Positions 1 to 64,000 of a stretch of 64,000 bases of DNA are shown here, one piece after another; position 1 is the first letter of the stretch; each line of letters starts with the position of its first letter. The DNA is from Anaerolineae bacterium. Its GTDB lineage: Bacteria > Chloroflexota > Anaerolineae > Aggregatilineales > UBA3940. The stretch lies in contig JAFGOY010000013.1 in assembly GCA_016926255.1 (NCBI GenBank), forward strand, positions 66,139-130,138, written 5' to 3'. The translations under genes and the position numbers were made by a program. The notes under the pieces are model-generated. The model saw nothing but the letters and a program-made list of their open reading frames with translations, was not told the origin of the DNA and ran no database searches.

Positions 1-484
1 TGAAGACAGTGCAGTCGATATCGAACATGGCGCAGGCCATTGACAGTGCCGACCCCCACTGCCCGGCACCTGTCTCGGTCGAGATTTTGGTGACGCCCTC
101 CTGCTTATTGTAGAAAGCCTGGGCGATGGCCGTGTTCGGTTTGTGCGACCCTGGCGGGCTGACGCCTTCGTTCTTGTAGTAAATCTTCGCCGGGGTATCG
201 AGCGCTTTTTCCAACCCGCGCGCACGGATCAGCGGGCTGGGGCGGTACATACGATAGACGTCCTGAACCGGCTCCGGGATTTCATGCTCGCGTTCGGTGC
301 TGACTTCCTGCATGACCAGCGACATCGGGAACAGCGGGGCAAGATCATCCGGGGTCACCGGTTCCAGGGTGCCCGGATGGAGCACCGGTGGAAGCGGCAC
401 CGGCAGATCGGCCTGGATATTGTAGTACGCTTCCGGCATCTCGCTCTCAGGAAGCACGTACTTGCGGGTTTTATCGTCACCCAT
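1..484 (-). CDS. trpB2: TrpB2-type tryptophan synthase beta chain, N-terminal 161 residues (cut by window edge)
   Basis: PLP-dependent enzyme joining indole and serine to make tryptophan in the cytoplasm. The visible N-terminus has the features of the TrpB2 branch rather than classical TrpB: the long N-terminal extension, the PEAYYNI and HPGTLEPV segments, the RPSPLIRA stretch, the lysine-bearing loop [16 protein letters not shown] (the lysine would form the PLP Schiff base) and [13 protein letters not shown]. The ATG at 484 follows a strong AGGAGGAGA ribosome site. The rest of the gene lies beyond position 1. It is the next gene downstream of trpS on the same strand, but 345 bases separate them, so cotranscription is uncertain. 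TrpB2 proteins often act as stand-alone indole-salvage enzymes; no trpA is visible here. Confidence 0.93.
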
Positions 485-829
485 TTGTCTCCTCCTTGGT
501 TGATACAGAACTGATCAATTTTCCAGGTTCAACCTCACGATAAGAACCTGCGCAACGTTCTGAGCGTGGGTGAATCGGCCAGGGATTCGATCAGTTGGTG
601 ACAGGGTAATTGGTTCTATAGCACCTCTCTTTGTTCAACGATGACAACAGCGACAATAGGAGTGGCTAACAGCGCGGTGTTGGTGATATTAAGACCGGCT
701 GCCCCCCTTCGGCGCTACGCGCCACTTCCCCCTACCAGGGGGCAGATATTTACCTGTGTAGGCCAGCCCCTCCAGAGAATTAGACACTCTCGCGACATTA
801 TCAACACCTGCGGTTCATCCACAAGATTA
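485..829. other. Intergenic region between trpS and trpB2
   Basis: 345 bases without a supportable gene. It contains one divergent copy of the double-hairpin repeat (702-743). On the minus strand a TG-n-TATAGA extended -10-like sequence lies at 615-623, but no good -35 sits at the right distance. I find no T-box core sequence, so trpB2 does not appear to share the tRNA-sensing control of trpS. Confidence 0.5.
702..743. repeat. Double-hairpin intergenic repeat, family A, divergent copy
   Basis: A C-run, then GGCGC-TAC-GCGCC (perfect 5-bp stem), then CCCCCT-acc-AGGGGG. The same plan (C-run, small GC hairpin with an ACG-type loop, then C5/G5 hairpin) occurs at 25222-25267 and 26989-27033. The first stem differs in sequence between copies but stays paired here, which suggests selection on the folded form. 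Confidence 0.6.
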
Positions 830-1870
830 TTACCGGTACAGATCGATCACATGATCGGTGAGCAGGCTGGTGAGGCCCATCGCTTCGCGGGCTTCGGCGA
901 CGGTGTCCTGGGCAATCGGACGGGCACGATTGGCCCCCGCACGCAGGATGTCGATCACATCGTCGGGGCGCTCTTCGAGAAAACGGCGGCGCTCACGGAT
1001 CGGATCGAGGAAGGCATTGAGCTTCTCGACCAGCACCTTCTTGCACTCGACATCGCCGATGGTGCCCTGGCGATAGCGTTCCTTGAACTCGGCGACCTGC
1101 TCGACATCCGGGTTGAACAGGTCGTGATAGATAAACAATGGATTCCCCTCGACGGTGCCGGGGTCGGTGGCGTGGATGCGATTCGGGTCGGTGTACATGC
1201 TCATCACCTTCTTGCGCACCTCGTCAGCGGAGTCGGAGAGCATGATCGCGTTGCCCAGCGACTTGCTCATCTTGGCCTGCCCGTCGACGCCGATCAGGGT
1301 CGGGGTATCTTCAGGGATCATACCTTTAGGGATCGGGAAGACCTTGCCAAAACGCTGGTTGAAGCGCCGGGCAGTCTCGCGGGTGACTTCGATGTGGCTG
1401 GCCTGATCCTTGCCAACCGGCACCAGATTACCCTTGACGATCAGAATGTCGGCGGCCTGCAACACCGGATAATTCAGCAGTCCAGCCGATGGCTCCTCGA
1501 TGTGGAGATTGTTCATCACATCTTTCAACGTGGGGACTCGCTGCAAGCGCGGAACGGTATTGAGCATCGAGAAGATCAGGGTCAGCTCTGCCGTTTCAGG
1601 GACATCGGATTGAAGATAGTGGGTGACCTTTTCGGGGTCGACCCCGGCGGCGTAGTTGTCGATCACGACGTCGAGCGCGTTCTGGCGCGTGCGGATGACG
1701 TCTTCTTTTTCGGGGTGCGTGGTGAGCGTGTGATAATCGGCGACCAGCAGGAACAGATCATACTCGTCCTGGAGTTTGGCCCGGTTCTGCAAAGTGCCGA
1801 TATAGTGACCGAGATGAAGTTTTCCGGTGGGGCGGTCGCCCGTCAGGATGCGTCCCTTCTTCTTTGCCAT
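830..1870 (-). CDS. trpS: Tryptophanyl-tRNA synthetase
   Basis: Class I aminoacyl-tRNA synthetase that charges tRNA-Trp. The 346-residue protein is the usual bacterial length. The class I signature appears as KLHLGHYIG near residues 17-25 (HIGH motif) and AKMSKSLGN near residue 200 (KMSKS loop). The central part has the TrpRS-typical [10 protein letters not shown] and [12 protein letters not shown] segments. The ATG at 1870 is preceded by GAGGAG (14 bases upstream) and a closer AAGG. Expression is very probably controlled by the T-box leader directly upstream (1905-2244), transcribed from its own promoter (2251-2280). The gene stands alone as a regulated unit. Confidence 0.97.
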
Positions 1871-1904
1871 AAAGTCCTTGTTTTCTCCTCAACTAATTCG
1901 TTCG

Positions 1905-1950
1905 AAATAAAAACGCCCGTCCCGCTGATCGATCAGCATTGGGACGAGCG
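1905..1950 (-). terminator. Rho-independent terminator inside the trpS T-box leader
   Basis: On the minus strand, CGTCCC-(13 nt AT-rich inner stem and loop)-GGGACG with an extra CGC/GCG extension is followed by TTTTTATTT (1913-1905). It sits just downstream of the T-box core at 1961-1971, the standard terminator/antiterminator arrangement. Confidence 0.88.
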
Positions 1951-2244
1951 AAATGCCCGTGGTGCCACCCACATTAAGCCAGCGCTTCCCTCGGATTAAA
2001 TAAAAATCCCCGTGATGAAACACAGGGGAGAGAGCCAGCTTCACTCAGATGAGTACCGCAAACTGCGATATCAAGCATTGGTAACGGATGCTGCCCCGAC
2101 CAGGACTACTTGACTCTTTCGCCCTGGCAACTCCCCGGCCCATTCGATATCTGCGCGCGTACCACCTTTTCAGCGACCGGTGGCTCTCTAAACGCCGCTT
2201 CGATATGTACTACTCCGGTTCATTGTCGTTTTGATATTCAACTA
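1905..2244 (-). promoter_or_regulatory. T-box riboswitch leader of trpS
   Basis: Read on the minus strand, the leader of about 340 nt shows the T-box hallmarks. Near its 5' end is the AGAGAGC...GCTGAAAAGG segment typical of stem I. The conserved T-box core TGGGTGGCACC lies at 1971-1961 with an ACGGG context. It is followed by an intrinsic terminator (1950-1914) ending in TTTTTATTT, which the T-box core would disrupt on pairing with uncharged tRNA. A UGG triplet at 2142-2140, in GAATGGGCC, is the best candidate for the tryptophan specifier codon. The T-box class is well established; the exact specifier position is inference. Confidence 0.92.
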
Positions 2245-2250
2245 AGCGAC

Positions 2251-2280
2251 AGTGTATCAGAGTTTTGAGCGGCGTGTCAA
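2251..2280 (-). promoter_or_regulatory. Sigma-70-type promoter for the trpS leader
   Basis: On the minus strand a consensus TTGACA (2280-2275), an 18-base spacer and TACACT (2256-2251). The predicted start is near 2244, directly at the 5' end of the T-box leader. Confidence 0.8.
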
Positions 2281-2295
2281 GGGGGAAAATCGAAG

Positions 2296-2330
2296 ATAAA
2301 AGCAAGCGCCTGGACAAAACCAGGCGCTTG
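2296..2330 (-). terminator. Terminator of the CBS-ACT gene
   Basis: Perfect 11-bp hairpin CAAGCGCCTGG / CCAGGCGCTTG (2303-2330) followed on the minus strand by CTTTTAT. It lies 24 bases past the stop of the CBS-ACT gene and just before the trpS promoter, insulating the two units. Confidence 0.88.
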
Positions 2331-2353
2331 ATAATGGTCAAAGGACTACATCA

Positions 2354-3028
2354 TCAGCCATATTTCAATAGTTCGTCCTGGCGGTTGGGACGGATCGTCA
2401 GGATTTTGACACACTCCAATTTGCTGAGCATTTCCCGAAGCTGTTCCTCATTCGCGCCCCGTTCCTTGATGCTGATAATCCCGGTCGATTGGTCCGCCCC
2501 TCTGAAGGTTGTCAGGGAAACAATGCTGCTGTTGATATCCGCGAAAGCCTTGCAGATGTTTGCCAGGGAACCGACCTCGTTTTCTATTTCGATCTCAACC
2601 CGGAAGCCCGGTTCGCCACCGCCCATCACCTCGACGACCGTCCTGAAGATATCGGCCTCGGTGATGATCCCGATCAACTTGTCGTCACGCATCACCGGAA
2701 GCGCGCTGATCCGGTTCTCGATCATGAACTGCGCCGCCGTCGTCAGGCTGCAATCTTCCTGAATGGCCAGCACAGGGCTGGACATGATCTGCTTAAGCTC
2801 CATTTTGTCGAGCAGTGTCCTGATCTCATAGACACTCAGCGTGGTGGCCTTTGATGGCTCCGCATTGTGAAGGTCTTCGCCTGTGACAATACCGACCAGC
2901 TTCCCCGACTTATCCAGAATCGGCAGGCGGCTGATCTGGTGGTCTTTCATTAACTGGACAGCTTCGCGGTGGGTCGTAGTGGGTGCTGCGGTGATCGGGT
3001 TGGGGGTCATGCGGTTCTTAACTTCCAT
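2354..3028 (-). CDS. CBS-CBS-ACT regulatory protein (AcuB-like)
   Basis: A 224-residue soluble protein with two CBS modules followed by an ACT domain. CBS1 begins MTPNPITAAP and ends with GIVTGEDL. CBS2 runs from MSSPVLAIQE to GIITEADIF. The ACT part starts at FRVEIEIENEVGSLANI, with the usual Gly-Ser-Leu turn. CBS pairs bind adenosine nucleotides and ACT domains bind amino acids or other small ligands, so a ligand-sensing role is likely; the target is unknown. AcuB of Bacillus has this architecture. The ATG at 3028 fits the AAAGGAG site 11 bases upstream; a GTG at 3040 would overlap that site. It has its own terminator at 2296-2330. Confidence 0.88.
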   Translation of the reverse strand: MEVKNRMTPNPITAAPTTTHREAVQLMKDHQISRLPILDKSGKLVGIVTGEDLHNAEPSKATTLSVYEIRTLLDKMELKQIMSSPVLAIQEDCSLTTAAQFMIENRISALPVMRDDKLIGIITEADIFRTVVEVMGGGEPGFRVEIEIENEVGSLANICKAFADINSSIVSLTTFRGADQSTGIISIKERGANEEQLREMLSKLECVKILTIRPNRQDELLKYG

Positions 3029-3089
3029 TATGGTACACACTCCTTTGCCAATTGATGGTCATCCAGAAGGCAGTCACCACGTGTGCCCA

Positions 3090-3117
3090 GTTCAACGGCT
3101 TTCGGCGCTGAACTGCA
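3090..3117. other. Inverted repeat upstream of the CBS-ACT gene
   Basis: CAGTTCA...TGAACTG, a perfect 7-bp arm pair around a 14-base centre, about 60-90 bases upstream of the CBS-ACT start. No T-tract follows. It could be an operator or a leader hairpin; nothing identifies a binding protein. Confidence 0.35.
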
Positions 3118-3277
3118 GGGCTTGAGATGGTCACAATCAATCAGTGATGGCTTTTCATAAAAGGTCTGCATACTATTCTGCTGATCTATATTATATCTAT
3201 TTTTACCATTTGAATGCCGGACAATTTTATATCAGTATGGAAAGCGGAGAATGATAGTTGGAAAGACCACACCATCA

Positions 3278-3622
3278 TCAACCGGGCGGCCAGCCGAAAC
3301 GACGCCCCGCCAGTAGGTGAACATGAATGTGAAACACACTCTGCCCGGCGCTCCGACCGCTGTTGACGACCAGCCGGAAGGCATCATCGACGCCGATCTG
3401 CTCGGCGACCAGCCGCGCCGCGATCATCACGTCACCCATCACCGCCGCGTCAGCCGGTTGGAGATCGGCAATGCGGGCGATGTGCTTCCGGGGGATGATC
3501 AGGATGTGGGTCGGGGCCTGCGGATGGATGTCACGAAAAGCCAGCACGGTACCGGACTCGTAGACGACATCGGCAGGATGAAGCCCGGCGGCAATCTGGC
3601 AGAAAACACAATCATTCACCAT
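3278..3622 (-). CDS. HIT-family nucleotide hydrolase
   Basis: A 114-residue cytoplasmic protein of the histidine-triad superfamily, probably the HinT-like branch that hydrolyses purine nucleoside phosphoramidates or related AMP conjugates. The active-site motif HIHVH is at residues 98-102 (H100 would be the nucleophile), followed by LLAGRRFGWPPG, the HinT-type C-terminus. N-terminal Cys5 and Cys8 (CVFC) match the zinc-binding pair often found in bacterial HIT proteins. Also visible are FRDIHPQAPTHILIIPRKH and VVNSG. ATG at 3622 with GGAG six bases upstream. Confidence 0.95.
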   Translation of the reverse strand: MVNDCVFCQIAAGLHPADVVYESGTVLAFRDIHPQAPTHILIIPRKHIARIADLQPADAAVMGDVMIAARLVAEQIGVDDAFRLVVNSGRSAGQSVFHIHVHLLAGRRFGWPPG

Positions 3623-3755
3623 ACCCTACTCCGATCATTGTCGAACAACGGCCTGTAAGATGGTTCCAGTATACGAACAGGTGGGAAGGTCGACAAGAAA
3701 GGCCCATACAGCGGCGGTATAATATCCGGTGGACAGCAAGCAAAGGAGATACCTC

Positions 3756-4379
3756 ATGAAACCAAAATGGCTGGCATGGGCCAGGCAGCTTCATTCGCTG
3801 GCACGCGGTGGGTTGACTTACTCAGATAACCCATTCGAGATCGAGCGCTGCCACAAGATGCAGGCTATCGCCGAGGAGATGTTCGCCAGCCAGAGCGACG
3901 AAGAACCGGAGGTAATCGCCGGGCTGTTTTCCGAGCAGGCCGGATACGCGACGCCCAAAGTCGACGTGAGGGGCGTGGTCTTCAAAGATGGCAAGATTCT
4001 GCTGGTCAAGGAGCGGATCGACGGTGGATGGACGCTTCCGGGCGGCTGGGCCGATATCGGGGATTCGCCATCGCGAGCAACCGAACGCGAGGTCTGGGAG
4101 GAATCGGGATACGAGACGAAGGCGGTCAAGCTGCTGGCCGTCTATGATCGGGACGATCCACGTCACGGGCATCCCCCTCACCCGTTCTACATCTACAAGC
4201 TGTTCTTCCTGTGCGAGCTGACCGGCGGCGAAGCGAAAAGCAGCATGGAGACAGACGGGGTCGGGTTCTTCGGCGAGGACGAAATCCCGGCGCTGTCGGA
4301 GGGAAGGACGACCGAGAGCCTGCTCCAGCGGATGTTCGAGCATCAGCGCCACCCGGATTGGCCGACCGATTTCGATTAA
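3756..4379 (+). CDS. Nudix hydrolase with N-terminal NUDIX_hydro_N domain
   Basis: A 207-residue protein. The first 65 residues (WLAWARQLHSLARGGLTY onward) resemble the helical NUDIX_hydro_N domain; the Nudix fold follows. The Nudix box reads GGWADIGDSP with REVWEESGYE: the REVxEExG part is intact, while the first acidic residue is Asp instead of Glu, a position I recall as variable in this subfamily. Family members hydrolyse nucleoside diphosphate-linked compounds; the substrate cannot be read from sequence. The ATG at 3756 has AAAGGAG eight bases upstream, which supports it over an in-frame start at 3729. Confidence 0.9.
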   Translation: MKPKWLAWARQLHSLARGGLTYSDNPFEIERCHKMQAIAEEMFASQSDEEPEVIAGLFSEQAGYATPKVDVRGVVFKDGKILLVKERIDGGWTLPGGWADIGDSPSRATEREVWEESGYETKAVKLLAVYDRDDPRHGHPPHPFYIYKLFFLCELTGGEAKSSMETDGVGFFGEDEIPALSEGRTTESLLQRMFEHQRHPDWPTDFD

Positions 4380-4425
4380 TCGAATCCGGCGATTGTTCAT
4401 GCATCTAATGAACCGGAAAAGCAGC

Positions 4426-4455
4426 GTAAGATCGGAAGCCGATTTGCCATCTTAC
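4426..4455. other. Inverted repeat between the Nudix gene and ccdA
   Basis: GTAAGAT / ATCTTAC arms (7 bp) enclose ATCGG-aag-CCGAT, so two mutually exclusive hairpins could form. It is about 40 bases before the ccdA start. There is no T-tract. Its role is unknown; a leader structure for ccdA is possible. Confidence 0.35.
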
Positions 4456-4492
4456 AGATGAGACATCAATCAAAATCGGAAAGGCTAACACT

Positions 4493-5305
4493 ATGTATGT
4501 AGACCCATCGGCGGTTACACTGCCAATTGCCATACTCGCGGGATTGATATCATTCGTATCGCCGTGCGTCCTCCCGCTGGTCCCAGCGTATATCGGCTAC
4601 CTGACCGGGCAGGCGGCGAACACAGCCAGCAGTTCGCTGGCAGCGGAAGAATCGACGGAGACGGCATCCCCCTCACGGTGGACAGTTTTCCTGCACGGGG
4701 TATTCTTCGTCATTGGATTTTCACTGGTTTTCGTGCTGCTCGGCATCGGGGCAGGGGCAATCGGGCAGTTAGGGCGACAGTTCCTCCGGGTCACCGACTG
4801 GGTGATACGGATCGGCGGGGTACTGATCATCATCCTGGGCCTGCATATCATGGGCGTCATCCGAATCCCGTTTCTGTACTACGATACACGGAAGCAGACC
4901 AAACCCCGCCCGGAACTGGGATACGCAGGATCGTTATTCATGGGTATCACTTTCTCGGCGGGCTGGTCACCATGCCTGGGGCCGATCCTGGCGGCGATGC
5001 TGACACTGGGCCTGAGCACCGGATCGGCGGGGCGGGCTGCTCTATTATTGACTGCCTACGCAGCAGGACTGGGAATCCCGTTCCTGCTGACCGCACTCCT
5101 GCTCGACCGGGCGACCGGGCTGCTGCGCAGCCTAAAAAAGCACATGCGGGTGATCGAGATCGTCAGCGGGCTGCTGATGATCGCCATCGGCGTGATCATC
5201 GCTTCGGGGCTGCTCCAGCGGCTCTTAGGCCCTCTCGCAGCGGGGAGCGATCTTTCGCTGAAGCTCGACGAGTGGCTGGTCAGGTTGATTGGAAGTGGCG
5301 AATAA
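4493..5305 (+). CDS. ccdA: CcdA-family thiol:disulfide membrane transporter
   Basis: A 270-residue integral membrane protein with about six transmembrane helices, the normal size of CcdA (DsbD transmembrane core). The first helix carries LAGLISFVSPCVLPLVPAYIGYLTG, the conserved PCxLPLxPxY motif, and a second cysteine lies in AGWSPCLGPILAA. These two cysteines shuttle electrons from cytoplasmic thioredoxin to extracytoplasmic thiol proteins, in cytochrome c maturation or envelope redox repair. The next gene, 73 bases on, contains a glutaredoxin-like domain, so the two may form a redox pair. No other cytochrome c maturation genes are visible. Confidence 0.95.
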   Translation: MYVDPSAVTLPIAILAGLISFVSPCVLPLVPAYIGYLTGQAANTASSSLAAEESTETASPSRWTVFLHGVFFVIGFSLVFVLLGIGAGAIGQLGRQFLRVTDWVIRIGGVLIIILGLHIMGVIRIPFLYYDTRKQTKPRPELGYAGSLFMGITFSAGWSPCLGPILAAMLTLGLSTGSAGRAALLLTAYAAGLGIPFLLTALLLDRATGLLRSLKKHMRVIEIVSGLLMIAIGVIIASGLLQRLLGPLAAGSDLSLKLDEWLVRLIGSGE

Positions 5306-5378
5306 CCTCAACTCGATTACAATTGGCCCAGCATGAACGAGTTAAACGATCACCCAGACTATTCCAGAATGGCGATTT

Positions 5379-6410
5379 ATGACTGTAGACATAACCTTTT
5401 TTTCAAAACCAGACTGCGACCCGTGCGATGTAATCCGAAGTGAGCTTGAAGAGATCGGGAAGACGATTCCGGTCAACGTGACCGAGATCGACGTGACCGC
5501 CGAGGAAGCGGCCTACGGAGATTACACCGACAGCGTCCCGATAATACGGATCGGGGCGCAGCGGCTCGAAGCCCCGATCGACACCGAGGACTTAAAAGTC
5601 GCGCTGGTGACAGCTGCCGCAGAGCAGGCAGCGTCGACAAAAGAACCGGTGACTGGAAACAAGCGTAAAGTCGTGATTGCGCTGGACAGAGGCATTTTGT
5701 GGTTTTCACGCCGCTGGGTGATCCTGCTGTCGATCCTATCGCTGTTGTACGCGGGTATCCCATTCCTGGCCCCGGTCGCCATCGAAACCGGGCATCCGAT
5801 GATCGCCAGGGCGATCTACCGACTGTACAGCCCGCTCTGCCACCAATTCGCGTTTCGATCCTGGTTTTTGTACGGGGAACAGGCCGCCTATCCGCGAGAG
5901 GCGGCGGGGGTGGAGGGCGGCAGTTTCGAGGACTACGCCAGCCGCGATCAATTCTTCGACGGGGTCGACGTCCATACGCTCGACGATGACCTGATCTACG
6001 CGGCCAAGCAGTTCGTGGGCAATGAAGAGATGGGATGGAAGGTCGCGTTTTGTGAACGCGACGTCGCCATCTACACCGCGATAGCCCTGTCCGGGTTCCT
6101 GTTCATGATCCTGAAGCGGGCAGGAGTCAAAGTGCCTTATCTACCTTTCTGGGCCTACGTGCTGATCGCGCTGGTGCCGATGGGGATCGACGGGGTGAGC
6201 CAGTTCTTCGCCAATCCACCGTTCAACGGGTTCGGATTGGCCTTCTACCCGATCAGAGAGAGCACCCCACTCCTGCGGGTGATCACCGGGGCGCTGTTCG
6301 GGCTGGGGAACGCCTGGTTAGCCATTCCATATGTCGACGACAGCATGGAAGAAACCGAAGAACTGGTACTCAACAAGCTAAAAAAGGCCGGAAAACTGCC
6401 TTTTAGCTAG
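5379..6410 (+). CDS. Glutaredoxin-like domain fused to a DUF2085 membrane domain
   Basis: A 343-residue fusion. Residues 1-80 form a glutaredoxin/thioredoxin-like domain with the CDPC motif at residues 13-16 and a SVPIIRIGAQRL segment with the expected cis-proline. A charged linker leads to about four transmembrane helices. The membrane half shows DUF2085 marks: SPLCHQFAFRSWFLYGEQ after the first helix, and AFCERDVAIYTAIALSGFLF later. DUF2085 function is unknown; its conserved Cys/His/Arg residues face one side of the membrane and could bind metal or react with thiols. Its place right after ccdA suggests a membrane redox function. That role is inference; the domain order is seen directly. Confidence 0.85.
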   Translation: MTVDITFFSKPDCDPCDVIRSELEEIGKTIPVNVTEIDVTAEEAAYGDYTDSVPIIRIGAQRLEAPIDTEDLKVALVTAAAEQAASTKEPVTGNKRKVVIALDRGILWFSRRWVILLSILSLLYAGIPFLAPVAIETGHPMIARAIYRLYSPLCHQFAFRSWFLYGEQAAYPREAAGVEGGSFEDYASRDQFFDGVDVHTLDDDLIYAAKQFVGNEEMGWKVAFCERDVAIYTAIALSGFLFMILKRAGVKVPYLPFWAYVLIALVPMGIDGVSQFFANPPFNGFGLAFYPIRESTPLLRVITGALFGLGNAWLAIPYVDDSMEETEELVLNKLKKAGKLPFS

Positions 6411-6480
6411 GTTTTCGGGCAAAATCACCCATTTTTGACCCTGATGGAGTTGCACGTTTGTTCGCTTTCAGGTAGTCTAA

Positions 6481-6492
6481 CACTGTACAGTG
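6481..6492. other. 12-bp palindrome upstream of the 64-aa gene
   Basis: CACTGTACAGTG, a perfect palindrome about 150 bases upstream of the small gene at 6640. It could be a repressor site. No regulator is identified, and a chance occurrence cannot be excluded. Confidence 0.3.
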
Positions 6493-6639
6493 CCGGTTCA
6501 ATTCAGCCGGGAGCGCAGGAAAATAAGCACGGATGGCGATTGAGCTATTCTGAATTGCGATTTATCCACTCCAGGTTTAATATGAACCAGTATCGTAAGC
6601 ATGTGATGATCTATTACACATTCGTGGAAAGGGCGTGAA

Positions 6640-6834
6640 ATGAGCATAGAATTTTACGATGTCAAGATTCGTGAGAAGGTCAAAATCGACAAAGGCAAGA
6701 TCACGAAGATCAAGATCACTCAGAAGAATGGCCAGGTTCGGTATGCTTTCCGCGCGATGACCGATGACGGTCGGAAACTGACCAAGTTCTGCAGCAAAGC
6801 AGACTGGGATGCCATGGACGTACCTCAAGGATAG
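6640..6834 (+). CDS. Small basic protein of unknown function, 64 residues
   Basis: A short gene with GGAAAGGGCG just upstream of its ATG and a strong terminator (6858-6884) just downstream, so it is a well-bounded single-gene unit. The product is lysine-rich: VKIREKVKIDKGKITKIKIT in the first third, then QVRYAFRAMTDDGRKLTKFCSK, and a single cysteine. The alternating pattern suggests a small beta-sheet protein; there is no signal peptide or membrane segment. I do not recognise a characterised family. The regular codon use and own terminator favour a real gene. Confidence 0.7.
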   Translation: MSIEFYDVKIREKVKIDKGKITKIKITQKNGQVRYAFRAMTDDGRKLTKFCSKADWDAMDVPQG

Positions 6835-6857
6835 TCATCTGTGCTGCGAAGGCACGT

Positions 6858-6884
6858 GCCCCATCGACAAGATGGGGCTTTTTT
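6858..6884 (+). terminator. Terminator after the 64-aa gene
   Basis: GCCCCATC-gacaa-GATGGGGC hairpin followed by TTTTTT, 24 bases past the stop at 6834. Confidence 0.93.
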
Positions 6885-7181
6885 GATCCACCCCGCGAAC
6901 CGCCAGAATCGGGCAGCTTAAAAAAGCCTTAACGATCACATAATGGTGACTTAACCCTGGAATGCAAGTATGTTACTGGCCATCCACGTTGTGTTGTACC
7001 TCGTGTGTGTGGACAGGGCAGCGGGGGGCTGCCCTGTCCGATGATTTCAGCAGCCAAACGCCTACCCGTATCAGTTTTTGAGAGTGGCACGCTATCCTCG
7101 CCTCATTTATACTACTCCTCAGCAACCGATTCAGTATTATCCGGCAACTAAATCAGCAGAAGAAACTAATCGAGGTATGCC
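6885..7181. other. Intergenic region before the pseudokinase gene
   Basis: About 300 bases with no supportable gene. It holds a perfect 12-bp inverted repeat (7011-7039) and a TATACT -10-like hexamer near 7110 without a convincing -35. The 5' half is AT-richer than the surrounding genes, as expected of a promoter region. Confidence 0.45.
7011..7039. other. Perfect 12-bp inverted repeat with G5 loop
   Basis: GGACAGGGCAGC (7011-7022), a GGGGG loop, then GCTGCCCTGTCC (7028-7039). No T-run follows on the plus strand, so it is not an ordinary terminator. It lies about 140 bases upstream of the pseudokinase gene and could be a leader hairpin or protein-binding site. Confidence 0.55.
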
Positions 7182-9653
7182 GTGTCAGACGATCTCATAG
7201 GACGGCACCTGGGACAGTACGAAATCGTCGAGTTCATCGGCGGGGACGATCTGACCGAGGTCTACAGGGCAGTATATCACCCAGAAGATGACCCATTGGA
7301 GCGGGAAGCATCGGTACTGGTCAAGATTGTTGGCCGACAGCAGGGGGAAGACCCGGTCTTCAATACACGCTTCCGGCGCGAAGCGCGGGCCATCGCCGGG
7401 CTGCGACATCCGAACATCGTCCGTATCCATGACTTCGGTCATGCCGAAAACGGTCACTATGTGATCATGGACTATATCGACGGGGAAACGCTGGCCGACG
7501 TGATGGCGCAGGCGCAGCGGAGAGAACGCCGTCTCGACATGGAAGATATCACGTTCATCATCCGGCAGATCGCCTCGGCGCTTGACCACGCCCACAGCCA
7601 GGGCGTTGTCCACCGGGCGGTCAACCCGCACACGATCATCATCACCCGGAGCGGGCAGGCAATCCTGGCCGACTATGGCCTGTCACTGCTTTACAGCCGG
7701 GACCGTGAAGGCGAGAACCCGGACGTGATCGCCAGCCCAGCCGAATACATGGCCCCGGAACTGGTGTACGATCCACGCGCCGCGACCCCGGCCAGCGATG
7801 TTTACTCGCTGGGCGTGATTCTCTACCAGCTTCTGACCGGGCAACTTCCTTTCGAGTTTGGCTCAGATATCGATATGGCGCTGCAATCGCTGGGGGAGAC
7901 CGCCCCCGATCCGCGCCTGCTCAACCCGGACATATCGGTCGATATTGCGGCGGTCACCTTGAAAGCGCTGGCGAAAGAACCAAAAGAACGATTCTTACGG
8001 GCGATGAAGATGGCCGCTGCCTTAGAGCGGGCCGCTTACCCCGATCCGCGCGCGATGCGGGCATACAAACGTCACCAGCAGCAGGAAACAATCGCATCAC
8101 GGCCAACCGCCGAACGGCTGGTCGTCCACCGGGGGCCGCCTCGACGCGAAGAACGCCGCCGGATGAAGCAGATGCGGGGCGATTACAAGGGAATTCAGCA
8201 AGAATCTGGGGTGGAAGGCGTGCGCATCCGGCGTCCGCTGCGGCTGGTGCCGGTCAACTGGCTGCGCTGGGCGGCCTTCGCAACGGCGGTGATCGTGATC
8301 CTGATTGCAGGAGCGTTCGTACTGGATGCGCTGGGCATCCTCCGGCTGCCAATGGGGAGCAGCCAGCTAACAGTCGCACAGATGACGGCAACGGCCCAGG
8401 CGACGATCACGCCAACGATGACACCGGAACCCCCGACGGCGACGCCGCCCCCTACCCTGACCCCGCTGCCGACCCCGACTCCGCTGGCAGTGGCCGAATC
8501 GACGCCGGTTCCGGCGCTCGAATATGCGCTGCTTGGCGCAGGCTCCAGCGCTTTCCGGGTTGAAGACGGCGCGGCGATCCAGTTCGTTCCGGCGGGAACC
8601 TTCATGATGGGTTCCGACGACCCGGAAAGGAACGAGGACGCCCACCCACAGCACGCAGTGATGCTGAATGATTACTGGATCGACCAGACGGAAGTAACCA
8701 ACGATCAATACGCATTGTGCATTGAAGCCGATCTGTGCCAGCCACCTATCTCAACGCAGTACTACAGTGACCCGAACCGGGGCGATCAGCCGGTGGTGTA
8801 TGTGACCTACACGTATGCGGTCACCTACTGCCTGTGGCTGTCGAGCGTCACCGGGCAGGCCATCGGGCTGCCAACCGAGGCCCAGTGGGAAAAAGCGGCG
8901 ACATGGGACCCGGACGCTGAAGAAGCTCGCCTGTATCCCTGGGGCAACGAACCGCCGGACGGGACGCTACTGCGCTTCCTCGACGGCCCGGTGTGGGGAA
9001 CTGCAAATGTCGGCAGCTACCCGGACGGGGCGAGCGCCTACGGCGTTTTCGATATGGCGGGGAACGTCTGGGAGTGGACGACTGACTGGTATGGGGCCTT
9101 CACCTACCAGCGGAACGGCATCCCGGTCGATCCGACCGGCCCGGCGAGCGGCAACCAGCGAATCAACCGGGGCGGCGGCTGGGCACACAGCGCGACTTAC
9201 ATGCCAAGCGCGATCCGCAACGCAGCCAACCCGGATGCATCCGGGAACGATCTTGGCTTCCGCTGCGCGATGGCCGGAAACCGCCCGCCGCAGTCGAGCG
9301 GGATCGTGATGACACCGCTCGACCTGGTTGCGGAACTCAACAAGCGGCTGGATGCGGAACTGGCTTCGCTTGAAGGCGACGTACGGCTGATCGACGACTG
9401 GCGGGCCGCCCTCGACGTTTTGAACTGGTCACTGGTGCGGGATGACGACGCGCAGGCATTGACGACGATCAACGACGGGCTGGCGGCGATCAAGGTTCAG
9501 CGGCGAGACAACCAGATATCGGCGAGACTGGCCCAGCAGCTTGAGGGCGGCTTACAGTGGATCAAATTGCAGATCGAGCCGGTCGAAGAGGCAGGCAACG
9601 CTGAGGCAGAAGCCGGGGAGCCGACGGAAGGTGAAGCGGGCGAACCAGAGTAG
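7182..9653 (+). CDS. Membrane-anchored pseudokinase with C-terminal SUMF1/FGE-like domain
   Basis: An 823-residue protein starting at GTG 7182 after GAGGT. Residues 13-280 have the Hanks-type Ser/Thr kinase fold: K48 (VLVK), E67 of helix C, D164-Y-G in place of DFG, APE at 191-193 and SDVYSLGVILYQLLTGQLPFE. The catalytic loop, normally HRDxKPxN, reads HRAVNPHTI (144-152): catalytic Asp, Lys and Asn are all replaced, and the Gly-rich loop is degenerate. Phosphotransfer is therefore unlikely. A transmembrane helix (about 363-385) and a Pro/Thr-rich linker lead to a SUMF1/FGE-like domain (about 465-697; MVPAGTF-type start, GNVWEWTTDWYG, GFRCAM). Its active-site segment RGGGWAHSATY lacks the catalytic cysteines. 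A helical tail follows. The fold calls are firm; loss of both activities is inferred from residues. Confidence 0.92.
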   Translation: MSDDLIGRHLGQYEIVEFIGGDDLTEVYRAVYHPEDDPLEREASVLVKIVGRQQGEDPVFNTRFRREARAIAGLRHPNIVRIHDFGHAENGHYVIMDYIDGETLADVMAQAQRRERRLDMEDITFIIRQIASALDHAHSQGVVHRAVNPHTIIITRSGQAILADYGLSLLYSRDREGENPDVIASPAEYMAPELVYDPRAATPASDVYSLGVILYQLLTGQLPFEFGSDIDMALQSLGETAPDPRLLNPDISVDIAAVTLKALAKEPKERFLRAMKMAAALERAAYPDPRAMRAYKRHQQQETIASRPTAERLVVHRGPPRREERRRMKQMRGDYKGIQQESGVEGVRIRRPLRLVPVNWLRWAAFATAVIVILIAGAFVLDALGILRLPMGSSQLTVAQMTATAQATITPTMTPEPPTATPPPTLTPLPTPTPLAVAESTPVPALEYALLGAGSSAFRVEDGAAIQFVPAGTFMMGSDDPERNEDAHPQHAVMLNDYWIDQTEVTNDQYALCIEADLCQPPISTQYYSDPNRGDQPVVYVTYTYAVTYCLWLSSVTGQAIGLPTEAQWEKAATWDPDAEEARLYPWGNEPPDGTLLRFLDGPVWGTANVGSYPDGASAYGVFDMAGNVWEWTTDWYGAFTYQRNGIPVDPTGPASGNQRINRGGGWAHSATYMPSAIRNAANPDASGNDLGFRCAMAGNRPPQSSGIVMTPLDLVAELNKRLDAELASLEGDVRLIDDWRAALDVLNWSLVRDDDAQALTTINDGLAAIKVQRRDNQISARLAQQLEGGLQWIKLQIEPVEEAGNAEAEAGEPTEGEAGEPE

Positions 9654-10590
9654 ATCGAAGAACCTGCACATTATTGCTGCCTGCGTAATCCTGCTTGTGG
9701 TTACAGCAGGTGTGATCACTGTGCTTGTGCAGAAAGCCCACCCGGAGGAGAAGCAGGGTCGCATTACGCCAGTTCACGCCGAGCATGGCAGCTACCTGCA
9801 ATACATTCCGTCGAATGTGGCATCAACCCCGGACATCATCATTCTGGCGCATGGCACGCCTGACAAGGGAAAGAGTGCCTTCGACATGGCCGAAATCTAC
9901 ATCGGCCACTGGGTAGATTTTGCCGAAGAGACCGGCGCTATTGTCCTGTCGGTTGCATTCGACCAGCACAACTACGGTTCCATCGAAGGCGGCGACCTGG
10001 GTGGATACCGCTCTTTGATGGGGAGAACCATCAACGCGGACGCTTTCGTAGAGGAAATTGTCGATTATTACCGCAGCGCGTTTGCCATCGACGATGAGCG
10101 CTTTTATCTCTACGGGCATTCCGCCGGAGGGCAGTTTGTGGCACGCTACAGCGTCACTCACCCGGAACGGGTAAAGGGTGCGGTGATCAGCGCCGCCGGT
10201 CGATACCCCTACCCCGATCCGTCGGTGGCGTGGCCCTTTGGCATGGGCCGTCTGCAGACCCCATTTCAGTGGGACGAGAACGAACCCGAAATCATGCTGG
10301 ATATCCAGCCTGACCCCAGCGGATGGGTCGAGGCAGCGGGCCTGCCGGTAGTCGTCGTGGTTGGTTTGAACGATACAGAACCACAGTACGCCGATCCCGG
10401 TCAACAGGGATCGACCCGGCTGCGAAATGGATCAGCCTGGGTGCGGGCGATGAACGCCTATGCAGAGGAGAACAGCGGGGAGGGCAACATGCGATTTTCG
10501 GTGGTGGCGGGCCGTGGACACAGCGCGATTGGAATCATGCCGTTCTGCCAGGAGGAGCTAAAAGCGATTCTGCTTCAGGCTGAAACTTAA
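9631..10590 (+). CDS. Membrane-anchored alpha/beta hydrolase
   Basis: A 319-residue protein with an N-terminal membrane anchor (IIAACVILLVVTAGVITVLV) and an extracytoplasmic alpha/beta-hydrolase domain. The nucleophile elbow is GHSAGGQF, the oxyanion region HGTPDKGKSAF, and a C-terminal catalytic histidine candidate lies in GRGHSAIG. The overall pattern resembles polyhydroxybutyrate-depolymerase/feruloyl-esterase-like (LpqC-type) hydrolases, but the substrate is unknown. The GTG at 9631 is the likely start: it has GGGGAG about 10 bases upstream and overlaps the end of the pseudokinase gene by 23 bases, implying translational coupling. An in-frame TTG at 9541 would give an implausible basic leader. 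Confidence 0.82.
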   Translation: MKRANQSRSKNLHIIAACVILLVVTAGVITVLVQKAHPEEKQGRITPVHAEHGSYLQYIPSNVASTPDIIILAHGTPDKGKSAFDMAEIYIGHWVDFAEETGAIVLSVAFDQHNYGSIEGGDLGGYRSLMGRTINADAFVEEIVDYYRSAFAIDDERFYLYGHSAGGQFVARYSVTHPERVKGAVISAAGRYPYPDPSVAWPFGMGRLQTPFQWDENEPEIMLDIQPDPSGWVEAAGLPVVVVVGLNDTEPQYADPGQQGSTRLRNGSAWVRAMNAYAEENSGEGNMRFSVVAGRGHSAIGIMPFCQEELKAILLQAET

Positions 10591-10644
10591 AATCAATGCG
10601 ACAGGTGCAGCCGGGAAACGAAGCACTACAATCCTGTGGATAAG

Positions 10645-10683
10645 AAAAAAGTCCCGCCATTCTCCGGCGGGACTTTTATTTTT
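10645..10683. terminator. Bidirectional terminator between convergent genes
   Basis: AAAAGTCCCGCC-attctcc-GGCGGGACTTTT (10647-10677) with T-rich flanks on both strands. It serves the hydrolase gene (plus) and the GlsB-like gene (minus, stop at 10682). Confidence 0.9.
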
Positions 10684-11005
10684 AGCGACGGCGGCGGCGC
10701 TTGGGTTTATCTTTGCGAACGCCCAACTGTTTGCCGGGCATGATCAGCTCATACAGGATGAGAACAATCACCGCGCCGAAAGTGGCGTGGACGATCTGGT
10801 TGATGATGCCAACAATCGGCCCTTCGCCGAACAGATTAAACAGGGCCGGGAAGATGTACCGGATCACAAAGGTGCCGACAAACGCGCCGACAATACCCAA
10901 CCCAATATTAATAAAACAACCCTGGCGCTCCGTCTTCAAGATCAGGCTGGCGATATACCCGGCAACAGCACCGGTCAAGACCCAAACAAGAATGCTCCAA
11001 AACAT
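10682..11005 (-). CDS. GlsB/YeaQ/YmgE-family stress-response membrane protein
   Basis: A 107-residue, mostly hydrophobic protein with three transmembrane segments (FWSILVWVLTGAVAGYIASL, then INIGLGIVGAFVGTFVIRYIF, then FGAVIVLILYELIM) and a very basic C-terminus ending in six arginines. The Gly-rich helices GLGIVGAFVG are the mark of the transglycosylase-associated/GlsB family, whose molecular role is not established. It is somewhat longer than the usual 80-90 residues because of the basic tail and a longer middle loop. It is a single-gene unit between the shared terminator at 10645-10683 and prs. Confidence 0.85.
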   Translation of the reverse strand: MFWSILVWVLTGAVAGYIASLILKTERQGCFINIGLGIVGAFVGTFVIRYIFPALFNLFGEGPIVGIINQIVHATFGAVIVLILYELIMPGKQLGVRKDKPKRRRRR

Positions 11006-11102
11006 CGCAGAGACTCCCTTCCTCCCACTGGTGAGCGGATTATAACACCCTGATTATTGCCGCCCTCGGCTTGTAAGGCAACTGCCATCGACCCGGCGGC
11101 GG

Positions 11103-12086
11103 CTACTCGTTGAACATTTCCCCGACCGAAAGGCCGTAGTGCGCGCGGTAGATCACCTCACCCAGCAGCGGTGCAACCGACAGAACTGTCATTTTGGACA
11201 GGCGTTGATCGGGATCGATTGGAATGGTGTTGGTAAAGATGATCTCGCAGACCCGATCCTGGAGATTCTCAAGACGTTCGAGCGCCGGTTCGGAAAATAC
11301 GGGGTGGGTGAAGAGAACGGTGATATCCTTCGCGCCTTTTTCGTCAAGCAGGCTGATAGCCTTCATGATCGACCCGCCGGTATCAACTTCGTCGTCGACG
11401 AGGAGGACGTTGCTGCCCTCCACGCTGCCGACCAGCGAGCGCGCCTGGACTTCGGTGCCCAGCCGCTTCTTCTCGATGAAGGCCAGGGGAACATTCAACG
11501 CGCGCGCCCAGTCACGCCCACCCTTGGCAAAACCCAGGTCGGCGGTGGTGACAACTAGATTTTCCAGGCTGACATGCTTTTTGACATATTCGAGCTGAAG
11601 GTGCTGCGCCATGAGGATATCGCCGGGAATGGTGAAGAAACCCTGAATCTGCCCGGCGTGTAAGTCGATGGTCATCCAGCGATTGGCACCTGCGATCTGG
11701 ATCATGTCGGCGACCAGACGGGCGGTGATCGGGGTGCGCGGATAGTCTTTTTTGTCGGTGCGCGAATAGGCCATATAGGGCATCACGGCGGTAGTGCGTC
11801 CCGCAGAATCGCGCCGGACGGCATCCAGGGTGATAAACAATTCCATCAGATTGTCGTTGACCGGGCGCGAGGTTGTTTGAATGATATAGACATCCTGCCC
11901 GCGAACGCTTTCGCCGAGGCTAACGAAAGTGTTGTCATTGGCGAACTTGACGATCTCGCAATCCAGGAGCGGCACCGGGTATTGACAGCGATCAGTCAGA
12001 TACGCCGATATCTCAGCGGCCAAATCCGGGCAGGCTGTACCGGCAATCAGCTTGATATTTCCGTACATGCCGGGGACAAGCGTCAT
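11103..12086 (-). CDS. prs: Ribose-phosphate pyrophosphokinase (PRPP synthetase)
   Basis: Makes PRPP from ribose 5-phosphate and ATP, the precursor for nucleotides, histidine and tryptophan. The 327-residue length is normal. Visible signatures are KFANDNTFVSLGESVRGQDVYIIQ, the PRPP synthetase signature around DLHAGQIQGFF, and the ribose-phosphate loop LVDDEVDTGGSI. The catalytic flexible loop AYSRTDKKDYPRTPITARLVA differs from the common KDRKARSREPITAKLVA form, with the Lys-Arg region rearranged. The ATG at 12086 has GGAGG eight bases upstream. It is transcribed alone here. Confidence 0.94.
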   Translation of the reverse strand: MTLVPGMYGNIKLIAGTACPDLAAEISAYLTDRCQYPVPLLDCEIVKFANDNTFVSLGESVRGQDVYIIQTTSRPVNDNLMELFITLDAVRRDSAGRTTAVMPYMAYSRTDKKDYPRTPITARLVADMIQIAGANRWMTIDLHAGQIQGFFTIPGDILMAQHLQLEYVKKHVSLENLVVTTADLGFAKGGRDWARALNVPLAFIEKKRLGTEVQARSLVGSVEGSNVLLVDDEVDTGGSIMKAISLLDEKGAKDITVLFTHPVFSEPALERLENLQDRVCEIIFTNTIPIDPDQRLSKMTVLSVAPLLGEVIYRAHYGLSVGEMFNE

Positions 12087-12408
12087 ACTGCGTTTCCTCC
12101 AATCGTACAGATGGTTCCAGGTATCCGGCGCGAATGTTACCGGGTAACCGGACGCGAGTCAAAACAGGCAGCGAATGCAGAATGGCACTCGAAAGTCATC
12201 GAATACGAGGGCAGCTACAAGGCACCTGGGCCACAGGTCATCGCCGAAAAAACGGCATTGTACAGACAGCAATGCCACCATCCATACCCTATAACCAAAA
12301 ACTCGCCAAAACGGAACGAAAATGCCTGGACTGCGCCAATCGGACGCCACAGATCATTATGCCCCAATTTACCGATCCGCTCAAGTGATTGATCGGCCAA
12401 AATCGCGT
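12087..12408. other. Intergenic region upstream of prs
   Basis: About 320 bases between prs and the S1-protein terminator. Open frames here (for example 12134-12388 plus) have no ribosome site and no recognisable product. A promoter for prs is expected, but no clear -35/-10 pair was found. No RNA gene was recognised. Confidence 0.4.
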
Positions 12409-12440
12409 AAAAACAAATGAGGCAGCGACCTGCTGCCTCA
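12409..12440 (-). terminator. Terminator of the S1-domain gene
   Basis: On the minus strand TGAGGCAGC-aggtc-GCTGCCTCA followed by TTTGTTTTT. It starts about 40 bases past the stop at 12480. Confidence 0.9.
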
Positions 12441-12479
12441 CCTGTTTCATATCACTATTGTTCGGGTCGAGACTACTGG

Positions 12480-13796
12480 CTATTCGACCTCTTCGTCGGG
12501 CTGTTCCTCCGGCGGTGCTTCGACCACGTCAACTTCCGCTGCACCGACTTCAAGTTCAGGCTCGGATGCATCATCATCCAGTTCTGCCATCGGCGCGTCA
12601 GCCAATTCAGCCAATGGTGCGTCAACTTCTTCGTCATCGACTACAGGAGCGCTGCCTATCGGGTCGGTGGGATGGGCGAGGCCAAGACCGATTTGAGTAA
12701 AACCGATGCGCTTTTCCTCACGCTCGATGCGGACGACTTTCATCGTCAGCTTGTCGCCGCGCTTGACGTAGGAATACGGCTCGACAAGCGTGCCATCGGT
12801 CATTTCGGTGACGTGGAGCAGCCCCTCGATTCCATCATCCAGGACGACAAACGCGCCAAAATCGACCACATTGTTCACAGTGCCTTCGACAATCTGGTCG
12901 ATCTCATAGACCTCTTCAACAGTGTCCCAGGGATCGGGCAGCGTGCGGCAGCGACTGAGGGCAATCCGCTGCTTCTCATGATCAAGTTCGAGGACATAGA
13001 CTTCGATTTCGTCGCCAAGCCTGACCAGATCGCTCGGATGCGGGACGCGGTGCCAGGCAAGTTCTGAAACGTGGATCAAACCATCAGCGCCACCGATATC
13101 GACAAAGACGCCGAAATCACGGATGCCGGTCACCCGCCCGCTGACAATATCACCGACTTTCAGATCGTCCAGCAAACGCTGTTTCTGGTTCGCCCGCCAC
13201 TCGCGCTGGGCATCACGCTGGGAAAAGACTAACCGACGGCGGCGCTGATTGACCTCGATGACTTTCAGGCCAAGCACCTCGCCGACCATCGCCGCCATTG
13301 CTTCCTGCCGCTCCGGGCCGGTCAATCCCTGGGGGATATCGAGCGCATGGGAGACAGGCACAAATCCTTCCAAACGACCAAATCGAACCAGCAGACCACC
13401 TTTGTTGTAACCGGTGACTTCTGCTTCGACCAGATCGCCGCTATTCAGCAACTTTTCGGCACGGGTCCAATCCTGGCCCTGCATGCCCAGATTGATCGAG
13501 ACGATCAGGTTGCCATCCGTGTCCCTCGGATTCATCACGTAGACCGGGACGATGTCACCAACCTGAAGCCGATCCAGCACTGCCGGATCGATGCGCTCAA
13601 TATCCTGTGGTGGAACGAGGCCATCGCGTTTACCACCCATATCGACGACAATCTCGTTCTCGTCAATCAACAGAATTTCTGCCTCACGAATATCTCCCCG
13701 ATCGGGCTGATCATATTCGTAATAGCCATCGAGCATCGCACCGAAATCCTGGACTTCCTCCTCACTACCGTCTTTATACATTCCAACCATATCCAC
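12480..13796 (-). CDS. rpsA: S1 RNA-binding domain protein (ribosomal protein S1-like)
   Basis: A protein of about 438 residues with four S1 (OB-fold) domains. They begin near GDIREAEILLIDENEIVVDMGGKRDGL, GDLVEAEVTGYNKGGLLVRF, GDIVSGRVTGIRDFGVFVDI and DQIVEGTVNNVVDFGAFVVL. The GxFVxx-G-GLxHxSE motif is clear in domains 3 and 4. An acidic tail (about 70 residues rich in D, E, A and P) ends the protein. Four-domain S1 proteins outside Proteobacteria help mRNA bind the 30S subunit. The GTG at 13796 lies 10-11 bases after GGAGG; ATG at 13790 or 13781 is also possible. The gene symbol is by homology to short S1 proteins. Confidence 0.88.
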   Translation of the reverse strand: MDMVGMYKDGSEEEVQDFGAMLDGYYEYDQPDRGDIREAEILLIDENEIVVDMGGKRDGLVPPQDIERIDPAVLDRLQVGDIVPVYVMNPRDTDGNLIVSINLGMQGQDWTRAEKLLNSGDLVEAEVTGYNKGGLLVRFGRLEGFVPVSHALDIPQGLTGPERQEAMAAMVGEVLGLKVIEVNQRRRRLVFSQRDAQREWRANQKQRLLDDLKVGDIVSGRVTGIRDFGVFVDIGGADGLIHVSELAWHRVPHPSDLVRLGDEIEVYVLELDHEKQRIALSRCRTLPDPWDTVEEVYEIDQIVEGTVNNVVDFGAFVVLDDGIEGLLHVTEMTDGTLVEPYSYVKRGDKLTMKVVRIEREEKRIGFTQIGLGLAHPTDPIGSAPVVDDEEVDAPLAELADAPMAELDDDASEPELEVGAAEVDVVEAPPEEQPDEEVE

Positions 13797-14013
13797 TTTT
13801 AGCGTTACCTCCACGCCTACGGGTTCAATACCCGGAGCCGTTATGAAATATACCTTTAAAACAGAATCTTCATACCGTATCTCCTGATCACCTGAACAAG
13901 ATGTACAGCATAATTCCAACCACTATTATCTGTTTTATGTATGTTGAGTATAGCTAACGCGATCGTCGACTTCAATCGGAGCAGCATTCTGTAATATTTT
14001 TCTGAGATTCTTA

Positions 14014-14043
14014 TGGACAAAAGATCGCTTCTGGCGCGATAAT
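14014..14043 (+). promoter_or_regulatory. Possible promoter of the TPR membrane protein gene
   Basis: TGGACA (14014-14019), an 18-base spacer and GATAAT (14038-14043), about 40 bases before the ATG at 14084. Confidence 0.4.
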
Positions 14044-14083
14044 AGACCAAAATATTGACAAAACAGCAGCGAAACCGGGAAAT

Positions 14084-15064
14084 ATGACCGACAAAGCAGC
14101 CATTTTCGAACGCAGAAGACAGCAAAAACTCTCGCCCGGCGATGAAATACGCGCCCAACTAAAACAGATAGAAGCCAGTCTCGCGCAGATGAAGACCATC
14201 AACCGAGACAGGGTCATCGAGTTACTCGAAGGACTCGACCACGTACACGATCTAATGACCAGATTCGACGACCTCCCGCTACAGGCTGAAACGGCTCGAT
14301 TTGTGGCGGTACAGCATGCAGTCGAGCGTCGCGCCGCCTCACTGCTCCGCGTGCTGGGCGGTACGCAATCGCTCGAAGCAGAACGCGAAAGACGTTCGCC
14401 TGAACCTTCACAAAGATGGTGGTATCTCGACCAGATCGTCGAAGAAAAAAGGAAGACCCTTCTGCGTCAGGTGGGGATCAGTGTGGCAGTCGCCACCGCC
14501 ATCACATTGGCATTGACCGGCGTTTACAAAGCATTTTTCGAACCAGATGAAGCGACCAAACAAACCGTCAGGCACTCGCTTCAAGCCAACGACCTGATCT
14601 ATCAGGGAGAACTACCCGCCGCATTGGAAGAAGTCGAGGCGGCCCTCCTGTACTCACCCGAAGACCTCGAACTCCTGGTTCTGAAAAGTGTTCTACTCGA
14701 ACAACTGGACGAGCCGGACAAAGCAGAAGCCGCCGCCGAACAGGCCAGGGCAGCCAGCCCGAACGAGGAACAGTTCCTGATCGAACGGGGGTTTGCCTAT
14801 CTCGACCTGCAGCAGCCCGAATCCGCCCTCGCCGATGCGGAATCGGTGCTGGCGATCAATCCTGAATCAGTGGAGGGATATTTCATACTGGGGATCAGCC
14901 ACGACTACCTGGAAGACTATGCAAGCGCGTTAGAGGCTCTCGAAAAAGCCTCGACCCTTGCCGAAGAACAGGGCAAGGACACACTGATGGCAACCATCCG
15001 GGTGCGGACCGCCGAAATTCTCCAGAAACAGTCTTACGTCGTTCCAACCGTAATACCCGATTAA
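14084..15064 (+). CDS. TPR-repeat membrane protein
   Basis: A 326-residue protein in three parts. A charged N-terminal cytoplasmic region of about 135 residues is predicted helical (ERRRQQKLSPGDEIRAQLKQIEASL). One transmembrane segment follows (QVGISVAVATAITLALTGVYKAF). The C-terminal part has four or more tetratricopeptide repeats (for example LQANDLIYQGELPAALEEVE, LIERGFAYLDLQQPESALAD, YFILGISHDYLEDYASALEA). TPR regions bind partner proteins, and this one should face the outside. No enzymatic motif is visible. It is a single-gene unit: terminator at 15083-15119, next gene convergent. Confidence 0.78.
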   Translation: MTDKAAIFERRRQQKLSPGDEIRAQLKQIEASLAQMKTINRDRVIELLEGLDHVHDLMTRFDDLPLQAETARFVAVQHAVERRAASLLRVLGGTQSLEAERERRSPEPSQRWWYLDQIVEEKRKTLLRQVGISVAVATAITLALTGVYKAFFEPDEATKQTVRHSLQANDLIYQGELPAALEEVEAALLYSPEDLELLVLKSVLLEQLDEPDKAEAAAEQARAASPNEEQFLIERGFAYLDLQQPESALADAESVLAINPESVEGYFILGISHDYLEDYASALEALEKASTLAEEQGKDTLMATIRVRTAEILQKQSYVVPTVIPD

Positions 15065-15082
15065 CAGTCATCCGTACCAACG

Positions 15083-15119
15083 AAAAAGCCCCAGGCAAAA
15101 CCTGGGGCTATTTGTTTTT
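15083..15119. terminator. Bidirectional terminator between the TPR and serpin genes
   Basis: AGCCCCAGG-caaaa-CCTGGGGCT with ATTTGTTTTT on the plus strand and TTTTTCG on the minus strand. It closes the TPR gene (plus) and the serpin gene (minus). Confidence 0.9.
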
Positions 15120-15130
15120 ATGAAGCATCG

Positions 15131-16531
15131 CTATGACGGATCGACAACCTGTCCGACGAACAGGATCGACCCGGTAGCGTTGTCGACGATGACAAAGATG
15201 AACGGGTGATCGGCACGGAAGGTGATCGTCTGATCGGGCACAGCCATACCCAGTTTCATGACGACGGCGGTAGCAGCGGCGGCTTCGGTTCCCTGCTCGT
15301 CAACCTTGACGAATGCCTTGTGGATCACCTCGCTGATATAGAGCGGCTGATCCGGCCCGGCGATAGCAGAGAAATCGGCGGCAGATGGATCGAAGGCATC
15401 GGGCATACCCATCGCGGCGAGCGTGTCCGCAAGATTGAACTCGGCCTCGTATTCAAAGCGCGGCATGAACACATCCACCTGCCGACTCTGCATCCCCCCG
15501 GCGATTTCTTCAAACCGGGCGCTGTCCAACGAAGCGGCGACCGTCTCGAAACTGCCTTCCTCCGGCAGAATAACGATCATCAATGCATTACCACTCTGAT
15601 AGCCCATCTGAAGCGCCTGGAAACCCTCGCCTTCGGTATAGAGAAACTGCTCGGATTTGTTCATAAGCGAGGCGGTGACCTGGCTGCCGTCGATCAGCTT
15701 AAACGGCTCTTCCTGCGTGGCGGATTCTTCGAACTGCATCATCCACGCGCCGTAGAAATAGATGGCGTTGGTCAGGACGAGGCGTGTATCCGGGGTGATG
15801 ATGCCGGGTTTCAGCAGGTCTTTGATGCGCTCCTCGGTTTCGTCCTCCACCCACCGGTTGATCGCCAATCGAGCAGGCTCAGGCTCGTTGACGAAATCGA
15901 CCAGCCGCAGGCCCGCGCCGTAATTCCGGGCGAGCGTTTCGAGATAGGCATCGGTGAAGGGGAAGCCATGCTGCCCCCAGATTGCATTGGCGATATTCAG
16001 GCGGAAGGGCTGTACTTCCTCATCCTCCGGCACACGATCACTTTCATCCAGGCTTTCGAAGTAGAGATCGAGGGCATTGAAGGCCGGGTGAAGCTGATCC
16101 TGCGGGAGCGTGTAGTGAAGCGTTTCGGCCATCTGCTGCTCGGTGCTGCCGCCAGCGCCTGCATAGGCCATCGCCAGAGCCAGCGAGATACTGTATGGTG
16201 AATAGATGCAGTTCTGACCGTTATCCCTGACAGCCTGGTACAGGTCGAAGGCAAAAGCGTTGTTGCCACCAACCAGTTCGGCCTGTTGATCCTGATCCGC
16301 CGAGGGCGATGCATCACGATCAACTCCCGAAATGGCATAGACAAATTCGCCGGGCGACAAAACAGACCCGTCAGTAGAGGCGTCTGCCTCAGATTCTTGT
16401 GGCTCCACGACTTCAATATCCTCACTTTCGGCTGGCGGCTCCACCGACTGGCTGCATCCAGCGCTAAAAACGACCAGACACAGCAGGCCACCGGCCAGCA
16501 TCATATTTCGCACTGTGTTTTGAATTTTCAT
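15131..16531 (-). CDS. Lipoprotein serpin (serine protease inhibitor)
   Basis: A 466-residue protein with a lipoprotein signal (GGLLCLVVFSAGC, lipobox Cys) and an acidic spacer of about 60 residues before a complete serpin domain. Serpin marks include NCIYSPYSISLALAMAYAGAGGSTEQQM, ANAIWGQ, LVLTNAIYFYGAW and the C-terminal DHPFIFVIVDNATGSILFVG. The reactive-centre loop has the alanine-rich hinge EQGTEAAAATAVVM required for inhibitory serpins. By alignment to alpha-1-antitrypsin, P1 is probably the Met of LGMAVPD, suggesting elastase- or chymotrypsin-like targets; that assignment is inference. AAGGAGG precedes the ATG. It is last in a three-gene minus-strand operon with a TPR protein and a small membrane protein. 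Confidence 0.94.
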   Translation of the reverse strand: MKIQNTVRNMMLAGGLLCLVVFSAGCSQSVEPPAESEDIEVVEPQESEADASTDGSVLSPGEFVYAISGVDRDASPSADQDQQAELVGGNNAFAFDLYQAVRDNGQNCIYSPYSISLALAMAYAGAGGSTEQQMAETLHYTLPQDQLHPAFNALDLYFESLDESDRVPEDEEVQPFRLNIANAIWGQHGFPFTDAYLETLARNYGAGLRLVDFVNEPEPARLAINRWVEDETEERIKDLLKPGIITPDTRLVLTNAIYFYGAWMMQFEESATQEEPFKLIDGSQVTASLMNKSEQFLYTEGEGFQALQMGYQSGNALMIVILPEEGSFETVAASLDSARFEEIAGGMQSRQVDVFMPRFEYEAEFNLADTLAAMGMPDAFDPSAADFSAIAGPDQPLYISEVIHKAFVKVDEQGTEAAAATAVVMKLGMAVPDQTITFRADHPFIFVIVDNATGSILFVGQVVDPS

Positions 16532-16624
16532 CAGAACCCTCCTTAACAGCCTGTCGACGACAAGACAACATCAATAACCCCATTCATATAGAGGACGCCG
16601 ACCAGCATCAGAAGGTTCCACCAA

Positions 16625-17125
16625 TCACTCACGAACCCAGAACTGCGTGCTGTCAAGCACTTCACCTTCATACATGATCTCGACCGAGTAGCGTGCTTCC
16701 GGCCAGGGTTCGGAGCTGTCGAGCACGAAGCCGACAAACCCACTGCCTGGGACTTCAGATTCGAACACCGTTTCGCGGATCACCTCGCCCTCATAGCGCC
16801 AGCGGGCGGTGAGGTCGGCTCCCTGGGGGAAGTCGATCACCTCGACCGACACGAAGAAGGTGTCACCCGGCGCGTAGGTATCGGTGGGGTCGACCGCCTC
16901 GTAATTATCGTCGAGCGCGGCAGCAGTGGTGATCGACAGCACCTGAGGATCACGGGGTTTGATCGCCATGTACACAGCGATCACGGTCAGGAAGATCAAC
17001 ATGATGACCGAACGAATGATCCCCTGCCGGTTGGCTTTTCGGCGGCCTTCTTCCAGCGCCGCCTGCCGTTCTTCAGGCGTGGCGTTAGGCTCAACCTGAC
17101 GGCGTGAGGGTGGTTTTCTAAGCAT
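16625..17125 (-). CDS. Single-pass membrane protein of unknown function
   Basis: A 166-residue protein with a basic cytoplasmic start (RKPPSRRQVEPNATPEERQAALEEGRRKANRQG), one transmembrane helix (IIRSVIMLIFLTVIAVYMAI) and an outer domain of about 105 residues. The outer part looks like an all-beta, Ig-like fold: YAPGDTFFVSVEVIDFPQGADLTARWRYEGE and ARYSVEIMYEGEVL. Its ATG overlaps the stop of the upstream TPR gene (TAATG), so the two are translationally coupled; the serpin follows 93 bases on. I do not recognise the family. Export and a beta domain suggest it works with the serpin at the cell surface, as inference. Confidence 0.75.
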   Translation of the reverse strand: MLRKPPSRRQVEPNATPEERQAALEEGRRKANRQGIIRSVIMLIFLTVIAVYMAIKPRDPQVLSITTAAALDDNYEAVDPTDTYAPGDTFFVSVEVIDFPQGADLTARWRYEGEVIRETVFESEVPGSGFVGFVLDSSEPWPEARYSVEIMYEGEVLDSTQFWVRE

Positions 17126-18576
17126 TATGGAACGATCCTTTCTAAGGCACGTCGAGAAAAGGCCCCGAAGTATCCATCGGGGTCGAGTTCGACAGCGCGT
17201 GAATAGTAAGCAACTGCCTCGTCCATTCGATTCTGTGATTCGAGCAAAACGGCTTTGTGGGCATTGGCGCGGGGCAAGTCCGGGTTGAGATCGAGCGCCG
17301 TGTCCATTTCGGAAAAGGCGGTGTCAAATTCGCCAAGCAGGAAATGCCCCCACCCCAGCGCGGCATGTGCCCCGGCACTGCCCGGATTCTCGTCGACGAG
17401 GGCCTGGGCCAGCACGATCCCTTTTTCATCTAACAGGTATTCTTCGTCTATATAGAATTGCGCCAGCAGCAGCCGGAATTCATAGGCGTCATTCGACTGC
17501 TCGACTGCCGTTTCCATCCAATGCTCAGCCTCCGGGAGACGGCCTTCGAGACGGTAGGTGCTGGCGATTTCAACAGACAGGGCGGGGTTCTGCGGATCGA
17601 GGGCGGCGGCCTGTTCGAATGACCGCCGGGCTGACTGCGGATCGCCCTGCTCCTTCCAGATTCTCCCCAGCATGAAGTGAGCCAGCGAACTGTCGGGGGC
17701 GAGAGCGACTCCCTGCTGGGCCGCACCCAGGGCCGGTTTTCGGAGCCGGGCACGAACAAGCGCAAGCACGGCGCAGGCTTCTCCATAGCCGGGATTATAA
17801 GCCAATGCTTTTTCGAGGGCTGTTTCGGCCAGTTCCCATTGACCGATCGAGACGAAGAAGAAGCCCAGACGAAAATAACCGTATTCAGGTGGATCGGTCA
17901 TCCGGGCATCGAGAACCGGGAACAGGTCGTTGACCCAGACGGGTTGATCAGAACCCTGCGAGGCGATCTGCCCCAGGGTCATGACGGCCTGTTCGGGCGA
18001 ATCGAGCGATTGGAGCATCACCAGGCGTGACAATTCGCCAACGGAGGCAGCCTGAGCAGCCTGTAAGGATTCAAGCGCCGAACGCTCGTCGGCACTGCTG
18101 CCGCGTTCGCGGTAGACATTCGCCAGCAGCCGGAGGCCATCGGAATCGATGGTTCCGTTTTGCCATGACTCTTCAAGAGAGGTGATCGCCTGATCGGTTT
18201 TACCCAGGCCGCCGTAGATCAGCGACCACCAGGATTGTTCTTCGAGAGAAAGGGGACGCAGGCCGGAGAGCCGCGCCAGATCGTAGGCGGCCTCGCGGTA
18301 AGTCCCGGCGAGGACTTCGGCGCGAACCGTGCGCGCAAGGTGATCGACAACCCAGGGCTGGTAGATACCGGCCCGGCGATACGCATCAACCGCCGCCGGG
18401 TAATCACCCGATTCGAAGGCAGCTTCCCCGGCATCGACCGTCGTCTGGAGCAGGCGATCTTCAGCGGTGATGCCCAGGCCGATCAGCACCACCGATATCG
18501 CCAGCAGACGGCCTGCGACATCGAGAAGCAAGAAACGCGGTTTGTCCCCTCCTGAAACGGCCACTAAAACACCCAT
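17125..18576 (-). CDS. TPR-repeat membrane protein, first gene of the serpin operon
   Basis: About 483 residues. A single transmembrane helix near the N-terminus (FLLLDVAGRLLAISVVLIGLGI) is followed by many tetratricopeptide repeats to the C-terminus, clearest at AFESGDYPAAVDAYRRAGIY, LAHFMLGRIWKEQGDPQSAR, AALGWGHFLLGEFDTAFSEM and AVLLESQNRMDEAVAYYSRA. This predicts a membrane-tethered protein-binding scaffold outside the membrane. The start is uncertain: ATG 18576 and TTG 18582 are close, with a weak TTGGGA upstream. The stop codon overlaps the ATG of the next gene. Confidence 0.75.
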   Translation of the reverse strand: MGVLVAVSGGDKPRFLLLDVAGRLLAISVVLIGLGITAEDRLLQTTVDAGEAAFESGDYPAAVDAYRRAGIYQPWVVDHLARTVRAEVLAGTYREAAYDLARLSGLRPLSLEEQSWWSLIYGGLGKTDQAITSLEESWQNGTIDSDGLRLLANVYRERGSSADERSALESLQAAQAASVGELSRLVMLQSLDSPEQAVMTLGQIASQGSDQPVWVNDLFPVLDARMTDPPEYGYFRLGFFFVSIGQWELAETALEKALAYNPGYGEACAVLALVRARLRKPALGAAQQGVALAPDSSLAHFMLGRIWKEQGDPQSARRSFEQAAALDPQNPALSVEIASTYRLEGRLPEAEHWMETAVEQSNDAYEFRLLLAQFYIDEEYLLDEKGIVLAQALVDENPGSAGAHAALGWGHFLLGEFDTAFSEMDTALDLNPDLPRANAHKAVLLESQNRMDEAVAYYSRAVELDPDGYFGAFSRRALERIVP

Positions 18577-18884
18577 TCCCAATCATCAACCATCGATCCG
18601 CCGATATTATGGCGCATTCAGCCGGGCGTGCCAAAGCCGCCGGGCCAGCCCATAATCTCAGAGCATCAACTGCCCCAAACGACGATTACCCACCGCCTGC
18701 AAAACCGGTTTGTGCTTTTTTTGAACTGGTGGCATAATCTCACTCTAAGATAATCCAACAATTTGCTTTGTGTCAGTTGTGCAATTGGGAATAGTCGCTT
18801 ATCATACGGCATTAATATAGCTTTCTTCCCCATTACGATGATATCGTCACCCAATTGGCGATCAGTTGCTAGGAGGTCCATCAA
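18577..18884. other. Divergent intergenic region between the serpin operon and the ABC gene
   Basis: About 300 bases, AT-rich in the right half. It holds the ABC-gene promoter (18777-18805) and its AGGAGG ribosome site. A promoter for the minus-strand serpin operon should lie in the left half, but none stands out. Confidence 0.4.
18777..18805 (+). promoter_or_regulatory. Promoter of the ABC ATPase gene
   Basis: TTGTGC (18777-18782), a 17-base spacer and TATCAT (18800-18805). The predicted start near 18812 leaves a 5' leader of about 70 nt before the ATG at 18885. Confidence 0.55.
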
Positions 18885-19985
18885 ATGTCATCAGTTACTT
18901 ATGAAAGTGTCACAAAGAAATTTGGCGATGTAGTCGCCGTCAGCGATCTCAACATTGAAATCCCTGACAAAGAGTTCCTGGTCTTCGTCGGGCCGTCCGG
19001 ATGTGGCAAGAGCACGTCACTGCGAATGCTTGCCGGTCTGGAAGAAATCTCTGAGGGCAATATTTATATTGGCGACCGAATGGTGAACGACGTACCACCG
19101 AAAGATCGCGATATCGCCATGGTCTTCCAATCCTATGCGCTCTACCCGCATATGTCGGTGTACGACAATATGTCCTTTGGGCTACGCCTGCGCAAGACCC
19201 CGAAGGACGAGATCGAACGCCGCGTACAACAGGCCGCAAAGGAACTTGGCATTGAGAACCTGCTAGATCGCAAGCCGAAAGCACTGTCCGGCGGGCAGCG
19301 CCAGCGTGTTGCGGTTGGGCGTGCAATCGTCCGCGAACCGGCTGTCTTCCTGATGGACGAGCCGCTCTCGAATCTGGACGCAAAACTGCGTGTTGAGGCG
19401 CGCGCCATGATCCAGCGCCTGCATCACCGGTTGGAGACGACATTCATTTACGTCACCCATGACCAGACAGAGGCTATGACGATGGGATCGCGTATTGCGG
19501 TTCTCAAGGATGGCATTCTACAGCAAATTGATACGCCACAGATTCTCTACGATTATCCTGCCAATATATTCGTCGCCGGTTTCATCGGCAGCCCAAGTAT
19601 GAACTTCTTCGATGCGACACTGACTCAGGAAGACGGGGAACTGTACATCGATACCGGGGCGTTCCGTGTGAAGGCCACCGAGGAGAAGAAGCAGCAGTGG
19701 TCAGGTGCATCCAGCAGCCGGGTGGTACTGGGCGTCCGTCCTGAGGACATCCACGACCCGAATTACGCACCGCCAGGCATCGCTGCGGCGCACGTCGAGG
19801 CCATGGTTGACGTTACCGAGTTGATGGGCAACGAAGTATTCATCTACTTCAAGTCCGGCAACCTGGAATATACCGCACGTGTCGACCCACGCACCGACGC
19901 CCATGTTGGCAATACGATGCACCCGGTGATGAACGTCGACAACATGCACCTTTTCGACGCCGACACCGAGCAGGCAATTCGTTAA
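18885..19985 (+). CDS. Sugar-type ABC transporter ATP-binding protein (MsmK/UgpC-like)
   Basis: A 366-residue ATPase with Walker A GPSGCGKST, the Q-loop FQSYALYPHMSVYDN, the signature LSGGQRQRVAVGRAI, Walker B VFLMDEPLSNLDAKLR and the switch His in VTHDQTEA. After about residue 235 a C-terminal OB-type regulatory domain follows (FIGSPSMNFFDATL... VVLGVRPEDIHD...), typical of the carbohydrate-importer class. No permease or binding-protein genes are nearby and it has its own promoter and terminator. It therefore probably serves as a shared ATPase for several sugar importers encoded elsewhere, as MsmK does. AGGAGG precedes the ATG. Confidence 0.95.
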   Translation: MSSVTYESVTKKFGDVVAVSDLNIEIPDKEFLVFVGPSGCGKSTSLRMLAGLEEISEGNIYIGDRMVNDVPPKDRDIAMVFQSYALYPHMSVYDNMSFGLRLRKTPKDEIERRVQQAAKELGIENLLDRKPKALSGGQRQRVAVGRAIVREPAVFLMDEPLSNLDAKLRVEARAMIQRLHHRLETTFIYVTHDQTEAMTMGSRIAVLKDGILQQIDTPQILYDYPANIFVAGFIGSPSMNFFDATLTQEDGELYIDTGAFRVKATEEKKQQWSGASSSRVVLGVRPEDIHDPNYAPPGIAAAHVEAMVDVTELMGNEVFIYFKSGNLEYTARVDPRTDAHVGNTMHPVMNVDNMHLFDADTEQAIR

Positions 19986-20012
19986 TCGCCGCACGCTAAT
20001 CAAATAAATACA

Positions 20013-20047
20013 GAAAACTCCCGGCACAACGCCGGGAGTTTTTATTT
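20013..20047 (+). terminator. Terminator of the ABC ATPase gene
   Basis: ACTCCCGGC-acaac-GCCGGGAGT followed by TTTTTATTT. Confidence 0.93.
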
Positions 20048-20157
20048 GCCAGCTTCCAACGAAGGACGATCCCCCGGTCGAACAGCCCGCAATACATTAA
20101 GGGGAAGCTAAAACCGGCTCCCCCACATGGTCAGTTGATAACAGGTCAAAACGCAGA

Positions 20158-20541
20158 TTACGCGGTCAGGTCCTGAATCTTGTTCACGATCCCGGCGAAA
20201 TCAAAGGGCTTGGGCATGAACGAAGCTTTCAACTCTTCCAGTTCGGCCCGCGCAGGCGGCTGGTAGGCTGAAACGATCAGCACGGGACGGGTTTCACCGG
20301 CTTCACGGAGCTTGCGCGCCAGTTCGAGACCGGTCATTCCGGGCAGCCGGATATCAAAAACGAGCATCTTACACTCTTGCAACTCAGAGTCTTTACTGGT
20401 GATCTGGTTGAATGCATCTTCAGCATTGCCGTAGATCGGGCTGACTTCGATCCCAAATAAATCCAGTCCGCTCTTGAGCAGTTCGGCGATAGCCGGTTCA
20501 TCTTCAACATACACTACTTTGATATCACGATCAGTTGTCAT
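20158..20541 (-). CDS. Receiver-only response regulator
   Basis: A 127-residue CheY-like receiver domain with no output domain. Acidic residues E13 and D14 (YVEDEP), phosphoacceptor D63 (VFDIRLPGMTG), S91 in the T/S position and K111 (MPKPFD) are all in place. It should be phosphorylated by a histidine kinase and act by protein contact. No kinase is adjacent; the hybrid-free kinase at 27050-31114 is the only one in the window, but pairing them would be a guess. Confidence 0.92.
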   Translation of the reverse strand: MTTDRDIKVVYVEDEPAIAELLKSGLDLFGIEVSPIYGNAEDAFNQITSKDSELQECKMLVFDIRLPGMTGLELARKLREAGETRPVLIVSAYQPPARAELEELKASFMPKPFDFAGIVNKIQDLTA

Positions 20542-20696
20542 TACTCACCTCTGGCTGGCTCTAAAGCATATATGCAATTCCATTGTACAGCATTCTGTTT
20601 AAGAAAAAAGCGAAAATAGTACTATCGGTGAATCGGGACAGCCGTTCAGCCGTCATCCATCTTTCGATTTTCCCCCTGATTGACCGTCAAACGACC

Positions 20697-21218
20697 TCAG
20701 TTGGCTCCCGAAGGGCGCGACGGAATCCTGTCAAGCCCCTGATCGATCTCCCAGGGATAGACGATCCAGGCATCGGTCACCGCGCCATAATAATCGGGCT
20801 CGGCCTTGTTGAACAATGACCGGTAAGGGTTAAAGTGCACTACGCACATGGCGGGTCGGCCACCAGCCGCAACCACACGCCCATGAACCGCGCTGCTGGT
20901 TCGGCCACTGCCCCAGACATCGTCGACGACCAGGACACGCCGGTCGACGAGCAGCGAATCGTCGGGAAACTGGAGAAAAGTCGGCCAGACGGCGAGCGGT
21001 TGATCGCCCAGCACCTGAGGAAACCTGACCGAAGCAGTCAGCACATCGTGGATGTCGAGCGCCTCAGCGATCATGCCACCGGGGATAATCCCGCCGCGCG
21101 TGATCATCATCAGGGCATCGAATTCACCTGCCTGCCGGAACTGCCCCAATAAAACAGTCATTAACTGTTCGACGTCGTCCCATGTCAGCAGTTCGCGACG
21201 AATTGGGCGTTTTGCCAT
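20697..21218 (-). CDS. Purine-type phosphoribosyltransferase (xanthine/guanine PRT-like)
   Basis: A 173-residue type I phosphoribosyltransferase. The PRPP-binding motif is RRVLVVDDVWGSGRTSSAV, and the pyrophosphate loop is MITRGGIIPGGMIAEAL near residue 40. Size and the WxVYPWE segment near the C-terminus resemble Gpt-like and HGPRT-related enzymes found in archaea and many bacteria, which salvage guanine, xanthine or hypoxanthine with PRPP. The exact base is not deducible. It lies 156 bases upstream of the response regulator gene on the same strand, with no evidence of cotranscription. Confidence 0.85.
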   Translation of the reverse strand: MAKRPIRRELLTWDDVEQLMTVLLGQFRQAGEFDALMMITRGGIIPGGMIAEALDIHDVLTASVRFPQVLGDQPLAVWPTFLQFPDDSLLVDRRVLVVDDVWGSGRTSSAVHGRVVAAGGRPAMCVVHFNPYRSLFNKAEPDYYGAVTDAWIVYPWEIDQGLDRIPSRPSGAN

Positions 21219-21329
21219 GTATCTTTACCCATCTATAAAGACTTCACACATTATATGCCTGAGCGTCGAATAGAGTCAAAACCGGCAGATGGGGGGAAGT
21301 ATTTTGTCTAACAGAAAGCCTGCCAGCGT

Positions 21330-21357
21330 TTGTATTCACTCAGTGGATCGATATACT
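21330..21357 (+). promoter_or_regulatory. Promoter of the yqeY-pgpH-ybeY-dgkA operon
   Basis: TTGTAT (21330-21335), a 16-base spacer and TATACT (21352-21357), about 50 bases before the yqeY ATG. Confidence 0.55.
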
Positions 21358-21405
21358 ATTATTACCTGCCAATCTTGGATTAACTGTGAAAGAGTATAAC
21401 GACTA

Positions 21406-21981
21406 ATGAGCCTCAAAGATCAATTGACTGCTGACTTGAAAGACGCAATGAAAAGCGGCAACAACACCCGAAAAACGACCATTCGCGGCGTCCGGGCGGC
21501 AATCAAAGAGAACGAACAGCGCAAACGAGAAGACCTCGTCAAAAAGGCACTGAGCAAGCACAACGTCGAACGCCCCCGCAAGATCAGCGATGAGGAGGCA
21601 ATGGCTGCCTACAACAAAGCGGTCGATGCGGCGGTCGAAGCGGAAAAGGTCGAGGAGAACTGTCTGCTCGACGATTCGGAGATTCTGGGCGTGATTCAAA
21701 AGCTGGTGAAACAGCAGCAGGAATCAATCGCCGATGCGGACCGCGCCGGGCGGGATGACCTCAAACAGGAAGCTGGCGAACAAATGGCGATCCTCCAGGG
21801 CTACCTGCCGAAACAGGCTACCCGCGAGGAAATCGAGGTGGTGGCGCGGAAGGTGATCGCAGAGACCGGCGCAGAAAGTATGCGCGACATGGGGAAGATC
21901 ATGGGGCCGCTAATGGCGGCCCTGCAAGGCAAAGCCGACGGCAAACTCGTCAGCGAAGTGGTGCGTTCGCTGCTTTCGTAA
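21406..21981 (+). CDS. yqeY: GatB/YqeY domain protein
   Basis: A 191-residue YqeY-type protein, longer than the usual 150 because of an insertion around residues 35-60. Typical segments are LKDQLTADLKDAMKSGNNTRKTTIRGVRAAI at the start and MAILQGYLPKQATREEIEVVARKVI followed by MRDMGKIMGPLMAALQGKADGKLVSEVVR at the end. The C-terminal half is the tRNA-binding tail domain also found in GatB amidotransferase subunits; free-standing YqeY has no firmly established role. It is the first gene of a plus-strand run with pgpH, ybeY and dgkA. Confidence 0.92.
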   Translation: MSLKDQLTADLKDAMKSGNNTRKTTIRGVRAAIKENEQRKREDLVKKALSKHNVERPRKISDEEAMAAYNKAVDAAVEAEKVEENCLLDDSEILGVIQKLVKQQQESIADADRAGRDDLKQEAGEQMAILQGYLPKQATREEIEVVARKVIAETGAESMRDMGKIMGPLMAALQGKADGKLVSEVVRSLLS

Positions 21982-22010
21982 CTCGAATTCCCGGTTTTGA
22001 GGATCAGGAT

Positions 22011-24251
22011 ATGACTGCAAAAAACAGTACATCGACAGGGCGGATACAGAGTTTCTGGCTCACGGCGCGGATCGTGGCTGTCAATGTGCTGTTTGTCGCG
22101 GGTGTAACTTTCATCCTGTTGATGCCAAAGCTCCAGTCACGGGCATTGGACGAGCTTGAAGTGGGCGATATCGCCACCGAAGATATCCGCGCCCCGCGCG
22201 AGATCAGCTACGTCAGCCAGATCGAAACCGACCTAGCAAAAGAAGCGGCAGCAGCCAACATACAGGACATCTTCACCGACCCCAATCCACGCACCAGCCG
22301 CGAGCAGATCGTCAAGGCGCGCCAGTTGATGTCTTACATCAAAGACGTTCGCGCCGATTCCTTTGCCAGCGAATCGTTGAAACAGACCTATCTCCAGGCG
22401 ATCACGCTGGTTGATTTATCGACCGAGACACTGGACAGGCTGATCCAGATTCCGGACAGCCAGTTCGAAATGGTCGAAAGCGAATCGGCCAGCCTGATCG
22501 AAGAAGCAATGAGTGGGACGGTCAAGGAAGGGCATGTCGAAGAAATCGCCAACCAGTTAGAACTGAAAGTCAGCACCGATATGCCGGAAGACCTGATTCC
22601 GCTCACCGTCGAGATTTCGCGCAAGCTGATTAAGGCGAACAGTATGCTCAACGTCGAGGAAACCGAGACACAGCGGCAGAACGCCCGCAACGCGGTTCCC
22701 GACATCCGGCACAATTACATGCTGGGCGAGGTGATGGTTCGAGCCGGGGAACGGATCGACGAACTGGATTACGAGGCGCTGACCGCGCTGGGACTGACTT
22801 CGCAGTCGATCACCTGGATGGATATCGCCAGCGCTTTTCTGATCGCCCTGTTGAGCGCCGTTCTGATCTCCGTCTACCTGCTTGGATTTGCCCGCGACTG
22901 GCTGCACAATCCCGGACGGCTGCTGCTGATCCTGGCGCTGTTCCTCATTTTCGCGTTCATCGCGCAGGTAATGGTGCCCAACAGCAACATCCTGCCATAC
23001 CTGTTCCCTGCGGCGGCGCTCAGCCTGGCGCTGACAACGCTGATCGGGGCGGAGTTCGCCGCGCTGGTGGCAGTTGTACTGGCGATCACGGTAGGCTCCC
23101 TGGCCAACAGCCCTTTCGAGATCGCCACGTTGATGACGGTCAGCGGGTTGTTTGCAGCGGGAAGCCTGCGGCGCACGTCACGGCTGAACACGTTCTTCAT
23201 TTCAGGTCTGGCGGCGGCGACGGCGAGCATCGCCGTCATCCTGATCTTCAAGCTGCCCAATCAAACTGACACGACATATGTTTTACAACTCATCCTATTG
23301 ACCATCCTCAACGGCCTGCTGTCGGCGGGGATTGCACTGGTGCTGCTGTTCGTGATCGGGTCGCTGACCGGGATGGCAACCAGCCTGAAACTGACCGACC
23401 TACAGCGCCCGGACAATGTGCTGCAGCGTAAACTACAGAATGAAGCACTTGGCACCTACCAGCATTCGCTGGCCGTCGCCAACGTCGCCGAAGCGGCAGC
23501 ACAGGCCATCAATGCAGACAGCCTGCTAGCCCGCGTGGGGGCACTCTACCACGATATCGGCAAGGTGACGAACCCCGGCTTCTTCATCGAGAACCGGACG
23601 GAGGGCGGGCGCAACCCGCACGACGATATCAGCCCGTTAGCCAGCGCGAGGATCATCAGAGCACATGTTACCGACGGCCTGGAACTGGCAAAGCGGCACC
23701 GCCTGCCGCCGCGTGTGACCGACTTCATCGCCGAACATCACGGCACGATGCCGATCCTTTTCTTCATGCACAAGGCAAAGGAAGAAGCAGCACAATCCGG
23801 ATCGGAGATCGACGAGAGCCAGTTCTGTTACGACGGCCCTACCCCGCACAGCCCGGAGACGGCGATCCTGATGCTTTCCGACAGCTGCGAAGTGGCCGCC
23901 CGCGCCAACCGGCCAGCGTCGAGCCAGGAGATCGAAGAACTGGTAACGCGGATCGTCCAGCAGCGGCTCGATTACAACCAGCTTGACGACTCGCAGCTAA
24001 CACTGACCGAGATCAAGCTGATCAAGGAATCAATCGTCCGAACGCTGAAAGGCATTTACCACCCGCGCATCAAGTATCCGGGCGACAAACATCCTGAAGC
24101 GTTGAAGCCCGGCACCCGGGCCTCGCTGCCCCCAAGCACCGATCAGGATGCTGTCGAGGAGGATAATACGCCAACACCTCCTCCAGCCATTTATTCCGAA
24201 GCACTTACCCCAGATGAAGCACCTTCATCAATGCCGGATGACGCTGACTAA
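22011..24251 (+). CDS. pgpH: 7TM-HD phosphohydrolase, PgpH-like cyclic-di-AMP phosphodiesterase
   Basis: A 746-residue membrane protein with the PgpH architecture. After an N-terminal helix, an extracellular 7TMR-HDED-type domain occupies residues 40-260 (VGDIATEDIRAPREISYVSQ; VMVRAGERID). About seven transmembrane helices follow, then a cytoplasmic HD domain. The metal-binding HD motif is in ALYHDIGKVTNPGFF, preceded by TYQHSLAVANVAE and followed by AEHHGTMPILFF. Related proteins in Listeria and others hydrolyse cyclic-di-AMP, so control of this second messenger is the likely role. A Pro-rich tail of about 60 residues is less conserved. The next gene, ybeY, follows by 32 bases, a widespread arrangement. 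Confidence 0.94.
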   Translation: MTAKNSTSTGRIQSFWLTARIVAVNVLFVAGVTFILLMPKLQSRALDELEVGDIATEDIRAPREISYVSQIETDLAKEAAAANIQDIFTDPNPRTSREQIVKARQLMSYIKDVRADSFASESLKQTYLQAITLVDLSTETLDRLIQIPDSQFEMVESESASLIEEAMSGTVKEGHVEEIANQLELKVSTDMPEDLIPLTVEISRKLIKANSMLNVEETETQRQNARNAVPDIRHNYMLGEVMVRAGERIDELDYEALTALGLTSQSITWMDIASAFLIALLSAVLISVYLLGFARDWLHNPGRLLLILALFLIFAFIAQVMVPNSNILPYLFPAAALSLALTTLIGAEFAALVAVVLAITVGSLANSPFEIATLMTVSGLFAAGSLRRTSRLNTFFISGLAAATASIAVILIFKLPNQTDTTYVLQLILLTILNGLLSAGIALVLLFVIGSLTGMATSLKLTDLQRPDNVLQRKLQNEALGTYQHSLAVANVAEAAAQAINADSLLARVGALYHDIGKVTNPGFFIENRTEGGRNPHDDISPLASARIIRAHVTDGLELAKRHRLPPRVTDFIAEHHGTMPILFFMHKAKEEAAQSGSEIDESQFCYDGPTPHSPETAILMLSDSCEVAARANRPASSQEIEELVTRIVQQRLDYNQLDDSQLTLTEIKLIKESIVRTLKGIYHPRIKYPGDKHPEALKPGTRASLPPSTDQDAVEEDNTPTPPPAIYSEALTPDEAPSSMPDDAD

Positions 24252-24283
24252 CCTGCTTTTGAATTAACCGGGGAGATATCTTT

Positions 24284-24748
24284 ATGAGCGATGGGGATTT
24301 TTCGATCTCAATTTCATATGAAGAAGATACAGACGTAGACGAAAACGGCATTTACAAAGCCATATGGCACACTCTCAACCTGGCCCAGGCACCCATACCG
24401 TGTGGAATGACTCTGGTATTGACCAGTGCAGAACGGGTCAGGGACCTGAACCGCGATTACGCAGGGATCGACGAAACGACCGACGTACTGTCATTTGGCG
24501 TCGAGGGCGATCCATATGCCGCCGAACCGGACGAGCCGCCGTACCTGGGCGATGTGGTCATCGCTGTGCCGGTGGCCGAAGCGCAGGCCCAGGCAGCCGG
24601 GCACTCGCTGCTATCGGAGATACAAACACTGGCGATTCACGGGACGCTCCACCTGCTGGGGTACGATCACCAGAACCCCGACCAGCAGGCCGAAATGTGG
24701 GCGCTCCAATCGGCGGTGCTCGATACGGTGCGGACCATCAATTCGTAA
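24284..24748 (+). CDS. ybeY: Endoribonuclease YbeY (16S rRNA maturation)
   Basis: A 154-residue zinc-dependent RNase involved in 16S rRNA 3' processing and ribosome quality control. The signature HGTLHLLGYDH provides the three zinc-binding histidines H119, H123 and H129. The conserved LNRDYAGIDETTDVLSFG lies in the middle and YLGDVVIAV precedes the active site. GGGGAG sits upstream of the ATG. The stop overlaps the ATG of dgkA (TAATG), indicating coupling. Confidence 0.96.
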   Translation: MSDGDFSISISYEEDTDVDENGIYKAIWHTLNLAQAPIPCGMTLVLTSAERVRDLNRDYAGIDETTDVLSFGVEGDPYAAEPDEPPYLGDVVIAVPVAEAQAQAAGHSLLSEIQTLAIHGTLHLLGYDHQNPDQQAEMWALQSAVLDTVRTINS

Positions 24749-25167
24749 TGAACTCAGCGAACAACCAGGATCAGCCTCATCGCAGCGCCAACCGCGTCGA
24801 CAGCTTCCGCCACGCTTTCGCGGGGTGGGGCTATATGCTGCGTACCCAGCGAAACTCGTGGATTCATTCTTTTTTTACCATTGCGGTGATTGTCGTGGGA
24901 CTGTGGCTCAGACTGAATGCAGTCGAATGGGCGACGCTGATCATCGTGATCGGGCTGGTGTGGACAGCGGAGTTCATCAATACGGCAATCGAAGCAATTG
25001 TCGATTTAGCCAGCCCTGATCTGCACCCGCTGGCGAAGGTCGGGAAAGACGTGGGCGCGGCGGCGGTGCTGCTTTCGGCGGGCACGGCGGTGATCGTCGG
25101 GCTGCTGGTGCTGGGGCCGCCGCTGTTCGAGAAGGTGTGGACGTGGATCATGAGGATGGGATTGTAA
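24748..25167 (+). CDS. dgkA: Diacylglycerol/undecaprenol kinase family protein
   Basis: A 139-residue integral membrane kinase of the DgkA family. It has a basic N-terminus (RVDSFRHAFAGWGYMLRTQRNSWIHS) and three transmembrane helices. The catalytic signature appears as AEFINTAIEAIVDL and KVGKDVGAAAVLLSA. In Gram-positive-like bacteria these enzymes phosphorylate undecaprenol; substrate choice cannot be read here. The ATG at 24748 overlaps the ybeY stop by one base, the usual ybeY-dgkA order. Confidence 0.94.
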   Translation: MNSANNQDQPHRSANRVDSFRHAFAGWGYMLRTQRNSWIHSFFTIAVIVVGLWLRLNAVEWATLIIVIGLVWTAEFINTAIEAIVDLASPDLHPLAKVGKDVGAAAVLLSAGTAVIVGLLVLGPPLFEKVWTWIMRMGL

Positions 25168-25221
25168 AATTAGGGGGTTGCTGAACCTTTGATCAGGCCC
25201 CATTTGGTGGGCAAAGATCAA

Positions 25222-25267
25222 CCCCCTCTGGCCCCACGGGCCATCTCCCCCAGACTTGGGGGCGATT
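25222..25267. repeat. Double-hairpin intergenic repeat, family A
   Basis: CCCCCTCT, a GGCCC-CAC-GGGCC hairpin, CATCT, then CCCCC-agactt-GGGGG and GCGAT. It is closely similar to 26989-27033 (about 1.7 kb away) and related in plan to 702-743. Confidence 0.75.
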
Positions 25268-25311
25268 AACTACCAGGGCTACCTCTACAAGATGGGATCA
25301 GGGTAAAGGAC

Positions 25312-25343
25312 AAAAAAGAGAGTGAGTGTCCTCACTCTCTTTT
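25312..25343. terminator. Bidirectional terminator between dgkA and the lipoprotein gene
   Basis: AAAAGAGAGTGAG-tgtc-CTCACTCTCTTTT, with runs of A and T on the outer sides so it works on either strand. It lies between the convergent dgkA (plus) and lipoprotein (minus) genes. Confidence 0.9.
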
Positions 25344-25361
25344 GATTCACCGGAATGATGA

Positions 25362-26063
25362 TCACTCAACCGGGGTGATGCTCCACAACACCTGCTCGTA
25401 AAGGGGTTCGAGACGCGCCCAGGATTGTTCGGGCGGCTCGGCGCCGTCGTCGGTGGGGCCGATCGGCTCGGCGTTATGGCCAACCAGCACAATCGCCCGG
25501 TCGGGCAGGCCGATCACGCCGATCAGGATCATTTCGTCGAAAACGTGATAGCTCCCGGTGGTGACTCGCGCCGTTGCTTCGGTGCGGGTGAGCAGCGGCT
25601 GATCGACCTCGAAATCGCCATCTTCGCGGGAAGCGGCAAGCAGAATCTCGATCAGGTCTTCGGTGAGCATACCGGGCGTGTAGCCGATTCCCCATTCGTC
25701 GGCGTTCGTCTCGTCGACGATATGGATTTCGACCCAGGCGCTGCCATCGGCCCCACGAATGTCGATCTTGTCGGCGCTGGTGGTCAACGGCTCCCATTCG
25801 GCGGGGTAATAAAGCGAGAGCGAAAGCTCGTCGCTGCGATAGGTGTCCCAACCATCGGGGACATCGGGGGTCGGCGATGGGGATGGCGTAACGGTGGCGG
25901 TGGGATCAGCGGCAGGCGTTTCGGTCGGTGACGATTCTTCTGCTGCCGATTCAACGACAGTCGGTGTAGGTGTCGGTTCGTTTCGAGCAGACTGGCACCC
26001 GGCGAGAGCAATCACCAGCAGGCCAGCCATGAGCATGAGTGTGATGGGCTGCTTTTTTTCCAT
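25362..26063 (-). CDS. Lipoprotein with Thr/Pro-rich spacer
   Basis: A 233-residue exported lipoprotein. The signal ITLMLMAGLLVIALAGC ends in a lipobox cysteine. Residues 27-70 are a Thr/Pro/Ser-rich, low-complexity spacer, and the rest is a globular domain beginning GWDTYRSDELSLSLYYPAEWEPL. This opening is typical of PsbP-like/DUF1795 proteins (a short beta-sheet domain of unclear function), also supported by TGSYHVFDEMILIGVIGLPDRAIVLVGH. No catalytic motif is visible. It follows the integral membrane protein gene by 8 bases, so the two form an operon. Confidence 0.8.
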   Translation of the reverse strand: MEKKQPITLMLMAGLLVIALAGCQSARNEPTPTPTVVESAAEESSPTETPAADPTATVTPSPSPTPDVPDGWDTYRSDELSLSLYYPAEWEPLTTSADKIDIRGADGSAWVEIHIVDETNADEWGIGYTPGMLTEDLIEILLAASREDGDFEVDQPLLTRTEATARVTTGSYHVFDEMILIGVIGLPDRAIVLVGHNAEPIGPTDDGAEPPEQSWARLEPLYEQVLWSITPVE

Positions 26064-26071
26064 GTGGGTGA

Positions 26072-26959
26072 TTATAACGCAGGGTGATTCTGGTTGTCAC
26101 CGATCTGGACAAAATCGCTGAGTGGAAGCCGCAGCAGGCCGATGATCAGGTGATACAGGGCAAACAACTCCAGGCTGAAGGGGATATACCCGCCGTAGCC
26201 GAGGATCGGCATTTCGAAGACGTGGAGAAAATCGACAAATGGGACGTGGTAGACCCACTTTGGATAGGAGAAGTAGTTCCACATCTCCCAGAAGAATCCA
26301 CAGATCAGGATGCCCAGCCAGAGGGCGAACACGGGCCGCCAATCGCCGACGGCGGTGGAATACCCCAGCGAGCGGTGGCCCAGCCAGACATTGACCGGGG
26401 CAATGATGCAGTAGACGGACAGCCAGACAAACGGGAAAAAGTAACGGGGCCAGATCAGCATCAGGGCGAGCATCAGCCAGCCGGAGACGAAGAAACCGGT
26501 GGTCACGGCCCGATTGGGAACCAGCCGCCAGCCGGGTTTGATCCGCCTGACAAAATCGAACGTGGAGAACATTTCCGCCGTCCCAAAGACTGCCGGGATC
26601 ACGGTCGAGAAGCTGAGAGAGGCGAGCAGGCCGTATTCCAAATTGGTGAACAGATCGCGGCCAACATACTCCCAGTTCTGGGTGCGGAGATTGATCGCTT
26701 CGAAGATCCACCAGGCCGGGGCGGAAACCAGATACAGGCCAACGTAGGCTTTCCAACTGCGGGTCAGCGGAGAATGGCCCTTGCGGAGGACGATCAGGCC
26801 GTCGACGGTCAGGCAGTAGCCCAGCCACAGCGGGAAAAACATGAGGTGGGTGCGGACTCCGGGGAGAGTCCAGTTCAGCACCCAGGCAATAATCGTCAGG
26901 GCCAGACCGATATATAGATGGGGAGGGGTACGGCGGATGTCGACAGGTTGGGAGGTCAT
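26072..26959 (-). CDS. Polytopic membrane protein of unknown function
   Basis: A 295-residue integral membrane protein with about eight hydrophobic helices, many aromatic residues, and short loops. Conserved-looking charged or aromatic loop segments are WWIFEAINLRTQNWEYVG, GWRLVPNRAVTTGFF and GFFWEMWNYFSYPKWVYHVPFVDFLHVFEMPILGYGGYIPFS. The last motif, a string of W, Y, H and E residues between helices, recurs in uncharacterised bacterial membrane proteins. I cannot assign a function. It is first in a two-gene operon with the lipoprotein gene. Confidence 0.72.
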   Translation of the reverse strand: MTSQPVDIRRTPPHLYIGLALTIIAWVLNWTLPGVRTHLMFFPLWLGYCLTVDGLIVLRKGHSPLTRSWKAYVGLYLVSAPAWWIFEAINLRTQNWEYVGRDLFTNLEYGLLASLSFSTVIPAVFGTAEMFSTFDFVRRIKPGWRLVPNRAVTTGFFVSGWLMLALMLIWPRYFFPFVWLSVYCIIAPVNVWLGHRSLGYSTAVGDWRPVFALWLGILICGFFWEMWNYFSYPKWVYHVPFVDFLHVFEMPILGYGGYIPFSLELFALYHLIIGLLRLPLSDFVQIGDNQNHPAL

Positions 26960-26988
26960 CGAGAACCTTTATTAATATGCAAAGGCCG

Positions 26989-27033
26989 CCCCCCTCTGAC
27001 CCTACGGGCCATCTCCCCCCGCTGGGGGGCGAT
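26989..27033. repeat. Double-hairpin intergenic repeat, family A
   Basis: CCCCCCTCT, GACCC-TAC-GGGCC, CATCT, then CCCCCC-gct-GGGGGG and CGAT. It differs from the 25222 copy mainly in the loop of the second hairpin. It lies between the histidine kinase stop (27050) and the membrane protein start (26959). Confidence 0.75.
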
Positions 27034-27049
27034 CAGGGTTGGCCTTGTT

Positions 27050-30000
27050 TTATTCGGCTTCTTCTTCGGCAACCGGGCAAGTGTAGTGGAAAGTCGAGCC
27101 TTTGCCAACTTCGGATTCGACCCAGATGCGCCCGCCGTGCTGTTCGACAAGACTGCGGGAGAGATTCAGGCCAAGCCCGGTGCCCGACGCCATATCCTTG
27201 CTGCGCTGGGTGCGGAAGAACTTGGTAAACAGCTTTTCCAGGTCTTCATCCGACATCCCGATCCCGGTATCGACAACCCAGTGATGGATCACTTCTTTCT
27301 GTTCACCAGATTCGGGATTGGTATCGGTCATCAGTGCGGCGTGAATCTCGATAGTCCCGTTTTCAGGTGTGTACTTGTGGGCATTACTGAGCAGGTTGGT
27401 CATGATCTGAACCATGCGGGTCATGTCGGCGTTAATCATCGGCAGTTCGTCGGGAACCTCGACGATCAACTCCTGCCCCTTCTCCTCGATCTGGCCCTTC
27501 AGCCCACGCACCGTATCGTCGACAATTGCCATCACCGACACGGGGGCAATGTCGAGCCGCATATTGCCGGTTTCCACGCGGGCCGTATCGGAGAGGTCGG
27601 AAACAAGACGCGTCATCCGGTCGACGTTGGAGCGGATCGTTCCCAGGAACTGCACCTGCATATCGTTGATCTCGCCCACCTGCCCGCCTTTGAGCAGGTC
27701 GGTATAGCCCCGGATGGAAGTCATCGGATTTTTGAGTTCGTGAGCCACAAAGGATATGAACTCCGTCTTGGAACGGTTGGCGTCCTGAACTTCCTTGACA
27801 AGGCGTGCATTTTCAATCGCCACCGCTGCGTGCTCGACTAGGCGCTGCGCAAATTCGAAATCCTGCACGGCAAGCAAACCGGCGACGTGACTTTCGAGAA
27901 CAAGCGCCCCAATCGGCTGGTTGGCGCGCAGAATAGGCACCGTGATCTGGGCGATGGTATCGAGTTCGCTCGTGGTGACAAAATCCTCGTCTTCGGTGAC
28001 ATCCTCGACAAACTCAGGCTGCCCCAGGCGCATGACACGGCCAACAATGCCTACATCGAGCGGCATCGGCTTTTCTCTGTACTCTTCCAGGAAGTTTTCC
28101 CGGTATCCATTGCTGGTGAGAATTTCCAGGCCATCTTCCTCGGGGTTGAGCATGGTGATCATCCCTGCCGAAGCGCCGGTAATGCGGATCGCCCAGTCAA
28201 GGGTCACCTGGATCACGCGGTCGAGATCGAGGGTGCGATTCAACTCACGGTCGATGCGCTGGAGGTTCTGAAGCTCGTCAACGCGGCGGGCAAGCTCGGC
28301 GTCGGTGGCCTCGTAGAGACGGGCATTCTCGATGCCGATGGCCGCCTGGGCCGCGAAGGTGGTCAGCAGTTCGGCGTCGTCGTCATCGAAGGGCCGGCCG
28401 TCGCGGCGGTTGATCAACTGGAGAACGCCGATACTCTGATCCTGGGCCAGAATGGGCACGGAGAGAAGCGACTGCGTCTGGAACTCGGTTTCGCGGTCGA
28501 CATCGCTCAGCCAGTCTTTATCCTGAAGGACATCGTTGACGATCACCGGCTTCTTCGAACTGGCGGCCTTGCCGACCAGCCCGGCACCGGGCGGCAGCCG
28601 CGTGCCGATCAGGTCCTGCGCGCCGCCTTCGACGACGCGGAAGACGATCTCGCCGGTTTCTTCATCGATCATGTAGAGCGTACCGGCTTCGGTGTTAATA
28701 ATCTCGACCGCCGAACGAGTGATACGAACAAGAAGCTGTTCGAGATCGAGCGTAGATGACAGTTCGCGGCTGATCACGTTCAGAGTGGCAAGCTGGCGGG
28801 CGCGGGTTTCCGTTTCGGTGAACAGGCGCACCTTTTCAAGTGCCGTTGCAGCCTGGTCGGCGATAGCGTTGAATATCTTGTTTTGCTCCTCGGTAAAGAC
28901 CACATCCTGAGTGTAGCTGGCAACGATCATCGCGCCGAGGGTGTGGTTCCCGGCATTCAACGGGACGCCCATCCAGGCAAAGTGGCGATTGTCGAGGGGC
29001 TTGATCCCGCGTTCTTCGCAGGCACGGCGGTAATCGTCGGTGCGAATGGAACGCCCGGTGCGGATCACCTCGGCGGCAAGGCCGAAGGTGTTCGGCCAGG
29101 GCCGCCCTTCACGTTCCGGCATCCGCTCGTCGTTTTCAAGAAAGAACGAATAAGACAACCCGGATACTTCGGGCATATCAGTGACAATGTAGAAGTTGGT
29201 GGTATCGATCAGCTTGCTCGCCTGGGCAAAGATCAATTCGAGCAGCGCTTCGGGATCGGCGGCAAAGTTGACCGCCTGGGCAACCTGGCTCAGAACGTCA
29301 AGCTCGCGGACACGACGCTCAAGGTCGCCAATCACCTGGGCGCGTTCAACGGCCAGCGAAGCCTGTTCGGCCAGCGCTTTCACATAACGGAGATCGCTGA
29401 CGGTGTAGACTTCACCCGAACGCTTATTACCAATCGCCACCCACCCGGCAAGCCGATCCTGCCCCTGAAGGGGAACCAGCAGCGGCGTACGCAGGATCGC
29501 CAGCCGCGAATGCTCGTCGACCAGTTCCTGCGGCAGAGGTTTGTTCAGTTCCAGGAAAAGCACATCCGGGGTGGTGGTCAGAGAGTAGGACAGCCCGGAC
29601 CCGGCCTCGAAACGAACATCGGTATCGGGGCGATGGCCTTCACTGACCGCAACGAAATCGCCGGAGAGTGGGTCGCGCAGGAAGATGTAGACATGTGACG
29701 GGACGATCCCCTCAATAATCTGGTCTTTGAGCAGCCGGATCACTTCGCTCAGGCCGCTGGCGACCGTCAGCTGGTGGCGAAACTCCGTCAGCCGTTCCTG
29801 GTGCATTTCAATCGACCGAAAAAACAGACGGTCGATCAACGATTGGAGACTGCGGCGAAGCGGCTGGAAGACCAATACCAGGACAAAGGCGAGGAACGCG
29901 ATCATCAGCGGGTTCGTCGCCGAAACTACCTGAGAGAAGAACGACGCAGCGATGACAGTGACCCCGGCAAACAGGAGGGCATAGCCGAGAAGGACTATCG

Positions 30001-31114
30001 CCGCCATGACGGTGTAGGTCGCAGCGAAGCTCGCCATCCGGTTGGTATCAAGTACTTTGTACTGGACGATACTATAAGCCAGTATCAACGGGAACAGCAG
30101 GAATGCGGCGATCACCCAGGTGATGGGCAGCGCCGCATTGTTGATCGCGAACACGACAAAGGGCACAAAAGAGACCAGTGCGCCGACGAGCACTACCCGG
30201 CTTTGCTCTCTGACGGCAGGAGAAGCCGCGAAAATTCCACGAAAAAACATCCCCAGCAGGAAAACGATGATCGAGAGGCCCCCGAAGTAGTACTCCAGAC
30301 GCCAGTAGGCGATGACCGTTTCGTGCGGCTGATTGTGATTAAATTGTACGATCAAGAGGATGGCAGCACCGAATACGGCAGGCAGCCAGCGTAGCAGGGG
30401 ACGCCGGGCAACAAATGGAAATTCGCTGGGAAACACGAACGTCAGGACGAGAAGCAGGGATGCAGCGACGGGTATCGAGGCCAGCCACAGCCTGTAAAAT
30501 GTGTGGGTCGTCCAGAGATCGAAGGTGGTGCCAAAAACAAGCGCAATACCCAGGCAGAACAGCAGAAAGGTGCGCCCGATGACATTGCTGATTCGCTTGA
30601 AATAGACCCACAGGCCGATTGCACAGTACACCAGACCGATCAAATAAGGGACGCCAAACATGACCAGTATTTGCCTGGGCGAAACCGCCGAAAGTTCAAC
30701 TGCTGACTCTCGCGTCGAGCCATCATGGGCCTGAACGGTCAATACAACCGTATCACCAACCGAGCGGCTTTCGAGCACCTGCTGGTACTCAGTGATGCCA
30801 GATACAGGGATGCCGTCAACGGCGATGATGGTTTCGTTCTGAACGAGATCGGGAACGTCGGTGGTCGAAGCCATGTTTCCGACAGAGCCATCTAAAACAC
30901 TGATGTTTACGGACAGCGGCGGTTCGGTCATCACGCCGATATTCGGCAGTTTCGCCCAGTAGGCAACCCGGAAGGGCGCAACCACGTAAACGGCAGCAAC
31001 CAGCGCGAGCAAGACATATACAGTGATACGCCCGATGCGGTCAAGTAACTGCCGGGTGCGAACCTGCTGGCTGAAGTAGTTCTGTGATTTGGAGCGTACA
31101 GTCGCTGCGCCCAT
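27050..31114 (-). CDS. Large PDZ/multi-TM/4xGAF sensor histidine kinase
   Basis: A 1354-residue kinase. Order: one N-terminal helix (residues 25-50); a PDZ-like segment (about 80-140, LVQNETIIAVDGIPVSGITEYQQVLESR); about eight transmembrane helices (150-430); then four successive cytoplasmic GAF-type domains (roughly 450-600, 620-770, 785-945 and 960-1110) separated by short helices; and the kinase core. The H-box is SFVAHELKNPMTSIRGY with H1125. The ATPase part shows NLLSNAHKYTPENG, VVDTGIGMSDED and GTGLGLNLSRSLVEQHGG. Signals sensed are unknown; GAF domains bind cyclic nucleotides, tetrapyrroles or small ligands. No partner regulator is adjacent. It is divergent from the CARDB-like gene at 31334. 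Confidence 0.93.
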   Translation of the reverse strand: MGAATVRSKSQNYFSQQVRTRQLLDRIGRITVYVLLALVAAVYVVAPFRVAYWAKLPNIGVMTEPPLSVNISVLDGSVGNMASTTDVPDLVQNETIIAVDGIPVSGITEYQQVLESRSVGDTVVLTVQAHDGSTRESAVELSAVSPRQILVMFGVPYLIGLVYCAIGLWVYFKRISNVIGRTFLLFCLGIALVFGTTFDLWTTHTFYRLWLASIPVAASLLLVLTFVFPSEFPFVARRPLLRWLPAVFGAAILLIVQFNHNQPHETVIAYWRLEYYFGGLSIIVFLLGMFFRGIFAASPAVREQSRVVLVGALVSFVPFVVFAINNAALPITWVIAAFLLFPLILAYSIVQYKVLDTNRMASFAATYTVMAAIVLLGYALLFAGVTVIAASFFSQVVSATNPLMIAFLAFVLVLVFQPLRRSLQSLIDRLFFRSIEMHQERLTEFRHQLTVASGLSEVIRLLKDQIIEGIVPSHVYIFLRDPLSGDFVAVSEGHRPDTDVRFEAGSGLSYSLTTTPDVLFLELNKPLPQELVDEHSRLAILRTPLLVPLQGQDRLAGWVAIGNKRSGEVYTVSDLRYVKALAEQASLAVERAQVIGDLERRVRELDVLSQVAQAVNFAADPEALLELIFAQASKLIDTTNFYIVTDMPEVSGLSYSFFLENDERMPEREGRPWPNTFGLAAEVIRTGRSIRTDDYRRACEERGIKPLDNRHFAWMGVPLNAGNHTLGAMIVASYTQDVVFTEEQNKIFNAIADQAATALEKVRLFTETETRARQLATLNVISRELSSTLDLEQLLVRITRSAVEIINTEAGTLYMIDEETGEIVFRVVEGGAQDLIGTRLPPGAGLVGKAASSKKPVIVNDVLQDKDWLSDVDRETEFQTQSLLSVPILAQDQSIGVLQLINRRDGRPFDDDDAELLTTFAAQAAIGIENARLYEATDAELARRVDELQNLQRIDRELNRTLDLDRVIQVTLDWAIRITGASAGMITMLNPEEDGLEILTSNGYRENFLEEYREKPMPLDVGIVGRVMRLGQPEFVEDVTEDEDFVTTSELDTIAQITVPILRANQPIGALVLESHVAGLLAVQDFEFAQRLVEHAAVAIENARLVKEVQDANRSKTEFISFVAHELKNPMTSIRGYTDLLKGGQVGEINDMQVQFLGTIRSNVDRMTRLVSDLSDTARVETGNMRLDIAPVSVMAIVDDTVRGLKGQIEEKGQELIVEVPDELPMINADMTRMVQIMTNLLSNAHKYTPENGTIEIHAALMTDTNPESGEQKEVIHHWVVDTGIGMSDEDLEKLFTKFFRTQRSKDMASGTGLGLNLSRSLVEQHGGRIWVESEVGKGSTFHYTCPVAEEEAE

Positions 31115-31162
31115 CGATCTTTGTCCTGTGCCTGTAAATCATTGTCCGACGATACTCAGATT

Positions 31163-31174
31163 GGTGTTAACACC
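31163..31174. other. Perfect 12-bp palindrome in the kinase/CARDB intergenic region
   Basis: GGTGTTAACACC, 49 bases upstream of the kinase start. A plausible operator for the kinase gene; the binding protein is unknown. Confidence 0.45.
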
Positions 31175-31182
31175 GATGAGTC

Positions 31183-31202
31183 ATTCTACCACAGCGTAGA
31201 AT
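31183..31202. other. Inverted repeat ATTCTAC-n6-GTAGAAT
   Basis: A 7-bp perfect arm pair with a 6-base centre, 9 bases from the palindrome at 31163. The two dyads lie side by side upstream of the kinase gene, which looks like a regulatory array. Confidence 0.45.
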
Positions 31203-31258
31203 CACGCGCCATTGAGTTGAACCCGCGTGACCGTCAAAAATGGCTGCCAAGGGCCAAT

Positions 31259-31286
31259 TTGCACCCTGGGTTTTCTATCCTATGAT
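31259..31286 (+). promoter_or_regulatory. Promoter of the CARDB-like gene
   Basis: TTGCAC (31259-31264), a 16-base spacer and TATGAT (31281-31286), about 48 bases before the ATG at 31334. Confidence 0.5.
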
Positions 31287-31333
31287 CATCATTGTGCGAT
31301 AGGGTGAAGAACTAGTGGATTAAGGAGACTGCG

Positions 31334-32560
31334 ATGGGAAACAAACGGTCGCCAACCCTGTGGTTTGGAATGCTAATCGCTCTGGCGGTAATTTCCGTCA
31401 TCACACCGGTTAGAACCCGGCAGGCGCGGGCGCAGGGGCCGGTGTGGGACCTGGCCATCAATACAGTCGAAGTGATCGGCTTCGAGGAGGATGGCCGGGT
31501 TGCCGTTCTGTTCGTCGAGGTCGCCAACCTGGGATTGGAGGATGTCCCGCCCAGCACGCTGGCGGTTTACGTCGAGGGGGCAGAGGAGATCATCGCGTTC
31601 ATGCCAATCGAGGCGCTGGGGCCAGAGAGCACACAGGGTGTCGAGGTGTGGCTCGAACTGCCCGAAGGCTGGGGCGGGACGGAGCGTTCATTTGCCGCCG
31701 AGGCTGACGCAAACAACGACATCCAGGAAGATTTCGAGGACAACAATTTCGCCAGCACCGGGCCGGTCGAGATACCGGGAGCCATAGAGCCGCCTCCGCA
31801 GCCAGAACCAACCGAACCACGCGATGAACCCGCTCCTATGCCCGGCCCTGAACCACAACCCTATTCCGGCGGAGTCCCGCTGCGGCTGCTGGTGCTGCTT
31901 TTGATCGGCGGGGGACTGGGGGGGGTGGCCGCAATCGCCGCCACGCTGACTATCCGCCATACAATCAAGATCAGGCGTCGCAAAGAATGGCAGCAAAAGG
32001 CCAAAAAGGAAAAGGTACCCGACACCTGCCAGCCGCCGCAGCACTACTGCGAGGTCGAAACGGAGATCGAGTTGAAGATGCTGAATGTCACCGAGATAGA
32101 CCTCGCGGTGACGGATGCCAGAACAGGCAACCGGAAAACGAAAAAGGTCAAGGGCAACATCCCCAGGATACTGAACCAGGCGACCCGGGTGCGGCTCAAG
32201 CACGAAACACCAGAACAACTTGGGCAGTGGATCAATGAACTGGCGTCGGAGACTGCCGGGGAAGCGGCAGCACTCGTCTACCAGCAGGCGAGCGTCTGCC
32301 ATCTCAGCATGGGCATCCACCTGGAGGGGATCGAGGTGACTTCGACTTTCAGGCTGTATCGCTGCGTCAAGAAAGGCCAGAGCAGCCAGTGGAAGCAGAT
32401 CGACCTGTGGAAAGACAAACGGAAAGAGCAGCGCGACGAACCGCTGGCAATGTTCAACTCCATCGGCCCGGAGGATACGACCTTAAACAAACAGATAGCC
32501 GATGGGCTGAAAGAACCATTCCGCAAGTTTATCGCCGACTACCAGGTGACGATCACCTGA
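31334..32560 (+). CDS. Membrane protein with CARDB-like outer domain and unknown cytoplasmic domain
   Basis: A 408-residue protein. A signal peptide (FGMLIALAVISVITPV, likely cleaved after QARA) precedes a domain of about 110 residues resembling CARDB/Ig-like modules (DLAINTVEVIGFEEDGRVAVLFVEVANLGLED... FAAEADANNDIQEDFEDNN). A Pro/Glu-rich linker leads to a transmembrane helix (LLVLLLIGGGLGGVAAIAATLTI), a basic stop-transfer (RRRK) and a cytoplasmic domain of about 190 residues I do not recognise. That domain contains several cysteines (DTCQPPQHYCEVE) and a helical C-terminus. The gene is divergent from the large kinase, so a receptor or partner role is possible but unproven. AAGGAG precedes the ATG. 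Confidence 0.78.
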   Translation: MGNKRSPTLWFGMLIALAVISVITPVRTRQARAQGPVWDLAINTVEVIGFEEDGRVAVLFVEVANLGLEDVPPSTLAVYVEGAEEIIAFMPIEALGPESTQGVEVWLELPEGWGGTERSFAAEADANNDIQEDFEDNNFASTGPVEIPGAIEPPPQPEPTEPRDEPAPMPGPEPQPYSGGVPLRLLVLLLIGGGLGGVAAIAATLTIRHTIKIRRRKEWQQKAKKEKVPDTCQPPQHYCEVETEIELKMLNVTEIDLAVTDARTGNRKTKKVKGNIPRILNQATRVRLKHETPEQLGQWINELASETAGEAAALVYQQASVCHLSMGIHLEGIEVTSTFRLYRCVKKGQSSQWKQIDLWKDKRKEQRDEPLAMFNSIGPEDTTLNKQIADGLKEPFRKFIADYQVTIT

Positions 32561-32572
32561 CTGCGGACTGGT

Positions 32573-32602
32573 TTGACATGCCTGCAGGCTTCATGGTACG
32601 AT
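32573..32602 (+). promoter_or_regulatory. Promoter of the hrcA-grpE-dnaK-dnaJ cluster
   Basis: Consensus TTGACA (32573-32578), an 18-base spacer and TACGAT (32597-32602). The start would fall near 32609, just before the CIRCE operator. Confidence 0.82.
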
Positions 32603-32617
32603 CACAGAACGGTTGTT

Positions 32618-32644
32618 TTAGCACTCGTCTGGATAGAGTGCTAA
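32618..32644. promoter_or_regulatory. CIRCE operator (HrcA binding site)
   Basis: Exact match to the consensus: TTAGCACTC, nine bases, GAGTGCTAA. It lies between the predicted start of transcription and the hrcA start codon, the classical position for repression by HrcA. Confidence 0.98.
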
Positions 32645-32660
32645 TTTGGAGTAAGATAAC

Positions 32661-33773
32661 GTGTCAGGTTTGTCTCAACGGCAGGAATACATCCTGGGTT
32701 TGATCATCCGAGAGTACGTCAAGGCGGCCAACCCGGTCGGCTCGAAAGTGCTGGTCGACGGGTATGACCTGAATGTCAGTTCGGCGACGGTTCGCAACGA
32801 CATGGCCGCACTGGAAGACGAAGGGCTGATCCACGCGCCGCACACATCAGCCGGACGGGTGCCGACGGAAGCCGGATACCGGTATTTCGTCCAGAAATTA
32901 CTGGGCGATACCGAGCTGTCATCGACCGAGAAACGGATGATCCGGCACCAGTTTCATCAATCAAAATACGATGTCGAGCAGTGGCTAAGGCTGGCCGCTT
33001 CGGTGCTGGCAAAAACGACGCGCACGGCGTCGCTGGTAACCACACCGCAGGTCGTTGAGGCACGCTTCAAGCACATCGAGCTGATCTGCACCCAGGGCCG
33101 GATGGTATTGATGGTGCTGGTGCTGGAAGGCGGAGCCGTTCGCCAGCAGATGCTCTCACTCTCCGAACCGGTACTCCAGGACAAACTCAGCGAAGCGGCG
33201 GCACACATCAATACGCTTTGCACCGGGAAACTGGCCGGTTGGATCCGCTCCCATCTACACCAGCAGCCCACGCTGGAGCAGGAGATCATGGGGCTGGCCG
33301 CCGAACTGCTCGACCGGGCAGGAATCTGGCACCGGGCGGTGTATTCGGATGGGCTGCTCAATTTCTTTGCGCCCCAATATCTCGCCGACCGCCAGGATGT
33401 AACGCCAGAACGACAGAGAGAAACAACAACCTCCGAGCCGGTCGAAGCCGACCAGTTAGGGGCAAGGCAGGCGCTCCATATCCTTGAGGAGCAGAGTCTC
33501 CTCGAAGAGATACTGGCCGACGCGCTGACACCCGACGCGGAGGGCGTCCAGGTGATGATCGCGGGCGAAGGGCGCTGGGAAGAACTCAGCCATACGTCGA
33601 TGGTGCTCTCGCGCTACGGCCACAGCCAGGCGACCGGCGCGCTGGGGGTGCTCGGCCCGACCCGGCTGCACTATGGGCGGGCGATTTCAGCCGTGCGATA
33701 TGTTGCCGGGTTGATGAGCGATATGCTGATCGAAGTTTACGGCGAAGAAGATCATTTTGCGGGCGAATCTTAA
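32661..33773 (+). CDS. hrcA: Heat-inducible transcription repressor HrcA
   Basis: A 370-residue HrcA that binds the CIRCE element just upstream and represses the chaperone genes, including itself. The N-terminal winged helix shows LSQRQEYILGLIIREYVKAANPVGSKVL and SSATVRNDMAALEDEGLIHAPHTSAGRVPTEAGYRYFV. The GAF-like core and the C-terminal GVLGPTRLHYGRAISAVRYVAGLMSDML are all present. The start is GTG 32661 with GGAG nine bases upstream. Residues 250-280 form a charged insertion (TPERQRETTTSEPVEADQ) before the last helix bundle. Confidence 0.97.
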   Translation: MSGLSQRQEYILGLIIREYVKAANPVGSKVLVDGYDLNVSSATVRNDMAALEDEGLIHAPHTSAGRVPTEAGYRYFVQKLLGDTELSSTEKRMIRHQFHQSKYDVEQWLRLAASVLAKTTRTASLVTTPQVVEARFKHIELICTQGRMVLMVLVLEGGAVRQQMLSLSEPVLQDKLSEAAAHINTLCTGKLAGWIRSHLHQQPTLEQEIMGLAAELLDRAGIWHRAVYSDGLLNFFAPQYLADRQDVTPERQRETTTSEPVEADQLGARQALHILEEQSLLEEILADALTPDAEGVQVMIAGEGRWEELSHTSMVLSRYGHSQATGALGVLGPTRLHYGRAISAVRYVAGLMSDMLIEVYGEEDHFAGES

Positions 33774-33891
33774 CAGAAAGTAAAAAAGTCATCAGAAATC
33801 GGCGGCTCTAACGTATCTCTAATATCATCCAGGTAAAATTCAATCGCTGTTACAGACAGCGCCATACCTGATCAGTCATTGAGGATAAAGC

Positions 33892-34494
33892 GTGAGCAAG
33901 CAAGAAGAAAACGTCAACCCAGAAAACAGTATTGAAGAGGAAGTCGACGAGATCGAAGAGGGTGCCCGGCCAGAAGAAGAATCGACCGAAGCGGTAGTCG
34001 ACGATTCAGCGGTCGAGGAGACTCCCCCTACCCCGGAGGAACAGCTCGCCGAAGCCGAAGCTAAAGCGAGCGAATATCTCGACGGCTGGCAGCGTGCCCG
34101 CGCCGAACTTGCTAACTTCAAGAAGCGCACCGAGCGCGAGCGCGAATTGTGGAAGCAGACCCTTCAAAGCGACATTCTGATCGGGCTGCTGCCGGTAGTC
34201 GACGATTTCGACCGGGCGCTTGAGAACAAACCTGCACTATCCGAGGGTGACGGAGCGAGTGAATGGCTCGGCGGGATCGAACTTATTCACCGGAAACTGG
34301 TCGGGCAGTTAGAGGAACTGGGGGTAAGTACCATCGCTGCACTGAATGAGCCATTCGACCCGGCCTATCACGAAGCGGTGATGGAATCAGAGTCAGCGGA
34401 TCATCAGCCGGGGCACGTCATGGAAGTGATACGCAAGGGCTATATGATCGGTGACAAGGTGCTGCGACCGGCGATGGTCGTCGTGGCAAAATAG
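33892..34494 (+). CDS. grpE: GrpE nucleotide exchange factor
   Basis: A 200-residue co-chaperone that exchanges ADP on DnaK. The N-terminal 60 residues are very acidic and probably disordered (EEEVDEIEEGARPEEEST). The long coiled coil (EEQLAEAEAKASEYLDGWQRARAELANFKKRTERERE) and the C-terminal beta domain ending GHVMEVIRKGYMIGDKVLRPAMVVVAK are canonical. Starts with GTG 33892 after GAGG. Second gene after hrcA, under the same CIRCE control. Confidence 0.97.
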   Translation: MSKQEENVNPENSIEEEVDEIEEGARPEEESTEAVVDDSAVEETPPTPEEQLAEAEAKASEYLDGWQRARAELANFKKRTERERELWKQTLQSDILIGLLPVVDDFDRALENKPALSEGDGASEWLGGIELIHRKLVGQLEELGVSTIAALNEPFDPAYHEAVMESESADHQPGHVMEVIRKGYMIGDKVLRPAMVVVAK

Positions 34495-34513
34495 GCTGCA
34501 TATTAAAACAAAT

Positions 34514-34542
34514 TTGAGGCAGCACCCGTACAGTGGTATGAG
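34514..34542 (+). promoter_or_regulatory. Possible internal promoter before dnaK
   Basis: TTGAGG (34514-34519), a 17-base spacer and TATGAG (34537-34542), in the 111-base gap before dnaK. No CIRCE lies next to it. Weak match. Confidence 0.3.
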
Positions 34543-34605
34543 ACGGGTAAACAATCACACTGCAATCATCAGTTTAAACTAAAGAAAGACAGGGAGTGAA
34601 AACGA

Positions 34606-36504
34606 ATGGGTAGAATAATTGGCATTGACTTAGGGACAACAAACTCTGTCGCCGCAGTGATCGAGGGCGGCGAACCAACGGTCATTCCATCGGCAGAAGG
34701 CGGGCGGCTCTTCCCGTCAGTGGTTGCCATCGACAAGAACGGGCAGCGGCTGGTCGGGCAGGTAGCCCACCGGCAGGCGGTGGTCAACAGCGAAAACACC
34801 ATCTCCTCGATCAAGCGCCTGATGGGGCGTAAGTTCGAAGATGCGGAAGTCAAAAAGGCGATGTCGCTGGTGCCTTACGAGGTCATCAAGGCATCGAACG
34901 ACGACGCCTGGGTCAAGATGAACGGTAAGGAATACTCGCCGCCAGAGATTTCGGCGATGATCCTCCAGAAGATCAAGGCAGACGCCGAAGCCTACCTGGG
35001 CGAGGAAGTCACCCAGGCGGTGATCACCGTTCCGGCATACTTCAACGACAGCCAGCGGCAGGCAACGAAGGACGCGGGGCGCATCGCCGGGCTGGAGGTC
35101 ATGCGGATCATCAACGAGCCGACCGCCTCATCGCTGGCATACGGGCTGGACAGGAAAACCGATGAAACGATCGCAGTCTATGACCTGGGCGGCGGCACGT
35201 TCGACATCTCGATCCTGGACGTCGGCGATGGCGTGTTTGAGGTTCGCTCAACGAACGGCGACACCTTCCTAGGCGGCGACGACTTCGACCAGCGGATCAT
35301 CGACTGGATCGCCGACGAGTTCCTGAAGGAGCAGGGGATCGACCTGCGGCAGGACAAGCCTGCCCTCCAGCGGTTGAAAGAAGCTGCCGAGAACGCCAAG
35401 AAAGAACTCTCATCCAAGACAGAGACGGAGATCAATCTGCCGTATGTTACCGCCGACGCAGGTGGGCCGAAGCATCTCCAGATGACTCTCACCCGCGCCA
35501 AACTCGAGCAACTGGTCGACGACCTGATCCAGCGATCAATCGACCCATGCAAGCTGGCGCTGAAGGATGCCGGTGTATCGGCCAAAGACATTGACGAAGT
35601 AGTGCTCGTCGGCGGTATGACGCGTATGCCCGCAGTACAGGCAGCCGTGAAAGACTTCTTTGGCAAAGAACCGCACAAGGGCGTCAACCCCGACGAGGTG
35701 GTCGGGTTAGGCGCAGCGATCCAGGCAGGCGTGCTGGGCGGCGATGTGAAGGACATCCTGCTGCTGGACGTCACCCCGCTGACCCTAAGCGTCGAGACGC
35801 TGGGCGGTGTGGCAACCCCACTCATCGAGCGGAACACGACGATTCCGGTTTCGAAGAGCCAGATTTTCAGCACGGCTTCGGATGGGCAAACGCAGGTCGA
35901 GGTTCACGTCGTGCAGGGTGAACGCCCGATGGCGATGGACAACAAGTCGCTAGGCAAGTTCATTCTGGACGGCATCCCGCCCGCACCGCGCGGCGTCCCG
36001 CAGATCGAAGTGAAGTTCGACATCGACGCGGATGGCATTCTCAACGTGTCGGCGAAAGACAAAGCGACCGGGCGCGAGCAGAGCATCACGATCACGGCAT
36101 CAAGCGGATTGCAGGAAACCGAGATCGAGAAGATGGTCAAGGATGCCGAGAAGCATGCCGAGGCCGACCGCAGTAAGAAAGAACAGCAGGAAATCCGCAA
36201 TACGGCGGACAGCGCAGTCTACTCGGCAGAAAAGATGATCCGTGACTACGGCGATCAGCTTCCTGAAGAAGCGAAGAAAGTGACCGAAGAAAAGGCCGAG
36301 GCGGTCAGAAAAGCCCTGGAAGGTGACAACGCCGACGACATCCGCCGGGCGACTGACGACCTGGTCAGGCAGATTCAATCGCTGGGCGCGTCGATGTACG
36401 AGGATCAGGCAGCGGCAGCGGCAGCCGAGGGCGCAGCCGGGCCGGACGAAGGCCAGGGGCCAGGCGGCGACGAAGACGTCGTCGAAGGCGAAGTGGTCGA
36501 ATAG
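34606..36504 (+). CDS. dnaK: Chaperone DnaK (Hsp70)
   Basis: A 632-residue Hsp70. The ATPase domain begins [21 protein letters not shown] and carries the three Hsp70 signatures: [27 protein letters not shown] and [16 protein letters not shown]. The interdomain linker is [19 protein letters not shown]. The substrate-binding domain and helical lid follow, ending in the acidic Gly/Glu-rich tail [11 protein letters not shown]. It folds and protects proteins with GrpE and DnaJ encoded on either side. GGGAG lies upstream of the ATG. A strong hairpin terminator follows (36528-36562), so dnaJ is probably reached by partial read-through or transcribed separately. Confidence 0.99.
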
Positions 36505-36527
36505 ACCGGTAATCAGCGGCAAATCCA

Positions 36528-36562
36528 GGCCAGCACTATCTTGCAGATGGTGCTGGCCTTTT
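36528..36562 (+). terminator. Terminator between dnaK and dnaJ
   Basis: GGCCAGCACTATC-ttgca-GATGGTGCTGGCC (one G-T wobble) followed by TTTT. The short T-run suggests attenuation rather than a complete stop. Confidence 0.75.
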
Positions 36563-36676
36563 CGCAATCCGTGCTTTTGATTCGGCGTATAGAAAGCGCT
36601 GGAGTAGAATAGTCTCTGTGATCGGGAACAGGTTGTAGATTCAGGTAAAATCAGCCTCCCGAAATTTTTGTTATGG

Positions 36677-37849
36677 ATGGTGAATGTGTCGACAGTTGGA
36701 AACCGCGATTACTACGAGATATTAGGGGTCTCACGCGAGGCCACCCCTGAAGAGATCAAGAAGGCCTTTCGGCGAAAAGCCCGCCAGTATCATCCTGACG
36801 TGGCGAAAGAGGATGGTGCCGAGGCCAAGTTCAAAGAGATCAACGAGGCCTACGAAATCCTGGGCGACGAGCAAAAGCGAGCCGCTTATGATCGCTTCGG
36901 TCATTCGGCGGTCAACGGCTCGATGGGCGGCGATCCTTTCAGCGGGTTCGGTGGTTTCTCCGACATATTCGACGAGTTCTTCGGCGGGGGATTCCGAACC
37001 ACACGGCGCGCCTCGCGGCACGCTCCCCGGCGCGGGCAGGATTTACAGTATCGCCTGACCATCGACTTCGAGGAGGCGGTTTTCGGCTCCGACCGAGAGA
37101 TCGAGTATGAGCGGACGGCCACCTGCCGGACATGCGGCGGAAACGGAGCCGAACCGGGCACCAACCCGATCCGCTGCCAGCGCTGCGGCGGTTCGGGAGA
37201 AGTGCGCAGCGTCCGCCAGACCTTCCTGGGACAGATGGTCAACATCACCACCTGCCCTGACTGCAACGGGAGCGGCGAAGTCGTTACGTCACCCTGCCAC
37301 GAGTGCAAAGGGCACGGTCAGATACGCGAAGTGCGCCAACTGAGAGTCAGCGTCCCGGCGGGGGTCGACCAGGGGACGCAAATCCGGATCAGCGGCGAGG
37401 GGGAACCGGGCACGAACGGCGGGCCGCCAGGCAATCTCTACATCGTCGTATCGGTTCGCCAGCATGAGTATTTTCGCCGCAGAGGTGACGACCTGTTCAT
37501 CAAGCTGCGGATCAATATCGCCCAGGCTGCGTTGGGCCATACGCTGATGGTGCCGATTCTCACGGCTGAGGGCGAGTCCGACCACGAAATGATCATCCCG
37601 GCGGGAACGCAGTCGGGAGAAGTATTCGTCATCAAGGGGAAGGGTGTACCGCGCCTCCGCCGCGACGGGACTCACGTCGGCTACGGCAACCTGGAAGTAA
37701 TGGTGGAAGTGGAAACTCCCAGGAACCTGACTGAGGAACAGTATCTGCTTTTCGGGCAGCTTGCGGAGACACTCGGCGATGCGGTGATCCCGCCCGCCAA
37801 CCAGAAGGGCTTTTTCGACCGCGTGATCGATTGGCTGGGCGGAGAATAA
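36677..37849 (+). CDS. dnaJ: Chaperone DnaJ (Hsp40)
   Basis: A protein of about 390 residues and a type I J-protein. The J domain holds YHPDVAKEDGAE with the HPD triad. A Gly/Phe-rich stretch (GGDPFSGFGGFSDIFDEFFGGGF) follows. The zinc domain has four CxxCxGxG repeats: CRTCGGNG, CQRCGGSG, CPDCNGSG and CHECKGHG. The C-terminal substrate domains are complete. It delivers clients to DnaK. The start is uncertain among ATG 36677, GTG 36680 and GTG 36686, since no strong ribosome site is present. The LOG-family gene follows 34 bases on. Confidence 0.97.
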   Translation: MVNVSTVGNRDYYEILGVSREATPEEIKKAFRRKARQYHPDVAKEDGAEAKFKEINEAYEILGDEQKRAAYDRFGHSAVNGSMGGDPFSGFGGFSDIFDEFFGGGFRTTRRASRHAPRRGQDLQYRLTIDFEEAVFGSDREIEYERTATCRTCGGNGAEPGTNPIRCQRCGGSGEVRSVRQTFLGQMVNITTCPDCNGSGEVVTSPCHECKGHGQIREVRQLRVSVPAGVDQGTQIRISGEGEPGTNGGPPGNLYIVVSVRQHEYFRRRGDDLFIKLRINIAQAALGHTLMVPILTAEGESDHEMIIPAGTQSGEVFVIKGKGVPRLRRDGTHVGYGNLEVMVEVETPRNLTEEQYLLFGQLAETLGDAVIPPANQKGFFDRVIDWLGGE

Positions 37850-37883
37850 GCCATCGAGCATTGACCAGCCATCCGGGGGCAGG

Positions 37884-38423
37884 ATGATGGACCCAGTCGT
37901 CTGCATCTATGGTGGTTCGACAACAGAACGAAATGAAGCCGATTACGAGACGGCGGTGCAGCTTGGCCGCCTGCTGGCCGAGAACGGCTACTCGGTGATG
38001 ACCGGCGGCTATGCCGGGATCATGGAAGCGGCCAGCCGGGGAGCGAAAGAGGCCGGAGGACACGTGATCGGGGTGACGACCAGCCTGTTCGACGCGGAAG
38101 GCCGCAGGCCCAATCTATTCCTGGACGATGTGATCCAGATGGAGACACTCACCAACCGGCTGATTTACCTGGTCACAAAAAGCGACGCGGCCATTGCCAT
38201 GCCGGGCGGAATCGGGACGTTGAGCGAGATCGCCCTGACATGGAGCCTGATGCAGGTCGGGCAGATACCGCTCAAGCCGTTCCTGCTGATGGGCGAACAC
38301 TGGGCAGACCTGATGCAAACTTTTTATGGCGACGGGCGGCATATCAACCAGCGGGATATGCACCTGTTCCAGGTCATTCGCACGCCGGAGCAGGCGATTT
38401 CGCTGCTCCAGGACTGGGAATAG
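37884..38423 (+). CDS. LOG-family protein (TIGR00730-type)
   Basis: A 179-residue Rossmann-like protein of the LOG/lysine-decarboxylase-like family. It has VCIYGGSTTERNE at the N-terminus, a VMTGGYAGIMEAASRGAKEAGGHVIGV segment, and the signature AMPGGIGTLSEIALTWSLMQ (PGGxGTxxE). Related enzymes remove ribose 5-phosphate from nucleoside 5'-monophosphates (cytokinin nucleotides in plants); bacterial substrates are mostly unproven. It lies 34 bases after dnaJ on the same strand and may be cotranscribed. ATG 37884 or 37887 are both possible. Confidence 0.9.
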   Translation: MMDPVVCIYGGSTTERNEADYETAVQLGRLLAENGYSVMTGGYAGIMEAASRGAKEAGGHVIGVTTSLFDAEGRRPNLFLDDVIQMETLTNRLIYLVTKSDAAIAMPGGIGTLSEIALTWSLMQVGQIPLKPFLLMGEHWADLMQTFYGDGRHINQRDMHLFQVIRTPEQAISLLQDWE

Positions 38424-38424
38424 G

Positions 38425-38463
38425 CATCTATGCAAAATTCGCTTCGCTCAATTCGCATAGATG
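38425..38463. other. Inverted repeat after the LOG gene
   Basis: CATCTATGC / GCATAGATG, a perfect 9-bp arm pair around a 21-base centre that starts 2 bases after the LOG stop. There is no T-tract, so it may be a Rho-type or 3'-end protecting hairpin, or a weak terminator. Confidence 0.5.
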
Positions 38464-38630
38464 ATGAAACGAATCGGACAGGACAGCATCCAAATAGATT
38501 GTAATTGCAGCGATCTCGTGGCAGATCATCCGGATTATTGATGACACCAGACCGGCATGGTACCATCCGTAAGGATTACCGTTTACAGCCCGTCTAAAGA
38601 ACGAAAACGAACTTAGAGGAGTAAAGTAGA

Positions 38631-38957
38631 ATGGCAAAACCCTTAACATTTACCGACAGCAACTTCGAGGAAGATGTGCTCGATGCCAATATGCCCGTAC
38701 TGGTCGACTTCTGGGCTGAATGGTGCGCCCCGTGCAAGATGATAGCACCCATCGTCGAAGAACTGGCGAATGAGTACGATGGCAAGTTGAAGGTCGGCAA
38801 GGTCGACGCCGACACTAACATGAATACCATGCAGGCCTTCGGTATCCAGGGCATCCCGACGCTGATCCTGTTCAAAGGCGGAGAGGCCGTCGAGCGGATC
38901 ACCGGGTTCATGCCGAAAGAGCGCCTGGTCAACCGGCTGGCACCGCATCTCGAATAG
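38631..38957 (+). CDS. trxA: Thioredoxin
   Basis: A 108-residue thioredoxin with the normal fold and length. The active site is [14 protein letters not shown] (C32, C35); Ala replaces the more usual Gly between the cysteines, a common natural variant. The cis-proline is in [14 protein letters not shown]. It reduces protein disulfides in the cytoplasm and could supply electrons to the CcdA protein at 4493-5305, as inference. AGAGGAG precedes the ATG by about 9 bases. It has its own terminator. Confidence 0.97.
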
Positions 38958-38982
38958 ATTCAACCGGCAAACAGCCGATCAC

Positions 38983-39016
38983 AGAGCCGCCTGGGACATC
39001 CCCAGCGGCTCTTTTT
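38983..39016 (+). terminator. Terminator of trxA
   Basis: AGAGCCGCCTGGG-acatc-CCCAGCGGCTCT (one bulged C) followed by TTTTT. Confidence 0.9.
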
Positions 39017-39064
39017 AATTTGTGCTAGACTGATCGTATTACTCACGTTTAGCAGGAGGTTATC

Positions 39065-39805
39065 ATGGGTATCTTCGCCCGGATTCGGGAACGCCTCGGA
39101 TCGGCGTTTGGCGCGGTTCTCGCTGCGATATGTTTTCTGGCCCTTGGCGCAGTGATGGCTTTCGTGATCTCCCCCCAGCAGGCCGCCGAATGGCGGCGTA
39201 TTCAGAATCTACCGGAGCTGACCGCCTCCAGCTTCGCCGGGGTACAAACCGGTGAAGCTGTCGCGATCACCGGGAAACTCGAAGACAACGACCCTCTCAA
39301 TGTTTATGAACACGTAGCCTACACCGTCGAAGAATGGCAGGTCGAGCCGCCGGATGAGGACGACAGCACTGCCGACGGGTCGTGGTCAACCATCGAAACG
39401 GTCGTCCCAGAACTGAACGTCTCAATCTCCGGGGGGACGGTCAGAACGACGGCAGTCAACCAAGCCACGCTTGGCGGCGGCCTGGACGAAATCATTGACG
39501 AGGCGTACAGCAGACAGACCGCCAAATACGACGGTCGTGAGCTTAGCGAGGGATCGCTGCGCATCCGGGGTTTCAGAGACGGGAATCTGGTTACTGTCGT
39601 GGGGAAGAAAGGCAGCAGCGGCGATCTGGTCCCTGATCGACTGTATGCCGGTGACCGCGTGGAGCTTGTCGACAGCATCCGCGCCAGCGCACGAACGACA
39701 TTCGTCATCGGGATCGTGATGATGGTCATCTCACCGCTGGTGCTGGTCGGTGGGATACTGGCGGCTATATTTGGCAAACGGAGGGCAGCGAGGATCAGCA
39801 CATAA
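39065..39805 (+). CDS. Double-TM membrane protein with GIDE-like domain (paralogue 1)
   Basis: A 246-residue protein with a transmembrane helix at each end (AVLAAICFLALGAVMAFVI; FVIGIVMMVISPLVLVGGILAAIF) and a domain of about 160 residues between. The middle domain resembles the GIDE/BAM domain of MUL1-like proteins in layout: TGEAVAITGKLEDNDPLNVYEHVAYTVEEW near its start and EGSLRIRGFRDGNLVTVVGKK near its end. No RING finger is present. The next gene encodes a clear paralogue. AGGAGG precedes the ATG. The GIDE likeness is my reading of the pattern and is tentative. Confidence 0.75.
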   Translation: MGIFARIRERLGSAFGAVLAAICFLALGAVMAFVISPQQAAEWRRIQNLPELTASSFAGVQTGEAVAITGKLEDNDPLNVYEHVAYTVEEWQVEPPDEDDSTADGSWSTIETVVPELNVSISGGTVRTTAVNQATLGGGLDEIIDEAYSRQTAKYDGRELSEGSLRIRGFRDGNLVTVVGKKGSSGDLVPDRLYAGDRVELVDSIRASARTTFVIGIVMMVISPLVLVGGILAAIFGKRRAARIST

Positions 39806-39843
39806 GTAACTGGCAGGATTGTTCATATATGATTCACCTGACA

Positions 39844-39865
39844 GCCTGACGACAAATCGTCAGGC
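39844..39865. other. Hairpin between the two GIDE-like genes
   Basis: GCCTGACGA-caaa-TCGTCAGGC, a perfect 9-bp stem about 40 bases after the first paralogue. Only a short T-poor tail follows, so termination would be weak. Confidence 0.5.
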
Positions 39866-39973
39866 TTCACATTGATATATCGATCAGGTTAACAAACTAA
39901 CAGATAGACCACATCAGACAGCTTTTTCACCACACTAATGCCGGAAATGACGGCCAGGAGCGAACGAAAAAAA

Positions 39974-40705
39974 ATGGACACCTTCATCTCTCGCCTGCGT
40001 GAACGTATAGGAGTAGTAGTCGCCGCCGCGCTGTGTGCAGTCTGCTGTTTCGGAATGGGCATTTTTCTCGCGTTTGTGATGTCCTCTCAGCAGGAAGCGG
40101 AATATCAGCGCATCGAGGCGCTGCCCGAACAGACGGCGGCGAGTTTTGCCAATCTCTCCACCGGTGCCGATGCGCTCATCACCGGGACGCTCGAAGACAA
40201 CCCCGAAAAGAATGCATACGGGCATGTCGCCTATACCGTCGAGACGTGGGACGTCACCGAGCCAACTGACGAAGAAACTCTCTACAAGGGCAACTGGAGG
40301 CGCATCGAAGTGCAACTCCCGGCGCTGACGGTCTCGGTCGACGGGGACGAGATCGGCACGGCGGCGGACAGCACAGCCACCTTCGGGGGTGCGCTCCACG
40401 AGGAGATCGAAGAAGGCCAGGGTGGGTTTGCCGCCGAATACAACGGCAGGAGCCTGAAAGACGGATCGCTGCGTATCAGGGGAGTCAGCAACGGCGACCT
40501 CGTCACCCTGATCGGGCACAAAGACGGGTCGGGCAGACTGGTCCCTGAAAAACTCTATGTCGGCAGCCGCTCCCAGTTGATCAACGACATCCAGACAAGC
40601 TCGAAAGCCGCTCTTTGGGCGGGCATCTTGATGATGGTCTGCTCACCGGTCGTGCTGGTCGGCGGGGTGCTGGCTGCAGTATTGGGGGGAAAGAAAGCCA
40701 AGTAA
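39974..40705 (+). CDS. Double-TM membrane protein with GIDE-like domain (paralogue 2)
   Basis: A protein of about 243 residues with the same plan as the gene before it: helix, outer domain, helix. Shared segments include ITGTLEDNPEKNAYGHVAYTVETW (compare ITGKLEDNDPLNVYEHVAYTVEEW), DGSLRIRGVSNGDLVTLIG and MMVCSPVVLVGGVLAAVL. The C-terminus is basic (GGKKAK). The ATG at 39974 aligns with the start of paralogue 1, but its AGGAG site is 13 bases away; ATG 39938 or 39947 would add a short charged leader. Tandem duplication with divergence explains the pair. Function unknown. Confidence 0.73.
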   Translation: MDTFISRLRERIGVVVAAALCAVCCFGMGIFLAFVMSSQQEAEYQRIEALPEQTAASFANLSTGADALITGTLEDNPEKNAYGHVAYTVETWDVTEPTDEETLYKGNWRRIEVQLPALTVSVDGDEIGTAADSTATFGGALHEEIEEGQGGFAAEYNGRSLKDGSLRIRGVSNGDLVTLIGHKDGSGRLVPEKLYVGSRSQLINDIQTSSKAALWAGILMMVCSPVVLVGGVLAAVLGGKKAK

Positions 40706-40743
40706 AATGCAAATCGTTTTGTTAAAGTTGAGCGGGCAGCATA

Positions 40744-40767
40744 CCCGGCACTGAAGCACCGGGCTAA
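40744..40767. repeat. Short hairpin repeat, family B
   Basis: CCCGG-CACTGAAGCA-CCGGG followed by CTAA. A copy that differs at one base is at 54923-54946, and the preceding GCGGGCA is also shared. It sits in the gap before trmO. Confidence 0.75.
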
Positions 40768-40844
40768 GGCAGTCATTTCGCCTGCACGATTCAGGAGGGC
40801 GGGACTGTATCTACCTTTCAAACCGCTGTATCATGGAGCAAGAC

Positions 40845-41321
40845 ATGAGTCAGACAGAGTACACATTCACCCCCATTGGCGTGATCCATTCTGAATTTGT
40901 CGAGCGGGAGGGGATGCCCTGCCAGTCGGCGAGATCGGGGGCGGAGGGGACGGTCGAAGTATTCGATGCCTACGGCGAAGGGCTGCGCGATATTGAGGGA
41001 TTCTCGCATATCATCCTGATCTATGTATTTGACCGGCGCGGTGAAGTGAGCCTGACCGTCCGACCGTTCCTTGACGACGCCGATCACGGGGTATTCTCGA
41101 CGCGGCATCCCAACCGCCCTAACCCGATCGGGCTGTCGGTGGTTGAACTGCTTCGGCGGGACGGGAACAGGCTGATCGTCAAAGGGCTTGACATGCTGGA
41201 TCAGACACCGCTGCTCGACATCAAGCCCTACGTTCCCCGGTTCGACCATCACCCGGCGGATCGAACCGGCTGGTTGAGCGGACAGGAAGATCAGCGGCCC
41301 TGGAAAGCCAGCTACCGGTAA
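40845..41321 (+). CDS. trmO: TrmO-type tRNA (t6A37) N6-methyltransferase
   Basis: A 158-residue protein of the TsaA/TrmO (UPF0066) family, a SAM-dependent beta-barrel enzyme that methylates threonylcarbamoyladenosine 37 in tRNA-Thr. Key segments are FTPIGVIHSEF at the start, GFSHIILIYVFDRRGE, the signature GVFSTRHPNRPNPIGLSVVELLRRDG, and LDMLDQTPLLDIKPYVPRFD near the end. The ATG at 40845 has GGAG six bases upstream, better than the ATG at 40833. Confidence 0.95.
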   Translation: MSQTEYTFTPIGVIHSEFVEREGMPCQSARSGAEGTVEVFDAYGEGLRDIEGFSHIILIYVFDRRGEVSLTVRPFLDDADHGVFSTRHPNRPNPIGLSVVELLRRDGNRLIVKGLDMLDQTPLLDIKPYVPRFDHHPADRTGWLSGQEDQRPWKASYR

Positions 41322-41419
41322 GATCCGGCCCAATTGCCCTGACTCGCCAATCAGGATCGGTCAGGCTACAATAAACTTCAGCTTCAAGAAAATACCACAC
41401 AAAAGGAACCTTCACTCAT

Positions 41420-43378
41420 ATGAAAAGACACTGGCTCAAAAAGACTTTTATCCTGACCATTATCCTGACCATCCTGATCGGCATCCCGACAGCTGGCGTG
41501 CTGGCCGCCCCGGACAATCAGGGCACGGTGACGGTCACGGCGACAGACTACGTCAAGATGCGCAGCGGCCCCGGCGTGGAATACGAACAGATCGGGCAGC
41601 TTCCCATCGGAGAGACGGTGCCCCTGATCGGCAAGAGCATCGACGGCACATGGTACTTTTTCGAGTACAACGGCACGAGCGGCTGGGGAAGCTATGTTTA
41701 CCTGCAAGTCAACGGTGACATCAACAGTGTACCGATCATCAGCGCGGCGAATACGTCGGCTGTGGTGCAGGCGACAGCAACACCTATCACCGGGCTGCGT
41801 GCACGCAGCGGCCCCGGTACAGAGTACACACAGGTCGCCAGTGCCGACGCACTGATTCCAGTACCGGTACTGGGCCGCAACGCCGACGGAAGCTGGATTC
41901 TGATCGATGTGAACGGCGTCACCGGGTGGGTGGCGGCGCGCTTTTGCGAGGTCGACCGGAACGTGATGAGCCTGTCGATATCCAATGCCGAGGGTGGAGC
42001 CACCCCACCGGCACCCGCGCCACAGGCGCAGCCAGATCAGCCCACCGCTGAACCTACAACCGAAACACCCGCTCCGGCGCAGCCTGCCGCCTCACCACCA
42101 GCCACATCATCGTCGGTGACGGCGGTTCCACAGGCCAGATTGCGCATTCGAAGCGGCCCGAACGACCAGGAACCGCAGATCGGCACCGCCGAACCGCTTG
42201 TTCCCCTGCCCGTGCTGGGCCGGAACGCGGTCGGCAACTGGATATTCGTGGATGCCAGCAGCACACGCGGCTGGATCGCTGCGTGGCTGTGTAACATCGA
42301 GGGGGATTATCTCAGTCTGCCGGTAACCGATGCGGCAGGCAGCAGCGTCGAAACACCGGCACAGCCCCCCGAAGCACCATCACCGGAACCGACACAGGAA
42401 CCCACGCCAACACCGGCCCCGGCCCCGGCACTGCCTCCGGCACCTGCCCCCAGCGCGGGCGGAACCTTCGAACTGGGCGGGCAGTCACACTCATTCGCCA
42501 ATGCCGGACTGATGCACGGCGCGGGGATGACCTGGATCAAAGTCCAGCAGAAGTGGGCACCGGGCGAAAACCCGGCTAACGTGGCGGGGAAGATCAACGA
42601 GGCACATGCTGCCGGATTGAAAATTCTATTGAGCATCCCCGGCCATGCCTTCCCCAGCAGCATCGACTACACGGCATACGTTGCCTACCTCGCCGGTGTC
42701 GCAGCACTCGGCCCGGATGGGATCGAAGTGTGGAACGAGATGAACCTCGACCGCGAATGGCCTAACGGACAGATCGATCCCGGCGCATACGTCAACTATA
42801 TGCTGGCCCCAGCCTACACGGCGATCAAGGCCACCAACCCGAACGTCCTAGTCATCTCCGGGGCGCTCGCGCCGACCGGGGCGAACATTCCCGGCGCGGT
42901 CGTCAGCGACGATCGCTACCTGGCGGGGATGTCTGCTGCCGGTGCCGCCAATTACATGGACTGCCTGGGCGTTCACTACAACGCCGGGGCGACTCCCCCC
43001 GATCAGGGGTTCGGGCATCCTGCCGACGGCGGCGCGGCACACTATTCATGGTACTTTGGCGGCACCTACAACCTGTACGCCAATTCGTTCCCGCGCACCA
43101 AGCTGTGCTACACGGAGATCGGCTACGTCAGCCCGGAGGGATATGGCCCACTGGCCTCGAATTTCTCGTGGGGCGCAGGGACGAGCGTCGCCGAACAGGC
43201 ACAGTGGTTGGGTCGGTCGATCCAACTACTGCGCGGCAGTGGCCGCGTCCGGCTGGTAATCGTCTTCAATGTCGATATTTCAGAATACAGCAGCACCGAC
43301 CCGCAGGCGGGCTACGCCATCCTCAGACCGGATGGATCGTGCCCGGCGTGTGGATACCTGGCAGGAGCAATGCAGTAG
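41420..43378 (+). CDS. Secreted glycoside hydrolase with three SH3b domains
   Basis: A 652-residue secreted protein. After a signal peptide (FILTIILTILIGIPTAGVLA) come three bacterial SH3 domains: about 32-105 (DYVKMRSGPGVEYEQIG), 110-185 (ITGLRARSGPGTEYTQVA) and 230-300 (QARLRIRSGPNDQEPQIG). They are separated by Pro/Ala/Thr linkers. The C-terminal 300 residues form a clan GH-A (alpha/beta)8 glycosidase: acid/base Glu440 in EVWNEMNLD and nucleophile Glu566 in CYTEIGYV. The catalytic pattern resembles GH5/GH39-like enzymes; substrate unknown. SH3b domains would attach it to cell wall or polysaccharide. The alpha-amylase gene follows within 40 bases, suggesting a shared glycan-degrading role. 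Confidence 0.9.
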   Translation: MKRHWLKKTFILTIILTILIGIPTAGVLAAPDNQGTVTVTATDYVKMRSGPGVEYEQIGQLPIGETVPLIGKSIDGTWYFFEYNGTSGWGSYVYLQVNGDINSVPIISAANTSAVVQATATPITGLRARSGPGTEYTQVASADALIPVPVLGRNADGSWILIDVNGVTGWVAARFCEVDRNVMSLSISNAEGGATPPAPAPQAQPDQPTAEPTTETPAPAQPAASPPATSSSVTAVPQARLRIRSGPNDQEPQIGTAEPLVPLPVLGRNAVGNWIFVDASSTRGWIAAWLCNIEGDYLSLPVTDAAGSSVETPAQPPEAPSPEPTQEPTPTPAPAPALPPAPAPSAGGTFELGGQSHSFANAGLMHGAGMTWIKVQQKWAPGENPANVAGKINEAHAAGLKILLSIPGHAFPSSIDYTAYVAYLAGVAALGPDGIEVWNEMNLDREWPNGQIDPGAYVNYMLAPAYTAIKATNPNVLVISGALAPTGANIPGAVVSDDRYLAGMSAAGAANYMDCLGVHYNAGATPPDQGFGHPADGGAAHYSWYFGGTYNLYANSFPRTKLCYTEIGYVSPEGYGPLASNFSWGAGTSVAEQAQWLGRSIQLLRGSGRVRLVIVFNVDISEYSSTDPQAGYAILRPDGSCPACGYLAGAMQ

Positions 43379-43417
43379 AAGGATCAACGGATCGACCAGA
43401 CAGCCGAAAGGCAAACC

Positions 43418-44824
43418 ATGATGCGTTTTCCTCAACAGCCAGCACAATGGGTGCCCGATTGGGCACAGCAGGCGCTGTTTTACCATATCTACCCACTTGG
43501 TTTTCTGGGTGCGCCCGGCAAGAACGATCTGCAAGGCGAACCCGAACCGCGCCTGGGTGAACTGCGCCAGTGGTACGACCACCTAATGCAGTTGGGGATA
43601 ACCGCCATCTACTTCGGGCCGGTGTTCGAAAGCCTGTCGCACGGGTACGATACCGTCGACTACTTCCGGGTCGACCGGCGGCTGGGCGATAATACACTGT
43701 TCAACGAGATCGTCGACGATCTACACGGGCGGGGAATTCGCGTAATACTGGATGGGGTGTTCCACCACACCAGCCGCGAATTCTTCGCCTTTCGCGATAT
43801 CCTCAAGAACAAGCGAAACTCACCATACGCGGACTGGTATCACATCAACTGGGGAGGCACCGGTCGGCTCGACGACGGGTTTGCTTACGAGGGCTGGGAA
43901 GGCCATTACAGCCTGCCAAAATTAAACCTGCAAAACCCCAAAGTGCGCAACTATATCTTCGAAGTCGTCAAGATGTGGCTGGGCGATATGGGAATCGATG
44001 GCTGGCGGCTGGATGTCGCATATGAAATCGGGCCGGAATTCTGGTGGGAGTTCCGGCGAGAATGCAAACAGGCCAACCCGGACTGTTTCCTTCTTGGGGA
44101 AGTCGTTCATGGCGATTATCGCAAGTGGGTGGCCCCCGATCTGCTCGACGCGGGAACCAACTACCAGCTTCACAAAGCGATCTGGTCGTCGCTCAACGAA
44201 GCGAACTTCTGGGAACTGAAGGCGCTGGTCGAACGGGCCTCACACAGCGAGTGGGGGCTGTACAAAGACATCGGCCTGATGAATTTCCTCAGCAACCACG
44301 ACGTGACACGAATCCTCTCCCAACTGGACGATCCCAGGCTGATCTACCCGGCACTGATCTTCCTGCTGACCGCGCCGGGCATCCCCTGCCTGTACTACGG
44401 GGACGAAGTCGGGATGAAGGGGGCGAAGGAAGACGGCGACACAGCGCTGCGACAGCCGATGCCCGCCCCTGACGACACCTGGCCAGACGCGGATCGGGAC
44501 ATCTTCAAGGTCATTACAAACCTGGCTGCGATCCGGAAAGGGCACCCGGCGCTGACGCTCGGACGGTACGCCACGCTTGAGGTCAGCGATACGGTGTTCA
44601 GCTATCTCCGCCAGCAAAGCCGCGAAATCGCGGTCGTGGTGATCAATGCCGCCGACAAAAAGACCAAACTGACGATTCCGGTAGGACGCGAGGGTATACC
44701 GGATGGCATGACCTTCACTGATCTCCTCGACTCGCAGCGCCCGGAATACACGGTACATGGCGGCAAGCTGGCCGTCGACTCGATCTGGCCGACCTGGGGG
44801 CGGGTGCTGATCGCACAAATATAA
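43418..44824 (+). CDS. GH13 alpha-amylase-family enzyme
   Basis: A 468-residue intracellular-looking (no signal peptide) member of glycoside hydrolase family 13. Conserved regions: DGVFHHTSREF, GWRLDVAYEIG with catalytic Asp199, LLGEVVHGDY with acid/base Glu228, and FLSNHDVTR with Asp295. The N-terminal AQQALFYHIYPLGFLGAP is the usual start of the barrel and a C-terminal beta domain is present. Lack of the extra N-terminal domain and the overall layout suggest a maltodextrin-cleaving or transferring enzyme. The exact specificity is open. It is close behind the SH3b-glycosidase gene, and the adenosine-kinase homologue follows 35 bases on. Confidence 0.94.
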   Translation: MMRFPQQPAQWVPDWAQQALFYHIYPLGFLGAPGKNDLQGEPEPRLGELRQWYDHLMQLGITAIYFGPVFESLSHGYDTVDYFRVDRRLGDNTLFNEIVDDLHGRGIRVILDGVFHHTSREFFAFRDILKNKRNSPYADWYHINWGGTGRLDDGFAYEGWEGHYSLPKLNLQNPKVRNYIFEVVKMWLGDMGIDGWRLDVAYEIGPEFWWEFRRECKQANPDCFLLGEVVHGDYRKWVAPDLLDAGTNYQLHKAIWSSLNEANFWELKALVERASHSEWGLYKDIGLMNFLSNHDVTRILSQLDDPRLIYPALIFLLTAPGIPCLYYGDEVGMKGAKEDGDTALRQPMPAPDDTWPDADRDIFKVITNLAAIRKGHPALTLGRYATLEVSDTVFSYLRQQSREIAVVVINAADKKTKLTIPVGREGIPDGMTFTDLLDSQRPEYTVHGGKLAVDSIWPTWGRVLIAQI

Positions 44825-44859
44825 CTTTTGAAAACGAACCATAACCGGGAGATGCAGCG

Positions 44860-45348
44860 ATGGAAATACTATCAGTCAAAATCGAAAAGCCGGAAGAACT
44901 CAACTTCATTCTGGGCCAGACACATTTCATCAAGACGGTGGAGGATGTCTACGAAGTACTGGTTACCGCCGTGCCGGGGATCAAGTTCGGGGTGGCTTTT
45001 TGTGAGGCGTCCGGCCCGTGTCTGATCCGCAAGACGGGCACCGACGACGCGATGATCGATCTGGCGGTCAAAAACGCCGAGGCCATCGGGGCAGGGCACA
45101 GCTTCATCGTCTTCCTGGGGCAGGGCTTCTACCCGATCAACGTGCTGAACGCGATCAAGCAGGTGCCGGAAGTCTGCCGGATTTTCTGCGCGACCGCCAA
45201 CCCGACCGAGGTGCTGGTCGCCGAGACGGAGCAGGGCCGCGGCATTCTGGGCGTCGTGGATGGGTTCAGACCGAAGGGAATCGAAGGTGACGCAGAGACA
45301 GCACATCGTAAGGAGTTCCTGCGGATGATCGGCTACAAGCAACAGTAG
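44860..45348 (+). CDS. Adenosine-specific kinase (DUF355 family)
   Basis: A 162-residue protein of the family known from archaea and some bacteria as adenosine-specific kinase. Family marks are [83 protein letters not shown] and the C-terminal [17 protein letters not shown]. The length is normal. The annotated activity is phosphorylation of adenosine; biochemical support is limited. GGGAG lies upstream of the ATG. It ends a plus-strand run from 40845 to 45348 and is followed by a terminator. Confidence 0.9.
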
Positions 45349-45403
45349 ACCATGTCTGTTGCAAAAGGCGAACATAAGCAAGGGCGTAATTCGCAGATAA
45401 TCT

Positions 45404-45436
45404 TTAGAGGGCAGCCGGAGCGGCTGCTCTTTTTCG
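45404..45436. terminator. Terminator between convergent genes
   Basis: GCAGCCG-gag-CGGCTGC with an imperfect AGAGG/TCT extension, then TTTTT on the plus strand. It ends the adenosine-kinase gene; the minus-strand thioredoxin-fold gene converges on it. Confidence 0.82.
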
Positions 45437-45754
45437 TTACACCCCCAGCCGTTCCTTGAGGGCAGCGACGATCATATCGTAGGTGGGGTGACCCAGCATT
45501 CCCTCATCGCTGAAATAGGATCGCAGGCGCAGGCCAGCCGATGCCCCCTTCGTGGGGAACAGGTCTTCGCCGTTGACGCGAATGGTCGGCGACCCGATAA
45601 ACTTGTATTCGAACGCCTTGCGGTCGCTTTCGATCAGCCAATAATCAAAATTGGCTTCCAGGCCCAGGTCTTGCAAAGCCCGCTGAACCAGTTCGTCGGC
45701 GGTTTCCCAATCGGTGCAATCTTTTGTAAACAGGATATCTACCTGTAGGTCCAT
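45437..45754 (-). CDS. Thioredoxin-fold protein with a single active-site cysteine
   Basis: A protein of about 105 residues. It begins MDLQVDILFTKDCTDWETADEL, where the usual CxxC is reduced to CTDW, and carries the GSPTIRVNGEDLFP segment typical of glutaredoxin-like proteins with the cis-proline. It resembles small thioredoxin-like proteins often annotated near mercury or organometal genes, but no such genes are here. The remaining cysteine could act in a monothiol mechanism. Three possible starts lie close together; ATG 45754 has GGAG seven bases upstream. Confidence 0.72.
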   Translation of the reverse strand: MDLQVDILFTKDCTDWETADELVQRALQDLGLEANFDYWLIESDRKAFEYKFIGSPTIRVNGEDLFPTKGASAGLRLRSYFSDEGMLGHPTYDMIVAALKERLGV

Positions 45755-45871
45755 CATCACGCTCCATCGAACGCGCTTAAAGACTGATCAGACTATTCTC
45801 ATAGCTAGTTTACGCCAAGCAGGGCGGTTGTCAATAATTTTCTATGGGGCGAAGCACCGCCCCCCGACTTT

Positions 45872-48559
45872 TTACATTTGGTCGTTCCCCTTAGCGCGAA
45901 AGTCCGCCAGCAGACGGTCGAGCAGGCGGCGTTCATCTTCAGGCGTCGTGACGAGGCCGTCGAGCCAGGCATCACGCAGGGCATCGAGGATCGTGCCGAA
46001 GATCGGTCCCGGCTTGAGTCCATACTCGACCAGCGCCCTACCATCAACAGCCGGGGAGACGTCACGATACCGCGATGCAAAGGCAGCGATATGATCGCGG
46101 GCCAGCGCGGTTGGCGCGGCGGCCCAGACCGCCGCAAGGACGTGATCGGAGGCCGGTTTGAGCAGATTATAAACGCGGCTGGGGGGAATCGGCTCCGAGA
46201 GTTCGGGCATCCGGCTGCGAATCACCTGAACCAGGTCGAGCGTATCGACGGTGCGGCGGCGCACGTGGAGCCGGTCGCAGACGGCATGGATCGCATCACG
46301 GGTGAGGTGATAGGTCAGCAGGGCAAAATAGGGAAGCTCAAGATCGAAATTGTCACCCAGCTCATCCCAGAGCGGCGGCGCGATGGTCCTACGTACCGCA
46401 CAAAAGGCCGACTTCGTCCAGGCATCGCAAGCGAGATCGGGGTGCAGCCGGCCAAGGACGCCCAGATCGCTCAGGCGGGTAAAAACCCGCTCCGGCTCGC
46501 GTTCGGCGAGGCTCTGCTCGATCTCGTGCTTGATCCGGTCACCGGTGACGCGGTCGAGGAGGGGTATGGCGTGGGTCATCAACTCGGCAGTGCGCGGCTC
46601 GATCTCGAAACCGCGCTGCGTCTTCGGCGAACGGAAACGCTGCTCGAAGCGAACCGCCCGGAGAATACGGGTCGGGTCGTCGACAAAGCTCAGGGAATGA
46701 AGCACCCGGATTCGACGCTCGCGAAGGTCGGCTTTGCCGCCGTAGAAATCGAGAATATGGCCAAAATGGCGCGGATCGAGGCGGATCGCCAGCGTGTTGA
46801 TCGTGAAATCGCGGCGGTGGAGATCGGCCTTGATGCTGCTGCGCTCGACTTCGGGCAGGACGGTCGGCTCGTCGTAGAACTCGGTGCGGGCAGTCACGAA
46901 ATCGATCCGCATGGGGAGTTCTTCATCGCCCGGTTCGGCGGCATCCAACTGCCGGGCGATCTCGCGCCAAGTTTGCGCCGTTAGAATCCATTCACCGGTG
47001 CCAAAGCGGGCATGGGAGCGCATCTCGCCACCGAAAGTGTTCTTCAGTTTGCGGGTCAGGGCAATGGCATCGCCCTCGACAACAAAGTCGATGTCGATCA
47101 CGGGGATATCAAGCAGCGGATCGACCGAGGTTGAGAGCAGGAGATCGCGCACGCCGCCCCCGACGAGATAAAGACTGCCGCCAAGCTCATCGGCCAGCCG
47201 ACCGGCGGTACGGAGCAGGGCAAGCAGTACTTCCGGGAGGGCCAGTTCAAGCGCATGGGTGACGGTCGAGTTGCGGGAGACAGAATCATTATGGCCGAGG
47301 TGCTTGATCAGGTCGGTGCGGGTGACGACACCAGTGATCGCCCCTGATTCATCGACGACCGGAATCTGGCCCCAGCCGGTGATCATCATCGTTTGCTGCA
47401 ACGTGGCGATGGATTCGCCGGGCCGGACGGTGACCTCGCCCGCATCCATCAACTGGTCGATGCGAACTCCGGTCAGGCCGTGCCCCAGCGCCCGGTCGAC
47501 GGCGCGGCGGGTCAGCAGGCCGATCACACGGCCACCCTCGACGACCGGGAAGCCCTCGAAGCCATAGCGCTGCATCTGGCGGGCGGCGTCCTTGACTTTC
47601 GTCTGCGGGGAAAGGGTCTGGACGCCGTGAGACATCAGGTCGGAGACGGTGAGGGTGGGATGGATATACCCCGGCAGCAGGTCACGAAGCGCCTGCCGGG
47701 CATCGCCCAGGGACATATCGCGGAGGATCGCCGCCGACGCCCGGCCATGCCCACCGCCGCCGAAATACTCGGCGATCTGGCCTACGTCGATGGCATCGAC
47801 CGTGCTGCGGGCGACAAGCTGGATGTGGTGACCGAGATCGACCAGGACGAAGACCGCCGCAGGATCGAGCAGGTCGCGCAGTTTGTGGGCGAGCGTGGCG
47901 ATCTCCTCGACCAGTTCGGGCGCGGAAGCGGCGGCGATCACAACCGGGTAGCCTTCGACCTCGAAGGTCTCGGCGCTTTCCTGGAGATCGTCGAACAGAC
48001 TCAACTGGTCTTCGGCCAGGGCATAATGCAGAAAATCGGTGACGACATCGAGCAGCGCACCCCGCTCAAGGAGCCAGGCCGCCGCGTAGACATCACGCGG
48101 GGTGGTCGAGCCATAGCTCAGCGAACCGGTGTCCTCGTAGATACCCAGCAGCAGCGCCGTCGCCTCGATTGAGGTCAGCGGGATGCGCTCCTCGCGGAGA
48201 CGCTCACAAAGGATGCTGGTCACCGCGCCGGTCGGCTCAATCGTGATTTTCCACTCCGGGTTCAGGCCATCACGCAGATCGTGATGGTCGATGATCTGCA
48301 CCTCGGTTTGATCGGTCATGCCGCGCAGGGTTTGCATCGTTTGCGTATCGACAACCACCACCTTACCGACCGGCTCCTTGGGCAGGTCTTTGGGACGCAA
48401 AAAGGGAAGCTCATCCCAGTAAAGGGTGGTGAAATGGCGCACATTGCGATTGAGTCGATTAGACAGCACAGGCAGCGCGTCAGGCATCAGCTTGTGAGCA
48501 GCGAGCTGCGATGCGAGCGCGTCAAAATCGGCGTTGTCGTGAGTCAGAATCAAATCCAT
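45872..48559 (-). CDS. DHH-CBS-CBS-polynucleotide (CCA/A) nucleotidyltransferase fusion
   Basis: An 895-residue multi-domain protein. Residues 1-300 form a DHH/DHHA1 phosphoesterase with all metal motifs (THDNADFDALAS, VVVDTQT, IDHHDLR, GIYEDTGSLSY; GGGGHGRASA in DHHA1). Two CBS modules follow (about 310-430: VSDLMSHGVQTL, IDQLMDAGEVTV). The class II nucleotidyltransferase (about 455-895) shows GGGVRDLLL, the DxD of VIDIDFVVEGDA, RRDFTINTLAI and DPTRILRAVRFEQRF. This matches the known CBS/DHH-containing CCA- or A-adding enzyme that completes tRNA 3' ends. No second CCA enzyme is visible. Whether it adds CCA or only A cannot be told from sequence. Confidence 0.94.
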   Translation of the reverse strand: MDLILTHDNADFDALASQLAAHKLMPDALPVLSNRLNRNVRHFTTLYWDELPFLRPKDLPKEPVGKVVVVDTQTMQTLRGMTDQTEVQIIDHHDLRDGLNPEWKITIEPTGAVTSILCERLREERIPLTSIEATALLLGIYEDTGSLSYGSTTPRDVYAAAWLLERGALLDVVTDFLHYALAEDQLSLFDDLQESAETFEVEGYPVVIAAASAPELVEEIATLAHKLRDLLDPAAVFVLVDLGHHIQLVARSTVDAIDVGQIAEYFGGGGHGRASAAILRDMSLGDARQALRDLLPGYIHPTLTVSDLMSHGVQTLSPQTKVKDAARQMQRYGFEGFPVVEGGRVIGLLTRRAVDRALGHGLTGVRIDQLMDAGEVTVRPGESIATLQQTMMITGWGQIPVVDESGAITGVVTRTDLIKHLGHNDSVSRNSTVTHALELALPEVLLALLRTAGRLADELGGSLYLVGGGVRDLLLSTSVDPLLDIPVIDIDFVVEGDAIALTRKLKNTFGGEMRSHARFGTGEWILTAQTWREIARQLDAAEPGDEELPMRIDFVTARTEFYDEPTVLPEVERSSIKADLHRRDFTINTLAIRLDPRHFGHILDFYGGKADLRERRIRVLHSLSFVDDPTRILRAVRFEQRFRSPKTQRGFEIEPRTAELMTHAIPLLDRVTGDRIKHEIEQSLAEREPERVFTRLSDLGVLGRLHPDLACDAWTKSAFCAVRRTIAPPLWDELGDNFDLELPYFALLTYHLTRDAIHAVCDRLHVRRRTVDTLDLVQVIRSRMPELSEPIPPSRVYNLLKPASDHVLAAVWAAAPTALARDHIAAFASRYRDVSPAVDGRALVEYGLKPGPIFGTILDALRDAWLDGLVTTPEDERRLLDRLLADFRAKGNDQM

Positions 48560-48781
48560 AGTGAGATGGATTGTAGTTAGAAAAAAGGAAAAAGGAAAAA
48601 GATCATAAGGGGCTTTCAGGTCGGCAGGTGAAAAACTCGAACCGCAGAGGACGGCGGCCAGAATGGTCGCTTGGGAGTTTCGCCTGCGGCGAAACGTCCA
48701 CGCAAAGGAAAAGGCAAGGCAGAACCATGCCGCTCATTCTGCCTTACCGAACCTGTATGCAGCGCCTTTCCGGTACGTCGA

Positions 48782-49057
48782 TCAGTTCTCGCGGCTGCCC
48801 AGCGGCTCGAACTGCGGCTCTGATTTCTCTTTGGCCTCACGGCCATTCGAACCGGTGTTGGCTACCGGGGCGGTATCTTCCGGCATGACGATAGCCAGAA
48901 TGATATAGGCAAAGAGGCCAACCCCCTCCATGAGAAACAGCAGCGCAAAAACCATGCGGACAATGGTCGGATCGATTTGAAAATAGTTCGCCAATCCGCC
49001 GCACACGCCAAAGATCATCTTATCGCTGCTGCTGCGGGTAAATCTTTTTTCGGTCAT
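48782..49057 (-). CDS. PspC-domain membrane protein
   Basis: A 91-residue protein with a single PspC domain: RFTRSSSDKMIFGVCGGLANYFQIDPTIVRMVFALLFLMEGVGLFAYIILAIVMP. The Gly-rich FGVCGGLA turn is followed by two membrane helices; the C-terminal 30 residues are polar and probably cytoplasmic. PspC proteins act in envelope stress responses; no PspA is present here. ATG 49057 has AGGAG eight bases upstream; a TTG at 49075 would overlap that site. Confidence 0.92.
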   Translation of the reverse strand: MTEKRFTRSSSDKMIFGVCGGLANYFQIDPTIVRMVFALLFLMEGVGLFAYIILAIVMPEDTAPVANTGSNGREAKEKSEPQFEPLGSREN

Positions 49058-49177
49058 TCCTCTGTCTCCTGACAACCAATGAATGGGTTATTCAAATGAT
49101 ATTACGTAGATGGAATAAAAAAGGTTGCAGTCAGCCGACAGCGCCGATATCCCGGTGGGGAGACGTCAGTTTGAGGG

Positions 49178-49206
49178 TTGGACAGACTCGAAAGTCGGGC
49201 TAAACT
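49178..49206 (+). promoter_or_regulatory. Promoter of the CAP-LysM gene
   Basis: TTGGAC (49178-49183), a 17-base spacer and TAAACT (49201-49206). The predicted start near 49213 supports the ATG at 49232 as the true start codon. Confidence 0.55.
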
Positions 49207-49231
49207 CTGGCGCGGAACGGATGGGATAGGG

Positions 49232-50314
49232 ATGAGAATCACAATACTGCAAGCAATCAAAAACACAGCGAGCGCCGCGCTGATCGCCGGGCTGGTGCTG
49301 ATCACGCCATACGCGACCGCCAGGGCGAACGAACCGTCCCAATCAGGTGATGCGGCGCTGGTGATCGACCTGATCAACCAGCTCCGGGCCGAATACGGGC
49401 TGGCCCCCTACACGGTCAATGCCACGCTGATGGCGGTCGCGCAGAGTCACGCCGACTACCAGGCATCGACCGGAACGCTGACGCACTACGGCGCGAACGG
49501 GTCACGCCCGCGTGACCGGGTGATCGCCGCCGGGTACGGCCCGGCGGGAACAACCTTCGTCCACGAGAACATCTACGGCGGCGGAAACGGAACGCCCTAC
49601 GACGCCGTCAACTGGTGGCGGAACAGCGCGATCCACCTCCAGGGGATGACTCAGACCGGCATACGCGATATCGGGACAGGGGTCAGCCGGTCGGCAGATG
49701 GGCGAACCTATTATGTCGCCCTCTTCGCGATGACCTCCGGGAGCGGGCAGGCACAGGCGACAACCAGCGAGCAGCCCGCAGCGGTGCCCGCATCATCGGC
49801 GATTGACCCGGCGGAAGTGGTCAGCGCGGTGATCGTCGCCACACCAGACGCGGACGGTGCGCTGTGGCACACGGTCGAACAGGGGCAGGCAGTGTGGCAT
49901 ATCGCCGCCGCTTACAATGTCGACGTGTACGATCTGTTAGCCCTGAACGGGCTGACCGAAGACAACCCGCTGATCTTCCCCGGCGACCGGCTGCTGATCC
50001 AGCCGATCCCAACACCGACGCCAACCCGGTCACCGACTATCACCCCGGAAGCATCGGCGACGGCAGCACCGTCCACCACCACCCGCACACCTGAGCCATC
50101 GAGCGGAGAGGTGATCGAGCAGAAAAACACCCCTGAGCCGCAGAAAGATGACACTGGCGGGCGATTTAGCGAATCGGCGCTTAAACGCAGCCCCGGCGTG
50201 GCCGCCGCCCTCGGAATCATTGGAGGAACCGGTGTAATCCTGATCGCCACCGGCCTCATCGCCCGAAGGAAACCAATCCGTAACAAAAATGATAAATCCT
50301 CCACCGCGCAATAA
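49232..50314 (+). CDS. Secreted CAP (SCP)-domain protein with LysM and C-terminal membrane anchor
   Basis: A protein of about 360 residues. A signal peptide (TASAALIAGLVLITPYATA) is followed by a CAP/SCP domain (about 40-180: LVIDLINQLRAEYGLAPYTVNATLM, HADYQASTGTLTHYGANG, FVHENIYGG, INWWRNSAIHLQGM-type core). A LysM-like module comes next (WHTVEQGQAVWHIAAAYNVDVYDLLALNGLTEDNPLIFPGDRLLI), then a Thr/Pro-rich stalk and a transmembrane helix (GVAAALGIIGGTGVILIATGLIA) with a basic tail. LysM binds peptidoglycan; the CAP domain may be a hydrolase or binding domain. There is no LPXTG-type motif, so the helix is probably a plain membrane anchor. Confidence 0.9.
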   Translation: MRITILQAIKNTASAALIAGLVLITPYATARANEPSQSGDAALVIDLINQLRAEYGLAPYTVNATLMAVAQSHADYQASTGTLTHYGANGSRPRDRVIAAGYGPAGTTFVHENIYGGGNGTPYDAVNWWRNSAIHLQGMTQTGIRDIGTGVSRSADGRTYYVALFAMTSGSGQAQATTSEQPAAVPASSAIDPAEVVSAVIVATPDADGALWHTVEQGQAVWHIAAAYNVDVYDLLALNGLTEDNPLIFPGDRLLIQPIPTPTPTRSPTITPEASATAAPSTTTRTPEPSSGEVIEQKNTPEPQKDDTGGRFSESALKRSPGVAAALGIIGGTGVILIATGLIARRKPIRNKNDKSSTAQ

Positions 50315-50330
50315 CGTACAGTGGTGTATA

Positions 50331-50351
50331 ATCAAGTAAGCAGTGCTTGAT
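50331..50351. other. Short inverted repeat before the coiled-coil gene
   Basis: ATCAAG...CTTGAT (extendable by one base on each side), next to a TATAAT -10-like hexamer near 50325, just upstream of the ATG at 50368. A possible operator; low certainty. Confidence 0.3.
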
Positions 50352-50367
50352 TTGGGAGACACGAGGA

Positions 50368-52401
50368 ATGGGAAACCGGATAACGATTTCCTGGAATGAC
50401 ATTCAACTGGATAAACTGGTTGACGCCACCTTCGACGGGACGGAGGTGCTTCAACATACCCTTGCGGCGCGGAATATCCGGGCGTCAAGCGCGCGGCAGG
50501 CCGGGCTTCGTTTGCTGACCACCATCGACTCACAGCCGGTGATCAGCGCGCTCGGCGCGGAGTTCATGCCCGATCAGACCGGCCAACTGCTGATTCTGGT
50601 CGTGGTTTCCGCCGATGATATCCCGATCAGGGGTGTATTCAACGGCCTGATCAAGCACCTGGCACAGAGTGTCATTGACGGCGCATTGATGACCCCCGAA
50701 ATCGGTCAACTGGGTTCCGGCGTGCTGATGTTCGACCGGGCGCAGATTCAGCCGGACGAAACACCGCCTGCCCTGATGCAGTGGCTGGCGGGGGCGGTGA
50801 TCAAGCTCCTGGTGGCCGATACCAAGGGGATGACAGACGAAGAACTGGCTGCGCTCCTGCAGGTGGGCGACCAGGTAAGTATCATTGCATTTGAAGAATC
50901 CGAAGAAGAAGCTAAAGAGCCAGAGGAATTTACCCCTGACCATGACCCCCTGATCGATCTCGAACCATACGACGGGCCGCCGAGCGAGGACGAACCGGCA
51001 GAACTCGAACCGGCGGGACTTGATGTGGTCGCACAGAAAGCCGACGACACGATCCAGATTTCGGCCAAGCACATTGTCCACGAAGGGCTTCGGGCGGCAA
51101 CACGCGCCAAGCGGCTGGCCGAACTTGAACGGCTGGCCGAACTCGAACAGCTGGCAAAGCTTGAAAAGGCGGCACAGGCCAAAGACCTCGAAAAACGGAT
51201 CGGAGACATGCAGGCAGTGGCCCACGAAGCGGCAGAGGCCGATCAACAACCGGCTGATGACGAACCGGGACGGGGTCACTACCACATCACTACCGAACAA
51301 CCCATCGAAACCGAACCGATGGCCGAACGCAACAAACTGATCGAGAGACACGCCGTCGACGCAATGGGCGAGTATGTCGAACCCGGTGATACACCCAGAC
51401 ACATAGTAGAGCTTGACGCCGGGCAGCCAATAGTTGTCGATGACGAACGCCGACGGAAACTGAAACAACTGGCCGAGATGGAACTCCGCGCGCAGGCGGA
51501 ACGACTGGCCGCCGCCAGCAAAAAACTCGAAGGTGACCCGACCGGCGCCGGGAAAGCGTTCGACCCGGCCCAGATGTCAGTTCTGGACCGGCAGCTTGAA
51601 GCGGAACGGCTGGCCGAACTGGGGAGAGAGGCCGAGGAAGCACGGCGATCCCAGATACAGCAGCTGGCAGCGTTCGAACTGGAAGCCAAAAACGAACTCG
51701 CAGTCGAAGTGACGACAGAGCAGATGGTCGATACCGGCAGCCAGATGATTGCCTATGAAACACCATTGGGGGCCGAACTCGAAGAGGAAATCGGCTCAAG
51801 CAGTGATTCGACGCTGATTGTCAGAGATGAAAGTGAACGCCTCGCAAAGGCTATCGTCAAGGTTCAGTTGGAAGCGCAGCCCCTCTCTGAAAGGGACCTG
51901 GAGCAACTCCTCGACGCCCTGGAAACCGATAGAAATGGCCACGGCGAAGCCGCTTCCGACAATTTTGCCATCGCAGACAACCTGGAAGACAACCTGAACG
52001 ATGCGCTGGTACTGGGCAAGAAGACAACCCAGGAACGCAGAGTGACACCTGCGCCATCTCTTGAAGATTTCTTCCCGGAACAGGATGCCCTCACCTTATC
52101 CCCTGACGCAACCGAGGCAGAAATGGTCGAACACCTCGACCGGCTCCAGACGATGCCAGCACTGGATGATGAAGAGGACTTCATCGCCGATTTCCCCCGC
52201 TACCAATATCCGCCGCCGACTTTTACGCGGACAGCCGAGGGAGAAGAAATCACCCAGGCGATGTGTGCGGCGTGTGGACGCTACAGCGCGGTCGAGGTCA
52301 GGCCAAATGTATATCGGTGTACGGTCTGCAACGCACTGGTCGAATATGACTCGACCACCATACCAGAATCCTCGCAGCAGCACGACAAATTCGAACCCTA
52401 A
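50368..52401 (+). CDS. Coiled-coil protein with C-terminal zinc ribbon, unknown family
   Basis: About 677 residues, cytoplasmic, very acidic. Residues 1-130 look globular (ITISWNDIQLDKLVDATFDG; LLILVVVSADDIPIRGVFNGLIKHLAQS). The rest alternates acidic, probably disordered stretches with heptad-type helices: about 247-285 (KRLAELERLAELEQLAKLEK), 361-388 and 405-447. The last 45 residues hold a CX2C-X14-CX2C zinc ribbon (about 632-653, MCAACGRYS...YRCTVCNALVEYD). I do not recognise the family. The FHA-protein gene follows 55 bases downstream with no terminator between, so the two probably form an operon. GGGAG is about nine bases before ATG 50368. Confidence 0.8.
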   Translation: MGNRITISWNDIQLDKLVDATFDGTEVLQHTLAARNIRASSARQAGLRLLTTIDSQPVISALGAEFMPDQTGQLLILVVVSADDIPIRGVFNGLIKHLAQSVIDGALMTPEIGQLGSGVLMFDRAQIQPDETPPALMQWLAGAVIKLLVADTKGMTDEELAALLQVGDQVSIIAFEESEEEAKEPEEFTPDHDPLIDLEPYDGPPSEDEPAELEPAGLDVVAQKADDTIQISAKHIVHEGLRAATRAKRLAELERLAELEQLAKLEKAAQAKDLEKRIGDMQAVAHEAAEADQQPADDEPGRGHYHITTEQPIETEPMAERNKLIERHAVDAMGEYVEPGDTPRHIVELDAGQPIVVDDERRRKLKQLAEMELRAQAERLAAASKKLEGDPTGAGKAFDPAQMSVLDRQLEAERLAELGREAEEARRSQIQQLAAFELEAKNELAVEVTTEQMVDTGSQMIAYETPLGAELEEEIGSSSDSTLIVRDESERLAKAIVKVQLEAQPLSERDLEQLLDALETDRNGHGEAASDNFAIADNLEDNLNDALVLGKKTTQERRVTPAPSLEDFFPEQDALTLSPDATEAEMVEHLDRLQTMPALDDEEDFIADFPRYQYPPPTFTRTAEGEEITQAMCAACGRYSAVEVRPNVYRCTVCNALVEYDSTTIPESSQQHDKFEP

Positions 52402-52456
52402 CCCGATCAGGGACAAGACTCCTAACCGGTTTTGCGATATCTTATCGAGGTAAACC

Positions 52457-53029
52457 ATGGACGACGACAACATCCAGACAGGCGACGAAACATATATCAT
52501 TTCGTCGGAAAACGCTGCCGACATTATGGGCACGATCTTCAGCCGCTTTATCACCGATTACAAACCGTTCGGGTTTGAGAGGGCCGGAACGGAACTGACT
52601 TATCACCCACTGCCGTATCTGCCCGGCCCGGAAGACGAATACCTGTTGAAAACCCCCTGGCGAATTGAACTTGAACTACAAACCGACCAGGAAAAGACGA
52701 TGGTCGTCGGGCTGGACCTGTACGGCGATATCATCCTCGGGCGGGGAGAAAGCCAGGAAGGGCGCATCATCCTTGACCTTGAACCCTACGGTGCAAAAGA
52801 ACTGGGGATTTCACGCGAGCATCTGATGCTGCGGCCCTCTGAGCAGCGCCTTTTTGCCATCGAGCAGGGCAGCACTAACGGCACCACGATCAACGGCGTA
52901 TCCGCCGGGAGGGGGATCGTGATCGAGCTTCACAACGACGACCTGCTGGCCCTGGGAAACATGATTCTGATTCTGCGGATCATCAAAATGCCCGACACCG
53001 ATCCTGATCAGAGAAGCGTAATCTTCTAA
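52457..53029 (+). CDS. FHA-domain protein
   Basis: A 190-residue protein. The C-terminal 110 residues form a forkhead-associated domain, which binds phosphothreonine: GDIILGRGESQEG, GISREHLMLRPSEQRLFAIEQGSTNGTTING and GDDLLALGNMILILRII-type ending. The diagnostic Gly-Arg, Ser-Arg-His-equivalent (SREH) and Ser-Thr-Asn-Gly residues are all present. The first 75 residues are unassigned (IMGTIFSRFITDYKPFGFERAGTE). Adjacent to the coiled-coil zinc-ribbon gene. A phosphothreonine source would be a Ser/Thr kinase; the kinase-like protein at 7182-9653 is predicted inactive. Confidence 0.93.
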   Translation: MDDDNIQTGDETYIISSENAADIMGTIFSRFITDYKPFGFERAGTELTYHPLPYLPGPEDEYLLKTPWRIELELQTDQEKTMVVGLDLYGDIILGRGESQEGRIILDLEPYGAKELGISREHLMLRPSEQRLFAIEQGSTNGTTINGVSAGRGIVIELHNDDLLALGNMILILRIIKMPDTDPDQRSVIF

Positions 53030-53030
53030 C

Positions 53031-53059
53031 AAAAGGGGGAGCATCGGCTCCCCTCTTTT
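53031..53059. terminator. Bidirectional terminator after the FHA gene
   Basis: AAAAGGGGGAGC-atcg-GCTCCCCTCTTTT. It serves the FHA gene and the convergent DUF1028 gene. Confidence 0.92.
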
Positions 53060-53090
53060 GACTCATCCAATCACGTGAATATAACCTATC

Positions 53091-54032
53091 TTATTGTTTC
53101 TCTTCGGTGTCTGCTTTCGCCTTGATCCTGGCGACTGTCTCTTTGTCTGATGGGAAAGAACCAGCCTCGACCAGCCGGTCGATCAGGTCAAGCCAGAACG
53201 GTTCGACCTTGAAGACCTCTTCAAAGACGGTGAGCGCCTCGTCAAGATGACCATGCTTGGCGAGAGTAGTCGCATACCAGAACTGGGGTTCACGCGTCCC
53301 GACGGCCAGGCCGCGCAGATTCGAATAACATTTCTTTGCCTCGTCAAGATTGCCGACTTCGACGGCATAGGTCGCCTGAGCGTGTAACTCATAGCCGCGC
53401 TGAACGGTCAGCAAGCGGCGGAGATCGATCAACGGGTGTTTGCTGTCGTCGACTCGCAGATCAGTGATCATCCTGCGGTCTATCGGATCATCGGAGCCGG
53501 GAACGACGAGCAGGGCCGCCGACTGCTTGCCACGCACATCACCACCGGCATCCTCACCTGCCTCCAGCACGCGGAGCAGCCGCTCGCTAAAATCGCCGAT
53601 GTCATCCGCGACCGCCCTCTTGTACGCGTCGACCATCGCCTCCAGGACTTCTTCGCCCCCTAGTAGATTCCCCTGGACGCTGAACTGGTCGCCAGTGATA
53701 TGCCCCGCATAAGCCACACATTTTTCGCCGGTGTGGGCGACCACCTGCCCCCGTTTGTCGATCATCGCCACCTGACGTTCGGCGCTGCGCGGATCGGCGG
53801 CCACCATCGCCGCGACGGTCTGTTCGGCAGTTTTGCCCGCCCGCATCATATCCAGCCCCAGGCTACCATAGATCGCATCGACCTGGGCCTGGATGACGAC
53901 CGCCCCAATTCCTCGTTCGATCCAGGGGGTGAGCGAGCCAACGGCGAACCAGTGGCTCTGAACAGCTATTCCAAATTGACCAGTTTTTTTATGCCTGGCT
54001 ACGATACTGTAGGTATTGACCATCGCAGTCAT
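53091..54032 (-). CDS. DUF1028 protein with C-terminal helical repeat extension
   Basis: A protein of about 313 residues. Residues 1-215 match DUF1028, an Ntn-hydrolase-like fold of unknown substrate: TYSIVARHKKTGQFGIAVQSHWFAVGSLTPWIERGIGAVVIQAQVD, then DKRGQVVAHTGEKCVAYAGHITGDQFSVQGNLLGGEEVLEAM and AGGDVRGKQSAALLVV. The last 100 residues look like TPR-type helices (YAVEVGNLDEAKKCYSNLRG; FEEVFKVEPFWLDLIDRLVEAG). The ATG at 54032 follows a GGGGGAAG site; the in-frame ATG at 54023 is an alternative. Confidence 0.9.
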   Translation of the reverse strand: MTAMVNTYSIVARHKKTGQFGIAVQSHWFAVGSLTPWIERGIGAVVIQAQVDAIYGSLGLDMMRAGKTAEQTVAAMVAADPRSAERQVAMIDKRGQVVAHTGEKCVAYAGHITGDQFSVQGNLLGGEEVLEAMVDAYKRAVADDIGDFSERLLRVLEAGEDAGGDVRGKQSAALLVVPGSDDPIDRRMITDLRVDDSKHPLIDLRRLLTVQRGYELHAQATYAVEVGNLDEAKKCYSNLRGLAVGTREPQFWYATTLAKHGHLDEALTVFEEVFKVEPFWLDLIDRLVEAGSFPSDKETVARIKAKADTEEKQ

Positions 54033-54130
54033 CAATACTTCCCCCCCTGTATTTTTGAGAGCAAAAAGGTTCCCAATCCCGATGCATATCGTCTCATGAC
54101 TTGGCTATTCGCGCAAGTGTCCCATCCGAT

Positions 54131-54880
54131 CTACAAAGGCGGATCAAAGACACCCGACCACTGCGCTTCGGCGATGATATGGCCCTGCATGGCGTCGAGA
54201 ATCTCGCCCGGCGTGGCATCGGGCGGCACGTCGAGAACGATATCGAGGGCATAGACAGCGATCACATAACGATGCTGTTCGGGCGGGCAGGGGCCATCAT
54301 AGCCGATCAACCTGACCGGCGAACCGCCGGGGAACACTGCCCCAGGGCCCTCATACCGGGCGAAATCGTTGCTCCCCTGCATCGCCCCACCCTCCAGGGC
54401 AACTCCGGCGGGAACGCCTTCGCCAAAGCCAGTGGTGTCGGGCGGGATATTGTAGACGATCCAATGAACAAACCCGGCGCTCACCGATGCCCCCATCGCC
54501 ATATCAGCGTCGGGATCGACCATAAACAGGAGCAGGCTGGCCGCATCCGGCGGCACATTCGACCAGCTAACAGCCGGTGACACGTTATCGCCAAAACACG
54601 AGTGGCGATCAGGGATCGCGGCACCGTTTCCAAACGAGGGCGAGGAAACGGCAAACAAGCCGCTTGGTTCTCCGGTCGATTCGGGTTCGGCTGCCGGGTC
54701 TTCGGGCTGAGTGATGGCTTCTTCAGCCGGAGATTCTGTCGACGGTAAGGCCGGTTCTTCTACCGGTTCAACAACGGCGCCCGGCGGTGGCTCATCAACT
54801 GCGGGTGCGGCTGATCCACACCCGGTTACCAGCACGGCGGCAAATATTACTATCGCCAACAGCATCAATGAACGTTTCAT
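54131..54880 (-). CDS. PEBP-like (YbhB/YbcL) lipoprotein
   Basis: A protein of about 249 residues. The lipoprotein signal RSLMLLAIVIFAAVLVTGC ends in a lipobox Cys. A Pro/Glu-rich spacer of about 60 residues leads to a phosphatidylethanolamine-binding-protein-like domain: FAVSSPSFGNGAAIPDRHSCFGDNVSPAVSWSNVP, LLLFMVDPDADM, FVHWIVYNIPPD, GYDGPCPP and HRYVIAVYALD. These are the YbhB/YbcL (Raf kinase inhibitor-like) signatures, including the DPDA/HW pocket residues. Its ligand in bacteria is not established. ATG 54880 has GGAAAGA just upstream; a start at 54916 would place an odd leader before the signal peptide. Confidence 0.93.
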   Translation of the reverse strand: MKRSLMLLAIVIFAAVLVTGCGSAAPAVDEPPPGAVVEPVEEPALPSTESPAEEAITQPEDPAAEPESTGEPSGLFAVSSPSFGNGAAIPDRHSCFGDNVSPAVSWSNVPPDAASLLLFMVDPDADMAMGASVSAGFVHWIVYNIPPDTTGFGEGVPAGVALEGGAMQGSNDFARYEGPGAVFPGGSPVRLIGYDGPCPPEQHRYVIAVYALDIVLDVPPDATPGEILDAMQGHIIAEAQWSGVFDPPL

Positions 54881-54922
54881 TCTTTCCACTTTCTTATCTA
54901 TCACTACTGCGGGCAATTTATC

Positions 54923-54946
54923 CCCGGCGCTGAAGCACCGGGCTAA
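54923..54946. repeat. Short hairpin repeat, family B
   Basis: CCCGG-CGCTGAAGCA-CCGGG followed by CTAA, identical to 40744-40767 except one base in the loop; the preceding GCGGGCA is shared too. It lies upstream of the PEBP-like gene. Confidence 0.75.
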
Positions 54947-55055
54947 ATAACGGTATCGAACCCCGGTAGAGAGACGATTTCCAGTCGTAGGGCCGCCCCC
55001 ACGAGACGGGATCGGGATTTGTAATACATCTGAAAGATCGGATTAGCAGGACACG

Positions 55056-56117
55056 CTAGGCCGCACGACCGGATTCGATGGCATCGAGCCAGGCGTAGAG
55101 ATCGGTTGAGCGGAGCTGATTCAGCCAGCGGCGGGCTTCTTCACAGGCGGCATACCACTCCGACGGGCGAGACTGCATCCCCAGCGAACGATACGCCTCC
55201 AGACGGCGCAGCGCAATCTCGGCCTCGGTACGCCGCCAGCCCAGCCCGGCAAGCTGACCCAGTGCCCGGTCGTAGTAACCGACGGCCCCGACTGCATCGT
55301 TTTGCCCCAGGCAGGATTCGGCCAGAAGCCGGTAGGATTCGGCGAGATGGGCCACATTGATCGACGGTTCGACCAGCGGCAAAGTCTCCTCGACCAGCGC
55401 GGCGGCATCCCGGTACCGGGTCCGGGCGAGCATCATATCAGCCGCTGCAAGGAGCGCCGCATTTCGATCAAGGAACATCGCCTCCCGGTCAAAACCTTCT
55501 GCCGCCGAGCGATACAATCTCTGCGAATCCTCCCAGCGCCCGACCCAGGCCAGCGCCGCCGCTTGCAGCATTTCACGATGGGGCCAGGGCCAATCGAAAC
55601 GGGGCAGCGCCTCAAGTGCCAGCGACCGCGCCTTTTCGCCGTTACCGAGCGCGGCCAGCGCATACGCTTCGACGAGTTTGAACCGCGCCGGGAGATCGCC
55701 GGGCAGCGCGACTTCTTTCATCTCGCCAACGACATCGCCCACAGCCTGGGAATAGCCAACCCGGTCGGTTTCGAGCCAGGCGTAGAGCATCAGTTCACGG
55801 GCATATAAGCCGGGGATATTCAAGCGCCCGCGAGAGGACTCGATCACGGCCTGAGTGGTCAGGTCAAGGGCAGTGGAGAGATACCCCAACCAGTGCAAAT
55901 TGGCAGAAGCAGCATAATAGCCAATGACCACCCGCCACAGGCGTTCGTCCAACGCATCGATAAGTTCGGCCAGGATGGGGAGGGAATCGAGGGCGAGGGT
56001 ATAGTCCGAGCGGAAATAAGCCTCGTTGAAGGTCACGAAGCAGGAGACGAGCGCCGATTTTCCCTCGGATTCGAGACGGGGATATTCACCGTCAAGCCAT
56101 TGTCTCAAGGCAGGCAC
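55056..56117 (-). CDS. TPR-like helical repeat protein
   Basis: A protein of about 353 residues made almost wholly of helical repeats, resembling the TPR region of MalT-type regulators: FNEAYFRSDYTLALDSLPILAELI, YYAASANLHWLGYLSTALDLTTQAVI, AALAWVGRWEDSQRLYRSAAEG and YRLLAESCLGQNDAVGAVGYYDRALGQLAGLG. There is no DNA-binding or membrane segment. The GTG at 56117 is the best start, seven bases after GGAGG. The methyltransferase stop is 27 bases upstream on the same strand, so the two genes form an operon. Function unknown; a protein-binding role is inferred. Confidence 0.7.
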   Translation of the reverse strand: MPALRQWLDGEYPRLESEGKSALVSCFVTFNEAYFRSDYTLALDSLPILAELIDALDERLWRVVIGYYAASANLHWLGYLSTALDLTTQAVIESSRGRLNIPGLYARELMLYAWLETDRVGYSQAVGDVVGEMKEVALPGDLPARFKLVEAYALAALGNGEKARSLALEALPRFDWPWPHREMLQAAALAWVGRWEDSQRLYRSAAEGFDREAMFLDRNAALLAAADMMLARTRYRDAAALVEETLPLVEPSINVAHLAESYRLLAESCLGQNDAVGAVGYYDRALGQLAGLGWRRTEAEIALRRLEAYRSLGMQSRPSEWYAACEEARRWLNQLRSTDLYAWLDAIESGRAA

Positions 56118-56144
56118 CGAACGACCTCCAAAAACCAACAACCA

Positions 56145-56915
56145 TCAGGGCGAGGTGCAGACTATCGCAAAAAGGCGGTGCGGGATAGAGAGCGGATCGG
56201 CGGGGAACCGGTCGGCGAGCATGGCCGCGTGTTCGGAGTCGAATTGTTCAATCCGTTCGGGGGATAACATCACACCGATCCCGGCACTGGCCCTGACCCG
56301 GCCTCGCCAGGCTTCATGAGAATACTCGACCGGCACATCACATGAAAAGGTTTCGATATCGACGAAACCAGCCATCTGGATATCGGGCAGGGCGTGGGCG
56401 TGAATGCCATGGCCGTTCGATCCACCCCAGGCCGGACTGACCTCCAGGACCATCTGCTCGGATGCCTCGACGACATTCCCGGGCAGCGGCAGCCAGTCGA
56501 AATGGGCGATGACCAATCGCCCACCCGGTACCAGCAGATGCCGGCACGATCTGGCAACCACCGGGCCATCGAACCAGTGCCAGCACTGCCCGGCGATCAC
56601 ACAATCAAAGGAGGCCGTTTTGTATGGGAACTGCTCGGCTTTACCGGTGACATACTGCGCCGGTTGACCGGCATCCTGACCCAGATGATGGGCAGCCCGG
56701 AGCATCGGGAAGGAATGATCGAAGCCGACGACAGAGCAGCCGCGCCGGGCCAATGCATTGGCAATCGTCCCGGTGCCGGTGCCCAGATCGAGAATGGCCT
56801 GATCGGGCTGGCCGATGCCATAAGGAGCCAGTCGATCATAGAGTTGATCGGGGAAACCGGCGCGGTAGGTAACATAATCGTTGACCGTTGGGCCAAAATC
56901 GGCGGCCTTCATCAT
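56145..56915 (-). CDS. Class I SAM-dependent methyltransferase
   Basis: A protein of about 256 residues with a Rossmann-fold methyltransferase domain. Motif I is ILDLGTGTGTIANALARRG; further motifs are VVGFDHSFPMLRAA, FDCVIAGQCWHWFDGP and LLVPGGRLVIAHFDW. The WHWFD segment is typical of the Methyltransf_11-type, UbiE/COQ5-like small-molecule enzymes. The substrate is unknown. The ATG at 56915 (or 56912) lies after GGAGGAGAGG. It is first in an operon with the TPR-like gene. Confidence 0.9.
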   Translation of the reverse strand: MMKAADFGPTVNDYVTYRAGFPDQLYDRLAPYGIGQPDQAILDLGTGTGTIANALARRGCSVVGFDHSFPMLRAAHHLGQDAGQPAQYVTGKAEQFPYKTASFDCVIAGQCWHWFDGPVVARSCRHLLVPGGRLVIAHFDWLPLPGNVVEASEQMVLEVSPAWGGSNGHGIHAHALPDIQMAGFVDIETFSCDVPVEYSHEAWRGRVRASAGIGVMLSPERIEQFDSEHAAMLADRFPADPLSIPHRLFAIVCTSP

Positions 56916-57010
56916 CTCTGCAGCCTCTCCTCCTGATACAATCAACCGGGGTGAGCCATACTCCTGCCCCACCCCAGCCTTGTTCCTTTCAAGTAAGATG
57001 ATACGTCAAA

Positions 57011-58552
57011 TCAGTAGGCCCTTGAGAAATACGCCTGGCCGAAGGCCGGTTCTCCGCAGACCGTACACTTTTGGCCTTTGGGATTCCACTCCTCGTTTTT
57101 GTCGAGCGGGAAGCAGCGTGAGGTCGCTTTGGTTTCCTCTTTGATTCTATCCTCACATTCCGGTTTGCCGCAGTGCCAGATCAATGCCCAGCCGTCCTCG
57201 ACGATCTTCTTCATCTCGTCGTAGGATTTGGCCTCATGGAGATTCTCGTCTCTAAAGGCGGTGGCCTGCATCAGCATATTGCGCTGGATCAGGTTCAGGC
57301 GGCGGGTGATCTTGGGGATCAGGTTATCACGCGAGACGGCCTGTTTGCCCTCTTTGCCAGGCACATCACGCCGGGCGAGCATCACCGAGTTCTTCTCCAG
57401 GTCGCGCGGGCCGATCTCCATGCGGAGCGGCACACCGCGCATCTCCCAGTCATTCATCTTGAAGCCGGGGGTCAGCCCTTCACGCTCGTCGATCTTGACG
57501 CGGATGCCAACACTGATCAGCGGCTCGCAGATGTCGAGCACCGCTTCCATGACGTTCTTTTTCTCCTCGTCGCTGCGGTAGATCGGGATGACGACAAGCT
57601 GGATCGGGGCCAGGCGCGGCGGCAGCCGGAGGCCCTGATCGTCGCCATGCGCCATGATAATCGCGCCGACCATGCGGGTGCTCATCCCCCAGGAGGTCGT
57701 CCAGCAGAACTGCTGCTCATTCTTTTCGTCGGTGTACTTAATATCGAAGGTCCTGGCGAAATTCTGGCCGAGATCGTGCGAGGTGCCCGCCTGGAGCGCC
57801 CACTTGTTACCCATCATCGCCTCGATGGTATAAGACGCCACTGCCCCGGCGAAACGCTCCTGGTCGCTCTTACGGCCTTTGATCACCGGGATCGCGGCCT
57901 CGTTGATCGCGAAGTCGGCATACACGTCGAGCATGCGCAGGGTTTCCTGGACGGCTTCCTCCTGTGTGGCGTGGGCGGTGTGCCCCTCCTGCCAGAGAAA
58001 TTCAGAGGTTCGCAGGAACAGGCGGGTGCGCATCTCCCAGCGAACGACGTTGGCCCACTGGTTGATCAGCAGCGGCAGGTCGCGGTGTGACTGAATCCAC
58101 TGCGAAAACATGTGGCCGATGACCGTCTCGGAGGTTGGGCGCACGACCAGCGGCTCTTCAAGCTCCTTACCACCGCCATGCGTGACGACGGCGAGTTCGG
58201 GAGCAAACCCTTCGACGTGCTCCGCCTCTTTCTCGATGAAGCTCATCGGAATGAAGAGCGGGAAATAGGCATTCTGATGGCCGGTTGCTTTGAAACGCTT
58301 GTCAAGCTCGCCCTGAATGTTCTCCCAGAGCGCATAACCGTAGGGCTTGATCACCATGCAGCCGCGCACCGGACCGTAATCGGCGAGATCGGCCTTCTGG
58401 ACGACATCGGTATACCAACGGGAATAGTCTTCCTGGCGCGGGGTTACACCGACACTGCCCTTAGTCGACTTTTCCACCTGATTCTCAGTATTCTTCTCTT
58501 CTTCCTTTTTGGGCTTTTCCTGTGGTTTCGCCTTTTTGTCTTGCGATGCCAT
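57011..58552 (-). CDS. proS: Prolyl-tRNA synthetase, archaeal/eukaryotic type
   Basis: A 513-residue class II synthetase of the type without the bacterial editing domain. The first 35 residues are a Lys/Glu-rich extension. Class II motifs are FPLFIPMSFIEKEAEHVEGFAPE, VVRPTSETVIGHMFSQWIQSH, the motif 2 loop RWEMRTRLFLRTSEFLWQEGHTAH and motif 3 GDDQGLRLPPRLAPIQLVVIP. The C-terminal anticodon and zinc-like domain has CGKPECEDRIKEETKATSRC and CTVCGEPAFGQAYFSRAY, ending in the Tyr typical of this type. No T-box leader is present upstream. Start ATG 58552 follows a GAGAGGAAG site. Confidence 0.97.
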   Translation of the reverse strand: MASQDKKAKPQEKPKKEEEKNTENQVEKSTKGSVGVTPRQEDYSRWYTDVVQKADLADYGPVRGCMVIKPYGYALWENIQGELDKRFKATGHQNAYFPLFIPMSFIEKEAEHVEGFAPELAVVTHGGGKELEEPLVVRPTSETVIGHMFSQWIQSHRDLPLLINQWANVVRWEMRTRLFLRTSEFLWQEGHTAHATQEEAVQETLRMLDVYADFAINEAAIPVIKGRKSDQERFAGAVASYTIEAMMGNKWALQAGTSHDLGQNFARTFDIKYTDEKNEQQFCWTTSWGMSTRMVGAIIMAHGDDQGLRLPPRLAPIQLVVIPIYRSDEEKKNVMEAVLDICEPLISVGIRVKIDEREGLTPGFKMNDWEMRGVPLRMEIGPRDLEKNSVMLARRDVPGKEGKQAVSRDNLIPKITRRLNLIQRNMLMQATAFRDENLHEAKSYDEMKKIVEDGWALIWHCGKPECEDRIKEETKATSRCFPLDKNEEWNPKGQKCTVCGEPAFGQAYFSRAY

Positions 58553-58717
58553 GCCGGCTTCCTCTCTTAGAAACTGGTTTCCTGCTTCCAGCTAGAAGCG
58601 TCATCCTCTTATTGGTATTGCATGACCCTAGTTTAGCGTGAACTCCGTTTACGAGAAAGTGCTATTAACAGGCAACTCACCAGGAGACTACATACCCAGG
58701 TTCAAAACCTGCCCCTG

Positions 58718-58746
58718 TTGCGGCGTTCATCGCCACAGGTTATACT
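58718..58746 (+). promoter_or_regulatory. Possible promoter of rpsO
   Basis: TTGCGG (58718-58723), a 17-base spacer and TATACT (58741-58746). The spacer lies within an imperfect hairpin (about 58713-58739). It leaves a leader of about 70 nt before the rpsO ATG at 58825. Confidence 0.4.
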
Positions 58747-58824
58747 CACGCCGCTGGAATCCAGCAAATTCGACCGGCAGGCCATTCTCCGCCTGCCTGG
58801 TGACAGAAAAGGAGATCGTAGCAG

Positions 58825-59094
58825 ATGCCATTAGAACCTGAAGTGAAACAAGCACTCATCAAGGATTACGGCACGCACGAAAAAGATACCGGCTCATCAC
58901 AGGTGCAGATCGCGATTCTGACCAAACGAATCGAAGACCTGATCGAACACCTGAAGGTGCATAAGCACGATGAGCACACCCGGCGTGGGCTTCTCAAGCT
59001 GGTCGGGCGGCGGCGCCGCCTGCTGGCTTACCTTCGCCGAACCCAACCTGACGAATACAAGGCATTGATTCAACGGTTGGGACTGCGTCGCTAG
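58825..59094 (+). CDS. rpsO: 30S ribosomal protein S15
   Basis: An 89-residue primary 16S rRNA-binding protein. Typical segments: [61 protein letters not shown]. All S15 rRNA-contact residues of the HDxH...R loop are present. A strong AAAGGAG lies upstream. It precedes pnp, the arrangement common across bacteria. In E. coli S15 represses its own mRNA; the leader here is too short to confirm the same fold. Confidence 0.99.
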
Positions 59095-59414
59095 AACCGG
59101 TCAGAGCACCGGAAACAATCGACGTAAAACTCTTGCGAGTAGAGAGAAGCCAGTGCTTGAAACAAGTATTTGCCCCTCTACTCGCTTGTTGTTTCGGTAA
59201 GAGTCATTATACTTGACTCAGAAAGCCTGGAGTTGCAGGCATTGGAAAACTCTATCAAGAGAGCAGCACGGTGAGAATAGTGAGGAACTCACCCACAAAA
59301 GACCGGGGATTTCTGCTTTCTTGATATCGATTTCCAGTTCCTGACCTCCGGGCAGCGGAGATGCACCATCGAAATGGCTGCATCATCATTATTGCTATGG
59401 AGGCAATTTAACAA
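59095..59414. other. rpsO-pnp intergenic region
   Basis: A 320-base gap with no gene on either strand that I can support. It carries the long hairpin at 59135-59185 and an ordinary GGAGG site for pnp near 59400. No clear promoter was found for pnp, so it may be cotranscribed with rpsO. Confidence 0.5.
59135..59185 (+). other. Long hairpin in the rpsO-pnp leader
   Basis: GCGAGTAGAG / CTCTACTCGC, a perfect 10-bp outer stem, with a shorter inner pairing (AGTGCTTG / CAAGTATT with wobbles). ACTCTT and AAGAGT flank it further out. The position matches the RNase III hairpin of E. coli pnp, where cleavage starts autoregulation by PNPase. Confidence 0.6.
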
Positions 59415-61664
59415 ATGACAGAAAATAAACGCTACATGGTTGCCATGGGATCGCACGACCTTGTCGTCGAGACCGGCAAGCTGGCCCAGCAAGCTGGCGG
59501 CGCGGTGACCGTTCGCGAAGGCGATACAATGATTCTCGCCACCGCGACGATGTCGACCCACCCCCGCCAGGGCATCGACTTTTTCCCTCTCAGTGTGGAT
59601 CTCGAAGAACGAATGTATGCCGCCGGACGTATTCCGGGCGGCTGGTTCCGCCGCGAAGGTCGGCCCCCGGTAAGCGCGATTCTCGTCGCGAGAATGACCG
59701 ACCGGCCCCTGCGCCCGTTGTTCCCCAAAGACCTGCGCAACGAAGTCCAGGTGATCCTGACTTCCCTTTCGCATGACCAGGAACACCAGCACGATATCGT
59801 ATCGATCAATGCCGCAAGCGCCGCGCTGCATATCTCGGATGTCCCGTGGGAAGGGCCAATCGGCGCGGTGAGAGTGGGCCTGATCGGGGATCAGTTCGTC
59901 ATCAACCCGACTTACAGCCAGATGGAGGAATCGCGGCTCGACCTGAAGCTGGCCGGTTCCGCCGACGCGATCATGATGGTCGAGTGCGCCGCCAATGAAG
60001 TCGGCGAAGCGATGATGGTCGAGGCGCTGCAGTTCGGGCACGAAGCGATCCAACCCTTCATCAGACTGGTCGAGATGATGCGCGAGGAGATCGGCAAGCC
60101 AAAGCGCGATTACGAGGTGAAGGAAGTTGACCAGGTGTTGTACGACGAAGTCGAAGTGCGCGTCAAGGAGCAGGTTCAGAATATCCTGCAATCCTACTAC
60201 GACCGCGACGAGCGCAACGCCGAACTCGAAGACCTGCGCGAGCAGGTGGTAGTCGAGTATACCGACGAAGAAACAGAACTGGCCGAACGGCTGGCCCAGG
60301 TACGCAGCGCGATCAGCAGTGTGATCAAGCAGGAAATCCGCGCCCGCATCCTGGAAGAAGGCGTCCGGCCCGATGGTCGTGACTATGTGACCATTCGCCC
60401 GCTGTCGGCGGAAGTCGGCATAATCCCCCGCACGCACGGATCGGGATTGTTCTCACGAGGAGAAACCCAGGTATTGAGCCTGGCAACGCTCGGCACCCCG
60501 CGCGAGGCGCAGGAGTTCGACGGCCTCGAACCGGTCACGTCGAAGCGTTATCTCCACCACTACAATTTCCCGCCCTACTCCACCGGCGAAACCTGGTTCC
60601 TGCGTGGGCCGAAGCGCCGCGAGATCGGGCACGGGATGCTGGCCGAAAACGCCATGATCCCGGTTCTGCCCGACAAGGAAGAGTTCCCCTACACGATTCG
60701 CGTCGTCAGCGAAGTGATGAGTTCGAACGGCTCGACCTCGCAGGCTTCGATCTGCGCCAGCACGCTGGCCCTGATGGATGCCGGTATCCCGATCAGCAAG
60801 CCGGTGGCGGGGATCGCCATGGGCCTGATCACCGATGGCGAACGGAATGCCATTCTGACCGACATCCAGGGAATGGAAGATCATCTCGGCGATATGGACT
60901 TCAAGGTCGCCGGTACGCGGGACGGGATCACCGCCCTGCAAATGGACATCAAGATCAAAGGGCTGTCCAACGAGATCATGGCGCAGGCGCTTCAGCAGGC
61001 CAATGATGCCCGGATGCAAATCCTGGACGTGATGCAGGCCGCCATCGCCGAACCGCGCGCCGACCTCAGCCCTTATGCCCCACGCATGATCACCATGCAC
61101 ATCGATATCGACAAGATTCGCAACGTGATCGGTAAGGGCGGCGAGACGATCCGCGCGATCCAGACGGAAACGGATACGAAGATCGACATCGAGGACGACG
61201 GCACGGTTTACATCGCCAGCCCCGATGGCGATAAAGCAATGGAAGCCCGCGCACGCATCGAGGCGCTGACCGAATCACCCGAAGAAGGGCGCATCTACAC
61301 CGGGAAGGTCGTACGCATCGAAAACTACGGCGTGTTCGTCGAGATACTCCCCGGCCTGGACGGGATGGTTCACGTGAGCCAGCTCGACACTATCCGGGTT
61401 GAGAAGCCAAGCGACCTAGTCAACCTGGGCGACGAGATCATGGTGATGGTCACCAAGATCGAGAACGGCAAAATCCGGCTGAGCCGACAGGCCGTGCTTG
61501 AAGGCTGGTCACTCGAAGAGGCGCAAAGCCACGACCGTGGCAGCAGCAGCGGTGGTGGCGGCGGCAGCCGGAACCGGAGCGGCGGCGGTGGCAACCGTGG
61601 ACGCAGCGGCGGTGACCGCAGCGGCGGCGACCGGAACCGGAGCGGCGGCGGCCAACGCCGGTAG
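59415..61664 (+). CDS. pnp: Polyribonucleotide nucleotidyltransferase (PNPase) with RGG-like tail
   Basis: A 749-residue phosphorolytic 3'-5' exoribonuclease. Two RNase PH domains (1-230 and 320-550) are joined by a helical domain. The catalytic second core shows EGVRPDGRDYVTIRPLSAEV, GSGLFSRGETQVLS, RREIGHGMLAENAM and SNGSTSQASICASTLALMDAG. KH (about 560-620, IDIDKIRNVIGKGGETIRAIQ) and S1 (about 625-700, GKVVRIENYGVFVEILPGLDGMVHVSQLD) domains follow. The last 40 residues are almost only Gly, Ser, Arg and Asn, an RGG-like disordered tail seldom seen on bacterial PNPase. ATG 59415 has GGAGG upstream. Confidence 0.97.
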   Translation: MTENKRYMVAMGSHDLVVETGKLAQQAGGAVTVREGDTMILATATMSTHPRQGIDFFPLSVDLEERMYAAGRIPGGWFRREGRPPVSAILVARMTDRPLRPLFPKDLRNEVQVILTSLSHDQEHQHDIVSINAASAALHISDVPWEGPIGAVRVGLIGDQFVINPTYSQMEESRLDLKLAGSADAIMMVECAANEVGEAMMVEALQFGHEAIQPFIRLVEMMREEIGKPKRDYEVKEVDQVLYDEVEVRVKEQVQNILQSYYDRDERNAELEDLREQVVVEYTDEETELAERLAQVRSAISSVIKQEIRARILEEGVRPDGRDYVTIRPLSAEVGIIPRTHGSGLFSRGETQVLSLATLGTPREAQEFDGLEPVTSKRYLHHYNFPPYSTGETWFLRGPKRREIGHGMLAENAMIPVLPDKEEFPYTIRVVSEVMSSNGSTSQASICASTLALMDAGIPISKPVAGIAMGLITDGERNAILTDIQGMEDHLGDMDFKVAGTRDGITALQMDIKIKGLSNEIMAQALQQANDARMQILDVMQAAIAEPRADLSPYAPRMITMHIDIDKIRNVIGKGGETIRAIQTETDTKIDIEDDGTVYIASPDGDKAMEARARIEALTESPEEGRIYTGKVVRIENYGVFVEILPGLDGMVHVSQLDTIRVEKPSDLVNLGDEIMVMVTKIENGKIRLSRQAVLEGWSLEEAQSHDRGSSSGGGGGSRNRSGGGGNRGRSGGDRSGGDRNRSGGGQRR

Positions 61665-61682
61665 TCAACAACAATCATCACA

Positions 61683-61716
61683 GGACCCGAAGCGATTCGG
61701 GTCCTTTTTGTTTTTG
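61683..61716 (+). terminator. Terminator of pnp
   Basis: GGACCCGAA-gcga-TTCGGGTCC followed by TTTTTGTTTTT. Confidence 0.95.
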
Positions 61717-61726
61717 ATCAGGATTT

Positions 61727-61756
61727 TTCGACTCCGCCCCGGAGAACTCGTATAAT
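61727..61756 (+). promoter_or_regulatory. Promoter of the sortase gene
   Basis: TTCGAC (61727-61732), an 18-base spacer and consensus TATAAT (61751-61756), about 47 bases before the ATG at 61803. Confidence 0.6.
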
Positions 61757-61802
61757 CGACTGACGATACATTCTCATTCAGCCAACAGATGAACAAACTG
61801 CG

Positions 61803-62531
61803 ATGACCATCTGGAACACGATCCAAGAATTTGTCAGCCGACCAAGGAACCTGGCAATCGCCATCGGGGTTTTGCTTGGGATTTGCCTGCTGCTGTTCAT
61901 CAGGTCCCGGCAGGTGTGGAGCAGCAGGCGGGCGTTCGGCTATGACGTTTACCACGCCGATCAGCTCCGGCTCCGGCTGCGGCGCTGGATGCGGATCGGG
62001 ATGCTGGGCCTCCTACTGGTTGGAGCAGTGTACCTGTGGCAGTTGTTCCGCCCAAAATCAATGGCCGAAGTCCCGGCACAGAGCATCGCCGAACCGGCAG
62101 AAGCACTGGCCGAAACGCACATCATCATCCCCCATCTCGCCATCGACACCACATTGATCGAAGCGCCCTTTGTCGCCCGGCAGTGGGATATCTCACGGCT
62201 GAAGGAGGAAGTTGCCCACCTCGAAGGCACAGCCTATCCCGGCGAACCGGGGAATATCGTACTGGCGGGTCACGTCACCATCCCTAATGCGGGCTGGGGG
62301 CCGTTCAAAGACCTGGAAACGCTCCAACCGGGGGCCAAAATCTATCTCGAACGAGGCCCGGAAACCTGGACATATGAAGCCGCCGAAGTGAGCTACGTAG
62401 AGCCAACCGACGTCCATGTCGCATTTCCCACCCAGGACTCGCGCCTGACGCTGATCACCTGCGCCGGGTGGAGCGAGATTCTCCAGAACTACGCCCTGCG
62501 TATCGTCGTCGTCGCCTTCCCGGTGGAATAG
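61803..62531 (+). CDS. Sortase (class D/E-like)
   Basis: A 242-residue membrane-anchored transpeptidase. Two N-terminal hydrophobic segments (about residues 17-33 and 62-80) precede the sortase beta-barrel. The catalytic triad is visible: His157 in IVLAGHVTI, Cys220 in LTLITCAGW (TLxTC motif) and Arg233 in ALRIVVVAF. Sortases cleave LPXTG-like signals and attach proteins to cell wall or link them as pili. I see no LPXTG-type substrate in this window, so the target is elsewhere. It has its own promoter; the next gene follows by 90 bases. Confidence 0.93.
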   Translation: MTIWNTIQEFVSRPRNLAIAIGVLLGICLLLFIRSRQVWSSRRAFGYDVYHADQLRLRLRRWMRIGMLGLLLVGAVYLWQLFRPKSMAEVPAQSIAEPAEALAETHIIIPHLAIDTTLIEAPFVARQWDISRLKEEVAHLEGTAYPGEPGNIVLAGHVTIPNAGWGPFKDLETLQPGAKIYLERGPETWTYEAAEVSYVEPTDVHVAFPTQDSRLTLITCAGWSEILQNYALRIVVVAFPVE

Positions 62532-62621
62532 CATTTTTTAGCGAACTTGTCCTTACCTACCCGGTCAGCTAGAATCGCATACAGATAATTGTAACCGTGT
62601 ATACATGGGTTGTGAGGTGTT

Positions 62622-63938
62622 GTGGAGGATATGGAGCAAGAAGTACCAGGAACAACAAACAGATCGACGGTGCGATGGAATCAGACGACGAAAGTCGTTA
62701 TCTTTGTCCTTCTGGTCATCCTAGCGGGGCTGGCATTCTACTTCTTCCGGATCATCTTCGTACCGCTGATTATCGGTGCGATTATGGCCTACGTTTTCTC
62801 ACCGGTTGTTCAATTCCTGAACAAGAAACTGCGCATCCCGTACGGGCTGGCAACCGGTATCGTCTACCTGATCCTGCTGGCGATTGTCGTCACGCTGCCC
62901 GTCTCTCTCTTTCCCTGGATATCTAAACAGGTGCTTTTCCTGAGAGACGAATTTATCGGCTTTGTCGCCTACCTCGATTCGATCAGCACGGACACGGTTC
63001 AATTTCTGGGCTTTGAACTGCTGGTCGGTGACATCGTTGATGAAGTAACCCGCGCTATCACCGACCTAATCACCGAGATGGCGACCGTGTCGCTTGAAGT
63101 GGTTTTTTCAGCGGCAGAAATACTGCTGCTGGTCATCTTTACTTTCCTGATCGGCTTCTACCTGACAAAAGACTCCGAGAAGTTCATCGACTGGTTCACA
63201 GGGCTGGTTCCCGACGAGTACCGGAAAGACATCAGCCTGCTGTTCAATGAAATCGACGCAGTCTGGTCGGCGTTCTTCCGGGGACAGCTCATCCTCGCGC
63301 TGATTGTATCGGTCATCCTGACCGCCGTCGCCTCGATCCTTGGCCTGCCCCAGCCGATCCTGTTGGGCGTGCTCGGCGGATTGCTGGAGTTCCTGCCCAG
63401 CATCGGGCATGGTATCTGGATGGTGGTTGCCTCGGTGCTGGCAATAGTCGAGGGGTCAAGCTGGATACCCGTCTCGAATTTCATATTCATGCTGATCGTC
63501 ATCGGCGTGCATATCGCCTATACCCAGTTCGACCTGAACTTCCTGATCCCCCGGATCATCGGGCGGCAGGTGCATCTCCACCCAATGATCGTAATCATCG
63601 GGATCATCATCGGCGCACAGGTGGGCGGCGTACTGGGAGTCGCGCTGGCCTCACCGACCATCGCCTCGGCGCGCATCATAGGACGGTATGTCTACGCATT
63701 ACTCTTCGATATGAATCCCTTTCCAATGGTCGGCCCGCCTTCCGCGCCCGCAAAACAGCGCCAGGAACAGGCCGAGTTACTGGCGACCCAGGAACCCGCT
63801 TCGCTGCCTACCATTCCCTCACCCAGTGAGGCGTTACAGAAAATCCGGTACCGTCGACGAAAAAACCCTGCCGAACACGATTGTGAGGAAGGTGTCGAAG
63901 AGGCCACCGATTTTGAACAGCAGCCAGGAGCGGAGTGA
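62622..63938 (+). CDS. AI-2E family transporter
   Basis: A 438-residue polytopic membrane protein of the AI-2E (TqsA/PerM) family. After a polar N-terminus, about eight helices: VIFVLLVILAGLAFYFFRIIFVPLIIGAIMAYVFSPVVQFL opens the family pattern. The diagnostic FWSAFFRGQLILALIVSVILT-type segment (AVWSAFFRGQLILALIVSV), the loop GVLGGLLEFLPSIGHGIWMV and LNFLIPRIIGRQVHLHPMIVIIGIIIGAQVGGVLGVALASP are present. Substrates range from autoinducer-2 to ions and are not deducible. The last 85 residues are charged and cytoplasmic. Start GTG 62622, with GAGG five to six bases upstream; ATG 62631 is an alternative. Confidence 0.95.
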   Translation: MEDMEQEVPGTTNRSTVRWNQTTKVVIFVLLVILAGLAFYFFRIIFVPLIIGAIMAYVFSPVVQFLNKKLRIPYGLATGIVYLILLAIVVTLPVSLFPWISKQVLFLRDEFIGFVAYLDSISTDTVQFLGFELLVGDIVDEVTRAITDLITEMATVSLEVVFSAAEILLLVIFTFLIGFYLTKDSEKFIDWFTGLVPDEYRKDISLLFNEIDAVWSAFFRGQLILALIVSVILTAVASILGLPQPILLGVLGGLLEFLPSIGHGIWMVVASVLAIVEGSSWIPVSNFIFMLIVIGVHIAYTQFDLNFLIPRIIGRQVHLHPMIVIIGIIIGAQVGGVLGVALASPTIASARIIGRYVYALLFDMNPFPMVGPPSAPAKQRQEQAELLATQEPASLPTIPSPSEALQKIRYRRRKNPAEHDCEEGVEEATDFEQQPGAE

Positions 63939-63940
63939 TC

Positions 63941-64000
63941 ATGATGAGCGCGTTTGCAGAAAAGCTACAGTTCAGAGAAGGTCAGGCTGATGATTGGCCC
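63941..64000 (+). CDS. Start of a further gene (first 20 residues, cut by window edge)
   Basis: ATG at 63941 (or 63944) two bases after the transporter stop, with GGAGCGGAG upstream, so it is likely cotranscribed. The visible start MMSAFAEKLQFREGQADDWP is too short to assign. The REGQADDWP phrase is reminiscent of the start of GNAT acetyltransferases, which is only a weak hint. Confidence 0.5.
   Translation, partial: MMSAFAEKLQFREGQADDWP

Follow-up and report, generated by a model that had tools for sequence, protein, structure and literature searches.

Glutaredoxin-DUF2085 fusions beside ccdA in Chloroflexota point to a redox link of the DUF2085 membrane domain

According to PMC9145763, ResA receives electrons that CcdA takes over from thioredoxin in the cytoplasm, and CoxB and Sco are reduced by TlpA. 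The locus analysed here shares with this CcdA/DsbD pathway (ResA, TlpA, CcmG) a CcdA protein, a cytoplasmic thioredoxin-fold partner and, in some related loci, an extracytoplasmic TlpA-like partner, but differs in an additional four-helix DUF2085 protein, which brings a glutaredoxin (Grx) domain and a putative outward Cys-His/Cys motif of its own. To our knowledge, DUF2085 belongs to none of the described CcdA/DsbD-type relays. VKOR-type enzymes, whose thioredoxin domain is extracytoplasmic, have four helices and an outward Cys site, and our protein resembles these and other thioredoxin-fused membrane oxidoreductases in combining such an architecture with a fused thioredoxin-fold domain. Yet its Grx domain is N-terminal and predicted to be cytoplasmic, and neither a sequence search of solved structures nor fold searches with Foldseek and VIA matched it to VKOR-type oxidoreductases. 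A third system is DsbD-DsbG-YbiS of E. coli, which is said to protect L,D-transpeptidases, as Depuydt et al. reportedly found in 2009. There, as in relatives of our locus, an L,D-transpeptidase is tied to a reductant carrier in the membrane; in the Chloroflexota loci, however, the tie consists of gene order only (a YkuD gene before ccdA) and there is no DsbG, the E. coli protein that interacts with single-Cys transpeptidases (PMC3526765). The literature searched for CcdA together with Chloroflexi, lipoproteins or glutaredoxin, from which subscription papers are largely excluded, contained no description of a DUF2085-CcdA link; a single paper in it mentions DUF2085 (PMC6997564), in a table line among methyl jasmonate-induced myxobacterium genes, unrelated to a CcdA-type relay.

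The window, i.e. the whole stretch of 64,000 nucleotides that we analysed, contains the following features:

4493..5305, + strand: ccdA, transmembrane thiol carrier of the DsbD_TM family (PF02683; own-family HMM 2.2e-98)
5306..5378, + strand: intergenic gap of 73 bases between ccdA and the fusion gene, which lie on the same strand (from the coordinates)
5379..6410, + strand: Grx-DUF2085 fusion gene, ATG start, open reading frame of 343 residues
5385..5627, + strand: N-terminal glutaredoxin-like domain, predicted cytoplasmic (HMM match over these bases; PF05768 at residues 5-75; thioredoxin-fold matches)
5415..5426, + strand: CDPC redox motif, residues 13-16 (translation, alignment)
5682..6365, + strand: DUF2085 membrane domain with its N-terminal helix (HMM match; four predicted transmembrane helices, both termini inside)
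5838..5861, + strand: C154-H155 ... R160-S161 motif, predicted extracytoplasmic (47/47 relatives)
6051..6062, + strand: C225-E226-R227-D228, where the second membrane helix begins, predicted to be on the outer side (alignment)
6189..6194, + strand: conserved D271-G272 (47/47 relatives)

The sequence-only reading had described a CDPC thiol domain joined to a DUF2085 membrane domain, directly downstream of ccdA. This description holds, the coordinates of the reading frame being exact, and both domains score above their Pfam cut-offs. The N-terminal domain reaches 33.8 bits (cut-off 26) against PF05768 (Glrx-like), with CDPC as its CxxC, and is by this score glutaredoxin-like, its thiol-disulfide reductase activity being only predicted. 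The membrane domain reaches 51.3 bits (cut-off 25) against PF09858 (DUF2085) at residues 219-313 (6033-6317), covering profile positions 13-89 of 90. Its score above the family cut-off is the likeness to typical DUF2085 proteins; the differences are about 45 extra residues between the RS strand and the CxR motif, an Asp in place of the second Cys of CxRC, and the Grx domain fused N-terminally. The Pfam definition of DUF2085 is a profile cut-off and does not include the Cys-His plus Cys-x-Arg-Cys pattern; compared to the paralogues L001, L005, L020 and L024, the window protein has C154-H155 and C225-x-R227 with Asp228 in the fourth position, and so lacks CxRC.

CcdA scores 60.7 bits against PF02683 (cut-off 27.1), and its translation contains Ser-Pro-Cys twice, a feature that we take to be typical of CcdA; the cysteine of the first motif is C25 (4565-4567). 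Beside ccdA, the window holds no TlpA gene, so that a complete DsbD-type relay is not encoded at this locus, and no L,D-transpeptidase gene. A TlpA-like stretch (HMM 1.2e-10) lies at 38691-38843, distant from ccdA.

Among 400 Chloroflexota genomes sampled, 181 contain DUF2085 and 162 a match to the window protein; DUF2085 was also found in an archaeon among 14 control genomes, and our searches of plasmids and of viral contigs yielded no relatives. The gene for the fusion or for DUF2085 adjoins ccdA in 29 of the 30 best loci of this phylum sample, the window being one of the 30. GTDB genomes, with the culturable Ornatilinea apprima and Leptolinea sp. HRD-7 among them, gave 575 candidate stretches encoding relatives; in the best 80 of these, which we kept, ccdA lies just upstream 75 times. 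The remaining loci are L102, L159 and L160, which are cut by a contig end, and L122 and L141, which are not. The fusion in L122 (7001-7981) has the site CN...RS and CERC, and no ccdA is near it despite 7 kb of upstream sequence.

Counting the window protein in both sets, a Grx domain is present in 31 of 47 aligned sequences of the phylum sample and in 74 of 81 rows of the GTDB set, where the seven rows without it include the misparsed L156 and also L102, whose N-terminus falls at a contig end. The 47-sequence alignment omits the misparsed L073, and A2 omits L156; A1 does not include L067, and A3 contains 65 of the A2 sequences. Both the fusion and the ccdA/DUF2085 neighbourhood thus recur in other genomes. 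The commonest gene order is L,D-transpeptidase (YkuD), CcdA, (TlpA), Grx-DUF2085, followed by genes that we take to be YlmD, YggS, YggT and DUF167; the YlmD neighbour, the only one of these four given a Pfam search, matched PF02578. In most fusion-bearing genomes, the linked CcdA is the best-scoring and often the sole CcdA.

The AlphaFold model of the whole window protein (mean pLDDT 94.1, pTM 0.82) has helices at residues 93-136, 226-247, 257-278 and 297-336; the model of the natural relative L101, which consists of DUF2085 only, has a mean pLDDT of 94.0 and a pTM of 0.89. From helices, hydropathy and charge bias we predict four membrane helices, with both ends and the Grx domain inside and the conserved motif outside, where the loop of residues 137-225 would lie. 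On average, Lys and Arg number 4.21 versus 1.14 Asp and Glu in the linker before helix 1, and 2.41 versus 0.02 in the loop between helices 2 and 3; the corresponding values are 6.49 versus 7.6 for the helix 1-2 loop and 1.07 versus 1.43 for the helix 3-4 loop. By the positive-inside rule, the membrane would separate the Grx domain from the conserved residues of DUF2085, and the two could not react directly, for which reason we rejected direct Grx-to-DUF2085 thiol exchange, the simplest reading. With Grx inside and the Cys-His and Cys-x-Arg-Asp residues outside, CcdA would have to link them.

Fold searches with the whole model returned mostly thioredoxin folds, over residues 1-92 (Z up to 10.8); therefore the membrane domain was modelled alone, from L101. 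Searched against the PDB, this domain had no clear match (best Foldseek E 0.44; best VIA match among 454 chains at Z 4.1, rmsd 6.1 over 134 residues), nor did we find a solved structure matching the membrane part by sequence. The missing PDB match does not prove that DUF2085 has a new fold.

We consider the chances evenly balanced that CcdA together with Grx-DUF2085 makes up a small module for thiol reduction across the membrane, with an outward DUF2085 thiol or metal-thiolate site, which would serve extracytoplasmic users of cysteine. In this module, for which we infer which way electrons flow and that CcdA reduces DUF2085, electrons would pass to CcdA from the cytoplasmic Grx domain, or from a stand-alone Grx protein in other families, and CcdA would carry them to the outer face. 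There they would keep the DUF2085 Cys pair (C154, C225) reduced, as well as TlpA where it is present. The pair, together with a His (155 or 160), would constitute an outward-facing thiol or metal-thiolate centre, and DUF2085 may serve neighbours that require a free extracytoplasmic cysteine.

A centre of this kind fits the conserved residues of DUF2085. In the 47 aligned relatives (window protein counted), C154, H155, R160, S161, R227, D271 and G272 are identical throughout, C225 is found in 46 and D228 in 45. The conservation of the Cys-His (C154-H155) and Cys-Glu-Arg (C225-E226-R227) motifs, to which the sequence-only reading had drawn attention, is therefore not due to chance (46-47 of 47). 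Among the 173 motif-bearing sequences (of 186), 143 have H155 with R160, 25 have another residue at 155 with H160, two have both His, two have neither, both of them with Cys at 228, and one could not be scored. On the tree, the His 155/160 swap amounts to seven changes with five independent pairs, of which three are compensated and two are not (sign test, median p 0.25); with so few pairs, the trend towards His compensation is suggestive only. A few relatives miss one of the two cysteines (L208, L215, L084). L084 (genome G088) carries two tandem DUF2085 genes at 4484-6096, one of them with Gly at 225 and Cys at 228.

These residues also bear on a possible, though rather unlikely, alternative, namely that DUF2085 is mainly an outer-face metal (zinc, copper) or heme site of two Cys and a His or third Cys, with the redox genes only keeping the ligands in the reduced state, in the manner of TlpA with Sco and CoxB. 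The H155/H160/Cys228 pattern of the 173 sequences is ligand-like, the Cys is shifted from 225 to 228 in L084, and paralogues such as the four named above have CH and CxRC. However, the compensation rests on the five pairs, the sequences were selected by a motif demanding both cysteines, position 228 is frequently Asn, a poor ligand, and no metal enzyme is a constant neighbour. In the thiol-reduction module, too, any metal would be conjectural.

The outer cysteines hardly vary, whereas loss of the Grx thiols is frequent. The CxxC is intact in 18 and missing in 13 of 31 fusions of the phylum set, and intact in 69 and missing in 5 of 74 fusions of the GTDB set; in the merged set, 19 of 100 fused rows lack it. 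The tree requires a minimum of 13 changes from intact to lost or back, and the Grx thiols are dispensable. A ccdA gene lies within 1.5 kb at 77 of 78 loci with an intact fused CxxC versus 23 of 37 others; counted by independent branches, a link between an active Grx and CcdA has 0.8 pairs for and 0 against, too few to be significant. No CcdA at all is present in G355, G311 and G290, three genomes of a single genus in which either the CxxC or the whole domain is gone. We rejected TlpA in the operon as an explanation for the loss of the Grx thiols, as TlpA is present at 9 of 19 loci with a 'dead' Grx versus 29 of 78 intact ones and the independent pairs are non-significant.

We compared the neighbours of DUF2085, counted if within 1.5 kb and on the same strand, across three groups of loci: group A, formed by similarity from the window and its 80 best relatives; group B, 20 further loci of the phylum; and group C, 60 loci hand-picked (and thus non-random) from matches to PF09858 and P0001, 59 with a DUF2085 match and one (L210) without. 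The counts rest on tblastn and HMM searches because some greedy ORF picks were in the wrong frame. In 26 of the 59 group C loci, a separate Grx gene, with CxxC in all 26, lies directly upstream of a compact DUF2085 gene; CcdA does not adjoin at these stand-alone Grx loci. TlpA is found beside DUF2085 in 34 of 81 loci of group A, 11 of 20 of group B and 9 of 59 of group C, and CcdA in 2 of 59 of group C. At least one of Grx, CcdA and TlpA is present at 35 of the 59 group C loci; none of the three is within 1.5 kb at 24 of these and at 7 of 20 group B loci. As a background, 470 kb of flanking sequence from all three groups, taken at distances above 4 kb, gave no Grx, no CcdA and two TlpA matches. 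The link of Grx, CcdA and TlpA to DUF2085 is strong, but not universal.

A pair of domains fused in one lineage and encoded by adjoining genes in another is a classical sign of a functional link, and the redox link gains independent support from the Grx genes that stand separately beside DUF2085 in other families. The proposal of the sequence-only reading that DUF2085 is a redox or metal-handling module thus holds in part: the fusion, the ccdA linkage and the separate Grx gene all recur, but Grx is predicted to lie opposite the conserved residues and its thiols can be dispensed with, and whether the role is in redox, metal or other chemistry we infer. Conserved neighbours can reflect inheritance of gene order, and in the extreme case there would be no shared biochemistry, with Grx a decaying passenger and DUF2085 unrelated to redox. 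The YlmD, YggS, YggT and DUF167 genes of the Anaerolineae operon, which have no clear redox role, and the frequent loss of the Grx thiols would agree with this, but we regard it as quite improbable, since many families, with dissimilar gene surroundings, repeatedly show redox partners (Grx, CcdA, TlpA) that are fused, adjoining and of different kinds, a pattern that simple inheritance leaves unexplained.

L,D-transpeptidases, Lgt substrates and apocytochromes c all require a free cysteine outside the membrane. The proposed thiol-reduction module might serve an L,D-transpeptidase in Anaerolineae, and other lineages might use it for the acylation of lipoproteins (Lgt, Lit) or the maturation of cytochrome c. 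For L,D-transpeptidases, the need for a free extracytoplasmic cysteine is documented in PMC3526765.

With respect to cytochrome c, genomes G144, G372 and G361 have the order CcmA, CcmB, CcmC, CcdA, (TlpA), DUF2085. We rejected a role in cytochrome c maturation only: CcmABC-CcdA-(TlpA)-DUF2085 occurs at L066, L067 and L078, but the window's genome (G000, 96 percent complete) has no match to CcmB of the System I pathway, for which 45 of 49 genomes examined were positive, and the common Anaerolineae operon is without any Ccm gene among those searched. In L068, a single frame of 713 residues (1698-3839) combines a DsbD_TM region with a C-terminal redoxin domain, and is followed by a second TlpA match and then DUF2085.

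Lgt and Lit were brought out by clustering of the DUF2085 neighbours, and Pfam confirms one representative of each. The order is Lgt-Grx-DUF2085-Lit in L214, L231 and L239, Grx-DUF2085-Lit in L199, L219, L232 and L234, Lgt-DUF2085-Lit in L220 and Lgt-DUF2085 in L193; Lgt and DUF2085 occur with CcdA or TlpA in L198, L221, L084 and L112, the last of which, a 48 percent relative of the window protein, reads CcdA-TlpA-DUF2085-Lgt. In L077, Lgt or Lit is about 3 kb from DUF2085, with TlpA between.

DUF2085 might accordingly act in lipoprotein maturation, for instance by keeping the lipobox cysteine reduced for Lgt or by acting between Lgt and Lit, with the Anaerolineae operon as a variant. The four-gene order, the L112 arrangement and the eight genomes in which Lit adjoins DUF2085 (listed coordinates compared by eye) argue for this, but we consider it quite improbable: only 14 DUF2085 genes have Lgt or Lit at their loci, of 160 loci with a DUF2085 match, most of the 175 Lit-bearing genomes (of 400) lack the Lit-DUF2085 adjacency, Lgt and Lit occur together without DUF2085 in G185, G038 and G056, and the window does not show the Lgt/Lit arrangement. 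The contigs concerned (G185:C341, G038:C6, G056:C332) carry adjacent Lgt and Lit genes and no listed DUF2085 gene.

Extending the thiol-reduction module to the whole family, DUF2085 might be an unrecognised membrane part of extracytoplasmic cysteine handling in Chloroflexota, of a fold not yet in the PDB. Its Cys/His/Cys centre would be recharged from the cytoplasm via Grx and CcdA and would keep acceptor cysteines usable, including the lipobox cysteine (Lgt, Lit) and the catalytic cysteine of L,D-transpeptidases; in this full form we consider the proposal unlikely. If it were true, the machinery that holds cysteines on the outer face in the reduced state would include one more membrane component in these bacteria. 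Almost one in two of the sampled Chloroflexota genomes has DUF2085, and its strong link to Grx, CcdA and TlpA suggests a role for this family that can be tested, singles out residues for mutagenesis and makes L,D-transpeptidase, lipoprotein acylation and cytochrome c candidate clients.

The window's genome contains a second, distant DUF2085 gene (G000:C19:127565-127879; L001 1309-2196) with CH and CxRC motifs. No Grx, CcdA or TlpA match lies beside it, and the frame upstream is presumably FtsH-like. The window also encodes, at 7182-9653, a protein kinase domain (PF00069) joined to a sulfatase-modifying-factor domain (PF03781).

Follow-up and report, generated by a model that had tools for sequence, protein, structure and literature searches.

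Receptor kinases of the PknB type sense the cell wall. Pseudokinases are defined by the replacement of at least one of three residues, the β3 Lys, the HRD Asp and the DFG Asp (PMC12599244). Membrane pseudokinases described in a 2025 review include EssB/YukC, MviN (ActPs3) and ActPs2, among others, and bacterial pseudokinases are there considered largely unexplored experimentally (PMC12599244). The text of this review makes no mention of SUMF1/FGE fusions or of Chloroflexi, and our literature search for SUMF1-linked kinases or Chloroflexota pseudokinases returned nothing relevant.

Here we analyse a gene located at positions 7182–9653 of the window, a stretch of genomic DNA of 64,000 nucleotides, to which all coordinates below refer unless a contig or locus is named. 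We consider it fairly probable that this gene encodes a single-pass membrane receptor whose kinase domain has turned into a non-catalytic, possibly nucleotide-binding, signalling module. The main value of the locus lies in the series of orthologues that leads from intact to altered active sites.

Domain architecture and active-site residues

The open reading frame, on the plus strand like all features within it, runs without interruption for 823 residues from a GTG start codon preceded by GAGG. From the N- to the C-terminus, the protein is composed of a Hanks-type kinase domain, one transmembrane helix, a Pro/Thr-rich linker, a SUMF1/FGE domain and a tail of four helices predicted with low confidence. 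The kinase domain (residues 10–284; 7209–8033) is well defined in Pfam (PF00069, 128.8 bits against a cut-off of 31.7, E = 3e-37), and its best match among solved structures is PknB from M. tuberculosis (1mru, E = 1.3e-39). It is followed by a basic juxtamembrane segment with 19 Lys/Arg against 8 Asp/Glu (residues 286–361; 8037–8264), the transmembrane helix at approximately residues 365–387 (8274–8342; hydropathy peak of 2.7) and the extracytoplasmic linker (residues 388–467; 8343–8582). Since the helix comes after a Lys/Arg-rich stretch, the kinase domain is predicted to be inside and the SUMF1 domain outside. The protein has the layout of kinase–SUMF1 membrane receptors, in which a single transmembrane helix separates the two domains. 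Pfam and hydropathy thus agree with an earlier note on this DNA, which had described a kinase domain joined across the membrane to a SUMF1-like domain.

The HRDxKPxN catalytic loop of active Hanks-type Ser/Thr kinases is absent. In the alignment with PknB, HRDVKPAN corresponds to HRAVNPHT (residues 144–151; 7611–7634), where the catalytic Asp is replaced by Ala, the loop Lys by Asn and the Mg-binding Asn by Thr; this bears out the same three changes named in the earlier note. The glycine-rich loop GFGGMSEV is degraded to GGDDLTEV (residues 20–27; 7239–7262), the intact-site orthologues having SSGGMAEV or ASGGMAEV. GTAQYLSPE corresponds to SPAEYMAPE (residues 185–193; 7734–7760), in which the GT of the P+1 loop is gone and APE is present. 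The β3 Lys48 (7323–7325) and Glu67 of αC are kept, and DYG is found at the position of DFG (residues 164–166; 7671–7679), keeping the metal-binding Asp164. The replacement of the HRD Asp by Ala, also observed in the sister genus (genome G005), places the protein within the published definition of a pseudokinase (PMC12599244). The predicted structure of the kinase part, obtained from a two-sequence alignment, has a mean pLDDT of 39.9 and supports no claim.

Among 31 kinase domains aligned from the same genome (G000), only this protein lacks the Asp, Lys and Asn together; the remaining ones have RD, or RN in two cases, each with the loop Lys and Asn. The two domains with HRN for HRD, L147 (G000:C55:124588-125334) and L155 (G000:C43:38317-39072; αC Glu replaced by Val), are candidate pseudokinases outside the present family. 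Another kinase, L146 (G000:C67:35880-36617), has an intact HRDLKPSN loop and an Arg aligned to the β3 Lys. The genome, of 4.6 Mb, is very rich in both folds, with 32 SUMF1 and 35 kinase matches. The fusion as such is ordinary there, since at L149/L023 a kinase with an intact HRDVKPQN loop shares one open frame of 634 residues with a SUMF1 match.

The SUMF1 domain (residues 468–696; 8583–9269) matches FGE-sulfatase in Pfam with 167.8 bits (E = 5e-49). An AlphaFold model of this domain and the tail (mean pLDDT of 66) matched FGE structures in Foldseek with E-values down to 9e-18, and Pfam, the alignment with FGE and Foldseek all indicate a SUMF1/FGE fold. None of the seven orthologues, this protein among them, has a Cys at the positions of the catalytic Cys336 and Cys341 of human FGE, and the lack of the catalytic pair is a trait of the whole orthologous group. 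The cysteines needed for formylglycine formation are thus missing, as had been claimed, but the description of the domain as cysteine-less was literally wrong: C513, C519, C550 and C695 are shared by the seven orthologues without exception. C550 belongs to a YCLW motif and C695 to a GFRC motif, both also found in FGE. In human FGE, the cysteines at the YCxW and GFRC positions form a structural disulfide. The C-terminal tail (residues 712–798; 9315–9575), modelled as four helices with a pLDDT of ~50–63, is weakly conserved among the orthologues; a sequence search of the PDB gave no confident match and placed it in no known family.

Orthologues, loss of catalytic residues and selection

Full-length orthologues were found in seven of the nine genomes of the family, including our own, the relatives being 45–51% identical to it. 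None was found in the 145 other genomes searched in the order (E ≤ 1e-90), and a pattern-based search of contigs yielded no further full-length orthologues, its hits being for the most part SUMF1 domains of other proteins. The nearest named relatives of the SUMF1 domain are from Chloroflexi MAGs.

The orthologues from G001 (L031) and G007 (L036) equal our protein in domain order, length and tail (46–51% identity), but differ from it in having a complete active site, with HRDVKPGN, SGGM, VAIK, DFG and GTPEYM. The other five come from four genera. Each of them is without the loop Lys, the Asn and the P+1 GT and has an abnormal glycine loop, which extends the pseudokinase reading beyond a single protein. 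Besides our own, these have the loops HGDVRPSH (G006), HRDLTPSH (G003), HRDLAPHH (G004) and HQAISSGS (G005), and the β3 Lys is replaced by Arg in G003 and G004 and by Thr in G005. Glu67 and Asp164 are present in all five and Lys48 in two. The HRD Asp is absent only from our protein and from G005, with Ala in both, and is kept in G003, G004 and G006. Being common to two genera, the change to Ala is not a single-genome event with HRD retained in the relatives, a case in which the pseudokinase reading was to be given up. G004 also encodes a kinase–SUMF1 paralogue with an intact HRDIKPSN loop (L037, G004:C336), where one stop codon after SUMF1 is followed by a long open stretch.

The full-length tree groups the five altered proteins in a clade that excludes G001 and G007 (100/98). 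When the catalytic motifs are masked, support for this clade drops to 53/95, and concatenated species marker genes are compatible both with the clade and with its absence (AU p = 0.195). As to the number of losses behind the altered proteins, the full-length tree favours one, the masked tree weakens this, and the species markers favour neither one nor several. Independent marker genes place our genome next to G005 as its sister (97/99), so the replacement of the HRD Asp by Ala was probably a single event in their ancestor. An order of loss in which the other motifs changed before the HRD Asp is plausible. We tentatively suggest, as a scenario somewhat short of probable, that a kinase–SUMF1 receptor passed stepwise within one family from an active kinase to a retained pseudokinase. 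The Asn, the loop Lys, the glycine loop and the P+1 GT would have gone before the HRD Asp, whose loss is confined to one sister pair, with selection maintained on the receptor and its kinase fold.

The altered kinase domains are under purifying selection, as seen in one pair of relatives. Between G003 and G004, ω is 0.053 for the kinase domain, 0.037 for SUMF1, 0.085 for the juxtamembrane segment and 0.20 for the tail (Nei–Gojobori, dS 0.7–1.8); these values rest on this pair, as dS is saturated or nearly so in the others, including those of the G000 lineage. In the kinase domain, 69 columns do not vary across the seven orthologues and 88 do not vary among the five altered ones.

These data bear on the alternative that selection acts on an outer SUMF1 receptor and that the kinase domain is an expendable leftover from which residues disappear randomly. 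Different residues have changed in each lineage, with Thr or Arg for Lys48 and HGD, HQA or HRA for HRD, and the kinase branches are longer relative to those of SUMF1 in most altered lineages, as such decay would have it. However, the domain is whole and uninterrupted in five of five altered proteins, which share the 88 invariant columns, the two catalytic framework residues Glu67 and Asp164 and, in two cases, Lys48. Together with the ω of ~0.05 in G003/G004, this makes random decay an unlikely explanation, and we continue to favour a retained, non-catalytic signalling module.

Genomic context

Two syntenic genes precede the pseudokinase gene on the same strand. The first (4493–5305) encodes what we take, from its sequence, to be a CcdA-like membrane protein, and the second (5379–6410) a glutaredoxin-like and DUF2085 membrane protein identified by Pfam. 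Both precede the orthologue in our genome, G004 and G005, and the glutaredoxin–DUF2085 gene alone was seen in G003 and G006. A PRPP synthetase gene is located beyond the pseudokinase gene in our genome, G004 and G005. Three tandem genes for YkuD L,D-transpeptidases are found upstream in G001 (L120:11867-15312), G003 (L123:5081-8543) and G004 (L124:2562-6023). In G007, a YkuD gene adjoins CcdA, and the contig that carries the orthologue itself is short and has no neighbours in common with the other loci. Orthology across the divide between intact and altered proteins is supported by the YkuD–kinase order that G001, with its intact site, has in common with G003 and G004, and by the synteny of CcdA, glutaredoxin–DUF2085 and PRPP synthetase.

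The YkuD neighbours in the relatives hint at a role connected to the cell wall. This link is weak for our genome, because here, as in G005 and G006, the L,D-transpeptidase trio is absent from the locus as far as the contigs extend. In our genome, the only YkuD copies in tandem are diverged ones on contig C15.

Directly upstream of the pseudokinase gene is an open reading frame of 64 residues (6640–6834, plus strand), which has no homologue at the syntenic loci. It is followed by a terminator-like hairpin with a T-run (6858–6884, plus strand), which lies between the upstream genes and the pseudokinase gene. A promoter-like site is found at 7084–7113 on the plus strand, with a match to the consensus only (9/12). 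At its 3′ end, the gene overlaps by 23 bases with that of a membrane-anchored α/β hydrolase (9631–10590, plus strand), an overlap that had been reported before and holds given a hydrolase start at GTG 9631. The two genes probably form a unit with one transcript, which a strong bidirectional terminator-like hairpin (10647–10677) would close. The proposal that the hydrolase acts in the same pathway is not supported: none of the neighbourhoods compared has a homologue next to the orthologue, which speaks against a conserved link.

Proposed function and relation to known systems

We propose that the receptor originated from an active kinase–SUMF1 receptor of the kind still encoded by two relatives. 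Outside the cell, the SUMF1-fold domain and the helical tail would bind a ligand, most likely a component of the cell envelope. The SUMF1 domain would serve as a C-type-lectin-like scaffold without FGE catalysis, probably held by disulfides. Inside, the kinase fold would transfer no phosphate to protein, and might still bind a nucleotide by means of Lys48, Glu67 and Asp164. The state of the outer part could be relayed by conformation or dimerization, with the domain scaffolding or allosterically steering a partner, which may be one of the cell's other Hanks-type kinases (~30). At the level of sequence, the non-catalytic reading is supported by the changes in the Asp, the loop Lys, the Asn, the glycine loop and the P+1 GT, and by the retention of the fold and of the Lys/Glu/Asp framework. 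The anatomy also fits the two-sided binding device envisaged in the earlier note, an idea that remains an inference. Residual activity is possible in G003, G004 and G006, since the HRD Asp is kept there.

In our own protein, the retention of Lys48 and Asp164 makes some unusual chemistry conceivable. An active atypical enzyme, whether a weak kinase or another ATP-dependent transferase, might work through these two residues in the manner of SelO or SidJ, and Glu67 is present as well. SidJ and SelO are both pseudokinases that put ATP to another use, glutamylation and AMPylation, respectively (PMC12599244). However, the Mg-binding Asn, the glycine loop and the P+1 GT are gone too, and neither a SelO-like nor a SidJ-like family came up in the Pfam and NCBIfam scans. 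The orthologues also differ in which residues have changed, G005 lacking even the β3 Lys, which argues against one conserved chemistry and leaves an enzyme of this kind distinctly improbable.

Similarly slight is the chance that the domain is an inert substrate or decoy, phosphorylated by an active partner kinase and recruiting phospho-binding proteins. Kinases of the PknB type are phosphorylated in the juxtamembrane region, and by analogy the basic juxtamembrane segment of our protein could carry acceptor sites; ~30 intact Hanks-type kinases are encoded in the genome. No partner kinase was seen beside the gene in the loci compared, though, and the juxtamembrane segment is poorly conserved (21–33% identity between genera). 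An artefact of sequencing, assembly or reading frame can be practically dismissed, even in a draft genome of 82 contigs: the frame is intact, the flanks are conserved and align cleanly with the orthologues, the loop codons (CAC CGG GCG GTC AAC CCG CAC ACG) are several bases off any coding of HRDxKPxN, and the sister genus has Ala at the HRD Asp too.

For a receptor that became non-catalytic, the orthologues offer a natural series, with intact, partly altered and strongly altered active sites of one full-length receptor in neighbouring genera. The stepwise reading, if true, would make this series a record of how a bacterial receptor becomes non-catalytic. The series also allows one to ask which residues go first and whether nucleotide binding and signalling outlast phosphotransfer. 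As a control of identical architecture, the orthologue of G001 with its intact site is ready to hand.

Our protein has the kinase domain, basic juxtamembrane segment, single transmembrane helix and extracytoplasmic part of the Hanks-type receptor kinases PknB and StkP, but differs from them in its lost catalytic residues and in the lack of PASTA repeats. The Pfam scan detects no PASTA domain in it, and the NCBIfam model of PASTA-containing Stk1/PknB kinases (NF033483) scores 242.6 bits against a cut-off of 450, with a match limited to residues 11–381. With EssB/YukC, MviN (ActPs3) and ActPs2 it shares a non-catalytic kinase fold linked to a transmembrane region; in contrast to these, it retains the β3 Lys and a DFG-type Asp. 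Two pseudokinase families, ActPs2 and CP1, had defining features open to comparison, and neither fits it. ActPs2 has Arg for the β3 Lys, HRN for HRD and a deletion of DFG, and is set apart by this description from a protein with Lys48, HRA and DYG. CP1 pseudokinases have no transmembrane region and a linked COG3899 domain, whereas here a transmembrane helix is predicted and SUMF1 is the only other domain found.

On the outer side, the domain resembles the formylglycine-generating enzyme in its fold and in the two cysteines of the YCxW and GFRC motifs, but not in the catalytic Cys pair. Targets of diversity-generating retroelements with an FGE/CLec fold likewise use an FGE-type fold for proposed binding and not for catalysis (PMC10907252); our SUMF1 domain differs from these in the tail that follows it. 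A single partial reverse-transcriptase match was found in our genome, on another contig than the pseudokinase gene.
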